From Candidatus Nitrosocosmicus sp. (GTDB taxonomy: Archaea > Thermoproteota > Nitrososphaeria > Nitrososphaerales > Nitrososphaeraceae), in NCBI GenBank assembly GCA_025934495.1, contig JAICXY010000023.1, positions 1 through 37,599 on the forward strand: 37,599 nucleotides of DNA. The letters are read 5' to 3'. The position numbers and the translations under genes are program-made. The notes under the pieces are model-generated. The model had not been told where the DNA came from. It saw nothing but the letters and a program-made list of their open reading frames with translations, and did no database searches. Shown here in pieces: positions 1 through 37,599 of this stretch; position 1 is the stretch's first letter, and each line of letters opens with the position of its first letter.

Positions 1-305
1 TTATTGCATCATCTATTGGTTTGGCAAGACCTGCAGATGATACACGTCATGGTTACATTTCTGAACACCATTCTTTTGGAGAAACTGCACAAAAAGCTGG
101 AGATTATGCCGAAGATATGGCCATGGAGATGCTAGCTACTACACTTGGTTTGCCTAACGATTCCTTACTTACATGGGATCAGAGAGAAGAACAATGGAAA
201 CTTTCAGGAAAAATTTACAAAACACAAAATGTTACACAGTCTGCAGAGGGACATAAGGATGGATTGTGGACTACAGTAATAAGTGCAGTTATCTTGATAT
301 TATAA
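1..305 (+). CDS. pdaD: Pyruvoyl-dependent arginine decarboxylase, C-terminal part (5' end outside window)
   Basis: The reading frame is already open at the window edge (frame starts at base 3) and ends at TAA 303-305. The visible ~100 residues match the C-terminal half of PvlArgDC: an ISEHHSFG segment, a long helix, a VTQSAEGHKDGLWTTVI segment and a hydrophobic end. The family makes agmatine from arginine, the first step to archaeal polyamines, using a pyruvoyl group formed by self-cleavage at a Ser-Ser bond. That cleavage site lies upstream of the window, so activity cannot be judged. A TTG at 21 is only an internal codon, since the frame reads IASSIG before it. The next feature downstream is a decayed insertion sequence. 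Confidence 0.82.
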   Translation, partial: IASSIGLARPADDTRHGYISEHHSFGETAQKAGDYAEDMAMEMLATTLGLPNDSLLTWDQREEQWKLSGKIYKTQNVTQSAEGHKDGLWTTVISAVILIL

Positions 306-328
306 TATATTTATTGTGTTATAATTAT

Positions 329-1367
329 TAGATCTCTTGCGTAATTATAATGGATGAACGTCGCCCCACTAACTAACATTCTTGTTCGATTCAAAGTAGG
401 ATTCATTATTCTGTAATTTATCAAGCCTGATACTATATCTGATATCTTATCGTTTTCTATATTTTGTTTCTAAATACATCTGCAAGTATCCTGTACTACT
501 TTAACCAGCATATGACATGTTCTATTACGGTTCTCTTCCTTGAATTACGGTTATACTCTTTTTGCTGTACAGTAAGTTTGCAGTCTTTCTCCTTTTTGAT
601 ATGTAAAAGGATGATTTCTGTTTTGGAAAATCCTTCTGTACTTCCAAGAATCAAAGGTCAAATATGCTCATTACATCCTTAGGTAATTTAGGATGGTTCT
701 TTCTGTAAATGTTGTAATCATGTTTCTCTCCTATTTGTTTGTGCTTGCATTTGTATATTATAATGCTATCTTCGTTTACCGTGTACAGGTTCTTGATTGT
801 ATGTTTCTTTCTCTTTCTATAGTAGTATATCCTTCTTCTTAATCTGTTCTCTGACCTTGGTATCTGTTGTTCAATACAATCTATAAAAGCAAAAAAGATT
901 GGAAATATTGTTCGATCTCCTCCTTAGTTTTCAATCGTCTGGTTACCTTGTATAATTTGTGGTATTGGTAAGCACTGCCCTTATCGACCCTTCGATCTTT
1001 TGGTATCTCTGTATATGTTACTCATCCAATCCAAATAGGAATTCGGACCGCGTGTATGTTATGGAAAGCTTATAGTACATTAAAACCATGATAACTCTAT
1101 TCTTAACATCCAATTCGAAGCGTCTCCATGCACTTACGACTCGTTCTTTTTTTTGGAGGAATAACAGTAAACGTTTGAAATCATTTTTTTTTGTACTTTG
1201 ATTCTATTTCTTTACATATGCCATCAAACTGTGGAATTAATAGACCGCTAAATGATTTGAAGATTGAGGGCGTCTTGGATAACCTATCGTATGATGACAA
1301 AAAGAAAGGACAATTTTATACAGGGCAGACAGAAATAAAGCTGTTTGGACTAATTATACAAGATCTA
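329..1367 (-). mobile_element. Decayed IS5-type insertion sequence, copy 1 (1039 bp)
   Basis: This 1.0-kb gap between pdaD and pstS holds no intact gene, but the minus strand carries broken pieces of a DDE transposase in the right order. The ends look like imperfect terminal inverted repeats: TAGATCTCTTGCGTAATTA at 329-347 on the plus strand, and TAGATCTTGTATAATTA on the minus strand (1351-1367). A second relic of the same family lies at the other end of the window. The shared stretch just inside the high-coordinate end (AAACAGCTTTAT on the minus strand here, same at ~35352) supports the boundary. No target duplication is clear. The exact ends are inferred from the repeat alone. Confidence 0.65.
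391..1300 (-). pseudogene. IS5-family (DDE_Tnp_4-like) transposase pseudogene
   Basis: Read on the minus strand and switching frames, this gives family landmarks in order: SSYDRLSKT near 1297-1270 (matches the N-terminus of the copy at 35396), RLKTKEEIEQYFP and FFAFIDC near 930-870 (first catalytic Asp), the block KHDYNIYRKNHPKLPKDV near 740-680, then SIFDL (second Asp), RTVIEHVICWLK near 530 (third acidic residue, Glu) and NDKISDIVSGLINYRIMNP near 450-400. In-frame stops and frame changes interrupt it throughout, so it is dead. The plus-strand reading frames at 464-682 and 1191-1412 are antisense shadows of it. Confidence 0.75.
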
Positions 1368-1394
1368 GTGAATATATTACAAAATACTGCCCTG
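1321..1394. repeat. Perfect 8-bp GC-rich inverted repeat upstream of pstS
   Basis: CAGGGCAG at 1321-1328 and its exact reverse complement CTGCCCTG at 1387-1394, separated by 58 nt, straddle the high-coordinate end of the IS relic (1367) in very AT-rich surroundings. It could be a far-upstream operator of the phosphate operon, a scar of insertion, or chance. Confidence 0.35.
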
Positions 1395-1481
1395 GTTTTA
1401 TTCTGTTATTAACTGCTTGTATATAGAATATAATCATTATATAGATAATTGATTAATAACTAAATACTATAATACTTTTTA

Positions 1482-2588
1482 ATGACCTGTATATCTAATT
1501 TAAAAAAAATTGGTGTATCGTTATTAGCACTATCCATTTTAATCCCGTTGGTGATCAATTCAGCCAATTCAGCCTATGCACAGCAAAAAGTTACAATTAA
1601 TGGCGCAGGAGCCACTTTTCCTTTTCCATTAATAGATACCTGGAGAGTAGAATACCAAAAAGTTAATCCTAATGTAAATATTAATTATGCTTCAATTGGT
1701 AGTGGTGGAGGAATTAAACAGTTTTTGGAAAAAACTGTTGATTTTGGAGCAACTGATGCTCCTTTGAGCAAAACTGACTTTGCTAAAGCCGTCAATCCTG
1801 TCCATATTCCAGAAACCATCGGATCTGTTGTACTTTCATATAATTTACCAGGAGTTACAACTCCTCTTAAGTTATCTGGTCCTGTAATTGCAGATATATT
1901 TTTAGGGAAAATAACTAAATGGGACGATCCTAAAATTAAACAATTAAATCCAAATGTCACTTTGCCGTCCAATCCTATAACTGTAGTTCATCGCTCTGAT
2001 GGCTCTGGTACCACCTTTGTGTTTACAAATTATCTATCTAAAATAAGCCCTGAATGGTCCAGTAAGGTCGGATCTTCAACATCAGTACAATGGCCAACAG
2101 GCATAGGTGCTCCAGGTAATGAAGGAGTTTCAGCTTCAATTACTGGTTCACCCTATTCTATAGGATATGTCGAACTTGCATATGCTTTAACTTCTAAAAT
2201 GAACTATGCTACCCTCCAAAATAAAGCGGGTAATTTTGTTATACCGTCTATTGAGTCTACCATGGCTGCAGTATCTGCATCTGCTTCTACTTTACCAAAG
2301 GGTACTGATCCATGGACTAGTGTATCACTCACCGATGCACCTGGTAAAAATTCCTATCCAATTGCCAGTTTCACATACATTATATTGTATAAGGAATTAA
2401 GTACTAATCCCTCTATAGATGCACAAAAGGCAAAATCTATTGTTAGCTTCCTATCTTGGGCAATAACTGATGGACAAAAATTTTCAAAACCACTAGGATA
2501 TGTACCATTACCTCCGGCAGTAGTTAAAATAGATCAACAAACATTGAGTGCCCTGACCTTTAAAGGAAGTCCAATATCAACAAAATAA
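1482..2588 (+). CDS. pstS: Phosphate ABC transporter, substrate-binding protein PstS
   Basis: This is the extracytoplasmic phosphate receptor of the high-affinity Pst importer (368 aa, normal for the family). Residues 1-34 are a signal peptide: a positively charged start, a hydrophobic core and SAYA-QQ at the likely cleavage site. The mature protein opens with the family hallmark INGAGATFPFPLIDTW, followed by GSGGGIKQF and the phosphate-binding-loop motif HRSDGSGTTFVF. No lipobox cysteine lies at the cleavage site, so anchoring, if any, is not through a canonical lipoprotein Cys. The gene leads the block pstS-pstC-pstA-pstB-phoU, all on the same strand. ATG 1482 has no ribosome-binding site, which fits a leaderless mRNA, and the upstream 60 nt are very AT-rich. 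Phosphate control is likely but no operator is proven. Confidence 0.95.
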   Translation: MTCISNLKKIGVSLLALSILIPLVINSANSAYAQQKVTINGAGATFPFPLIDTWRVEYQKVNPNVNINYASIGSGGGIKQFLEKTVDFGATDAPLSKTDFAKAVNPVHIPETIGSVVLSYNLPGVTTPLKLSGPVIADIFLGKITKWDDPKIKQLNPNVTLPSNPITVVHRSDGSGTTFVFTNYLSKISPEWSSKVGSSTSVQWPTGIGAPGNEGVSASITGSPYSIGYVELAYALTSKMNYATLQNKAGNFVIPSIESTMAAVSASASTLPKGTDPWTSVSLTDAPGKNSYPIASFTYIILYKELSTNPSIDAQKAKSIVSFLSWAITDGQKFSKPLGYVPLPPAVVKIDQQTLSALTFKGSPISTK

Positions 2589-2625
2589 TTTTTTATTTTC
2601 TATATAGTTTAATTTTTCTATATTT
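2589..2625 (+). terminator. T-rich putative transcription terminator after pstS
   Basis: Directly after the pstS stop the plus strand carries three T runs (TTTTTTATTTT and two shorter) without a hairpin, the usual look of an archaeal intrinsic terminator. Partial termination here would keep the binding protein more abundant than the permease, but the site is not proven. Confidence 0.35.
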
Positions 2626-2675
2626 ATTATATATGTAATACATATTAGCAAAAAACATATGTACTTATGTAAATA

Positions 2676-3668
2676 TTGAGCTCAAAGGACCATCGAACAG
2701 AGATTGTACAATCAATCCATTCTAAATCTATTAAATCCATATCAGGTGACAAATTTTTTAAAGCCCTTGTAATCGGGGCTTCAATCTATGCTTTGATAAT
2801 GGTTGCATTAGTTTTTTATGCATTAACTGAAGGCTCTCTTCCAATTTTATTTAAAGAAGGTTTACATTTTATTTTTGGTACTGATTGGAACCCTGTAGAA
2901 GGTCGGGAAGCATTTGGCGCACTTCCTTATATTATAGGTACATTGGTTAGTTCTGCAATTGCAATGACTATTGCTGTTCCAATAAGTATAGGAATTGCAA
3001 TTTTTGTTAATGAACTTGTACCAGGTAAAATTGGTACTGTTTTATCTTTTATTGTCGAATTGCTTGCAGCAGTTCCAAGTATTGTATATGGATTATGGGC
3101 ATTATTTGTATTTAGATTTTGGTTAAGAGATTATATAGAAATGCCTCTTCATAATTCATTTGGCAATTTATCAGTTTTTGGCCAAACTCCATTTGGTCTT
3201 GATGTATTTACTGCAGGTATAGTTCTTGCAATAATGATTATTCCTATAATATCTGCCGTTTCAAGAGAAGTTATCAAATCTGTGCCTCATTCGCAGAAAG
3301 AAGCTGCATATGCACTTGGGGCAACCCGTTGGGAAATGGTCAGAACGGCTATTCTTCCATATGGAAAATCCGGCTTATTGGGGGCTTCCTTTTTAGGTCT
3401 GGGAAGGGCTATTGGCGAAACAATTCTGGTAACTATGATTATTGGCAATGCGGTAGGTTTATCTGCCATTCCAATGAGTTTATTTTCTCCAAGCCAAACT
3501 TTGTCAAGTATTATTGCAAATGAATTCAATGAAGCATCAGGCGATTTACATTTGTCCGCACTTATAGGACTAGGACTAGTATTATTTGTAATAACTTTTT
3601 TTATCAACATAATTGCAGTTTTTATAGTTTCAAAAGTAACAAAATCTAATTCAAACTTGAGGGAATAA
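2676..3668 (+). CDS. pstC: Phosphate ABC transporter, permease PstC
   Basis: One of the two membrane subunits of the Pst importer (330 aa). It shows about six hydrophobic segments, a first one near residues 30-55 and the rest spread to the C-terminus. The EAA loop that docks on PstB is visible as EAAYALGATRWEMV near residues 209-222, followed by the conserved GRAIGETI. The start chosen is TTG 2676: an in-frame TAA lies two codons upstream (2670-2672), and the next ATG is about 40 residues inside the protein, in the first membrane segment. The gap to pstS is 87 bp and the gap to pstA only 1 bp, so pstC and pstA are surely co-transcribed. Confidence 0.93.
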   Translation: MSSKDHRTEIVQSIHSKSIKSISGDKFFKALVIGASIYALIMVALVFYALTEGSLPILFKEGLHFIFGTDWNPVEGREAFGALPYIIGTLVSSAIAMTIAVPISIGIAIFVNELVPGKIGTVLSFIVELLAAVPSIVYGLWALFVFRFWLRDYIEMPLHNSFGNLSVFGQTPFGLDVFTAGIVLAIMIIPIISAVSREVIKSVPHSQKEAAYALGATRWEMVRTAILPYGKSGLLGASFLGLGRAIGETILVTMIIGNAVGLSAIPMSLFSPSQTLSSIIANEFNEASGDLHLSALIGLGLVLFVITFFINIIAVFIVSKVTKSNSNLRE

Positions 3669-3669
3669 A

Positions 3670-4587
3670 ATGAATAAAGAAAATAAAGATTACAAATCAA
3701 TAATTCAAGATTCTATTGTAAAAAATTCAAAAAAGAGAAAATATATTAATAAATTAATTACAGTTGTATTATTTGGTTGTGTAGTTATTGCAATCATACC
3801 ACTTGTCAGTATTTTAGTGGATGTTTTTGAAAATGGATCTGCTGCATTTAATTTGAATTTTCTATTTCTTCCTCCAGGTTCAATAGGCTCAAATGATGGA
3901 GGAATTGGGCCTGCTATTCAGGGAACCCTTATGATTGTTGGTTTTGCTACATTAGTTGGAGCTCCTGTAGGAGTTTTAGTTGGAGTTTATCTCTCAGAAT
4001 ATGCTTCTTTTTCCTCCAGCAACAGACGATTTGCATATTTGCTTCGGTTATTTAATGATGTAATGACAGGCATTCCTTCTGTTGTTATAGGAATAGTTGG
4101 ATACATTACTATAGTTTTAGCATTAGGTTCATTTTCAATCGTAGCAGGAGCTTTTGTTTTATCTATTATAATGATACCAATAGTTGCTAGAGTTTCTGAG
4201 GAAACGTTAAAGCTAATTCCAAACTCGTTAAGGGAGGCTGGATATGCGCTTGGTGTCTCTAAATGGAAAGTTGTTTGGCATATAGTTGTAAAAGGCTCTA
4301 AAAGCGGAATAGTTACTGGTATTGTTTTAGGGATCTCTAGAATTGCTGGTGAAACCGCACCATTAATAATGACTATTTTAGGCACCAGTTTATTTTTTAG
4401 CAGTTTTAATTCTCCTGTTGATGCATTACCTTTGAGAATCTGGAGACTTGCTTCACAGCCTTATCCATCTGCACATCAGCAAGGATGGGGTGCAGCATTG
4501 CTTCTTATATTGATTGTATTATCTTTAAGTATTGTTTTAAGAATGATCTCTCAAAAAAGAGGCTTCCAATTAAAAACTGCAACGTGA
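3670..4587 (+). CDS. pstA: Phosphate ABC transporter, permease PstA
   Basis: Second membrane subunit of the Pst importer (305 aa). It has about six membrane segments and an EAA loop (EAGYALGVSKWKVV, about residues 191-204), followed by GISRIAGETAPL, a signature of PstA. The ATG at 3670 follows the pstC stop by one base, and a purine-rich GAGGGA in the end of pstC can serve as ribosome-binding site, unlike the leaderless-looking first genes of the operon. The C-terminal part has the usual last helix rich in Leu and Ile. A 110-bp gap without a gene separates it from pstB. Confidence 0.93.
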   Translation: MNKENKDYKSIIQDSIVKNSKKRKYINKLITVVLFGCVVIAIIPLVSILVDVFENGSAAFNLNFLFLPPGSIGSNDGGIGPAIQGTLMIVGFATLVGAPVGVLVGVYLSEYASFSSSNRRFAYLLRLFNDVMTGIPSVVIGIVGYITIVLALGSFSIVAGAFVLSIIMIPIVARVSEETLKLIPNSLREAGYALGVSKWKVVWHIVVKGSKSGIVTGIVLGISRIAGETAPLIMTILGTSLFFSSFNSPVDALPLRIWRLASQPYPSAHQQGWGAALLLILIVLSLSIVLRMISQKRGFQLKTAT

Positions 4588-4697
4588 TCCATCGCCTATC
4601 CTTGTATCTCTATGCATCTATATGATACCATTTATTTCATTTAGTAAATGTATATTACTTGAATTGTTCTATTTATGCTAATCACGCGTGAAATTTT

Positions 4698-5651
4698 TTG
4701 AATAATATATTAAGATCTTCTACTACTAGTAAAAATAAACGTAATATGCCACCACCACCACCACCACCACCACTACCGTCATCATCTGATACATCTAGTG
4801 TTGAAAACAATGCTCGTAATATGCCATCGGCTTCTTCATTATCATCTGATACATCTAGTGTTGAAAACAAATCCTCTAATTTATTTGGTAAAGACAAACC
4901 AAAGCTTTCTGTTACTTCTTTGAATGCTTGGTTTGCTGGTAAGATTGCATTAAAAAATATTAATATTGATATTAAACAAAACTGCGTAACTGCTTTAATA
5001 GGTCCTTCTGGATGTGGAAAGACCACTTTATTAAGGTGTATAAATAGAATGCATGAGATGACTCCTCGTGCTTCTGTTGAGGGTCAAATAATTTTAGATG
5101 ATCTTAATATCTATGATAAAAGTTCTGATCCTGTTATTGTTAAACGTCGTATGGGTATGGTTTTTCAGAAACCAAATCCATTTCCAACCATGAGTATTTA
5201 TGACAACGTTGCATCGGGGTTAAAACTCAACGGCATTAAGAATAAAACTCTAATAAAAAATGTAGTTGAAGAAAGCCTTGAAGGTGCTGGATTATGGGAT
5301 GAAGTTAAAAATGATCTTGCTAAACCCGGTATAAGTTTGTCTGGGGGTCAGCAACAAAGACTTTGTATAGCTAGAGCGTTAGCAATGCAACCTGAGATCC
5401 TTTTAATGGATGAACCCACATCTGCACTAGATCCTACTGCATCCTCTAAAATAGAGGAGTTAATAAGTAATCTTAAAAAAAACCTTACCGTGATAATTGT
5501 GACTCATAATATGCAACAAGCCGCAAGAGTTTCAGATTACACTGCTTTTATGTATCTTGGAGAATTGATTGAATATGGTCATACTGCTCAGATATTTAAA
5601 AATCCTGCTAAAGAGTTAACTGAAAGATATATTTCTGGTAAATTTGGATAA
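4698..5651 (+). CDS. pstB: Phosphate ABC transporter ATPase PstB with unusual N-terminal extension
   Basis: ATPase that powers phosphate import, acting as a dimer under PstC/PstA. All motifs are intact: Walker [11 protein letters not shown]-loop in VFQKPNPFP (typical of PstB), signature LSGGQQQR, Walker [13 protein letters not shown] and switch histidine in VTHNMQQA. The odd part is residues 1-69. Family members are about 250-260 aa and begin near the [11 protein letters not shown] segment, but here TTG 4698 opens a low-complexity tail with eight consecutive prolines and two copies of SSDTSSVEN from a 60-bp-period duplication. Internal ATGs at 4747 and 4821 are alternative starts, but both would still keep part of the tail. 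Whether the tail is translated is unknown. Confidence 0.93.
4781..4870 (+). repeat. 30-bp exact direct repeat, 60-bp period, inside 5' end of pstB
   Basis: Bases 4781-4810 (beginning ATCATCTGATACATC) recur without change at 4841-4870. A smaller shared stretch, CGTAATATGCCA, occurs at 4740 and 4815. Together with the eight CCA codons at 4750-4773 this marks a recently expanded segment. Confidence 0.9.
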
Positions 5652-5692
5652 TTGTTGTTCTTTTTGTTTTCTGTTTTTATTTTATAATCGCG

Positions 5693-6346
5693 TTGGCTCG
5701 TCTAATTGATTTAGGTTTAAACCAGCTAACCATCATTATCCTTGACATGGCTAGTATTGCTGAAAAAACGGTGATAAAATCCATCACATCCTATAAAGAA
5801 GATAATATGGAAGCTACAAAAGAAATATTTAAAACATCAGCAAAATTACGTTTTCTTCAAGATGAAGTTTCAGAATTAACAACCGAGTTAATTGCTAGAT
5901 TTCAACCTGTTGCAACTGATCTACGATATATAAAATCCTGCATGGAAATATCTTATGGTTTTTCCAGATTCGGTCGTTATGCATATGATATTATTGATAC
6001 GCTAGAAATTTTTGGACCACTTGAGCTGTGTGACAAATCTCTAGTTATTTCAATGTCCGAAATTGTTTTAGAGATGATGAATACTGGTGTATCTGCTTTA
6101 CGTTTGCTTGATAATTCGCTATCCAACAAGATATATGAAATGGAGAATTATGTAGATATTTTATACAAAAAAAGTTTACGTGAATTTGCTGCAAATATAA
6201 AAGTAAACCCTGTATATTCGGATAACCGCTGCAATATTTCTTCTGCTTTAATTTTAAAATATTTAGAACGAATATCAGATCATTCGTGTTATATTGCAGA
6301 TTCAGTAAATTATATCGTAACTGGGCTATCGAGCCCAAGAAGATAA
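5693..6346 (+). CDS. phoU: PhoU-family phosphate regulator
   Basis: An all-helical PhoU protein (217 aa) with two tandem three-helix repeats. The N-terminal repeat carries the expected pattern ARLIDLGLNQL...MASIAEKTV, the first half ends with RYIKSCMEISYGFSRFGRYAYDI, and the second ends with LERISDHSCYIADSVNYI, the conserved metal-binding E/D..RI.DH-type motif. PhoU proteins restrain Pst uptake and relay phosphate status to regulators; no PhoR/PhoB pair lies beside it, so here it probably acts on the transporter. The start is a TTG; the internal ATG at MASIAEK would cut into the first helix. It lies 41 bp after pstB on the same strand, closing the operon. Confidence 0.9.
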   Translation: MARLIDLGLNQLTIIILDMASIAEKTVIKSITSYKEDNMEATKEIFKTSAKLRFLQDEVSELTTELIARFQPVATDLRYIKSCMEISYGFSRFGRYAYDIIDTLEIFGPLELCDKSLVISMSEIVLEMMNTGVSALRLLDNSLSNKIYEMENYVDILYKKSLREFAANIKVNPVYSDNRCNISSALILKYLERISDHSCYIADSVNYIVTGLSSPRR

Positions 6347-6380
6347 TGTTTAGATCTGCGTTATTTTATTTATTTATTAT

Positions 6381-6512
6381 ATGTGGATGGTGATAAAAAT
6401 AAAAAGATGTATTATTTGCGGCTGTACAGAACACTTTATTTTTGGGTGTATGAATCATTGGAAAAACCATAAAAAAAGAAATGGGAATGGGAATGGGAAA
6501 TGTACTACATAG
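6381..6512 (+). CDS. C2H2-type zinc-finger mini-protein (43 aa)
   Basis: A short frame, ATG 6381 to TAG 6510-6512. Residues C10, C13, H26 and H30 have exactly the classical C2H2 spacing C-x2-C-x12-H-x3-H, with extra Cys/His at C15, H18 and C23, then a basic KNHKKR segment and a GNGNGNG tail. Small single-finger proteins of this kind occur in Thaumarchaeota; their targets are unknown. An AT-rich TTATTTATTTATTAT stretch sits just before the start, so a promoter is plausible, and the stop is 1 bp from the 3' end of the convergent HD-domain gene. GTG 6390 or ATG 6387 could also start it without losing the finger. The size makes this a tentative call. Confidence 0.5.
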   Translation: MWMVIKIKRCIICGCTEHFIFGCMNHWKNHKKRNGNGNGKCTT

Positions 6513-6513
6513 C

Positions 6514-7149
6514 TTATTTTAATTCATATAGCGCGATTATTAATTTTAATAATATTTTCTCATTAGTTTGCTCTGCTAATGGTAAAAAGTATTTTTGGGT
6601 TTCTTCTTTAAATCTGGCAATTTTGTCTTTTCTTCTTGAGTTCTTTAATGATCTTATATCATCAAGTCTCTCTGCTAAAATTATGCATTTGACATAAATA
6701 TCTGCTTTTTTTATTTTTGAAATCTGTATCTCAATAGCCTCTGCTCCTGCTCCATTTGATGATGATTTATTATTGTTTTTTTTTGTCTTTTTATTAAAAA
6801 ATGAAATCGTTTTATACACTTTTTCACCAATTTCTATTTTTATATGGTCCTTAATTTCTTGGGATAAATCTGGTTTATTGAAAATATCATGAAGCAATGC
6901 CGAACAGACCAAATCTGATTCATTCATTTTTATTTCTTCAGATAAAATCAAAGCCACTCTTAATGAATGGTTTATCTGAGGTTCTGTAACATCCGATTGA
7001 TATTTTCTGATTATATCGCTATGTATTTTAATGGCTAATCCAAAAGACTTTGTAATTTTTTCAATATCTTTTATGGATTCTTCGAAGGGTTTTAAAAGTT
7101 TTGTAAATGCTCCTTTTATAAAATTATTTTTATTATCTATATTATACAT
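6514..7149 (-). CDS. HD-domain protein, RelA/SpoT hydrolase-like
   Basis: A 211-aa protein with an HD metal-phosphohydrolase layout. H61 is in INHSLRVALIL and H87-D88 in SALLHDI. Further on, VKCIILAERLDDIRSLKN followed by RFKEETQKYFLPLAEQ resembles the SpoT/Mesh1 block VKLADRL-NMR-TL and ETLEIYAPLAE. Two points differ from active (p)ppGpp hydrolases: the acidic pair after HD (HD..ED) is replaced by HDIFNKPD, and the ligand Asp of LADR is Glu (LAER). A low-complexity insert (KKTKKNNNKSSS) lies in the middle. No synthetase domain is present. It could be a stand-alone alarmone hydrolase, a nucleotide phosphohydrolase with another substrate, or an inactive relative. It stands alone, divergent from the next gene. 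Confidence 0.7.
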   Translation of the reverse strand: MYNIDNKNNFIKGAFTKLLKPFEESIKDIEKITKSFGLAIKIHSDIIRKYQSDVTEPQINHSLRVALILSEEIKMNESDLVCSALLHDIFNKPDLSQEIKDHIKIEIGEKVYKTISFFNKKTKKNNNKSSSNGAGAEAIEIQISKIKKADIYVKCIILAERLDDIRSLKNSRRKDKIARFKEETQKYFLPLAEQTNEKILLKLIIALYELK

Positions 7150-7312
7150 TTCTTACAATTATCCTTCAATTTGGTTTGATATTTCTTCCATCAATGTACT
7201 TTTCATCGTGACTCTTTTATCTTTAACAATACGATTATTGATGTTATAAACAAATTAATAAATATACATTCATAAGTTTATGTGTATTTATGGGTTTATT
7301 GAATATATTTAG

Positions 7313-7867
7313 ATGACTTCAAAAGATTTTAAAAAACCTGAAACTATAAATGTATCTGTCCAATTCGGTGATATAAAGGTACAATATAGTGGTGAACCTG
7401 AGAACGTTGCCTCTTCTGTCATGAATTTCCTTACTAAAAATATACCTGAAATTAGTTTGGCTAGAAAGATTTCATTAAATTATTCTATTTCAGAATTGAT
7501 AGATCTTTATTCTTCTATAATCAAAATTACACCCGAAGGACCAAAAATTTTACCAGATGATGGCGAAATTCAAAATAAAAAGTTTTCTGATAAAGAAATA
7601 GTTATGTTGTTTTTATTAGGAATAAAAATAGCTTTTGAATTAGGTAAAATTCCTGATAAATCATCTCCCATTGCTGATATACATGCAGCAACAAATTTAA
7701 ACCCAAAATCTATAAGCTCTAGGTTATCTGAATTAGTTAAAGCTGGTTATGTGTATAGAAGTGTTAATAAAGAAAGCCAATTGGAATTAGTGGTTTATGT
7801 AATTACTACATCTGGTATCAGTTGGCTAAATAATACTATAACCAAAAAAAAAATTAATACAAAATAA
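7313..7867 (+). CDS. Winged-helix protein with N-terminal beta-beta-alpha domain (unknown function)
   Basis: I do not recognise a named family. The 184-aa protein has an N-terminal part (residues ~12-45) predicted as two strands and a helix (INVSVQFGDIKVQYSG, then ENVASSVMNFLTKNI) and a C-terminal winged helix (~100-175: DIHAATNLNPKSISSRLSELVKAGYVYR, then strands). It is probably a DNA-binding regulator whose front domain senses a ligand or pairs with a partner. The facing gene at 7873-8388 has the same order of parts and its stop lies 5 bp away, so the two look like old paralogues arranged tail to tail. ATG 7313 follows an AT-rich TTGAATATATTTAG and is probably leaderless. Confidence 0.65.
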   Translation: MTSKDFKKPETINVSVQFGDIKVQYSGEPENVASSVMNFLTKNIPEISLARKISLNYSISELIDLYSSIIKITPEGPKILPDDGEIQNKKFSDKEIVMLFLLGIKIAFELGKIPDKSSPIADIHAATNLNPKSISSRLSELVKAGYVYRSVNKESQLELVVYVITTSGISWLNNTITKKKINTK

Positions 7868-7872
7868 TGATA

Positions 7873-8388
7873 TTATTTCTCAAATAATGGTTTTTTCTGA
7901 ATATATCTATAATTTCTGAGAGTGCCTACTCTGGTTAGTATTCCTTCTCTAACCATATCTGTTAACGAATGGGATACTGCTGTTCTATCATAGTTATAAC
8001 CCATTCTTGATAATTCTTCATGAACATCGCCCAATAACTTTTCACTTTCAAAATATTTTTCGTAAAAAATCTTTTCTATTAAACTTCTGCATGTATTCCC
8101 ATTCTTAGTTAATTCTTTTAATGAAATGCTGTTTCCCCTTTGATTGTAGTTAATGCTTTTATTGTTAGTTGTTTCATACTTTAGTTTTAACTGATTTATT
8201 TCATTTCTCAAAGCCTCGATTTCATTGGATACTTTTGTATTTGAGAATGAGGCGATATCTATTCCAGAAAGTACATTCTCAACAACCTGTTTTACTTTGT
8301 CCTCTGTACAAGTGATTTCGACCTCCCAATCATTGTATTTGAGTTTAATTCGGGCCTCGACAGAGAGTTTTGATACTGCCTCATTCAT
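7873..8388 (-). CDS. Winged-helix protein, paralogue-like partner of the gene at 7313
   Basis: A 171-aa protein of no named family. Residues ~8-45 form a strand-strand-helix unit (ARIKLKYNDWEVEITC, then KVKQVVENVLSGI) like that of its tail-to-tail neighbour. A Glu/Asn/Lys-rich helix (~52-72, EALRNEINQLKLKYE) may be a coiled coil for dimerisation. Residues ~95-165 fit a winged helix (DVHEELSRMGYNYDRTAVSHSLTDMVREGIL, strand, YRYI). It reads divergently from nurA-herA, with 98 bp between its start and nurA's. That gap holds a dyad around the nurA TATA box, so this protein is a candidate regulator of the operon or of itself; this is inference from position only. Confidence 0.65.
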   Translation of the reverse strand: MNEAVSKLSVEARIKLKYNDWEVEITCTEDKVKQVVENVLSGIDIASFSNTKVSNEIEALRNEINQLKLKYETTNNKSINYNQRGNSISLKELTKNGNTCRSLIEKIFYEKYFESEKLLGDVHEELSRMGYNYDRTAVSHSLTDMVREGILTRVGTLRNYRYIQKKPLFEK

Positions 8389-8437
8389 CTATGGTATTAT
8401 TCTTATTTCTCTCTGATAAAGTTGTTGCTGTGCATGA

Positions 8438-8492
8438 TGTTCATCATGAACAACATTTATTAATATAGATGATGTTGTTGAACAAGATGAGC
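8438..8492. promoter_or_regulatory. nurA promoter: TATA-like box inside a large imperfect dyad
   Basis: TTTATTAATATA (8456-8467) is a TATA-like box 20-30 nt before ATG 8487. It is bracketed by AACAACAT (8449-8456) and ATGTTGTT (8472-8479), an exact inverted repeat. The arms extend imperfectly outward, GTTCATCATG on the left matching the complement GCTCATCTTG on the right at 8 of 10 positions. The left side also holds a perfect 15-bp palindrome, TGTTCATCATGAACA (8438-8452). Such a layout would let a dimeric regulator block TBP/TFB access. Confidence 0.5.
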
Positions 8493-9524
8493 AATCAATT
8501 AAATTTTCATGATCAAGGATCTAATATAGATGAAATAAAAAAATCATTAATTGACAATTTTACCAATTCCTTTTTTTGTAAAGATTATAAAAAATTGTTA
8601 GAAAATAAAAAATTGGTTTTTGTAAATGATGATGATGGAGTTCCTATTCAAAATTGGGGAATGCGTTCTGAAAAATACGATTGCGTTCAAGTTAACAATA
8701 TTGACATTGTTAAAAAAGATAAATTCGTTTTTGGTATTGATTCAAGTTGCATTAAAGTTGCAGAAGTGGAAGATGGGGGCTTGTATGCAATAAAAGGCTC
8801 TACATGTATCTCATTTAAGGGGAGCCCAGTAACACATCTTAAAATTGGACCTTTTATATTTTACCTGAATGAAGAAATATTAAAAAATTTTCGTCTAGAT
8901 CAAAATGTATTAAAATTAACGTTATTTAATGATGATTATGCTAAAAAATTTCTTAGAATTAATTTCGAGCGGTACATCCAATTTTGGTTATCTAAATTAG
9001 TTACTGATTCTATAATTCTTATTGACGGTTCTCTTAAATATTCGATATTTGAGAATCAATTTTATTCTCTTACAAAAATAATTGAAAATTCAGTTATTAA
9101 TAAAAACTTGATAATTGGAATTAGTAAGAATACAAAGATAAAAGTTTTAAAATATTTTTCTTATCCTTTAATGAAAGTCCAAAATCCTTCTTTTATTAAC
9201 ATTAATTTGGTTATAACGAGTTTAATTAGAAGAATATATGGAGAGCATATCTTAGTAAAATTTGATGATAGTAAATTTGCTAATATATTAAGAGCTGATG
9301 TAGTAGCATATGATGATAACGTTACACGATCGCTAGGAACATTACTTTATAATGAATTTATCACTAATGGATATCCAAGTACATTGCAACTGTCTCATCA
9401 TGTTTCAACTTTTTCAAATACTGATTTATCAAGTATACAAAGTTTTATAAAATCCAATTATTTTATTAAAGAAATTTACCATGAAAATATCAGAAATTCT
9501 ATTTTAGGATCTATGTGGAAATGA
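8487..9524 (+). CDS. nurA: NurA-family 5'-3' nuclease
   Basis: NurA works with the HerA helicase, Mre11 and Rad50 to resect DNA double-strand breaks and make 3' overhangs. The fold is RNase H-like with two key acidic positions, both visible: D85 in FVFGIDSSCIK, and D180 in ILIDGSLK. The size (345 aa from this start) is normal. The C-terminal part has a conserved-looking RIYGEHILVKFDDS segment and a helix-rich end. I chose ATG 8487 because a TATA-like box at 8456-8467 would place transcription start very near it; ATGs at 8469 and 8472 are in frame but too close to that box. The last four bases overlap herA (ATGA), so the two are translated from one mRNA. Confidence 0.8.
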   Translation: MSNQLNFHDQGSNIDEIKKSLIDNFTNSFFCKDYKKLLENKKLVFVNDDDGVPIQNWGMRSEKYDCVQVNNIDIVKKDKFVFGIDSSCIKVAEVEDGGLYAIKGSTCISFKGSPVTHLKIGPFIFYLNEEILKNFRLDQNVLKLTLFNDDYAKKFLRINFERYIQFWLSKLVTDSIILIDGSLKYSIFENQFYSLTKIIENSVINKNLIIGISKNTKIKVLKYFSYPLMKVQNPSFININLVITSLIRRIYGEHILVKFDDSKFANILRADVVAYDDNVTRSLGTLLYNEFITNGYPSTLQLSHHVSTFSNTDLSSIQSFIKSNYFIKEIYHENIRNSILGSMWK

Positions 9525-10978
9525 AGATTTTATCAAAAAATGGAGATGAGATAATATTGCTTGCGGTAACAAATGATTTTGCAAATAAAGGTGATTATTT
9601 TATCATTGAAGATTTTAATATTAATAAAAAATTGTTAGTTCAAATTTATGATGAAGAATATTTTTCCTCTCAATCACTTGCGGATGAAATAATAAAGGAT
9701 GAAGTTATTGGTAAATATAGTTCCGAAAATATATTTGATCCTTTGGAAATTAATAATCTTTCTCAAATAATGAGAGATGTAAGACTATTTAGAACAAAAA
9801 TCCGCGGTTCCATTGATAAATATGACAATCTAACTGCTGATGTTGATTGGGTTCCATCAAGAGTAAATTCCAAAATTGTTAAAATAAGTTATAGCGAAAT
9901 CAAATCTTTGATAAAAAAAAATATGCAATATCCTATTTCAATCGGTAAATCAGGATCTGATGATCAATCTTTTGAGATTTATGCAGAAGATCTTGATGGT
10001 AAATTGAATGTTATCACAGGAAAAAAAGAAACGGGAAAATCTCATCTTTCAAAAATATTGATTAAATTTTTAATTCAATACGGTGCATATGTTATTGTTT
10101 TTGATTTAAATAATGAATATAGTGGGTTAATGTTAAATAATGAAGGAAGACCATCACCTATTAACGAAAAGTTGCTTTTATTGGAACCTGGAAAAGGATT
10201 GAAGTTTGATTTACGATATTGTGGTAAGCCTTCGATTTCAAATATGTTAAAAAATGCTCTTGATATGCCTGCTGCTTCTTTAAGGGAATTTTTTAGAATA
10301 TGGGATTCACTTGAAAATAAAAAGATGCTTGGATTAGATGAAATGGGACATGCATTTAGTACATGGAATATCAACGAGTTGGTACGAGATGCTTTATTAT
10401 CTCGATTTCATATAATCAGCTCTTCTCTTCTTTTTTCTTTTAATAAGTCTAATGAAAAAGGATTTCAATTTGAAGAGCTGATAAAAATGAAAAAAAAAGG
10501 AGCCGGTATGATAATCAATATGAGCCGAATTTCGCCTGTTGTCAGGCGTATGGTTGTGGAATTGGTAATGAATAAATTAATAGATTTGTTGGAAAAATCA
10601 TTAATTCCGCCAATTTTTATTTTCGCAGAAGAAGCTCATTTATACATTCGAGATACCTACTGGGAAGATTTGATAACTCGAATGAGACACTTTGGAATTT
10701 ACACTACCTTTATTACTAATCAGCCTGATGCACTTAACGATACTATTTATAGACAGGTTGATAACATTTTTTTATTTAATTTTACTAATGATGCTGATTT
10801 AGAAAAGATCTCCAAAGTATCTTTGCTTGATAGCTCTACAATAAAATCTTTAGTTAAAACTTTATCTTATCGGAGTTGCCTTTCGATAGGAAAAGTGGTT
10901 TCTAATCTGCCAATGGTTGTAAAGGTCGATCCAATTAATATGGTTACATTGGGTGAAACAAAAAAATTTTTTAAATAG
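9521..10978 (+). CDS. herA: HerA hexameric DNA translocase/helicase
   Basis: HerA is an FtsK-like hexameric ATPase that feeds DNA to NurA during end resection. The N-terminal ~130 residues form the HAS-barrel-type domain. Walker A is GKKETGKSH (G167 to S174) and the Walker B region is IFIFAEEAHLY (E370, E371). A downstream FITNQPDALNDTIYRQVDNI is the conserved sensor segment of DUF87 ATPases. About 485 aa is typical. ATG 9521 overlaps the nurA stop as ATGA; a GTG at 9515 in the same frame is the alternative. The 3' end overlaps the convergent RNA cyclase gene by 8 bp, so transcripts from both sides run into each other there. Confidence 0.88.
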   Translation: MKILSKNGDEIILLAVTNDFANKGDYFIIEDFNINKKLLVQIYDEEYFSSQSLADEIIKDEVIGKYSSENIFDPLEINNLSQIMRDVRLFRTKIRGSIDKYDNLTADVDWVPSRVNSKIVKISYSEIKSLIKKNMQYPISIGKSGSDDQSFEIYAEDLDGKLNVITGKKETGKSHLSKILIKFLIQYGAYVIVFDLNNEYSGLMLNNEGRPSPINEKLLLLEPGKGLKFDLRYCGKPSISNMLKNALDMPAASLREFFRIWDSLENKKMLGLDEMGHAFSTWNINELVRDALLSRFHIISSSLLFSFNKSNEKGFQFEELIKMKKKGAGMIINMSRISPVVRRMVVELVMNKLIDLLEKSLIPPIFIFAEEAHLYIRDTYWEDLITRMRHFGIYTTFITNQPDALNDTIYRQVDNIFLFNFTNDADLEKISKVSLLDSSTIKSLVKTLSYRSCLSIGKVVSNLPMVVKVDPINMVTLGETKKFFK

Positions 10979-12032
10979 AATTAGATCCTTTTATTGTTAC
11001 AATAAATTCATTTTCTGATACATTATCTATTTGATATTCCATGCCATTTATTTTTTTGATTATTTCTAAATTTGTTAAAAGATGTTTTGAAATTCTCGAT
11101 ATTTTATACCTTGATTTTTCTTTAACGAAACTTAATGGCAGTACTAGCATATCTGCTAAATTAGTATCTATACAAGATCGAAATTTATATTCTTCTATAA
11201 ACTTTTCTGATGCTCTACAGCCCACTATTTCAGCTTTTATGTTTTTTTCGCCTATCGAATCTGCTCCTATGTGAATTCCGGATTCTGATGTACTGTATAT
11301 TAAAATAGATGTACCTGGACTTGCTGAATTCTCTATTGATGATTTATATTTGTCACATCCAATTCCATTTTTCTCTAGATTTGATAAAGCACTGCTAATT
11401 TGCCTATCTGTAACATGTTTTGGTAATCTACCTGCAACGCTAATTATGTTTGGATTTATCTCTTTGAAATTACAAAAATCTATTGGTTTCAGAATATTTG
11501 ATTTATGTATATTTATATTAACAATTCCTTTACCGTTAGGAAAAAATCCTCTTTTTATTACATTTATATCAAAGCAAATTCCTATTTTATTAAATGCTTC
11601 TTTCATTACATATCTAATATAATCTATTGTGGGGCTATGCTTTACATCCGTACCTCCTGTTAACTGAATATTAATACCCTTTTGGGAAATTGCAATAGCT
11701 GGAATTAATGTTTGTAGTAATAATGGAATACTTCCAGCAGTTCCAATATCAATATTTAATTTATCTTCTTTTATTTCAATTTCTTTTTTATTATTTTTAT
11801 CAAATATTATTTGAATCCACTCTGCACCTAACCCCACATTTTCGATTTGAATATCAAATAATTTTGATAATAATTTTATTGCAGTAACGTGTTGATGTCT
11901 TAATCCTGGATTATTTCTTTTTGTCCGAATGTTTATTATTTTTACAGGTTTTTTAATGATGGTTGATATTGTTAATGCACTTCTAAGTATTTGACCTCCT
12001 CCTTCACCAGTTGATCCATCTATTATTAGCAA
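10971..12032 (-). CDS. rtcA: RNA 3'-terminal phosphate cyclase
   Basis: RtcA converts RNA 3'-phosphate ends to 2',3'-cyclic phosphates through an adenylated-enzyme intermediate. The start MLIIDGSTGEGGGQILRSAL carries the family glycine-rich motif, followed by RNNPGLRHQHVTA. A TGGTDVKHSPTIDYI segment lies in the second domain. The length (353 aa) matches the archaeal family (about 340-360). The catalytic His lies in the conserved C-terminal half, where family members have an HxxAD-type motif; the segment SGIHIGADSIGEK at residues ~248-260 fits this. The start is TTG (12030-12032), and no better ATG exists upstream. It is a lone gene or first of a pair read leftward, with nadM 54 bp upstream on the same strand. 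Confidence 0.93.
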   Translation of the reverse strand: MLIIDGSTGEGGGQILRSALTISTIIKKPVKIINIRTKRNNPGLRHQHVTAIKLLSKLFDIQIENVGLGAEWIQIIFDKNNKKEIEIKEDKLNIDIGTAGSIPLLLQTLIPAIAISQKGINIQLTGGTDVKHSPTIDYIRYVMKEAFNKIGICFDINVIKRGFFPNGKGIVNINIHKSNILKPIDFCNFKEINPNIISVAGRLPKHVTDRQISSALSNLEKNGIGCDKYKSSIENSASPGTSILIYSTSESGIHIGADSIGEKNIKAEIVGCRASEKFIEEYKFRSCIDTNLADMLVLPLSFVKEKSRYKISRISKHLLTNLEIIKKINGMEYQIDNVSENEFIVTIKGSNSI

Positions 12033-12086
12033 TTATGTATTTATATTTTGATTTTAAATTAATTTTTTGTTATTATGGTTTTAATT

Positions 12087-12629
12087 TTAATGATGATGAT
12101 GATTTGTGTTTATATTGATAATTGTTTTTATCCTTTCAATCCCATTTAACTCTTCAATAATCTTTACAGTGCTGGAAGACACCAATTCTTTCCAATTTTT
12201 ATCATTTGCAATTCTAAATCTAACCTCTGTAGCTGAAAGTTTTTCTCTATTTATCAATTCCGGATGGATTATTTCTATTTCTCTTTCTTTAAATAACATG
12301 GTTGTAAATTGATCATTTGTAAATACTATGCTGTATCTTGGAACTAGTAGATCTACATTATATGTCCATAATCTATGTGTTCCAATATCGGGTACTGGTA
12401 TAAGAAAAATTTTTTGTAATGTTTCTTTTTTGATTTCATTACAAATAGCTTCTCTTATCATTTCTAGTCTCTCACCTGCAGTAAAAGGATTTTTAAATTC
12501 AAAACTTTTATCTGCACTGCCAATAACAATTACCAGTTCATCTACTTTATTTAGACAATATTTTATCGAATTTATATGTCCATTGTGTAAAGGTTGAAAC
12601 CTTCCAATAAAAAGCCCTCTTTTCACCAT
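12087..12629 (-). CDS. nadM: Nicotinamide-nucleotide adenylyltransferase (archaeal NadM type)
   Basis: NadM joins NMN and ATP to make NAD. The N-terminus RGLFIGRFQPLHNGH contains the nucleotidyltransferase GRFQPxHxGH motif, and KLSATEVRFRI near residues 140-150 is the second (ISxTxxR-like) motif. I chose ATG 12629 (MVKRGLFIGRF), which gives the standard archaeal start and 180 aa. A TTG at 12647 would add six residues. An oddity is the C-terminal tail of four natural histidines, encoded by a run of ATG/CAT triplets next to the stop, probably a slippage product. The gene is followed on the same strand by rtcA, so the two may share a transcript. Confidence 0.92.
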   Translation of the reverse strand: MVKRGLFIGRFQPLHNGHINSIKYCLNKVDELVIVIGSADKSFEFKNPFTAGERLEMIREAICNEIKKETLQKIFLIPVPDIGTHRLWTYNVDLLVPRYSIVFTNDQFTTMLFKEREIEIIHPELINREKLSATEVRFRIANDKNWKELVSSSTVKIIEELNGIERIKTIININTNHHHH

Positions 12630-12736
12630 TTTTTTAGAGTCATTCAAATTAATATATAATGAAATTGTCTATAGTATAAAATTAGTAATTAAATGTATGA
12701 TTAAAAATTTATATGTTCTAATTCTATAGTTTATTT

Positions 12737-13099
12737 TTGTATTATTCTTTTAGTAAATTTGGACGTGATGCCGAGTTTTTAGTAGGTTTGCATTTAAAGT
12801 CGCATGATTGGAATATTTATTTTTCTAAAGGAAGCAGAGGGCCATCTGATATAATTGCCATAAAAAATGATATAATTTGGTTGATTCAGATAAAATCTAG
12901 CACAAAGATTCCTAAAATACATGGATATGAGATAAACAATCTTATCAAACTATCTAATAAAATAAACAATAGTTTTCCTATTTTGTCTTTGGTTGGCCCA
13001 AACATAAGGTGCAATCTCAACCCCAATTCAATTGTCTGTGGGGATTATTTATTAAATTTTTATTTACTGCCTGATTGGAAAAGTATTACTTTATTATAA
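12737..13099 (+). CDS. Small PD-(D/E)XK-type nuclease, Hjc/Mrr-like
   Basis: A 120-aa protein with the minimal restriction-endonuclease core. E13 sits in FGRDAEFLVGLHL, D38 in KGSRGPSDIIAIKN, and Q51-x-K53 in WLIQIKSS. The order E...D...QxK matches archaeal Hjc resolvases in outline (they have ExK) and Mrr-type enzymes in the Gln variant. It is short and has no extra DNA-binding domain, as in Hjc. It may cut branched DNA during recombination, which would fit the nurA-herA operon 1.8 kb away, but no direct link exists and the Gln makes the specificity uncertain. The start is TTG 12737. The gene is single, divergent from nadM and followed by a 49-bp gap to a convergent gene. Confidence 0.6.
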   Translation: MYYSFSKFGRDAEFLVGLHLKSHDWNIYFSKGSRGPSDIIAIKNDIIWLIQIKSSTKIPKIHGYEINNLIKLSNKINNSFPILSLVGPNIRCNLNPNSIVCGDYLLNFYLLPDWKSITLL

Positions 13100-13148
13100 T
13101 ACTAATAATTATTTATTATTTGAAAAGTAAAATGAAATAAAAAAATGA

Positions 13149-13661
13149 TTATTTATTAAACTTTTTCCAAAACGACATTAAAATCCTTTCATTGTTTTGT
13201 ATCGAGGATATTGCGAATTCCTTCATAAATCCAATATAGTTTAACATATAGTTCTGCCATAAATCGCTGGAACTACTTTCCTTATAGATCTTTTCCTCTT
13301 CTGATGCTTTACCTCTTTCTGACTCTAAAACATGGTCGGAAATTGTTTTTACAATTTCTTCATCATCCACATCTTTTGTGATTGCAAAGGTAATTATTTC
13401 TTCTTTTGCAGGTAGATCAAATAACTTTAATTTATCGTATTCAAAAGCTATGTATTCTAATTTTCCTAGTTCATTCGAGAATCTTTTTCCTATTTCTATT
13501 ATATGATGAGTTTGAAGAAAACTTAATTTTGCAGCATTGTCGTCTAAATCTTCATTTGAATTTTTAACATTTAAATCCATATTACCGTCTTTTAAAATGC
13601 CCAAAATTTTTATTCTGGGTTCGACTTTTATGATCTGGTCGTATCTTTCTGCAACACTCAT
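13149..13661 (-). CDS. Conserved-looking protein, possibly profilin/roadblock-like fold (unknown)
   Basis: I do not recognise a named family. The 170-aa protein starts SVAERYDQIIKVEPRIKILGILKDGNMD, where the pattern of helix, then strand with a Gly-x-Leu-x-Asp-Gly turn recalls roadblock/LC7 or profilin-type domains. A central LQTHHIIEIGKRFSNELGKLEYIAFEYDKLKLFDLP, then EIITFAITKDVD, adds a helix and strands in the order expected for that fold. The C-terminal third is helical and ends with a basic WKKFNK. No signal peptide or membrane segment is present. It lies 46 bp downstream of the pterin dehydratase gene (which is on the same strand), so they may be co-transcribed. Confidence 0.55.
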   Translation of the reverse strand: MSVAERYDQIIKVEPRIKILGILKDGNMDLNVKNSNEDLDDNAAKLSFLQTHHIIEIGKRFSNELGKLEYIAFEYDKLKLFDLPAKEEIITFAITKDVDDEEIVKTISDHVLESERGKASEEEKIYKESSSSDLWQNYMLNYIGFMKEFAISSIQNNERILMSFWKKFNK

Positions 13662-13707
13662 TAATTTTTTAATCCATTACAACTATATTTACATTTTTTT
13701 ATGTTAT

Positions 13708-13953
13708 TTATATAGTTAATTTATCTATTTTTTTTGCTAAATCTGTATCTCTTTCACTAATTTGGTTTATATCATGACTTATCAATTTTATATTTACTTT
13801 ATTGTACGAAATTGTGATGTCTGGATGATGATTCATTTTTTCAGATTCAAGTGCAATTTTTGTTATAAAACTAAAAGCTTCGATAAAATTAATAAATTTA
13901 AAGTCCTTGCATAATTTGCCGTCTATTTTTTCCCAACCTTGTATCTCTTCCAA
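13708..13953 (-). CDS. Pterin-4a-carbinolamine dehydratase family protein
   Basis: An 81-aa protein of the PCD/PhhB/DCoH family, a little shorter than the usual ~95-100. Family landmarks are clear: the start W-x-KIDGKLCKDFKF, the helix FIEAFSFITKIALESEKMNHHPDI (with the catalytic His pair in HHPD), the strand YNKVNIKLISHD with the third His, and a final DLAKKID helix. The enzyme dehydrates 4a-hydroxytetrahydropterin. No aromatic amino-acid hydroxylase is visible nearby, so in this organism it may serve a different pterin, such as a molybdopterin- or methanopterin-type intermediate. ATG 13953 is the only sensible start. Confidence 0.88.
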   Translation of the reverse strand: MEEIQGWEKIDGKLCKDFKFINFIEAFSFITKIALESEKMNHHPDITISYNKVNIKLISHDINQISERDTDLAKKIDKLTI

Positions 13954-14066
13954 CCTTTCTTTCTCTATATATTAATTCAAAATACAATTAAATGTTTTTC
14001 TCTTTTTTTATATTGTATATTCGCTAAATTTAATTCTGGTTTATCTTTAATATATGTTGAAAAAGG

Positions 14067-14921
14067 ATGGTAAAAGTTTCAATTGTTCAGATGAAATCTT
14101 CGTTAAATAAAGATGAAAATATATTGTTCTCTCAAGAACAGATTGAAAAAGCTGGGAGAAAAAATGCCAATATTATTTGTTTTCCTGAGTTTCAGATGGC
14201 ATTTTCTCCTGACTCTCAAACCTCTAAAGAATTGTTCTCAATTTCAGAATCAATTGAAGGCAACTTTATTAAAGAATTATGTAAAAGTGCAAAGGAAAAT
14301 GATATTTGTGTAATAGGAACAATATATGAACGATCAGATACGGGGGGCTTTAAATTAGATCGATCTTCAAATGAAACTGAAAATAAAGATATCGATAACC
14401 AATACCGTGTTTATGATACTGTAGTATTTATAAATAATAAAGGGGATTTGATATCTCGATACAGAAAATTGCATCTTTATGATGCTCTTAGCTTTCAAGA
14501 ATCAAAAAAGTTATTGGCTGGAAATAATATTTTTACTCCAGTTGATTCTCCTTTAGGTAAAATGGGTGTATTGATTTGTTATGATTTGCGTTTTCCAGAA
14601 TTAAGCCGAATAATGGCTATCGGAGGAGCACGTTCCTTAATAGCTCCCTCGGGATGGGTTCAGGGAACAATGAAAGAGGATCATTGGTTAACAATGTGTA
14701 AAGCTAGATCTATAGAAAATGGTGTTTATTTAATAGCTCCTAATCAAGTAGGAAATATTTTTTGTGGACGTAGTTTGATAATTGATCCATTTGGAATTGT
14801 AGTTTTGGATATGGGCAATAGAGAAGATATGGAAATAATTGATTTGAATATTAAAAGGATCGATTCAGTTCGAAACGATCTCCCTTTATTAAAAAATAGA
14901 AGAACTGATTTATATGATTAA
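14067..14921 (+). CDS. Carbon-nitrogen hydrolase, Nit2/omega-amidase-like
   Basis: A cytoplasmic amidase of the nitrilase superfamily (284 aa). The Glu-Lys-Cys triad is complete: E41 in CFPEFQMAF, K134 in RYRKLHLYD and C171 in LICYDLRFPE, the last matching the Nit/omega-amidase pattern. The C-terminal half carries ARSIENGVYLIAPNQVG and GRSLIIDPFG, also typical. Candidate substrates are omega-amides such as alpha-ketoglutaramate, or deaminated glutathione analogues; the sequence cannot decide. The position of a 341-bp empty gap after it and a 113-bp gap before it suggests it is transcribed alone. The ATG is preceded by AAAAAGG, a fair ribosome-binding site only 4 nt away. Confidence 0.85.
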   Translation: MVKVSIVQMKSSLNKDENILFSQEQIEKAGRKNANIICFPEFQMAFSPDSQTSKELFSISESIEGNFIKELCKSAKENDICVIGTIYERSDTGGFKLDRSSNETENKDIDNQYRVYDTVVFINNKGDLISRYRKLHLYDALSFQESKKLLAGNNIFTPVDSPLGKMGVLICYDLRFPELSRIMAIGGARSLIAPSGWVQGTMKEDHWLTMCKARSIENGVYLIAPNQVGNIFCGRSLIIDPFGIVVLDMGNREDMEIIDLNIKRIDSVRNDLPLLKNRRTDLYD

Positions 14922-15271
14922 GTAAAAGGTAACCCGCATATTGTTATTATTAATAAGATTTATTGAAAGAACTATACAATATCAAAGACAGAACTGAGAT
15001 CTTTGACGATTACTCTCCATGTAGAAAAAAAGAAATGTAAATTAAAATATATATTAATTGGTTGAATCTATTTGTAGATTATCATAATGAGGATTAAGTC
15101 TTAAGTGAACAGGGCCTAATTACTACATTTGATATTTTATATGCATTGCAATAGGCTATTTTTAAAAAAAAAGCTACTTTTATTTGGATTTATTAAAAAG
15201 TTAACTTTGACTGATAACGAATTATTGTATTATTATTTACATTTTTATTATGCTAGAGACATTTGTTAAAT
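14922..15271. other. Intergenic region before the thiolase gene
   Basis: About 350 bp with no convincing gene. A 42-codon frame at 15141-15269 exists but is Leu/Lys/Tyr-rich low-complexity sequence without any family pattern. AT-rich boxes (for example ATATATATTAAT near 15049-15060) could be promoters, and a poly-A run is at 15164-15172. No RNA gene or repeat was seen. Confidence 0.5.
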
Positions 15272-16432
15272 ATGCGTGAAAAGGTCTGTGTACTTGGCGC
15301 TGGTAGTACAAAATATGGTAAATTAAATGAAAGTATTGTTGAAATAGCTCTTAATGCTTCAAAAGATGCCATTGATTCAGCTGGCATAACTCCAAGAGAT
15401 ATAAAGGCTGGGTATATTTCAAATGTTTTTGGTGTTACTGACAAGCAAGTACATATGGCTCCAGTAATTATGAGCAACTTGGGAATACCTGATGTACCTG
15501 GGTTAACTATTGAATCCGCATGTGGATCAGGTTCGATTATGTTTAGGGAAGCCTATGCAAATATTGCTGCAGGATTTTATGATTGTGTTATTGCACTTGG
15601 AGTGGAAAAAATAACACATACTGGAACTGTTGAAAGTACTACTCTATTTTCTTATTGTTCTGATTTTTTTTATGAGGGGGGAAATGGTGCTTCATTTCCT
15701 GGACTTTTTGGCTCCATGGCTAGGGCATATCTTGCTACCTATAAATCCTCAGAAGAAGATCTAGCAAAGATAGCTGTAAAAAATCATGAAAATGGATTTT
15801 TTAATCCAAAAGCACACATTAAAAAAAAAATTACTATAGATGATGTGCTGAATTCACCGGTTGTTGCTTCTCCATTAAAGCTATATGATTGTTGCCCATT
15901 TTCTGATGGTGCATCTGCTGTTATTTTATGTAATGAGGAATTTGCAAAAAAAAGTGGAAAACCCTATCTTGAAGTAATTGGTTCAGGTAGAGGTGCCTCG
16001 CCTGCAGCTGTTCAATCAAGAAAAGATATTACAACTATTCCCAGTACTATTGATGCGGCTCAACAGGCTTATAAAATGGCTAATCTTTCTCCTAAAGATA
16101 TCGATTTTGCAGAAGTTCATGATTGTTTTACTATAGCTGAGCTTATAGATATAGAGGATTTGGGGTTCTTTCCTAAAGGCTCTGGTGCTCAAGCAGTTAG
16201 AGAAGGTCGAACAACATTAAGGGGTGATATTCCTATAAATCCTTCAGGCGGATTAAAATCTAAAGGTCATCCCATTGGCGCAACAGGAGTAGGACAAGTT
16301 GTGGAAGTATTTGAACAATTTACAAACAAAGCTGGTGAAAGAACTGTTAAAGATGCAAAAATAGCATTGACTCATAATTTTGGTGCAACAGGTGCTAGTG
16401 CTGCTGTCCATATTTTTAAAAAAATGGAATAA
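15272..16432 (+). CDS. Thiolase-family acetyl-CoA C-acetyltransferase (archaeal type)
   Basis: An archaeal thiolase (386 aa) of the type that pairs with a DUF35 subunit. The nucleophilic Cys is C84 in IESACGSGSIMF. The second half shows FAEVHDCFTIAELI and GGLKSKGHPIGATG, the His/Cys-bearing segments. In Thaumarchaeota such enzymes are assigned to acetoacetyl-CoA cleavage at the end of the 3-hydroxypropionate/4-hydroxybutyrate carbon fixation cycle, or to acetoacetyl-CoA formation for mevalonate synthesis; the sequence does not tell which. ATG 15272 gives the normal MREKVCVLGAG start, while a TTG at 15263 would add three residues. An ATG at 15250 is out of frame. The DUF35 partner follows after 22 bp. 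Confidence 0.9.
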   Translation: MREKVCVLGAGSTKYGKLNESIVEIALNASKDAIDSAGITPRDIKAGYISNVFGVTDKQVHMAPVIMSNLGIPDVPGLTIESACGSGSIMFREAYANIAAGFYDCVIALGVEKITHTGTVESTTLFSYCSDFFYEGGNGASFPGLFGSMARAYLATYKSSEEDLAKIAVKNHENGFFNPKAHIKKKITIDDVLNSPVVASPLKLYDCCPFSDGASAVILCNEEFAKKSGKPYLEVIGSGRGASPAAVQSRKDITTIPSTIDAAQQAYKMANLSPKDIDFAEVHDCFTIAELIDIEDLGFFPKGSGAQAVREGRTTLRGDIPINPSGGLKSKGHPIGATGVGQVVEVFEQFTNKAGERTVKDAKIALTHNFGATGASAAVHIFKKME

Positions 16433-16454
16433 GTTATAGAGGAAGGGGATTGAA

Positions 16455-16859
16455 TTGTCTAAAGTTCAAACACAAAAACAAAGCTCAAGGGAACAATTTA
16501 TAGACTGTGCAAAAACTGGTAAAATCTTGGTTAATCAATGTAAAAAATGTGATAACCTTATTTTAGAGACTGTATATTTTTGTGATAAATGTTTTAACAA
16601 CTCGTTTAAACAAGTGATATTTAATGGTAAAGGTAAAGTTGTTACATACACAATACAATCTGTTGTTCCTGAAGGGTTCGAAGATGTTGCTTCCTATGCC
16701 TGGGTTGTATTTAAGATGGACGACTGTGGACTTAATGTTTCTGGATTTTTACCCGGAATTTCATCTCCTGCCGATTTGCCTCTGGGAACTCCAATCAAAG
16801 TAATTGATTTTCATGATAAGCATGGCCTAGTTTTGAAAAAAGATGAAAATATCCTTTAA
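16455..16859 (+). CDS. DUF35 OB-fold/zinc-ribbon protein, thiolase partner
   Basis: A 134-aa acyl-CoA-associated protein with a rubredoxin-like zinc ribbon followed by an OB-fold. C29, C32, C43 and C46 form the zinc site (CKKC...CDKC). The OB part contains GKGKVVTYTIQ and the YAWVVFKMDDCGLNVSGFLPG strands. In archaea such proteins bind the thiolase (and HMG-CoA synthase) and help pass CoA-bound intermediates between active sites. It is 22 bp after the thiolase with a good ribosome-binding sequence, GAGGAAGGGGA, ahead of the TTG start at 16455, which supports translation of the two as a unit. Confidence 0.9.
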   Translation: MSKVQTQKQSSREQFIDCAKTGKILVNQCKKCDNLILETVYFCDKCFNNSFKQVIFNGKGKVVTYTIQSVVPEGFEDVASYAWVVFKMDDCGLNVSGFLPGISSPADLPLGTPIKVIDFHDKHGLVLKKDENIL

Positions 16860-16940
16860 CATTGGTTAAAATTAGTTTTCTTTTTTGTATATAGAATTTA
16901 ACAATGGTTTTTAACACATTACCTTTTAACAGAATATTAA

Positions 16941-17552
16941 ATGGAAAAAAGCGGTCTATTCTATAACGATGTTAATAATGCTATTTCGGTGATAAATACA
17001 CAAATTTCTCAATTACAATCAATAGATACAAAATTTTCAAATATTGATGCTAGTTTTAGTTCAAAAATTGCTCAGAATATAAAACTAGGGAATAATGCAA
17101 AAGCCAATGTAATAGCTAATGAGTTGTCTGCCGTTAGAAGATTAAGAAAAAATACACAAAATGTTAGTTTAGCTTTAGAAGTTGTTGCTATACGATTTAC
17201 AACTTTAAATGAATTTTCAACAATGATGGATACTATTAATCCCACTATAGATATGTTAACGGATATCCAAAAGGATCTTTCAAAAGCTGTTCCGTCCGCT
17301 ACCGATGTTCTATCTCAAGTTCATACTTTATCTAGCGATGTATTGATTAATTCTGCCATTAATACCGATGGTAAGATTAATTCAGTGGTTGATAAGGATG
17401 CCTTGTCTATATTAAGTGATGTTCAAAATAGTCTCGAAGACGAAGCTAAAGAAAAATTACCTGAAGTTCCAGAATCTATTATTTCTAAAAGATCTAATGT
17501 TAATTTAAAAGATGATATATTAAATAGCGGTCAAATATTATTGGAAACCTAG
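16941..17552 (+). CDS. ESCRT-III/Snf7 family protein, CdvB-like
   Basis: A CdvB-type cell-division protein (203 aa). ESCRT-III-like CdvB forms filaments at mid-cell in Thaumarchaeota and is remodelled by the AAA ATPase CdvC. The core is helical: a long helical hairpin at residues ~13-95 with the segment ANELSAVRRLRKNTQNVSLALEVV, then NPTIDMLTDIQKDLSKAVP (~105-125). Near the end KLPEVPES resembles the proline-rich MIM2 tail that binds the MIT domain of CdvC. I saw no N-terminal CdvA-type motif. Thaumarchaeota usually encode several CdvB paralogues; no cdvA or cdvC lies in the window. ATG 16941 is clear. Its position just upstream of the dNTP-synthesis genes may link division and replication, but that is only neighbourhood. 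Confidence 0.75.
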   Translation: MEKSGLFYNDVNNAISVINTQISQLQSIDTKFSNIDASFSSKIAQNIKLGNNAKANVIANELSAVRRLRKNTQNVSLALEVVAIRFTTLNEFSTMMDTINPTIDMLTDIQKDLSKAVPSATDVLSQVHTLSSDVLINSAINTDGKINSVVDKDALSILSDVQNSLEDEAKEKLPEVPESIISKRSNVNLKDDILNSGQILLET

Positions 17553-17597
17553 AATAAATTTTCTACTCTTTTTTAATACGTTTTTTTTATTAGTTTT

Positions 17598-17607
17598 ATT
17601 TATATAT
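17598..17607 (+). promoter_or_regulatory. TATA-like box of the wHTH/ATP-cone gene
   Basis: ATTTATATAT lies 25-34 nt before the TTG start at 17632, the distance expected for transcription to begin at or next to the start codon, so the message is probably leaderless. Confidence 0.5.
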
Positions 17608-17631
17608 CAATAATTGGACTGCTTTTTATAG

Positions 17632-19689
17632 TTGAGGATTACATATTTACCAGCGTCGGAAACTAAACGAGGTATTTTGGAATCTACATCCAAACGAGTA
17701 AGAATGATTTTTTCAGTAATGGCAAGTCCTAATAGAATTGATATTTTACGTATCCTGAATTCTAAAGGACCGTTGACTTATTCGGAATTAAAATCTTTAG
17801 CAGGATTTAGATCCAAAAAAGAATCTGGAAAATTTGCTTATCATTTAAGAAAGCTGTTAAGACAATCATTGGTTGGTCTAAATAAAGCAGAAAGACGATA
17901 TGCTATTACTAATTTGGGAAAGTTGGTTTTAAACTTGGCCCGACAAATAGAAGAAAAATCCATAATTGAAAGTGGAAAAATGTATGTAAGGACAAGTAAT
18001 CAAACCATTGAAGAATTCAATCCTCATAAAATAGTACAATGCTTGGTGAGGGAGGCAAATATGTCATTAGAACAAGCTACAAAAATTACGGAAGAAGTGG
18101 AAAATAAAATATATAAATCGCCTGCTTCTTACTTGACCTCTAGTTTTATAAGAAATTGTGTTAACCATGTATTATTAGATCATGATTTAGAAGAACAAAT
18201 GAATAAATTAATCAGACTTGGTATTCCTGTTTATGATTTGGATAAAAAACTAAATAATAATGGATTGTTAAATAATGGTATTAATGATATAGTTATTGAT
18301 ATTTCAAAAAGCGTATTTTCTGATTATTTCAAAAATAATTTTCCTAAAGATATCTTAGATATGCATTTTAATGGTGAAATTCATTTAGATGATTTAGGTA
18401 TCTGGGGTATCTGTCCTGATACTATTTTTATTGACATTGAAAATTTTTTGGAAAAAGGAATCCATCTAGATAGTCAATTTCCTTATTTACCAAGATTTCC
18501 CTATTTAGATAATGCTAGGATAATTTTACCACTTTTAGTTTCTATTTTTCAAAGACAAGTTTCAAAAGAAATAGTTGTTGAAAATATTGCAAAATTGTTT
18601 GATGGTTTTTCATCTTTTGAAGATATATCTTCAAGCTTTGCAAATTCTTTATTAACTTCCTCTTTTTCTATTCATTCTCTAGATTCTCCTTTTATTACTC
18701 TTGTCATTTCATTAAAAGAAAACGATGGTATTTTATTGAGTATTTTAAATGGGTACCTAATGTATCTTGAAAGGATTCCATTGTGTAAATTTGGAATTTT
18801 TATCTTATTTTCTACTTCGCTTTCTGTGGAAGTTTTAAACATGGTATCAAAAATTGTCCGATTTGGTGGAAAGATATCTTTGTCACGAAAATCGATTAGA
18901 AGCAGTAAAGGAGTTTTTAAGATAAGTGATGGCACGAACTTGCCTGTAATTTCTTTGCATTCTCTCTCGTTAAATCTTCCTCATTTAGCTTATCAATCGA
19001 ATAAAGATGAAACTTATTTTAGAACAAAACTGGCGTTATTGTTAAAACCTTCATTAAATGCCTTGATATCAAAGAGAGATATGATATTTAATAATATTAG
19101 AAAAGGTTTATTGCCGGCATTATCCAATCCTCTTATGTTTCCCAAATCAGGATCTACTAATATGCTAATTAATTTAACTGGATTAAATGAATCTATTTTT
19201 GATATTTTAGGATATATTGATAATAGTGAGAAAGGTATCGAAATAGTACAAAAAGTTATTAAAACTGCCAATGATATTGTTTTCAATTTTGATAAGAAAA
19301 ATTATGAACATTTTGGAATTTCAATAATTAATGATAATAGTTCCAAACGATTTGCTCAGCTGGATTCTAAAAAATTTGGTAAACTATCTCATACTTTTGG
19401 CTCATACTCTCAAGGTTTAATTATTACCAAAAAGGATCTAGAAGGAAATTCTCTACCTCGAAATTTACTTTTGTTAGATGATTTATTAACTGGTGGTTTT
19501 TCTGTCAAATTGGATACTACTAATCTTCGTTTAGATGATACCGTTGACTTTATATCTAAATCTGTAGATTTAATTCCTTATTTTGACATAATTGATAGAC
19601 AGATTATTTGTAGTGTTTGTGGCTCTAGAGTTGTAACCAATGATATGTGTTCTGTGTGTAACTCTAATAATTTGATAACTTTAACCTAA
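17632..19689 (+). CDS. wHTH + ATP-cone + NrdD-like protein lacking the glycyl-radical site (putative dNTP-sensing regulator)
   Basis: A 685-aa three-part protein. Residues ~20-105 are an ArsR-like winged helix (RIDILRILNSKGPLTYSEL, KFAYHLRKLLRQSLV). Residues ~118-205 are an ATP-cone (EFNPHKIVQCLVREANMSLE, SFIRNCVNHVLLDHDLEEQ), the module that senses ATP/dATP in ribonucleotide reductases and in NrdR. The rest (~215-685) follows the anaerobic reductase NrdD in length and ends with its zinc site, C660-x2-C663 and C673-x2-C676. The chain stops nine residues after C676, so the Gly-radical motif (RVxGY) that must follow is absent. I infer a catalytically dead NrdD turned regulator. It lies 53 bp before nrdJ on the same strand. 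The TTG start fits a TATA box at 17598. Confidence 0.75.
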   Translation: MRITYLPASETKRGILESTSKRVRMIFSVMASPNRIDILRILNSKGPLTYSELKSLAGFRSKKESGKFAYHLRKLLRQSLVGLNKAERRYAITNLGKLVLNLARQIEEKSIIESGKMYVRTSNQTIEEFNPHKIVQCLVREANMSLEQATKITEEVENKIYKSPASYLTSSFIRNCVNHVLLDHDLEEQMNKLIRLGIPVYDLDKKLNNNGLLNNGINDIVIDISKSVFSDYFKNNFPKDILDMHFNGEIHLDDLGIWGICPDTIFIDIENFLEKGIHLDSQFPYLPRFPYLDNARIILPLLVSIFQRQVSKEIVVENIAKLFDGFSSFEDISSSFANSLLTSSFSIHSLDSPFITLVISLKENDGILLSILNGYLMYLERIPLCKFGIFILFSTSLSVEVLNMVSKIVRFGGKISLSRKSIRSSKGVFKISDGTNLPVISLHSLSLNLPHLAYQSNKDETYFRTKLALLLKPSLNALISKRDMIFNNIRKGLLPALSNPLMFPKSGSTNMLINLTGLNESIFDILGYIDNSEKGIEIVQKVIKTANDIVFNFDKKNYEHFGISIINDNSSKRFAQLDSKKFGKLSHTFGSYSQGLIITKKDLEGNSLPRNLLLLDDLLTGGFSVKLDTTNLRLDDTVDFISKSVDLIPYFDIIDRQIICSVCGSRVVTNDMCSVCNSNNLITLT

Positions 19690-19742
19690 CTAATGTAATA
19701 AAAATTTTTATTAAACGATATGGATATTTTATTGTTATCTGT

Positions 19743-22505
19743 ATGGCAGAAACTGATCTTCATAATTCAGAAAATAAATCTATTTTTCATATAAAGAAAA
19801 GAAATGGAAAAATAGTAAATTTTGAACAATCGAAAATATCAAATGCGATATACAAAGCATTAGCTGCAGCTGGCAAATCTGATCGAAAGTTAGCTGAATC
19901 GCTTGCAACCAAATTAGTTAATAAGATAAATAAAAGTGGATATTTGGGATCTGCTAATAGAGATCATGTTTTAAGTGTTGAAGATGTTCAAGACATGGTT
20001 GAATCTATCCTAATAGAAGAAGGCTTGGCTGAAACTGCGAAAGCTTACATATTGTACAGACATGAGAGACGAAAGATCAGAGAAATGAAAATGAAGATAT
20101 TGAATAAAAAAGATCTTGATGAGGTAGACAAAACTTTAGACATAAATTCTCTCCGGGTTCTATCTTCTCGTTATTTGCTTAGAGACCACAATAATGAAAT
20201 TAATGAAGGTCCAAAACAGCTTTTTGAACGCGTTGCAATTTTGGTTGTTATTCCAGATATTATTCATGATTCATCTATTTTTGATTTAAATGGTACTTAC
20301 AAACAATCTATAACCGATGCAGAAAAATATTACGAAAAACTGGATGATTTTAATAATAAATTAAAAATCGGAAGTTATTATTTTAATAAGTTTCATTTTG
20401 AATCATTAATTAGAACTTATATTAATGAAGCAAAAATTGGTAGAATCAAAATAAGCTTCAAAGAATTACTGCGTAGGATAGCGGAAGGAAGAATGGCTAA
20501 TTATAGTAATAAAATATTTGAATATTATAATTTGATGGTTTCGGGAGAATTTCTTCCAAATACTCCTACTCTAATGAACTCTGGTGCTAGATTGGGACAG
20601 CTATCTGCTTGTTTTGTTCTTGATATGCCTGATGATATGTATTCTATAATGAAATCGTCTACTGATGCTGCCATGATTTTTAAATCAGGTGGCGGTGTTG
20701 GAATCAATTACTCAACATTGAGGCCTGAGGGTGATATTGTTGCTTCAACCAGTGGTGTTGCATCCGGACCTGCATCTTTTATGCAAATTATTGATACAGT
20801 GACTGATGTGGTTAAACAAGGTGGAAAAAGACGTGGTGCTAATATGGGTATTTTGGAAACTTGGCATCCAGATATTGAAAAATTTATTATAATGAAAACC
20901 AAACCTGGTTTATATGAGAACTTTAATGTTAGTGTTGGAATTTGGTCTGATTTTTGGGATTCCTTAGTAAGTAAAGATGATCATAGGTATTCTTTAAGAA
21001 ATCCTAGAACTAAAGCACATGTAAAAAATATTGATTCTCATCAACTAATGGAGCTAATTGCTTTAAGTGCATGGAAAAGTGCTGAACCAGGTGTTATATT
21101 CTTTGATAACATAAATAAATATAATCCATGCATCGAGGCAAAAGGTGGTCCCCTTAGAGCAACAAATCCCTGCGGAGAACAATCTTTATATCCTTACGAG
21201 TCTTGTAACCTCGGATCTATTAATCTTTCAAAATTTGTTAAAAGGAAAGCGGATGGACTATATGAATTTGACTGGCAAAAATATGAACAATCAATTAGAG
21301 TTGCAACTAGATTTTTAGATAATATAATAGATGCCAACAAATATCCTGTAGAAGAAATTGATGTAAATACAAAATTAACTAGACGTATAGGCTTAGGTAT
21401 CATGGGTATTGCTGATTTGCTTTTCCTATTACAAATACCGTATAACTCAAAAGAGGGGTATGATCTTATGAGCAAACTTGCAGAAACATTGTCATATTTT
21501 AGTATGGATGAAAGCGTAGTTATTTCAAAATCTAAAGGTCCTTTTCCATTATTTTATGATACGACTTATAAAAATGGAGTTATTCCTTTGTCTGGCTACT
21601 ATGAAATTCCTAAAGATCTACATTGTTATGATTGGGACTCTTTGATAGAGAAAATTAAAACTTATGGTATTAGAAACTCTTGGACTACTACTATTGCACC
21701 TACTGGTACCTTATCAATGATTGCAGATGTATCAAATGGTGTGGAACCAGTTTTTGCTTTGGTGTTTGAAAAACGTGTCACGGTAGGTAGATTCTTTTAT
21801 ACTAGTAAAATTTTTGAAAATGTTTTAAAAGAATATGGATTATATAATGATGAAATTTTATCAAAAATTTCTAATAATTATGGTTCAGTACGTGGAATAG
21901 ATGAAATTCCTGAATGGATACAAAATATTTTTGTTACTGCTATTGATGTACACTGGACTGATCATCTTATGGCTCAGGCAGTGTGGCAAAAATGGATTGG
22001 TAATGCAATTGCAAAAACAATAAATATGCCTGGGGATGTTTCGGTTGAAGATGTAAAATGTGCTTATTTGTTGGCTCATGAATTTGGTTTAAAAGGCGTT
22101 ACCATTTATAGAGACGGTTCAAGAAACGAACAAGTATTGCATATTACCGGTAATGAGCGTGACAAAAAATTTCAAGTGAAACCTAGTACATATTTACATG
22201 ATTATATTTTCAAAAATATACATGAGCCATATGTTCTTGAACAAGTTACTCCTATTTTTAAAAGCTATTTGGATAATGATATTGCAACTGCTACCGCTAC
22301 TGTTGGTAACGCTAAATTTAACAACGAATTAGAGCCAACCAATTTTGAAGCTAATCCGATTTCAATAAGGGCTTCTGATTCATATGTTAATTCTATACCT
22401 GAAAATAACAAAGAGTTATGTCCATCTTGTAAAAATTTCTTGATAATCACTGAAGGATGTAATATGTGTATTGAATGTGGGTTTAGTAGTTGTGCGTCAG
22501 GATAG
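19743..22505 (+). CDS. nrdJ: Class II (adenosylcobalamin-dependent) ribonucleotide reductase
   Basis: Makes deoxyribonucleotides using B12 to start the radical. It has 920 aa: an ATP-cone at ~15-110, then the large alpha/beta barrel. The radical-bearing Cys is C477 in N475-P-C-G-E479, and the redox pair is C290 (SACFVLDMP) and C488 (ESCNLGSINL). The loop PTGTLSMIADVSNGVEPVFA and the FKSGGGVGINYS motif are typical of NrdJ. The tail carries a cysteine cluster (C893, C896, C906, C909, C912, C917), the zinc/redox tail that re-reduces the active site. Oxygen-independent class II activity suits microaerophilic ammonia oxidisers. ATG 19743 lies 53 bp after the wHTH/ATP-cone/NrdD-like gene, its probable regulator or partner. 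Confidence 0.93.
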   Translation: MAETDLHNSENKSIFHIKKRNGKIVNFEQSKISNAIYKALAAAGKSDRKLAESLATKLVNKINKSGYLGSANRDHVLSVEDVQDMVESILIEEGLAETAKAYILYRHERRKIREMKMKILNKKDLDEVDKTLDINSLRVLSSRYLLRDHNNEINEGPKQLFERVAILVVIPDIIHDSSIFDLNGTYKQSITDAEKYYEKLDDFNNKLKIGSYYFNKFHFESLIRTYINEAKIGRIKISFKELLRRIAEGRMANYSNKIFEYYNLMVSGEFLPNTPTLMNSGARLGQLSACFVLDMPDDMYSIMKSSTDAAMIFKSGGGVGINYSTLRPEGDIVASTSGVASGPASFMQIIDTVTDVVKQGGKRRGANMGILETWHPDIEKFIIMKTKPGLYENFNVSVGIWSDFWDSLVSKDDHRYSLRNPRTKAHVKNIDSHQLMELIALSAWKSAEPGVIFFDNINKYNPCIEAKGGPLRATNPCGEQSLYPYESCNLGSINLSKFVKRKADGLYEFDWQKYEQSIRVATRFLDNIIDANKYPVEEIDVNTKLTRRIGLGIMGIADLLFLLQIPYNSKEGYDLMSKLAETLSYFSMDESVVISKSKGPFPLFYDTTYKNGVIPLSGYYEIPKDLHCYDWDSLIEKIKTYGIRNSWTTTIAPTGTLSMIADVSNGVEPVFALVFEKRVTVGRFFYTSKIFENVLKEYGLYNDEILSKISNNYGSVRGIDEIPEWIQNIFVTAIDVHWTDHLMAQAVWQKWIGNAIAKTINMPGDVSVEDVKCAYLLAHEFGLKGVTIYRDGSRNEQVLHITGNERDKKFQVKPSTYLHDYIFKNIHEPYVLEQVTPIFKSYLDNDIATATATVGNAKFNNELEPTNFEANPISIRASDSYVNSIPENNKELCPSCKNFLIITEGCNMCIECGFSSCASG

Positions 22506-22561
22506 TTTTTAATCGATTTCAAAAAAACATAAATTTTAGCATATTTTTATTGTCTAATTAA

Positions 22562-23500
22562 ATGCCTAGTAACAAATTTTTTAATCGGAGTATTATTTCA
22601 ATAAGGGATTTTACTATTGATGATTTTGCCTATCTTTTTGATCTTACTGACAAAATACAATCTTTAACGTCTAATGAGCGGGGCGAGATTGCAAAAGGTC
22701 TAATACTTGGATATATTTTTTATGAATATAGTACAAGAACAAGATTGAGTTTTGAATCTGCTATGGCATCTATTGGTGGTAGGTCCTTGGGAATATCCAA
22801 TATTGATTCTTCTTCTATCATGAAAGGTGAAAGCTATGCTGACACAATAAAAACAATATCTTTGTATTCTGATGTTGTTTTAATACGTCATCCATCGGAT
22901 GGTTCTAGCCGTTACGCTAGTGAAATTTCAGATAAACCTGTGATAAATGGCGGTAGCGGTAGTGAAGAGCATCCGACACAAGCTATGTTGGATATCTATA
23001 CGATATTCAAAGAGAAAAAACGAATTAATGGGTTATCTATTGGAATCGTTGGTGATTTAAAATACGGTCGTACTGTTTATTCTTTAATATATGGATTATC
23101 TACCTATGATGTAGATATTCATCTAGTTTCTCCTTCTGTGTTGAAAATTAGGAGTGAATCAATAGATGACATTCCAAATAATATAAAGATGTTTCATCAT
23201 ACTGAATTAACTGACGATTTGTTGAAAAAATTAGATGTTATTTATGTTACTAGAATTCAGAGGGAGCGATTCCCTGACTTACAAGAATATAAAAAAATCC
23301 AAGGATTGTATACTATTGATGAAAATATACTGAAAAGATCCAAACCTGATGTTGCGATTTTACATCCTTTGCCCCGAGTTGATGAAATCTCTCCATCAAT
23401 TGATAATACAACAAATGCTGTGTATTTTAAACAAGCCTCTTATGGTAAAGAATTACGATCTGCACTTTTATCTGCATTGCTTCATGAGAATCCATTTTAA
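22562..23500 (+). CDS. pyrB: Aspartate carbamoyltransferase catalytic subunit
   Basis: Second step of pyrimidine synthesis: carbamoyl phosphate plus aspartate. The 312-aa size is usual. The carbamoyl-phosphate site is FYEYSTRTRLSFESAM (STRTR motif) near residues 56-71; SMKGESYADT-type loop residues, as SSIMKGESYADTIK, follow, and the GSGSEEHPTQAMLDIYTI block and the aspartate-binding YVTRIQRERF are present. ATG 22562 has a TATA-like ATAAATTTT at 22529. The regulatory subunit gene pyrI is not next to it; a 500-bp empty stretch follows, so PyrI is either elsewhere or absent. Confidence 0.95.
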   Translation: MPSNKFFNRSIISIRDFTIDDFAYLFDLTDKIQSLTSNERGEIAKGLILGYIFYEYSTRTRLSFESAMASIGGRSLGISNIDSSSIMKGESYADTIKTISLYSDVVLIRHPSDGSSRYASEISDKPVINGGSGSEEHPTQAMLDIYTIFKEKKRINGLSIGIVGDLKYGRTVYSLIYGLSTYDVDIHLVSPSVLKIRSESIDDIPNNIKMFHHTELTDDLLKKLDVIYVTRIQRERFPDLQEYKKIQGLYTIDENILKRSKPDVAILHPLPRVDEISPSIDNTTNAVYFKQASYGKELRSALLSALLHENPF

Positions 23501-23999
23501 ATTGTCTGTTGATTATTGTTATGTGTATAATGCTGGATTTGAAATATTGATATCTGTAGATGGATATCGAATATTTTAGTATTATTGTGGAAACTGAATT
23601 TCTTTTACATTATTACCAATATTAATTGCGATGGTGTCATTTTTGTATTTGCCATGTATTTGATCTTTATATTTTACTGTACTTTTTTCGTGTAAATATT
23701 TGATTAATTTGTTTCGTATTTATATGTTGTTTATTTAAACGATTGATAGGAACTGTCAAGATGAATCTCGAGGGAATCGATCTTTTGCTATTATATTTTA
23801 TAAATCAATTGAAAACGTTTAACCTTTTTACACTTCATTACTGGTAAACCCTATTATGGGAATTCTTTATTTAGTTTTAAGGTTCATCTCGAACATGACA
23901 ATCTGTGATTAGGCAATGTATTCTTCTTTATATTTTGAGGCTGATTTACCGCATCCTTATTTAATGTTATAACTAGGCTTTGATATAATAACAGGATAT
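23501..23999. other. Intergenic region between pyrB and cutA
   Basis: About 500 bp, AT-rich, with no recognised RNA gene. The minus strand holds the start-less coding-like frame 23582-23719 listed separately. A possible promoter region for cutA (GATATAATAAC near 23980) precedes its start. Two loosely related sequences around TGTCAAGATGAATCTCGAG (23756) and CATCTCGAACATGACA (23885) could form a weak long-range pairing. No repeat or mobile element was recognised. Confidence 0.4.
23582..23719 (-). pseudogene. Coding-like frame without a normal start codon (46 codons)
   Basis: The minus strand is open from a TAA just above 23719 to TAA 23582-23584 and reads with protein-like composition, for example KYKDQIHGKYKNDTIAI then NVKEIQFPQ. 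It has no ATG, GTG or TTG; only ATA or ATC could start it. A strong TATA-like CATATAAATAC overlaps the top end. It may be the remnant of a gene end or an unusual small gene with a rare start. Function unknown. Confidence 0.3.
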
Positions 24000-24353
24000 A
24001 TGATTGATAAAGAATCTGGCATAAATGGTGTAATTTTGATTTCGACGTTTCAGGATGAGAATTCACTAATCAATTTATCAAAAACTGTTGTAATGGAAAA
24101 AAGGATTTGTGCATGTGTAAATTATACCACAGTAAAATCCATCTATATGTGGCAATCTAATCTACATAAAGAAAATGAATATCTTGCTTTTTTTAAAACT
24201 ACTTCTGATTGTGTTGAAAAATTAAAAACCGAAATAAGAAACAATCATCCTTATGACGTGCCTGAGATAGTGATAATCAACATGAGTGATATTTCGACCC
24301 AATATCTCGAATGGATGTATAAAAATACGCATACAAAAGGTACAAATTATTAG
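24000..24353 (+). CDS. cutA: CutA-family divalent-cation tolerance protein
   Basis: A 117-aa trimeric CutA protein with the ferredoxin-like fold. The family marks are ICACVNYTTVKSIYMWQ (residues ~37-53), ENEYLAFFKTTSDC, then RNNHPYDVPEIVII and the C-terminal YLEWMYKNT. The family binds Cu and other ions and is widespread, but its real role is uncertain. ATG 24000 is certain. The last four bases overlap the end of the convergent pelota gene. Confidence 0.93.
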   Translation: MIDKESGINGVILISTFQDENSLINLSKTVVMEKRICACVNYTTVKSIYMWQSNLHKENEYLAFFKTTSDCVEKLKTEIRNNHPYDVPEIVIINMSDISTQYLEWMYKNTHTKGTNY

Positions 24354-25426
24354 TTAATTTGATAGCGTAATATGGCAATAATTCCTCCAAGTGATGAAAC
24401 CCTCATTCCAATATCTGTTGATGAATCTGTTGCAAAAGTTTTTACATTTTTCTTACTTTCGATTTCGTTTAACATTTTTATAAATTCGTCTTCTTTTATC
24501 TCAAAAAAAACTTTATCAGAATAAACTAATGTATCTATGGCATTTAATGAATCTGCATATTTTATTTCATTTATTCCTATTGCAAATTTCTTTTCTCCTT
24601 TATTTATCTGATACATTATATTGTCTAGTATTGTTGAGACAATAGCAATTTTACTATTAGCTAGCATTTCTTTCATAGCATCTGAACGCAGAAACACGAA
24701 AAATCCATCCTCTCCTGATGTTTCTATACCTTCAACTAATGTAAGATCTTTGTTTTCGTAAGATTCTTTTTTTTCTTTTAAGTAATTGAGAAATTTCCTT
24801 TTTGTTTCTCCTGGGCCAAATATTATTATTTTTATTCCTGCTTCCTCTTTGTAAATATCTAAAGATTTTTTGATATTCTCAAAATAACTTTTCATTTGGA
24901 TTTCATTTTTTTGATTTGCAGTATACCTTTTTCCACTTTTTCCAGAATATATATTAGGGATTATTTTTAAATTTGTCCCATTCAATTTTGCTATGGATGT
25001 TTCTTCCGAATCCATCGAAATCAAAATGTATTTTAATTCCGATGCCGAATTTGTTATTAGTTTTATATTATTTTCATTCCATCTTTCTTTTTCTAAAATT
25101 ATTGTATCATTGATTTTTATACCCAGAGAATGATACAATCCCCTTGGAATGCTTTCATTATTTGATGTAATTATTATTCCAGATATTTTCAATCTGTCTA
25201 TTGTATCATCAAAACTTATTTTTTCTACTCTTAAATTTATTCTAACTTTAACTCTTTCTCCTTTATCCGGTCTAGCAAATTCTTTGTCCTGCTTTATTAC
25301 TCTGGTAGTATCTGCAATTATGTTATCTCCTATTTCTATCGTTCTTCTTAAATTAAAAAGGTCATCAGGCTCTTCGGGTGTGATTGTGAATCTATTTTCG
25401 GAATCTTTTATCTTGTTTGTTTTCAT
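24350..25426 (-). CDS. pelA: Pelota/Dom34 mRNA surveillance protein
   Basis: An archaeal Pelota (358 aa) with the expected three domains: an Sm-like N-terminal domain (~5-135: FTITPEEPDDLFNLRRTIEIGD, ADTTRVIK), a central eRF1-like domain with IIFGPGETKRKFLNYLKE, and a C-terminal domain (FFVFLRSDAMKEMLANSKIA... ADSLNAIDTLVYSDKVFF). It recognises stalled ribosomes and recruits aIF/EF1-type GTPase and ABCE1 to split them. The GGQ loop of true release factors is absent, as expected. ATG 25426 lies 12 bp after the stop of a 51-aa frame on the same strand, so the two probably form one mRNA. Confidence 0.94.
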   Translation of the reverse strand: MKTNKIKDSENRFTITPEEPDDLFNLRRTIEIGDNIIADTTRVIKQDKEFARPDKGERVKVRINLRVEKISFDDTIDRLKISGIIITSNNESIPRGLYHSLGIKINDTIILEKERWNENNIKLITNSASELKYILISMDSEETSIAKLNGTNLKIIPNIYSGKSGKRYTANQKNEIQMKSYFENIKKSLDIYKEEAGIKIIIFGPGETKRKFLNYLKEKKESYENKDLTLVEGIETSGEDGFFVFLRSDAMKEMLANSKIAIVSTILDNIMYQINKGEKKFAIGINEIKYADSLNAIDTLVYSDKVFFEIKEDEFIKMLNEIESKKNVKTFATDSSTDIGMRVSSLGGIIAILRYQIN

Positions 25427-25438
25427 ATTTTATACCAA

Positions 25439-25594
25439 TTAAAATCGATTTTTTAGAATTATCTTAATATTGTCAGTTTGGGAATAAATATTTGAATTTT
25501 CAATATAGTCGTAGAGAAATAATGATTTATCACTTTCAAAAATAATACATTTCATGATGTTTTCAAAAAAACATACAGTTTCTATATCAAGCAT
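25439..25594 (-). CDS. Small ORF (51 aa) upstream of pelota
   Basis: ATG 25594 to TAA 25439-25441. The protein is MLDIETVCFFENIMKCIIFE... and ends ...KIILKNRF, with two Cys (C8, C16), an acidic middle and a Lys/Ile end. I recognise no family. Support comes from its position 12 bp before the pelota start on the same strand, and a TATA-like AATAAATATATTA about 20-30 nt before the ATG (near 25615-25628 on the plus-strand scale), with no better promoter nearer pelota. It could be a real small protein, an upstream ORF that tunes pelota, or only leader sequence. Confidence 0.42.
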   Translation of the reverse strand: MLDIETVCFFENIMKCIIFESDKSLFLYDYIENSNIYSQTDNIKIILKNRF

Positions 25595-25628
25595 TATTAA
25601 CCTATTTTAACGAATAATATATTTATTC

Positions 25629-26166
25629 TAATTGAGTTTATTTATCTTTACTTATAAACTACTACTATCATAAAATAGATAAATTAACTGTTTATTGCTT
25701 TTTATAGGGCGCGCCAAATGTTAAATAATATCGTACCGTCACATAAATCCACAGCCAGAAATATAACTCTAATTGTTATTTTAAAAATATGATATTTTAA
25801 TGAATCGAGTTAGCAGAAAAATACTTTTTAATACTTGATTATGAAAACAAATGTTAAAATAATCATATATCCTCTATTTATAATAAATCTACGCATTACT
25901 TTCATGATATTTTTTTTAGCTAATTTTGTAATTTCTTTTAACTCGTTTTTTATTTTTTTTCTTTTATGATGGTTATCATTTAATGATTATTTCTTATACC
26001 TGTAACTTTGTCCTGTTTTTTTATTTTATTTTTATTTACTTAAATTTTAGTTGTTTGTATTAGTTGGAAGGACAAACTCCTTACTCAAGATCTACTTCAT
26101 CTTATCAGCAGGGCATTTCAATTCATCGTTTGTCCGCATGTCTTTATAGTATTATATTAATAAACT
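25629..26166. other. Gene-free region between the pelota unit and the TrmB-type gene
   Basis: About 540 bp. Bases 25707-25716 carry a lone GC-rich GGGCGCGCCA in AT-rich DNA. The minus strand around 25768-25705 reads VIFLAVDLCDGTILFNIW for a short stretch, which looks like a piece of an RNase H-type transposase, probably a relic. Bases 26061-26140 are richer in GC and hold an 8-bp inverted repeat, GGACAAAC (26070-26077) and GTTTGTCC (26128-26135). No intact gene, tRNA or clear sRNA was found. Confidence 0.4.
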
Positions 26167-26946
26167 TTAATGATCTTTTATCTTTTTTCCATCTTCCCAT
26201 AAATATTTAAAATAATCTTTTGCGAAACTTGCCAGTCCAATATGTTCTGCCCATATTGCAATTATGTCATAATTATTGTCATTGTTGTTCTTATTTTCAC
26301 CAAGTAAAATTAGAACCTGTTTTGAATCGCCTATTACTCCTCCACCAAACATGCTATTTTTTAATCTAATTTCTGCGACCCTTGACATTGATTTTATTAT
26401 TTCATCGCTAGTTTCCTCTGATGCTAAAATAATAATTTTTACACCTTTTTCAAAGAGTTCTCGCAGGAAAGGTTGAATGGTTTTAATTACTTTTTCTGGG
26501 ATTTTTGGAATTGCAATTAAAAGCTCTTCTTTTGTAGATTGAATTATTTCGGTAACTTTCGCTCCTATGTTATATAACCCGCTTACTACCCATATATCCG
26601 GTTTTTCTTTTAATCCTGTTTTTTCATAAATGGGCATTAATTCATTCATTAGAATATTCTTATAACTTCTAATACTGTTTTCCATTTCTATCATCATTGC
26701 CTCTACAGCAGTAGAAGGGGACTTGGGAAAGAAATTCTGAGGTCTTAAATTATCCGAATATGTCCATCCTCTTTCATATAAGCTATTTAAAACATCATAT
26801 ATCTTTGAATAAGGTACCCCTGATTTTTTACTAATTTCAGCAGCAGTGGTAGAACCAGAAAATAGTAATGTTGTATAAACTCTAATTTCATAATTCGTTA
26901 ATCCAAGGCTTTCCATCGATTTTTTTGCCTTGTCGCTAATTTCCAT
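26167..26946 (-). CDS. TrmB-family transcriptional regulator
   Basis: A 259-aa TrmB regulator. Residues ~10-75 form the winged helix: LTNYEIRVYTTLLFSGSTTAAEI, SGVPYSKIYDVLNSLYERGW. The rest is a phospholipase-D-like effector domain of TrmB proteins (IWVVSGLYNIGAKVTEII, ELLIAIPKIPE, KGVKIIILASEE), used in known members to bind sugars or other ligands. Two points support a regulator of the neighbour: it is divergent from the Tes-like radical-SAM gene with 134 bp between starts, and a second wHTH gene lies just after that enzyme gene. The target and ligand are not visible. Confidence 0.85.
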   Translation of the reverse strand: MEISDKAKKSMESLGLTNYEIRVYTTLLFSGSTTAAEISKKSGVPYSKIYDVLNSLYERGWTYSDNLRPQNFFPKSPSTAVEAMMIEMENSIRSYKNILMNELMPIYEKTGLKEKPDIWVVSGLYNIGAKVTEIIQSTKEELLIAIPKIPEKVIKTIQPFLRELFEKGVKIIILASEETSDEIIKSMSRVAEIRLKNSMFGGGVIGDSKQVLILLGENKNNNDNNYDIIAIWAEHIGLASFAKDYFKYLWEDGKKIKDH

Positions 26947-27040
26947 TGTTTTATGAGAATATTTTAAACAAAGATATTAAATCTTTGTCTTTCTTAATTT
27001 TTGCTTATTAACTAAACACCGTAGTATTTGTCAGATCAAG

Positions 27041-27048
27041 TTTATAAG
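27041..27048 (+). promoter_or_regulatory. TATA-like box of the Tes-like gene
   Basis: TTTATAAG lies 33-40 nt before ATG 27081, so transcription would begin about 10 nt before the start codon. It is in the divergent region shared with the TrmB gene. Confidence 0.55.
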
Positions 27049-27080
27049 GCTAAATTAAAACAGTAATAAAGGCCTATATT

Positions 27081-28781
27081 ATGGATCTAATACATATTTC
27101 TAATTTAACTAGTAAAACTATTGGTTCTAAACGTACCATTCGCTATACTCAGAGTATTTGTCCGGATTGTAATATGATTCTGGATGCTGAAGTATTTGAA
27201 CGAGAAGGTAAAGTCTTTATGACAAAGACTTGTCCCAGCCATGGTGAATGTGAAGAATTATACTTTGGTTCATATGAGATGTACAAAAAGTTTAGTACTT
27301 ATTGGATGGATGGAAAAGGGGCTAAATCTCCAAATGTTATGGTGGATAAATGTGCCTGTCCAACAAATTGTGGTTTATGTACAAATCACCTTTCTCATTC
27401 AGGATTAGCAAACATAATTGTTACTAATCGGTGTGATCTAACGTGTTGGTATTGTTTCTTTTATGTAAAAAAAGGTTTAGAAGGTGCTTATTTATACGAA
27501 CCTTCACATGAACAAGTTCGAGCAATGATGAAAACTTTGAAATCTGAAAGACCAATTCCAGGTAATTCTATTCAAATTACAGGAGGCGAACCTATGTTGA
27601 GAGACGATTTACCAGCACTAATTAAAATTATGAAAGAGGAAGGTGTAGATCATATTCAACTTAATACTAATGGTATAAAACTAGCTCTTTCTCCAGAAAC
27701 CATGAGACAAACTAGAATGGCTGGTGTAAGTAATCTTTATTTATCTTTTGATGGTGTAACTCCAAGAACCAATCCTAAAAATCATTGGGAAATACCATAT
27801 ACTTTAGAATCAGCAAGAAAATGTGGAATGACTGTTGTCTTTGTACCGACTGTTATCAAATCTATTAATGATCACGAGTTAGGAGGAATTATTCGCTTTG
27901 CACAAAAGAATATGGATGTTGTTCATGCAGTAAACTTCCAACCTGTATCTCTAACTGGTAGAATGGGTAAAAAAGAACGAGAAAAATATCGAATTACTAT
28001 TCCTGATTGTATCGAAAGAATTGAAGAGCAAACCAATGGTGAAATATCCAAAGACGGATGGTTTCCGGTTCCTTCTTGTATGCCTTTAACTAATGTAATC
28101 GAGGCATTTAGTAAAAAACCAAAATATGAATTATCTATTCATTTTGCATGTGGCGCAGGGACCTATGTCTTTGAAGATACTCAGACTAAAAAATTAACAC
28201 CGCTTACTTCTTTTGTGGATATCAAAGGATTGTTAGAATACTTTGAAGAAAAAACTGAAGAAATAAAGTCTGGATCCAATAGATATTGGACCATGCTAGA
28301 AGTGATAAGAAAATTAAATCAATTTGTCGATCGATCAAAACAACCTCATGGATTAGATTTAGGCAGAATGTTTTCCAGTATATTGCTTAAACAAAACTTT
28401 GATTCAGTTGGTTCTTGGCATGTAAGGTCATTATTCCTAGGAATGATGCACTTCCAAGATAAATATAATGAAGATTTGGAAAGATTGCAAAGATGTGATA
28501 TTCACTATTTAACTCCTGATTTACGTATAGTGCCCTTCTGTGCATTTAATGTAATTCCTGAATGGTATAGAGACAGAATTCAAAAGAAATATAGTATTCC
28601 TGTTGAAGACTGGGAAAAAGAACATGGACAGACTTTGGAAGCTGGTCTTTATCGTGGCTTGATGAGAAAAGGAAAATCTGAAGCTCAAATGGGTTGTGCA
28701 ATGTCAGAAATGCATAAAGCTGCTGCAGAGTCTGAAGATCATCGTGGTGTCGAATTGAGAAATAACATGGCTGGCGCATAG
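27081..28781 (+). CDS. tes: Radical SAM enzyme, tetraether synthase (Tes)-like
   Basis: The radical-SAM motif is C118-x3-C122-x2-C125 (CDLTCWYC), with the SAM-binding GGEP as ITGGEPMLRDD at ~170. The N-terminal 100 residues hold the cysteine sets typical of the MJ0619/MA_1486 Tes family: C27-x2-C30 and C51...C57 (a rubredoxin-like iron site is expected), then C91, C93, C97 and C100. Tes joins the ends of two archaeol phytanyl chains to give the membrane-spanning tetraether (GDGT) lipids of Thaumarchaeota. The size (566 aa) is at the long end. The C-terminus also has Cys residues (RCDIHYL, FCAF) where family members bind extra clusters. It is flanked by two TrmB/MarR-like regulators. Another MoaA-like radical-SAM role cannot be excluded. 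Confidence 0.72.
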   Translation: MDLIHISNLTSKTIGSKRTIRYTQSICPDCNMILDAEVFEREGKVFMTKTCPSHGECEELYFGSYEMYKKFSTYWMDGKGAKSPNVMVDKCACPTNCGLCTNHLSHSGLANIIVTNRCDLTCWYCFFYVKKGLEGAYLYEPSHEQVRAMMKTLKSERPIPGNSIQITGGEPMLRDDLPALIKIMKEEGVDHIQLNTNGIKLALSPETMRQTRMAGVSNLYLSFDGVTPRTNPKNHWEIPYTLESARKCGMTVVFVPTVIKSINDHELGGIIRFAQKNMDVVHAVNFQPVSLTGRMGKKEREKYRITIPDCIERIEEQTNGEISKDGWFPVPSCMPLTNVIEAFSKKPKYELSIHFACGAGTYVFEDTQTKKLTPLTSFVDIKGLLEYFEEKTEEIKSGSNRYWTMLEVIRKLNQFVDRSKQPHGLDLGRMFSSILLKQNFDSVGSWHVRSLFLGMMHFQDKYNEDLERLQRCDIHYLTPDLRIVPFCAFNVIPEWYRDRIQKKYSIPVEDWEKEHGQTLEAGLYRGLMRKGKSEAQMGCAMSEMHKAAAESEDHRGVELRNNMAGA

Positions 28782-28878
28782 CATATTTTTTAATTTTTTA
28801 ATTTAGTTATAGTAAATATTTAAGTAATGTTTTTGTAGATAATTTTAAATAGCACGAAAGCGAAGTAAATAGAGTAAA

Positions 28879-29286
28879 ATGCCGTCATCATCAATAAATG
28901 CAATTACAAGAATGAGTGCAACTCTAAAAGATCTATTTATTTACATATATGATCTGTCTCCTTTAGATATGGATTTGTTACTTACTCTCATTAAATATAA
29001 TGATAAACAAATGACTTTGGAGGATTTATCCAAAGCTGTAAATAGGGACAAAAGTACTGTTTTTAGATCTTTGCAAAAATTAACCGGGTTGGGAATTTGT
29101 GTAAAGGAAAGTAGAACTTTGAAAGAAGGAGGTCATTTCCATGTATATTCTTCGATTTCTAGAGATATATTTAAATTGGAAACAGAAAAACGCGTAAAAG
29201 AATTAGAGCAAAGTTTAAGAAGAATATTAAAGAAATTCGAAGACGATTTGGATATAATGTTAGATGATGTATACAAAAAAAAATAA
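28879..29286 (+). CDS. Winged-helix transcriptional regulator (TrmB/MarR-like)
   Basis: A 135-aa protein: winged helix at ~25-105 (LSPLDMDLLLTLIKYND, MTLEDLSKAVNRDKSTVFRSLQKLTGLGI, then a strand pair VYSSIS) and a charged C-terminal helix (RVKELEQSLRRILKKFEDDL) probably for dimerisation. No effector domain is present. It begins 97 bp after the Tes-like gene on the same strand and its stop is 17 bp before the histidine kinase gene, so it may belong to a signalling unit with the kinase and response regulator, to the lipid gene, or both. ATG 28879 is clear. Confidence 0.78.
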   Translation: MPSSSINAITRMSATLKDLFIYIYDLSPLDMDLLLTLIKYNDKQMTLEDLSKAVNRDKSTVFRSLQKLTGLGICVKESRTLKEGGHFHVYSSISRDIFKLETEKRVKELEQSLRRILKKFEDDLDIMLDDVYKKK

Positions 29287-29303
29287 ATCAATAAATATCT
29301 AAA

Positions 29304-30857
29304 ATGCCAATAAATATAGATAAAATAGATTTCTATGGTTTTGATAATTTATTTGAAATCTCTGAACCGAAATTTATCGATCTATATATTAATTCTTTTT
29401 ATTCATTTTTATTTTTAAAAAATAATTCCTTTTATTATTCTTTGAAATCAATATCTGAAAAAAATTTCTCTCTTATTCGTATTGTATCCGTATGTAGTGG
29501 GAATCAATTCGATTCTATCCGTAATTTTTTTTCATCAATCGAAAATATTTCTTTTAATAATCTTTCAAGTTTTTCTGAACAACAAGAAAATTTTATAATA
29601 ATTACTATTAACAAAAAAATATTATTCTTTTATAAAATAATCTATGATGAATCTAAAAAAAAAATTAATTGTAATTTATATAATATTATATTTGATGAAT
29701 CACCTTCTTTCTTCTCTATCATATATGATTTCCTATGGAATACTGTAGAAAAAAATGAAACATTAGAAAAACACAAGATATTCCAACAAGATTTTATAGA
29801 TATTGCATCTCATCAATTACGAAATCCTATTTTACCCATCATAGGATTTTCTAAGACTCTAAGGTCAAAAATACAAGATTCAACCATGCTAGAATATCTT
29901 GATATAATTATTAGAAACGGAGAAAAACTACGAGATATTGCAAATGATATACTGGATGTTTCTAGAATCGAAACAAATTCTTTAAGGATAAATAAAGAAT
30001 CTCTTGACATTGATTTAATTTTATCTGATATAATTGCCGAATATCAGAATATCTCTATTAGAGAATTAGTTAATATTAAATTTATTTATTATGGTAAATC
30101 TAGTTTATTTATTGAAGGTGATAAATCTTTACTTTCACAGGCATTGTATAATTTACTGAATAATTCGTATTTTTTCACAAAAAATAACCAGGGACAGGAA
30201 ATAATAGTTAGTTTGTCGCAAAATGATGATTGTTTTGTTACAATAACTATTGAAGATGAGGGACCGGGTATACAAGATAAGGATCTTGATCAAGTATTTA
30301 CAAAATTTTTTACAAAAACAAGTGGGGGTACTGGTTTAGGTTTATTTATTTCTAAAAAACTAGTCGAGCTTCATGGTGGAAGCATCGATATAAAAAATAG
30401 ATCCCCCGATTTGGGCTTGAAAATTATTGTAAAAATTCCTTTATATATTCGTGAGCCATTTTATCAATCATTAGAAAATACATTTAATAATAACAAAATA
30501 TTATTTATAGATGATTTTTCTGAAAACTTTTATTTAATTAAAAATAAAATCCAAGATCTGGGATATAAAGTCGATTATTATGATAATCCTTTAAACGCAT
30601 TGGAAAGTTTTATTCCATTCAAATATTCTCTGGTTTTTTTAGGTATTGATGTTGGTGGTATTGATGGGTTTGATCTATATGACGAATTGAAAAAACGAGA
30701 TAATTGTATCAAAGGTTATTTTATAGCATCGAATAAAATCCACAAAGATGCAATATATGAGGTTTTCAATAAGGATATAATAAACGATCAATTTCTTTAT
30801 AAGCCTATTTCATTAGATTCTATTGTAAAAATTATTGAAAAAGAATTTAATAATTGA
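29304..30857 (+). CDS. Hybrid histidine kinase with degenerate receiver domain
   Basis: 517 aa. Residues 1-150 are an unusual Ser/Phe/Asn-rich input domain without membrane segments, so the kinase is cytoplasmic. The H-box has H170 in ASHQLRNPILP. The ATPase part shows the N box (LYNLLNNSYFF), DEGPGI and GGTGLGLFISKKLVELHGG. A receiver-like domain follows (~390-517): KILFIDDFSENF at its start and LYKPIS with the conserved Lys. Its phosphoacceptor position appears to be Gly447 (LVFLGIDVGGIDG, where LLDI-x-M-P is expected), so this domain is probably a non-phosphorylated receiver used for binding. The response regulator follows after 52 bp and is the likely true target. Confidence 0.88.
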   Translation: MPINIDKIDFYGFDNLFEISEPKFIDLYINSFYSFLFLKNNSFYYSLKSISEKNFSLIRIVSVCSGNQFDSIRNFFSSIENISFNNLSSFSEQQENFIIITINKKILFFYKIIYDESKKKINCNLYNIIFDESPSFFSIIYDFLWNTVEKNETLEKHKIFQQDFIDIASHQLRNPILPIIGFSKTLRSKIQDSTMLEYLDIIIRNGEKLRDIANDILDVSRIETNSLRINKESLDIDLILSDIIAEYQNISIRELVNIKFIYYGKSSLFIEGDKSLLSQALYNLLNNSYFFTKNNQGQEIIVSLSQNDDCFVTITIEDEGPGIQDKDLDQVFTKFFTKTSGGTGLGLFISKKLVELHGGSIDIKNRSPDLGLKIIVKIPLYIREPFYQSLENTFNNNKILFIDDFSENFYLIKNKIQDLGYKVDYYDNPLNALESFIPFKYSLVFLGIDVGGIDGFDLYDELKKRDNCIKGYFIASNKIHKDAIYEVFNKDIINDQFLYKPISLDSIVKIIEKEFNN

Positions 30858-30909
30858 TTTCATTTATTTGTAAGAAAATTTTATTATTTGATAATTTATA
30901 GTGATTTAT

Positions 30910-31455
30910 ATGAATGTTTTAATTATTGAAGATGATGCTGATATCTGTCAGTTATATACAATTTGGCTTCAAGAATATGGCTATCATTATGTTATTGCTA
31001 GGAACGTTGAAGATGGACTTTATGAATATCACAAATCACAACAAAACAATCCTAAAAACTTTAATTTTGATTTAATTATATTGGATTATGATTTATCTTC
31101 AAAAAACAACAACAATCCCTCTATCACTAAAAATGGTTTGAATGTTGCAAAAGAGGTATTAAGTTTAAATAAAAATCAACGAATAATATTTGCCTCTGCA
31201 TGGCCTCAAAAGATCTTTAATGAATATATAGAAACCTTGAAATGTTTTATAGAAATTCTTCAAAAACCATTTGAAAAAGATATTTTTATAAAAATGGTTC
31301 AAGATACGTTTGTTTATGACACTTTAAAAAAGGTTGTAGAGGATATGAGAAAAAACGGATTAAACCCTAACAAGCCTGATTCTGGGAGTTATGTTAACCT
31401 CTTTGAACTTTTATGGAAATTGCAAAGAGATACTTTTGGTACTGGTAATAATTGA
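30910..31455 (+). CDS. Response regulator receiver protein
   Basis: A 181-aa single-receiver protein. The acidic pair is EDD in LIIEDDADIC, the phosphoacceptor is D59 in LIILDYDL, Ser in FASAW is the switch residue and Lys in ILQKPFE the last key residue; all are present, unlike the receiver in its kinase. After the receiver comes a ~40-residue tail (VVEDMRKNGLNPNKPDSGSYVNL, LLWKLQRDTFG) without a known output domain, so it likely acts by protein contact, as many archaeal regulators do. I chose ATG 30910 (MNVLIIEDD), the normal start; a GTG nine bases earlier is the alternative. Confidence 0.87.
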   Translation: MNVLIIEDDADICQLYTIWLQEYGYHYVIARNVEDGLYEYHKSQQNNPKNFNFDLIILDYDLSSKNNNNPSITKNGLNVAKEVLSLNKNQRIIFASAWPQKIFNEYIETLKCFIEILQKPFEKDIFIKMVQDTFVYDTLKKVVEDMRKNGLNPNKPDSGSYVNLFELLWKLQRDTFGTGNN

Positions 31456-31500
31456 ATTTTTTTAATAAGGTTTAATTTGAAGAACAGTTGAAATTTTATT

Positions 31501-32358
31501 ATGTCTTCTATGAAGTATGTACAGATAGATCTACAAAATGATATAGCTATTCTAAAAATAAATAGACCTGAGGCGCTTAATGCAATGAATTTGGATGTTA
31601 TATCTGAATTAACACGAGCAATAGATTTAATTTCTGTTGATCAAGGACTTAAGGTTCTAATTATTACTGGTTCAGGTGAACGTTCCTTTTGCGCTGGTGC
31701 TGATATCTCTTATATGGTTAATATCGATCCTGTTGCTGCTGAAAAATATGCTTCTTCTGCACAATCTATGTTAAATAAAATCGAAAAAATGGAAAAACCT
31801 GTGATTGCTGCTATAAATGGTTTTGCGCTAGGTGGTGGTTGTGAACTTGCTTTAGTTTGTGACCTAAGAATAGCTTCTGAAAATGCAAAAATGGGTCAAC
31901 CTGAAGTTACAATAGGCATCCCTCCAGGATGGGGAGGAAGCCAGCGATTATTGAGAATAATTGGACCCGCAAAGGCTAAAGAATTGATTTTTACTGGGAA
32001 GATGATCTCTGCTCGTGAAGCTAATGATATGGGCCTTGTTAATCATTTTGTCTCGCTTACCGACGAAGATAAAACCAAATTGGATCCTTCTATAGATCAA
32101 AATAATGAAAAGGAAAGAAATAATGCACTTTCAAAAATACTTAATAATAAACTTCTAGAGCATTCTATATCCCTTGCAAAAGAAATTGCTAAAAATAGCT
32201 TTAATGCAATTAAAGTTAGTAAAATGTTGATCAATAAAGGAATGGATGCAGATATAGATACAGGATTAAGATTAGAAATCTATGGCTGGTCGTTATGTTT
32301 TGCACATGAAGATAGGCAAAAAATGATGTCTGCATTTCTTAATAAAAGTAAAAGATAA
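31501..32358 (+). CDS. Enoyl-CoA hydratase/crotonase family protein
   Basis: A crotonase (285 aa). The oxyanion-hole segments are SFCAGADISYM and NGFALGGGCELALVCD. Both catalytic Glu are present: E115 in GGCEL and E135 in GQPEVTIG, so hydratase activity is expected. In Thaumarchaeota an enzyme of this kind serves the 3HP/4HB cycle as 3-hydroxypropionyl-CoA dehydratase and/or crotonyl-CoA hydratase, which would fit the thiolase/DUF35 pair at 15272-16859; other beta-oxidation-like roles remain open. A low-complexity insert (DPSIDQNNEKERNN, ~residues 197-210) interrupts the last helices. ATG 31501 is the start. The neighbours on both sides are unrelated. Confidence 0.87.
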   Translation: MSSMKYVQIDLQNDIAILKINRPEALNAMNLDVISELTRAIDLISVDQGLKVLIITGSGERSFCAGADISYMVNIDPVAAEKYASSAQSMLNKIEKMEKPVIAAINGFALGGGCELALVCDLRIASENAKMGQPEVTIGIPPGWGGSQRLLRIIGPAKAKELIFTGKMISAREANDMGLVNHFVSLTDEDKTKLDPSIDQNNEKERNNALSKILNNKLLEHSISLAKEIAKNSFNAIKVSKMLINKGMDADIDTGLRLEIYGWSLCFAHEDRQKMMSAFLNKSKR

Positions 32359-32369
32359 TTTTTTTATAT

Positions 32370-33344
32370 TTATTTTAGTGAAATTACTCTTGCCCCTTTG
32401 CTAGAATTACATATAAAAGTTTTACATTTTATATTTAGTTTTTCATAAGTTTCTTCCATAACATTAGATACTTGCGATCCTTTAGTTTTTGAATTTAAAA
32501 ATGCAATTGTAGATGGACCAGCACCACTAATAGCAAATGCTAGTGCTCCTGCTCCAAGTGCTCCTTCTTTAACTTGCTGATATCCGGGAATCAATTTTTG
32601 TCTTACAGGCTCAATTATGCAATCTTCAATGCCGTTGCATATCATTTGTATATCTTTATTAAAAAAACCTGCAACAATTGTACATGCATTTGAAATGTTT
32701 TGTACCATTTTCTTTAGAGGGATTTCTTCGGGTAGTATCTTTCTGGCGGCTTCTGTTTTCATTTTGGGAACATCTATTAGGGGAACACAGACCACCATAG
32801 CTAAATTAGTTGGTGATTTTATTTTTATAAATTCTAGCTCTGGTTTACTTTTTACAATTACAAAATCGCCGAAAAATGAACCTGAAATGTTGTCGTAGTG
32901 TTTTACACCTGCACTGGCAAGTTCGCCTTCTGCAGCATAATTTAATAATTTTGTGTCATTTATATCTAATTCAAAGATTTTATTAAATGCAAGAGCTGTC
33001 GCAACTGCTGATGCTGCACTACTTCCCATTCCATATCCTGGAGGAATATTTTTTTCAATATTAATTATGAAATCATATTTATTTAAATAATAATCTGCAA
33101 TGATTTTTTTTGCTACTTTTCCTGCCGAGTTCCATTCTGGGTCAATAGGAATGCTTTGGTTTCCTTCTCCTTTTATTTTTATTTTAATGTTGTCTATATT
33201 GGATTTTGCTTTTTTTATTACTTTGAGACAAACAATATCTTCTAATGCATTTAATCCTAAGCCGAAAACATCATAACCTGGACCCAAATTTGCTGTAGAT
33301 GAAGGTGCACTTGTTATACATTCTAGATATTTTATATCATTCAT
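32370..33344 (-). CDS. thrB: Homoserine kinase
   Basis: GHMP-family kinase (324 aa) that phosphorylates homoserine on the way to threonine. The start CITSAPSSTANLGPGYDVFGLGLN is diagnostic of ThrB, the ATP-binding glycine loop is PPGYGMGSSAASAVATALA, and the C-terminal motif is GALAFAISGAGPSTIAFL. ATG 33344 is clear. The GPN-loop GTPase gene upstream on the same strand ends 7 bp before this start, so the two form an operon, although their functions look unrelated. Confidence 0.93.
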   Translation of the reverse strand: MNDIKYLECITSAPSSTANLGPGYDVFGLGLNALEDIVCLKVIKKAKSNIDNIKIKIKGEGNQSIPIDPEWNSAGKVAKKIIADYYLNKYDFIINIEKNIPPGYGMGSSAASAVATALAFNKIFELDINDTKLLNYAAEGELASAGVKHYDNISGSFFGDFVIVKSKPELEFIKIKSPTNLAMVVCVPLIDVPKMKTEAARKILPEEIPLKKMVQNISNACTIVAGFFNKDIQMICNGIEDCIIEPVRQKLIPGYQQVKEGALGAGALAFAISGAGPSTIAFLNSKTKGSQVSNVMEETYEKLNIKCKTFICNSSKGARVISLK

Positions 33345-33351
33345 AATTATT

Positions 33352-34125
33352 TCACATTCCTAAATTGTTTTTCCTGCCTTCTTCTCCTTGGGTAAATAGT
33401 CGTGAAAGAGTTGCAGATAAATTTATCATTCCATTCATTGTTATATTTGATATTGCAATAGGGTTTGTTATATGTCCGCTTTTAAAAAGAGTTTTTATTA
33501 AATCCTTGCTAAGTAATGATTGCTCATAATTTTTTTCTTCATTTAACGAATTTTGTAATGAGGAAATGGAGTTAGACCATTCAAATACCTCTTTTAATTT
33601 GTCTATTATTTTGTCCCGCTTGGTGAGAACATTAATTTGAGGCGTATTTAATCGTAATTTTACTGATTGTGATAAAAACATTAGTGATACATAGTTAATT
33701 GGTGATTCAGCTAAAGTTCCATCCATAGTAAAAAGAGTTACTTTGTTATCTGAAAGAAAGTTTGAAATGAAATATGGGCCACTGGATCTAAAAACGAACA
33801 ATTCTATTTGTCCTGGTGTATCTACAATAATATAATCCGGATTTAATTCGTCTGCCTGGTTTTGTATTTCGGTTAGTTTAGTCGATATTAAATCGTTTGC
33901 TAATATCAATGACCCGTTTGGACCTAAATTATAATTTTCCATAATGGAGTAAATGTCAATAAAATCCCTAACATCTACATCAGGACTATAGGGTAAATTA
34001 ACTACACCTGGATCTAAATTTATCGATATAGGTGTAACGTCATTGTTATTATACCATTCTAAAAGGTTAGATGTTAATAATGATTTTCCAGAACCAGCAG
34101 TACCAGTGACAAAAATAGTATACAT
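33352..34125 (-). CDS. GPN-loop GTPase
   Basis: A 257-aa archaeal GPN-loop GTPase (PAB0955 type). The P-loop is GTAGSGKS (residues 8-15), the GPN motif is LGPNGSL (~residue 72), the G3 element is DTPGQIELF and the G4 element is LTKRDK. The eukaryotic relatives (GPN1-3) act as assembly factors for RNA polymerase II; the archaeal single form is thought to act as a dimer with a related but unproven role. ATG 34125 follows a TATA-like AAAATATAATAAA (minus strand, ~34140-34153), giving a near-leaderless mRNA. The stop lies 7 bp before thrB. Confidence 0.92.
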   Translation of the reverse strand: MYTIFVTGTAGSGKSLLTSNLLEWYNNNDVTPISINLDPGVVNLPYSPDVDVRDFIDIYSIMENYNLGPNGSLILANDLISTKLTEIQNQADELNPDYIIVDTPGQIELFVFRSSGPYFISNFLSDNKVTLFTMDGTLAESPINYVSLMFLSQSVKLRLNTPQINVLTKRDKIIDKLKEVFEWSNSISSLQNSLNEEKNYEQSLLSKDLIKTLFKSGHITNPIAISNITMNGMINLSATLSRLFTQGEEGRKNNLGM

Positions 34126-34208
34126 ATGAATTAACCTTGAATTTTATTATATTTTATTGTTATATTTGTATCATTATTATACTCCTTTATTTGAATATTT
34201 GTTATAAG

Positions 34209-35255
34209 TTGAATTGGCGGTTACTTTCCATTTTTGCGAGTATAATACCTATAATACTTATGTTTGTATTTACTCCTGTATCATTACATGATATTTTTTC
34301 TGTTGGGCTTCTTCCCTTTTTATTGTCTTTCTTGGCAACAATGGTAAAGATCTTTTTACAGGCAATTAGATTTTACTATTTTATAAGAAAATTCATTGGA
34401 AATCATGTAAGTTCGTTTTGGAAAATAGCTTTTGCTAGACTGGCAGGAGAATTCGTAACTCAGACTACCCCTTCTTATATAGGAGGCGAACTTGTGAGAA
34501 TAGCATTTTTAACAAAAAATAACGTTTCTGCAGGGAAAGCTGCTTGGGTTACTACTATGGAAATTATTGCTGATGTTTTCGTTGGTACTATATTGGCATT
34601 TATTGCTGGTTTTAATGCACTATTGGATGGTGCTACCTTCATTGGCATTTTATTAATTTTGATTGCTCTTCCAACTTTTGGTTTTTGGTTTTTTATATTA
34701 ATTTATTCCTCAAAAAAGAATATTAGATTGCCATCATTCACATTAAAGTTATCTAAAAAATTTATTTCTGAAGAAAAGGCCATACGTGGGATTAATTCTG
34801 TAAATAAGGCGTTAGATGATTTATGCATGATGAGTAGAGAAAATTTCGGTTCATTCGAATCTGTTAGAGTTTTTTCAATTGGAATAGCAATTACCTTATT
34901 GGCATTCTTTTTTCATGGGCTTTCTTTTTTGGTGTTAACTCATTCAATAGGGAGTCATATTGATTTATTTGTCTCTTTTATGGCTACCTCTTCATCTACT
35001 ATTTTAGGAACTCTTCCAGTTACTATAGGAGGGTCTGGTTTGGCAGAATTAGGTCTTTGGAGCTATATTAATCATTTGAATGATTTTTCGCAATTTGGGC
35101 ATATTCTTACTGATAGTCAATTAAATGTGATAATTGCTTGGCGTATAGCTTCATACCATATTCCTTTAATTATAATGTGGATTGCATTAATGAAATTGGC
35201 TATAGGAAAGAGTTACTCAAAACCGACTTCACCTTCTAAAATTACCGATAATTAA
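34209..35255 (+). CDS. Flippase-like/lysylphosphatidylglycerol-synthase-type membrane protein
   Basis: An integral membrane protein of the LPG-synthase TM-domain family (UPF0104-like), with about eight hydrophobic segments. Family marks are FLQAIRFYYFIRKF and the ARLAGEFVTQTTPSYIGGELVRIAFL block, which in relatives carries a conserved TP..iGg..ra. The C-terminal GTLPVTIGGSGLAELGLW is also typical. There is no synthase domain, so flipping or transport of a lipid or lipid-linked sugar is more likely. I chose TTG 34209, where the first segment matches the family. The frame is open to TTG 34137, which would add a 24-residue hydrophobic stretch, but its start would sit on the promoter of the divergent GTPase gene. 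Confidence 0.8.
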   Translation: MNWRLLSIFASIIPIILMFVFTPVSLHDIFSVGLLPFLLSFLATMVKIFLQAIRFYYFIRKFIGNHVSSFWKIAFARLAGEFVTQTTPSYIGGELVRIAFLTKNNVSAGKAAWVTTMEIIADVFVGTILAFIAGFNALLDGATFIGILLILIALPTFGFWFFILIYSSKKNIRLPSFTLKLSKKFISEEKAIRGINSVNKALDDLCMMSRENFGSFESVRVFSIGIAITLLAFFFHGLSFLVLTHSIGSHIDLFVSFMATSSSTILGTLPVTIGGSGLAELGLWSYINHLNDFSQFGHILTDSQLNVIIAWRIASYHIPLIIMWIALMKLAIGKSYSKPTSPSKITDN

Positions 35256-35716
35256 GAAGCACTATTATGATGTAAAAAACCATTTTTAGTATTGATGATC
35301 TTATATAAAATGTGAAATTCTATGAATATATTTATTTTGCATAATTAGAATAAACAGCTTTATGAGCATTAGTTTATCAAAAATCTGTCCTTTGGTTGTT
35401 CTCATATAACAGGCTATCCAAAAAACCTCTACTGCTTTTCAAATCATTCACTGCTGTCAAGCCAGCAGTGCAAGAGTTCAATAATATTTACGATAAAAAG
35501 ATAGCAAAAAGATATGATAAACATGAGATACAACGGATATCCAAACTAAACGACAATAGAAAAAGAGACATGGGTGCTGGGAGACCTTTCAAACTAGATG
35601 TAAAAAATAGGTTTCTTATGCTTTTAGTGTACTATCGTCTTTACATAACCTACACCTTGGCTGGATTTCTATTTGATTTAGATCAGAAGAGCAACGTCTG
35701 CAGGGATATCAAAAGA

Positions 35717-35744
35717 TTGAATATTGAATATTGAATATTGAATA
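35717..35744 (+). repeat. Four tandem copies of TTGAATA
   Basis: A 28-bp tract of four exact 7-bp units inside the IS5-type transposase remnant. With one copy the reading frame would run straight through (RL-N-MVRQC); three extra copies add 21 bp, which keeps the frame but brings in TGA 35732-35734. Confidence 0.9.
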
Positions 35745-35968
35745 TGGTAAGACAATGCGTACCAATTCCACAAAAAACATACAACATTATAAAGAGGCTC
35801 CAAACACCAATAGAGGAAGTCGAACATTATTTTCCAGGTCTTTTAGCTTTTATAGATTGTACATAGAACAATAGCAAATTCCAAGACCTGTAGATAAGGA
35901 TAGAAGAAAGATGTACTATTCTTGAGGCAAGAAGAAAAGACATACTACAGTAAAGAATCAGCTTATGG

Positions 35969-37053
35969 TTAACAGCTGTGTATACATATAGGTACATTCT
36001 CTTGTAAAATATTTGTGATTGCTTTGCCATGATTTTTATTATAAATATCCTTCCAATTGCTAACTGCTTGTCCTATTTCTTGTTCATCTTTAAAAGTAGA
36101 ATTGTTAATTGCTTGTCTTTGTAACCACACCCACCTTACTTCAATTAAATTAAGCTTGGGCGATCTTATCGGTAGAAATACGAATTTTATTCGTGGACAA
36201 TATGTGGATATCTCTTTTTGTACTACCTTTGATTTATGAGCTGAAAGGTTATCAAGTACAACAAAGATATTTCGAATATTCTTATCATATCTTTTATCTA
36301 CTCTTTTAAGAAAATCAACAAATTGTTTCCCTGTCTTCCTTTTATAGCATTGTACATGCATCTTGTCATTTGTGTAATCATAAGCACCAAATACATTTAG
36401 TAGCCCTTTTATCTTTTGAGCCTTCTCAACCTTTACCTGTACCGATGACCAGGATGTACCACCATGAGTCTTTGCCGTGGTTACTGGACCTTTCTCATCT
36501 AGATATAGAAGAATGGAATCCTTTTGTGTGTTGTATCTTAGTTGTTCAATGTACTTTTTTTCAAAGTGTAATCTGCAGGATCATTGATTCTTTTATTTGA
36601 TAGAACTGTTTTAGATTTTCTCCATTTTATTTTATGCTTTAAAAGAATATTCCTTATCTCTGAATGGCTTATTTTATCCACCATTTTTAGGTCATACATA
36701 AGAAAACCCGCTAGAATACGTAATGACCATGTGGAAAATCCCAAATCAAAAGATCTTGGATTTGCAGATGCTGTATCAACTATTTGTTTCTCTATATCAT
36801 TATCAAATTTATGTTGTTTGTGATTGTGCTTTTTTGATATGATGCCCTCGATTCCTTTTTCATTAAAGCGGTGTATCCATTTTCTTATGTTAAGGTCATG
36901 ATGATTTGTAATCTTCCTTATTTGCGGTACTGTATATCCTTCATCTTTAAGCAAGATTATCTTGGCTCTGTATCCTGATTCTTTATCTTCAAGCATCAGA
37001 TGTAACTGATTCTTTTCAACATCCGTAAGCATTCTGAGGAATGTATCCCTCAT
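35969..37053 (-). CDS. IS630-family transposase, two frames joined by a -1 shift
   Basis: The first frame (37053-36538, 171 aa) is the DNA-binding part: GYRAKIILLKDEGYTVPQIR and LNIRKWIHRFNEKGIEGI, a typical IS630 helix-turn-helix. The second (from near 36549 to 35969; the first ATG is at 36361) holds the catalytic part: first Asp in LYLDEKGPV, second in VVLDNLSAHKS, Glu in SPKLNLIEVRW. The frames meet at a run of seven A (36554-36560 on the minus strand), where a -1 shift joins them. Such slippery runs are used as programmed frameshift sites in this family, but a simple base loss is also possible. The stop codon TAA is made of the final target TA and the next host base. About 360 aa in total is normal. 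Confidence 0.8.
35972..36021 (+). repeat. Left terminal inverted repeat of the IS630-type element
   Basis: Starts ACAGCTGTGTATACATATAG. It pairs with 37101-37150 and shares the 10-base core TTGTAAAATA plus flanks. Confidence 0.8.
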
Positions 37054-37100
37054 AATAATAGATAAAAGAGTAGCAAGCTATAGGTGTTGTGATAGCAAAA

Positions 37101-37150
37101 CAAATACAACTATTTTACAAGAAGATATAGTATATCGTTTACATTGCTGT
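37101..37150 (-). repeat. Right terminal inverted repeat of the IS630-type element
   Basis: Read on the minus strand it starts ACAGCAATGTAAACGATATA and lines up with the left end. It precedes the transposase start at 37053 and so likely carries its promoter. Confidence 0.8.
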
Positions 37151-37599
37151 TAACAAAGATGGTTATATCCTTCATAAAGCAAATCATCATAAGAAAGGAC
37201 GAAAACATGATTATATATTCAACATATAAGAAGAATCATCCTGTTACTCCCTCAAAGCAAGTTGTTAATGTAGTTGATCTTGGATATCTTGGTATAGAAA
37301 AGGATTATCCTGTAGAACAACTATCATTGCACTACCATATAAAAAGAAAAGAAACCAACACGAGCTGTCCCAAGAAGAAAAGGCGTATAACAAAATTCAT
37401 TAGAAAAAAAGAATAGTGATAGAGCATACCATCTGTAGATTGAAAAAGTACAGGATTCTAGTGGTTTGTTGAATAACTACTTTCTTTTTTTGTAACAAGC
37501 TATATAGATCTAGATAATATATTGAACATTGGTCGATGATTCTATCGAGAAAAAGAAGAATAAGAAAAAGAAGAGAAAGATAAACTGGAGTGAATACAA

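Follow-up and report, generated by a model that had tools for sequence, protein, structure and literature searches.

An apparently dead class III ribonucleotide reductase with a DNA-binding head as a candidate transcriptional switch for archaeal nrdJ

How do archaea that lack NrdR tune the transcription of a sole, essential ribonucleotide reductase (RNR)? A protein of the ammonia-oxidising archaea, which are abundant in ocean and soil, offers a concrete candidate for the answer. It is encoded in a 37,599-nucleotide stretch of a Candidatus Nitrosocosmicus genome (contig JAICXY010000023.1; this whole stretch is called the window) and is named REG here: 685 amino acids that join a winged helix (wHTH), an ATP-cone and a dead NrdD. 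In these archaea and related lineages its gene stands directly ahead of nrdJ, the gene of the working reductase, and REG is therefore probably the long-missing archaeal switch for that enzyme. The reading that we prefer, and on balance consider probable as a whole, is that REG would be a transcription regulator derived from a reductase, NrdR-like in its logic but not an NrdR. Its parts differ in strength: REG is very probably a DNA-binding regulator; that it regulates nrdJ in the window's order (Nitrososphaerales) is likely; dATP is a fairly likely signal; and repression is somewhat easier to credit than activation. DNA binding, the identity of the nucleotide and repression we infer from sequence. 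The support consists of the architecture, the loss of catalysis, the ancient spread of the family, its linkage to nrdJ, a constrained DNA-binding head, and the enrichment of a palindrome in several families. If it is a regulator, REG would be a clear example of an entire metabolic enzyme recruited to control transcription in the pathway it came from; sister classes still show intermediate stages in the decay of the enzyme part. No description of the family was found in the open-access papers searched.

The REG gene (17632..19689, + strand, with a TTG start) is placed by the list of open reading frames, Pfam, structure matches and alignment. Its segments, all on the same strand, are a winged helix (residues 20-105; 17689..17946), an ATP-cone (residues 117-205; 17980..18246; Pfam and conservation), an NrdD barrel that appears to be catalytically dead (residues 206-655; 18247..19596; Pfam, PDB fold matches and alignment) and, recognized by alignment, the NrdD-type zinc site C660/C663/C673/C676 (19609..19659). 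The recognition helix of the DNA-binding head, SKKESGKFAYHLRKLL, is almost invariant. Pfam finds DUF7347 (PF24038) and HTH_20 (PF12840) at residues 26-100 and the ATP-cone (PF03477) at 117-190 (45.6 bits, cut-off 25.8), and places NRDD (PF13597) at 427-680 (66.4 bits, cut-off 26.2). All of these are above the respective cut-offs, and the last is the only NRDD match in the window genome. The first-pass annotation had read the same coordinates and the same order of winged helix, ATP-cone and NrdD body from the DNA letters, and the frame list and Pfam bear it out. The NrdD-like body, without which its proposal would fall, is there by Pfam NRDD and in an AlphaFold model that folds as NrdD: the model (made from a 33-row alignment) has a mean pLDDT of 82.9, every one of its top 36 PDB matches is a class III reductase (E 5e-20 to 2e-10), and the T. 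maritima enzyme (4col) superimposes with a TM score of 0.62 on target length. The NCBIfam NrdD equivalog TIGR02487 scores the whole protein at 58 bits against a cut-off of 326, which makes REG a distant relative of NrdD and not a standard one.

The downstream neighbour, nrdJ (19743..22505, + strand), encodes a class II, B12-dependent reductase of 920 amino acids with an ATP-cone of its own (Pfam, NCBIfam). It begins after a gap of 53 bp. Nothing else in the window genome matches the barrel family of class I/II reductases, so NrdJ is that genome's only apparent reductase. The pairing, which the first-pass annotation could see at one locus, holds throughout the order: in every distinct genome with a long enough contig (38/38), the gene directly 3' of REG is a co-directional nrdJ. 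Counting named records, which partly repeat genomes, it is directly downstream at 105 of 106 loci (L158 is the exception), across gaps of 53-525 bp (median, 214). The partner itself is not constant. It is drawn from at least three class II subfamilies, the types beside the window's being a PRK08665-like form of 740-790 amino acids, a PRK07562-like form of ~1050, and an intein-bearing form. (At L079 5262-8711, the nrdJ beside REG encodes 1149 amino acids with an apparent intein; the product additionally matches a model for replicative DNA helicases.) Six of nine partner NrdJs examined are missing the ATP-cone, so that REG holds the sole ATP-cone of the pair in those lineages. A 99%-complete genome, G042, is without REG and retains only a lone nrdJ, whose counterpart in the sister species G056 is a second copy located apart from the REG-nrdJ pair; REG and the paired nrdJ were thus apparently lost together. 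Second, lone nrdJ genes with an N-terminal ATP-cone-like stretch are seen in one genus of the order (L230 904-3024; L229 9346-11469), and one species of that genus retains the lone gene only, REG and its paired nrdJ having been lost. NrdR above the TIGR00244 cut-off is found in none of 61 genomes of the order, and the NrdR model is also not among the matches of REG.

What might such a switch bind? A palindrome, GTNAA-N4..6-TTNAC, was spotted by eye, as GTNAA-N5/6-TTNAC, upstream of REG in the Nitrososphaeraceae and upstream of nrdJ in the Nitrosopumilaceae; upstream regions of other genes at the same loci and scrambled patterns served as controls. It occurs ahead of Nitrososphaeraceae REG at 18 of 19 loci (0/96 control promoters), just 5' of a putative TATA box, and ahead of Nitrosopumilaceae nrdJ at 15 of 50 (controls, 4/264). 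Its placement differs with the family: at REG only in the former and nearly always at nrdJ in the latter. Fourteen families with no part in motif discovery have it at 13 of 36 promoters versus 3 of 101 (Fisher 1.4e-6, for related sequences and tests that are not independent); these matches come from eight of the families and are located at REG and at nrdJ both. Scrambled patterns stay at the background level. The exact palindrome was not found at the REG or nrdJ promoter of the window, nor in its genus, with the exception of a site upstream of REG in L121; the winged helix of the window REG is nonetheless 91-98% conserved to its relatives, and the operator of this genus is accordingly only a candidate. 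That candidate is the element TAGTTTTATTTATATATCAA (17591..17610, + strand), which lies 21 bp before the TTG start of REG and overlaps a putative TATA box. Nearly all aligned species of the genus share this 20-bp element (TAGTTTTATTTATATA) without a change, and five genomes that carry it have exactly one copy each, in every case upstream of REG; in most species of the genus it extends to an imperfect palindrome, TAGT-N11-ACTA, the right arm of which is degenerate in the window. A perfect 18-bp palindrome in the 53-bp gap before nrdJ, TAATAAAAATTTTTATTA (19696..19713, + strand), is a weak operator candidate: it is of low complexity and is not conserved across the genus. A block ~60 bp upstream of nrdJ, AATAAGCTATCGAAATTAATATAAACGATCTATAAATAATATATAAATG, is almost unchanged in the Nitrosocosmicus relatives L060-L062 and L120-L122, though not in the window or L057-L059, which differ at this place; it contains an inverted repeat, TATCG/CGATC, that does not resemble the GTNAA motif. 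Motifs delivered by unbiased palindromic EM on Nitrosopumilaceae upstream regions were dropped as coding or ancestry-shared blocks, and a position matrix built from Nitrososphaeraceae REG promoters transferred poorly to the Nitrosopumilaceae and to the window's genus. A genome-wide scan with the strict 20-bp palindrome turned up a handful of additional sites, roughly as often as its reversed control did, and no wider regulon is therefore claimed.

Within the order, REG was found in 59 of 61 genomes, almost always at full length. It also occurs in at least 76 more genomes of the phylum, as open reading frames of 735-856 amino acids, counting matches that run through winged helix and ATP-cone both, with E 2e-46 or better. 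The first-pass annotation had taken the fusion for a local one of the Thaumarchaeota. That part does not stand: the family is phylum-wide, and elsewhere its gene is found beside pyrB/pyrI or a working nrdD. A reductase gene follows REG at 3 of 19 outgroup loci (nrdD at L104 and L114, nrdJ at L097). The nrdD genes in question (L104 5522-7732 and L114 4983-7184, from two genomes that belong to a different family within the phylum) lie directly 3' of REG on the same strand and encode a working NrdD with the radical loop SRVTGYY. Is REG, then, mainly a regulator of its own gene and of pyrimidine supply through pyrB/pyrI, or of nucleotide metabolism in general, with nrdJ a later and secondary passenger? 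In most of the other classes examined, REG does sit beside pyrB and pyrI and usually not beside an RNR gene; a pyrB homologue adjoins it directly there, and in the window pyrB (aspartate carbamoyltransferase; 22562..23500, + strand) comes after nrdJ. The attachment of the Nitrososphaeraceae palindrome to REG, and not to nrdJ, agrees with this explanation too. On the other hand, pyrB is mostly convergent with REG and not co-directional (at L098-L116 often with only a few bases between the stop codons of REG and pyrB/pyrI), and every lineage within the order has nrdJ behind REG, through replacements of nrdJ itself, while pyrB drifts off. The joint absence of REG and the paired nrdJ from G042, where the second, lone nrdJ remains, speaks against the passenger as well, as do the reductase genes behind REG outside the order. 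We regard control chiefly of pyrimidine supply as unlikely.

The pattern of selection bears on a different proposal, namely that REG acts on the NrdJ protein and not on its gene: as a pseudoenzyme partner it would lend NrdJ its ATP-cone and inhibit it at high dATP, with the winged helix serving only for autoregulation. Pseudoenzymes often regulate their catalytic relatives; the adjacency of the two genes is fixed, and several of the partner NrdJs are without an ATP-cone of their own. However, the NrdJ of the window has one, and a specific protein interface would have had to track at least three partner subfamilies. The distribution of constraint within REG speaks against it as well. Between the window and sister species, dN/dS rises from 0.005-0.022 for the winged helix through 0.05-0.095 for the ATP-cone to 0.15-0.17 for the body (0.055-0.079 in nrdJ, for comparison): the body evolves fastest and the DNA-binding head is nearly frozen. 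The protein-partner explanation is, in our judgment, rather improbable. Across the phylum the ATP-cone is the most conserved segment, with 31% of its alignment positions (28/89) at least 90% conserved, compared with 20% in the winged helix and 4% in the body. The guarded parts are those expected to touch DNA and nucleotide, with the enzyme part drifting as a scaffold. Constraint in the DNA-binding head, together with the absence of NrdR and the palindrome in sister families, adds support to the earlier suggestion of an NrdR analogue. (A technical note on the ATP-cone: in a hand alignment, several phosphate contacts of the E. coli type, K9 and R10, are not conserved in REG, nor are they conserved in related active archaeal NrdDs; the choice of nucleotide is consequently not readable from the sequence of REG.)

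That the enzyme part is a catalytically dead NrdD is, judging by its residues, virtually certain. C416, C171 and G711 are the essential residues of P. copri NrdD (PMC11226230). In an alignment of 60 REG proteins with six working archaeal NrdDs, the first-strand cysteine and a cysteine in the radical-initiator region (columns 346 and 567-571 between them), and likewise the radical glycine, are found in none of the 60; the four zinc cysteines are kept in the full-length rows, and so is the NLPR segment. In the window, the zinc cysteines are exact (and invariant in the 33-row REG alignment) and the chain stops nine residues past C676. An NrdD-type zinc site, a stop nine residues later and no glycyl-radical motif were what the first-pass annotation had described, and all three hold, the last of them throughout the aligned family. 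Across the order, REG ends a few residues past the zinc site, ahead of the radical loop. In other classes of the phylum the loop is present in decayed form (e.g., SRSSATYIPLDLWPEAKRRDMESR) with its glycine lost, and L097 has a displaced "SGY" without the catalytic cysteines. The longer outgroup proteins (735-778 aa) were considered as working glycyl-radical NrdDs and rejected, their tails being decayed loops from which the glycine is gone. Continued ribonucleotide reduction, or another radical reaction, would fit the retained fold, zinc site and NLPR segment, and is refuted for a class III reductase by the missing cysteines, glycine and loop; we give it next to no chance.

Nor is there reason to regard REG as an nrdD pseudogene in decay: the body has drifted far from NrdD, as the TIGR02487 score attests, but almost every genome of the order has the frame open, and this and purifying selection (dN/dS 0.12-0.16 for the whole of REG, ~0.01 in the winged helix) refute the idea, which is left with a negligible probability. 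A related notion, that REG is the remnant of an nrdD that decayed after a move to aerobic life, was likewise rejected. Among 18 REG-bearing outgroup genomes, 15 have a separate NrdD above the equivalog cut-off, keeping both proteins, and all 18 have some reductase. The outgroup REGs score 132-326 bits with TIGR02487, all below its cut-off, and show 21-28% identity with a working NrdD from the phylum. A single branch with 100/100 support divides REG from working NrdD in a maximum-likelihood tree. The split and the coexistence indicate that REG, far from being a recent remnant, has long existed as a paralogous family.

How does REG compare with known systems? Like NrdR (TIGR00244), which is described as rare in archaea (PMC9110341), it joins a DNA-binding module to an ATP-cone and is tied to RNR genes, whatever their class; likely autoregulation and candidate palindromic sites by RNR promoters are further points of similarity. 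In NrdR, however, DNA is bound by an N-terminal zinc ribbon, and the protein is ~150 amino acids long and has no reductase body, whereas REG has a winged helix and a whole dead NrdD; its sole zinc site is the C-terminal, NrdD-type one, and its N-terminus has no zinc ribbon. Class III NrdD shares the ATP-cone, barrel fold and C-terminal zinc site with REG, which departs from it in having no radical glycine or catalytic cysteines, in its extra winged helix, and in falling below the equivalog cut-off. The DNA-binding domain is of the same class as the archaeal ArsR-like/HTH_20 and DUF7347 winged helices, but REG is below the cut-off of the ArsR metalloregulator model NF033788 (21.9 bits; cut-off, 55) and has its winged helix fused to ATP-cone and NrdD. 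BirA and PutA are enzyme-derived or "trigger-enzyme" regulators in which a DNA-binding domain is fused to an enzyme of the controlled pathway, with its activity kept; the fusion in REG is similar, but its enzyme part is dead.

A scheme for REG as a regulator can be sketched. The gene of an archaeal class III reductase would have been duplicated, and the duplicate would have shed the catalytic cysteines and the glycyl radical while acquiring an N-terminal winged helix. REG would act as an NrdD-like dimer with paired winged helices. Its ATP-cone would read ATP versus dATP, and the bound nucleotide would alter the assembly state and, with it, the spacing or pairing of the winged helices. ATP-cones change assembly state with ATP or dATP in NrdR (PMC9110341), and dATP moves NrdD dimers to tetramers (PMC11226230). 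REG would then bind a palindrome beside the TATA boxes of the REG and nrdJ genes and at high dATP would block the TATA region, so that repression of both is more likely than activation. One can also entertain, more tentatively, a broader origin: an ancient nucleotide-pool regulator, older than the aerobic ammonia oxidisers, that reads dNTPs through the ATP-cone and perhaps through the former effector and substrate pockets of the barrel, and sets pyrB/pyrI together with whichever reductase a lineage owns. If that were true, REG would stand in for NrdR, which the phylum appears to lack.

Two features upstream of the pair may be added. Directly 5' of REG (16941-17552, + strand) is a gene for a Snf7/ESCRT-III-like protein of the CdvB type (PF03357, E 1.4e-6), and other Nitrososphaeraceae (L197, L199, L200) likewise encode a similar protein 5' of REG, which makes a cell-division gene, the putative regulator and nrdJ all adjacent. 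Farther upstream (15263-16859, + strand) is a pair of genes for a thiolase and an OB-fold (DUF35-type) protein, as is typical for acyl-CoA or mevalonate clusters in archaea.

Follow-up and report, generated by a model that had tools for sequence, protein, structure and literature searches.

The window, that is, the whole 37,599-bp stretch of DNA that was analysed, is the entire contig C44 of a 3.56 Mb genome in 200 contigs. Near its right end we found a plus-strand gene relic broken by an IS630-type element of about 1175 bp, with the following features.

35337..35967, plus strand: left portion of the host, an IS5-type transposase relic (DNA matches and HTH_Tnp_4)
35968..35973, no strand: left copy of the putative target duplication, GTTAAC (end comparison)
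35974..37148, minus strand: IS630-like element, 1175 bp by the 6-bp reading (35972-37150 by the TA reading)
35974..36014, plus strand: left inverted end (inverted-repeat comparison)
35969..36577, minus strand: open frame OrfB with the DDE domain (complete D, D, E triad, the second D and the E being 36 residues apart)
36554..36565, minus strand: frame-change site TTTGAAAAAAAG, read by OrfA as TTG AAA AAA AG
36538..37053, minus strand: OrfA, 171 aa, helix-turn-helix part (HTH_32 and the N-terminal part of the IS630 profile)
37108..37148, minus strand: right inverted end (inverted-repeat comparison)
37149..37154, no strand: right copy of the putative target duplication, GTTAAC (end comparison)
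37155..37599, plus strand: right part of the IS5-type relic, extending to the contig end, with a weak match to the other relic in the window

The gene next to the relic, at 34137-35255 (+), matched LPG_synthase_TM (76 bits, cut-off 33). The left part of the host relic carries an HTH_Tnp_4 match at 35396-35734 and has DNA matches at 43 other sites in the genome, mostly beginning near 35337, so that the IS5-type family has 44 match places with the window copy included. The window copy is decayed. A better kept relative, L114, has both domains that the host shares with the IS5 family, DDE_Tnp_4 (89.7 bits, cut-off 24.8) and HTH_Tnp_4, and reached 66 of the 140 bits required by the NCBIfam IS5 model, which is below its cut-off.

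The preliminary description had claimed that an IS630-type element was inserted into an IS5-type transposase, and had proposed to look for the empty site. We fused the flanks with one repeat copy, taking in 37153-37260 on the right side, and searched the junction against the loci in hand. Among 26 distinct IS5-type rows of the same genome aligned across the junction, 19 carried an unoccupied GTTAAC and 7 a variant, confirming the insertion and its order. Together with the inverted ends, the IS630 profile and the DDE_Tnp_4/HTH_Tnp_4 matches, this bore out the claimed nesting, the order of events and both family names. Removal of the element with one repeat copy likewise yielded the site seen in other IS5-type copies, as had been stated, while the further statement that the repeated unit is TA does not follow from it. 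A paralogous relic was also found towards the other end of the window (minus strand, about 485-1317, with 66% in the longest alignment). VNED codons are legible there, but its six bases at that point are GTAAAC. On contig C79 of the same genome, an IS630-like end of another subfamily lies at the identical IS5-type GTTAAC site (L003 at 1496; L003, L072), so that this site seems to have been struck twice; the far end of the C79 copy sits in other sequence, an IS6-like repeat. Nested transposition as such is ordinary, and the moderate interest of the element rests on its likely 6-bp duplication and its conserved two-frame transposase.

The element family has 48 match places in its own genome, the window copy included. 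Its terminal inverted repeats are imperfect (agreement at 9 of the outermost 12 bases, and 79% in a further 38-nt arm pair), and the DDE triad is present in the window copy. When scored separately against the IS630 profile, the transposase pieces of the window copy gave 79 and 64 bits, and OrfB of three related copies exceeded the NCBIfam IS630 cut-off of 100 bits (L138 120, L013 105 and L136 101). On the 299 positions of this profile OrfA occupied 3-120 in L138 and 2-126 in L013, and OrfB 125-298, 132-297 and 129-298 in L138, L013 and L136, so that the relatives of the two frames jointly cover 2-126 and 125-298. The element thus shares DDE_3, a helix-turn-helix N-terminus, inverted ends and a central TA in the target with the IS630/Tc1-mariner group (IS630, ISY100). 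IS481 was considered as well, since according to the portion of PMC3053399 consulted it duplicates six bases at NCTAGN, resembling our element in its likely duplication length and in a palindromic core; the IS481 profile, however, gave at most 27 bits against a cut-off of 224, with OrfB of L138 scoring 25 bits there and 120 bits on IS630.

We then considered how the transposase is encoded. It lies on the minus strand of the element in two frames rather than in a single gene, OrfB being the -1 frame of OrfA at TTTGAAAAAAAG; the preliminary description is silent on this conserved change of frame. A single gene was treated as a non-strict criterion for the family because frameshifting IS630 members are already in print (in the relevant part of PMC5009743), and frameshifting would be a trait that the element shares with its family. 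In the window copy, as in L013, L136 and L138, neither frame is interrupted. In a survey limited to copies with both halves extending as far as the A run, the -1 relation was found in 24 of 29, from 10 genomes: 12 of these copies belong to the own genome and the remaining 12 to G002, G003, G005, G011, G017, G019, G021, G024 and G061. The five exceptions are L025, L167, L177, L192 and L198, four in frame and one in the third frame, with the offset of L025 taken from a gapped alignment. Among L138, L013 and L136 the differing sites at codon positions 1/2/3 numbered 37/18/73, 23/11/66 and 30/18/74 in OrfA, and 27/26/91, 24/26/86 and 22/23/90 in OrfB; third positions were the most variable in both, the pattern that selection on two proteins would produce. 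The stop codon of OrfB lies inside the duplicated target in the window copy and L138, and within the element in L013 and L136. A comparison of five sequences revealed no conserved RNA structure downstream of the slip site (17 predicted pairs, one changed on both sides, -3.88 kcal/mol).

A break between frames could also arise by ordinary decay of an old copy, with no recoding involved; most copies in the own genome do contain stops, and the A run is prone to insertions and deletions, two of the in-frame copies having longer runs (9 A in L192 and 8 A in L198). Against this stand the -1 relation common to most surveyed copies and the open frames of the four copies named above, and we rejected decay as the source of the break on the conserved relation and the codon-position pattern, regarding it as very improbable. 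A one-base deletion near the A run was ruled out as a general cause by the same survey. The split transposase is therefore not read as decay, given that the window copy has both frames open and that so many relatives keep the -1 change.

To define the ends of the element, related copies had to be compared, since the palindromic GTTAAC of the window looks alike after duplication of TA, TTAA or GTTAAC (2, 4 or 6 bp). The preliminary description had placed base-exact borders at two TA dinucleotides; this was not upheld, as GTTAAC stands on both sides and the related copies favoured 6 bp. The paired flanks are CTTAAC in L138 and CTTAAA in L148 (both G005), and CTTAAG in L013 (own genome) and L250 (G021). 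Three miniature copies in G005, which differ at one base in 170 and end in AG...CT, have the flanks CTTAAC/CTTAAC, CTTAAC/CTTAAC and GTTAAG/TTTAAG. Homologous elements with different ends were said at the outset to speak against the TA borders, and the several copies in non-palindromic targets with a 6-bp direct repeat come close to that.

The ends of 39 related copies were paired, and 30 pairs were analysed after excluding the 9 without TTAA on both sides, a filter that forces agreement of the four inner bases. All six bases matched in 19 of the 30 pairs and not in the other 11; 10.5 matches were expected on re-pairing (p 2e-5) and 13.9 when re-pairing was confined to genome groups (p 0.011). 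The first base agreed in 24 pairs and the sixth in 23, and at the three positions next to these on the outside agreement was 2-9 of 30 on one side and 4-14 of 30 on the other. Within G005 only, 4 of 5 pairs matched, and a fraction of 0.05 of re-pairings did as well, with six-base sites entered by hand and the three miniature copies set in one orientation. A broad end pattern applied across 13 genomes returned matches at background level, L250 being the sole gain. Around the copy at L025 945-2154 (own C40), a 10-base direct repeat, TTAAGTTAAC, was seen by eye; it counts against the 6-bp reading, as do the 11 unmatched pairs and the G005 result taken by itself.

These counts bear on the canonical alternative, in which TA is duplicated, the ends read ACAG/CTGT and TTAA is merely a preferred context. 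TA duplication is the family rule, described for IS630 and ISY100 in the section of PMC2170065 available to us, and the window copy is compatible with it. Among the 17 informative pairs, those without GTTAAC on both sides, 5 fitted the fixed-tip TA prediction exactly and 6 fitted 6 bp exactly, while single bases fitted TA in 17 of 34 and 6 bp in 21 of 34 cases. The base beside the supposed tip, however, varies in L138, L148, L013, L250 and the three G005 miniatures, and agrees with the opposite flank everywhere except on one side of C250. We consider the canonical insertion unlikely, and duplication of 6-bp NTTAAN considerably likelier than that of TA on this comparison of flanks. The 2-bp TA duplication of IS630 was not what we found: TA is central in the target, the window copy alone is uninformative, and because the related copies favour 6-bp repeats over the TA duplication of the family, we use the name IS630-like. 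The favoured 6-bp reading would shift each border two bases inward relative to the TA reading, to 35974-37148 and not 35972-37150.

The targets in the own genome raised a further question, as many element ends there adjoin GGCTCTG or CTTAAG. Exact GGCTCTGTTAACAG junctions numbered 25, against 0 in the control. Because none of these 25 was an uninterrupted palindrome, GGCTCTG was considered as belonging to the end of the IS630-like element; this was rejected, since CTTAAG frequently occupies the opposite side and GGCTCTGTTAACTTAAG in uninterrupted form is an abundant repeat in its own right (321 sites at ≤3 mismatches, control 9). An abundant IS6-like element and its short derivatives of about 180 bp (genome-wide in G000; L081-L110) end in uninterrupted GGCTCTGTTAACTTAAG. 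The protein of L108 scored 87.7 bits on NCBIfam IS6 (cut-off 125) and 29.4 bits on DDE_Tnp_IS240 (cut-off 27); archaeal IS6-like elements have merely a loose kinship with IS6/IS26, as stated in the portion of PMC6807381 consulted. By eye, 8-bp repeats were found at L098 and at three of six elements (L102, L106, L082), with 7 of 8 bases at L084 and none at L108 and L110. At L004, L021 and L032 (own C169, C169 and C8), GGCTCTG-like sequence lies beyond both ends, with no 8-bp repeat by eye, a layout that perhaps reflects recombination between copies.

The element might accordingly be specialised for IS6-like terminal repeats, the IS5-type site being a stray event. Besides the exact junctions, about 12 of 29 own-genome pairs fitted on both sides (14 by script, L003 and L192 being removed by hand), where an even use of all 882 GTTAAC sites would give 4.5 (p 0.0008). 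On the other hand, none of the 5 G005 pairs fitted, the expected share was built on 138 counts of GTTAACTTAA with a control count of 51, and the repeats are non-coding, so that survival by itself could yield an excess. Such specialisation appears doubtful to us.

Instead, we think it quite probable from the DNA that this is an IS630/Tc1-like clade, here solely from Nitrososphaeraceae, with a 6-bp NTTAAN duplication and OrfA/OrfAB production by a -1 frame change, which landed in the GTTAAC of an IS5-type gene. The transposase would prefer NTTAAN and join the AG...CT ends across a stagger of 6 bases, thereby duplicating NTTAAN; here the element would have entered GTTAAC in the core of the IS5-type transposase gene. 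OrfA, with the helix-turn-helix only, may be one product, and an OrfAB fusion with the DDE domain may be made after a -1 change on the run of 7-8 A, via a ribosomal slip or polymerase slippage. The G005 form TTA AAA AAA AG would permit tandem re-pairing, and the TTG form would do so less well. By analogy, OrfA alone may bind the ends and possibly regulate, and the rarer OrfAB may cut and join. The nested insertion, the empty sites, the two conserved open frames in a fixed -1 relation and the 6-bp repeats of several copies can be read directly from the letters, and the element is presumably mobile. It seems rather likely, if less so than the placement above, that the stagger of this archaeal clade changed from 2 to 6 bases at NTTAAN while the IS630 transposase was kept, coupled to -1 recoding, with TTAA supplying the OrfB stop in the window copy and L138.

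IS630/Tc1 elements are recognised and delimited by their TA duplication, and it is from this rule that a 6-bp duplication departs, frameshifting being already known in the family. If the reading is true, the stagger can change within the IS630 family and element borders in these genomes need correcting; it would also add one more archaeal case of conserved transposase recoding, of which the review text seen in PMC5009743 names just a handful of -1 examples. The part of PMC2170065 cited above, on ISY100, describes TA duplication and single transposase genes, whereas our element has the favoured 6-bp NTTAAN and two overlapping frames. Within the same superfamily, Fot-type pogo elements likewise have non-TA duplications, TAA and TAAA in the excerpt of PMC7386202 examined, but they are eukaryotic, do not occur in prokaryotes according to that source, and have shorter duplications than our element.

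With regard to distribution, a survey of 20 thaumarchaeal genomes listed IS630 in one species alone and counted 43 copies of IS5 in Nitrosocosmicus oleophilus (in the portion of PMC6563490 seen), and the clade of the element was not recognised in the openly licensed literature among the matches listed. All 12 loci from a contig scan with two short peptide patterns, whose best reach is close relatives, were titled Nitrosocosmicus or Nitrososphaeraceae. G005 falls in the same genus group as the own genome. The copies at L192 1415-2653 (own C73) and L149 1503-2724 (G021 C223), from different genera, have closely similar flanks on both sides, which may reflect either an old shared insertion or a repeated target common to both.
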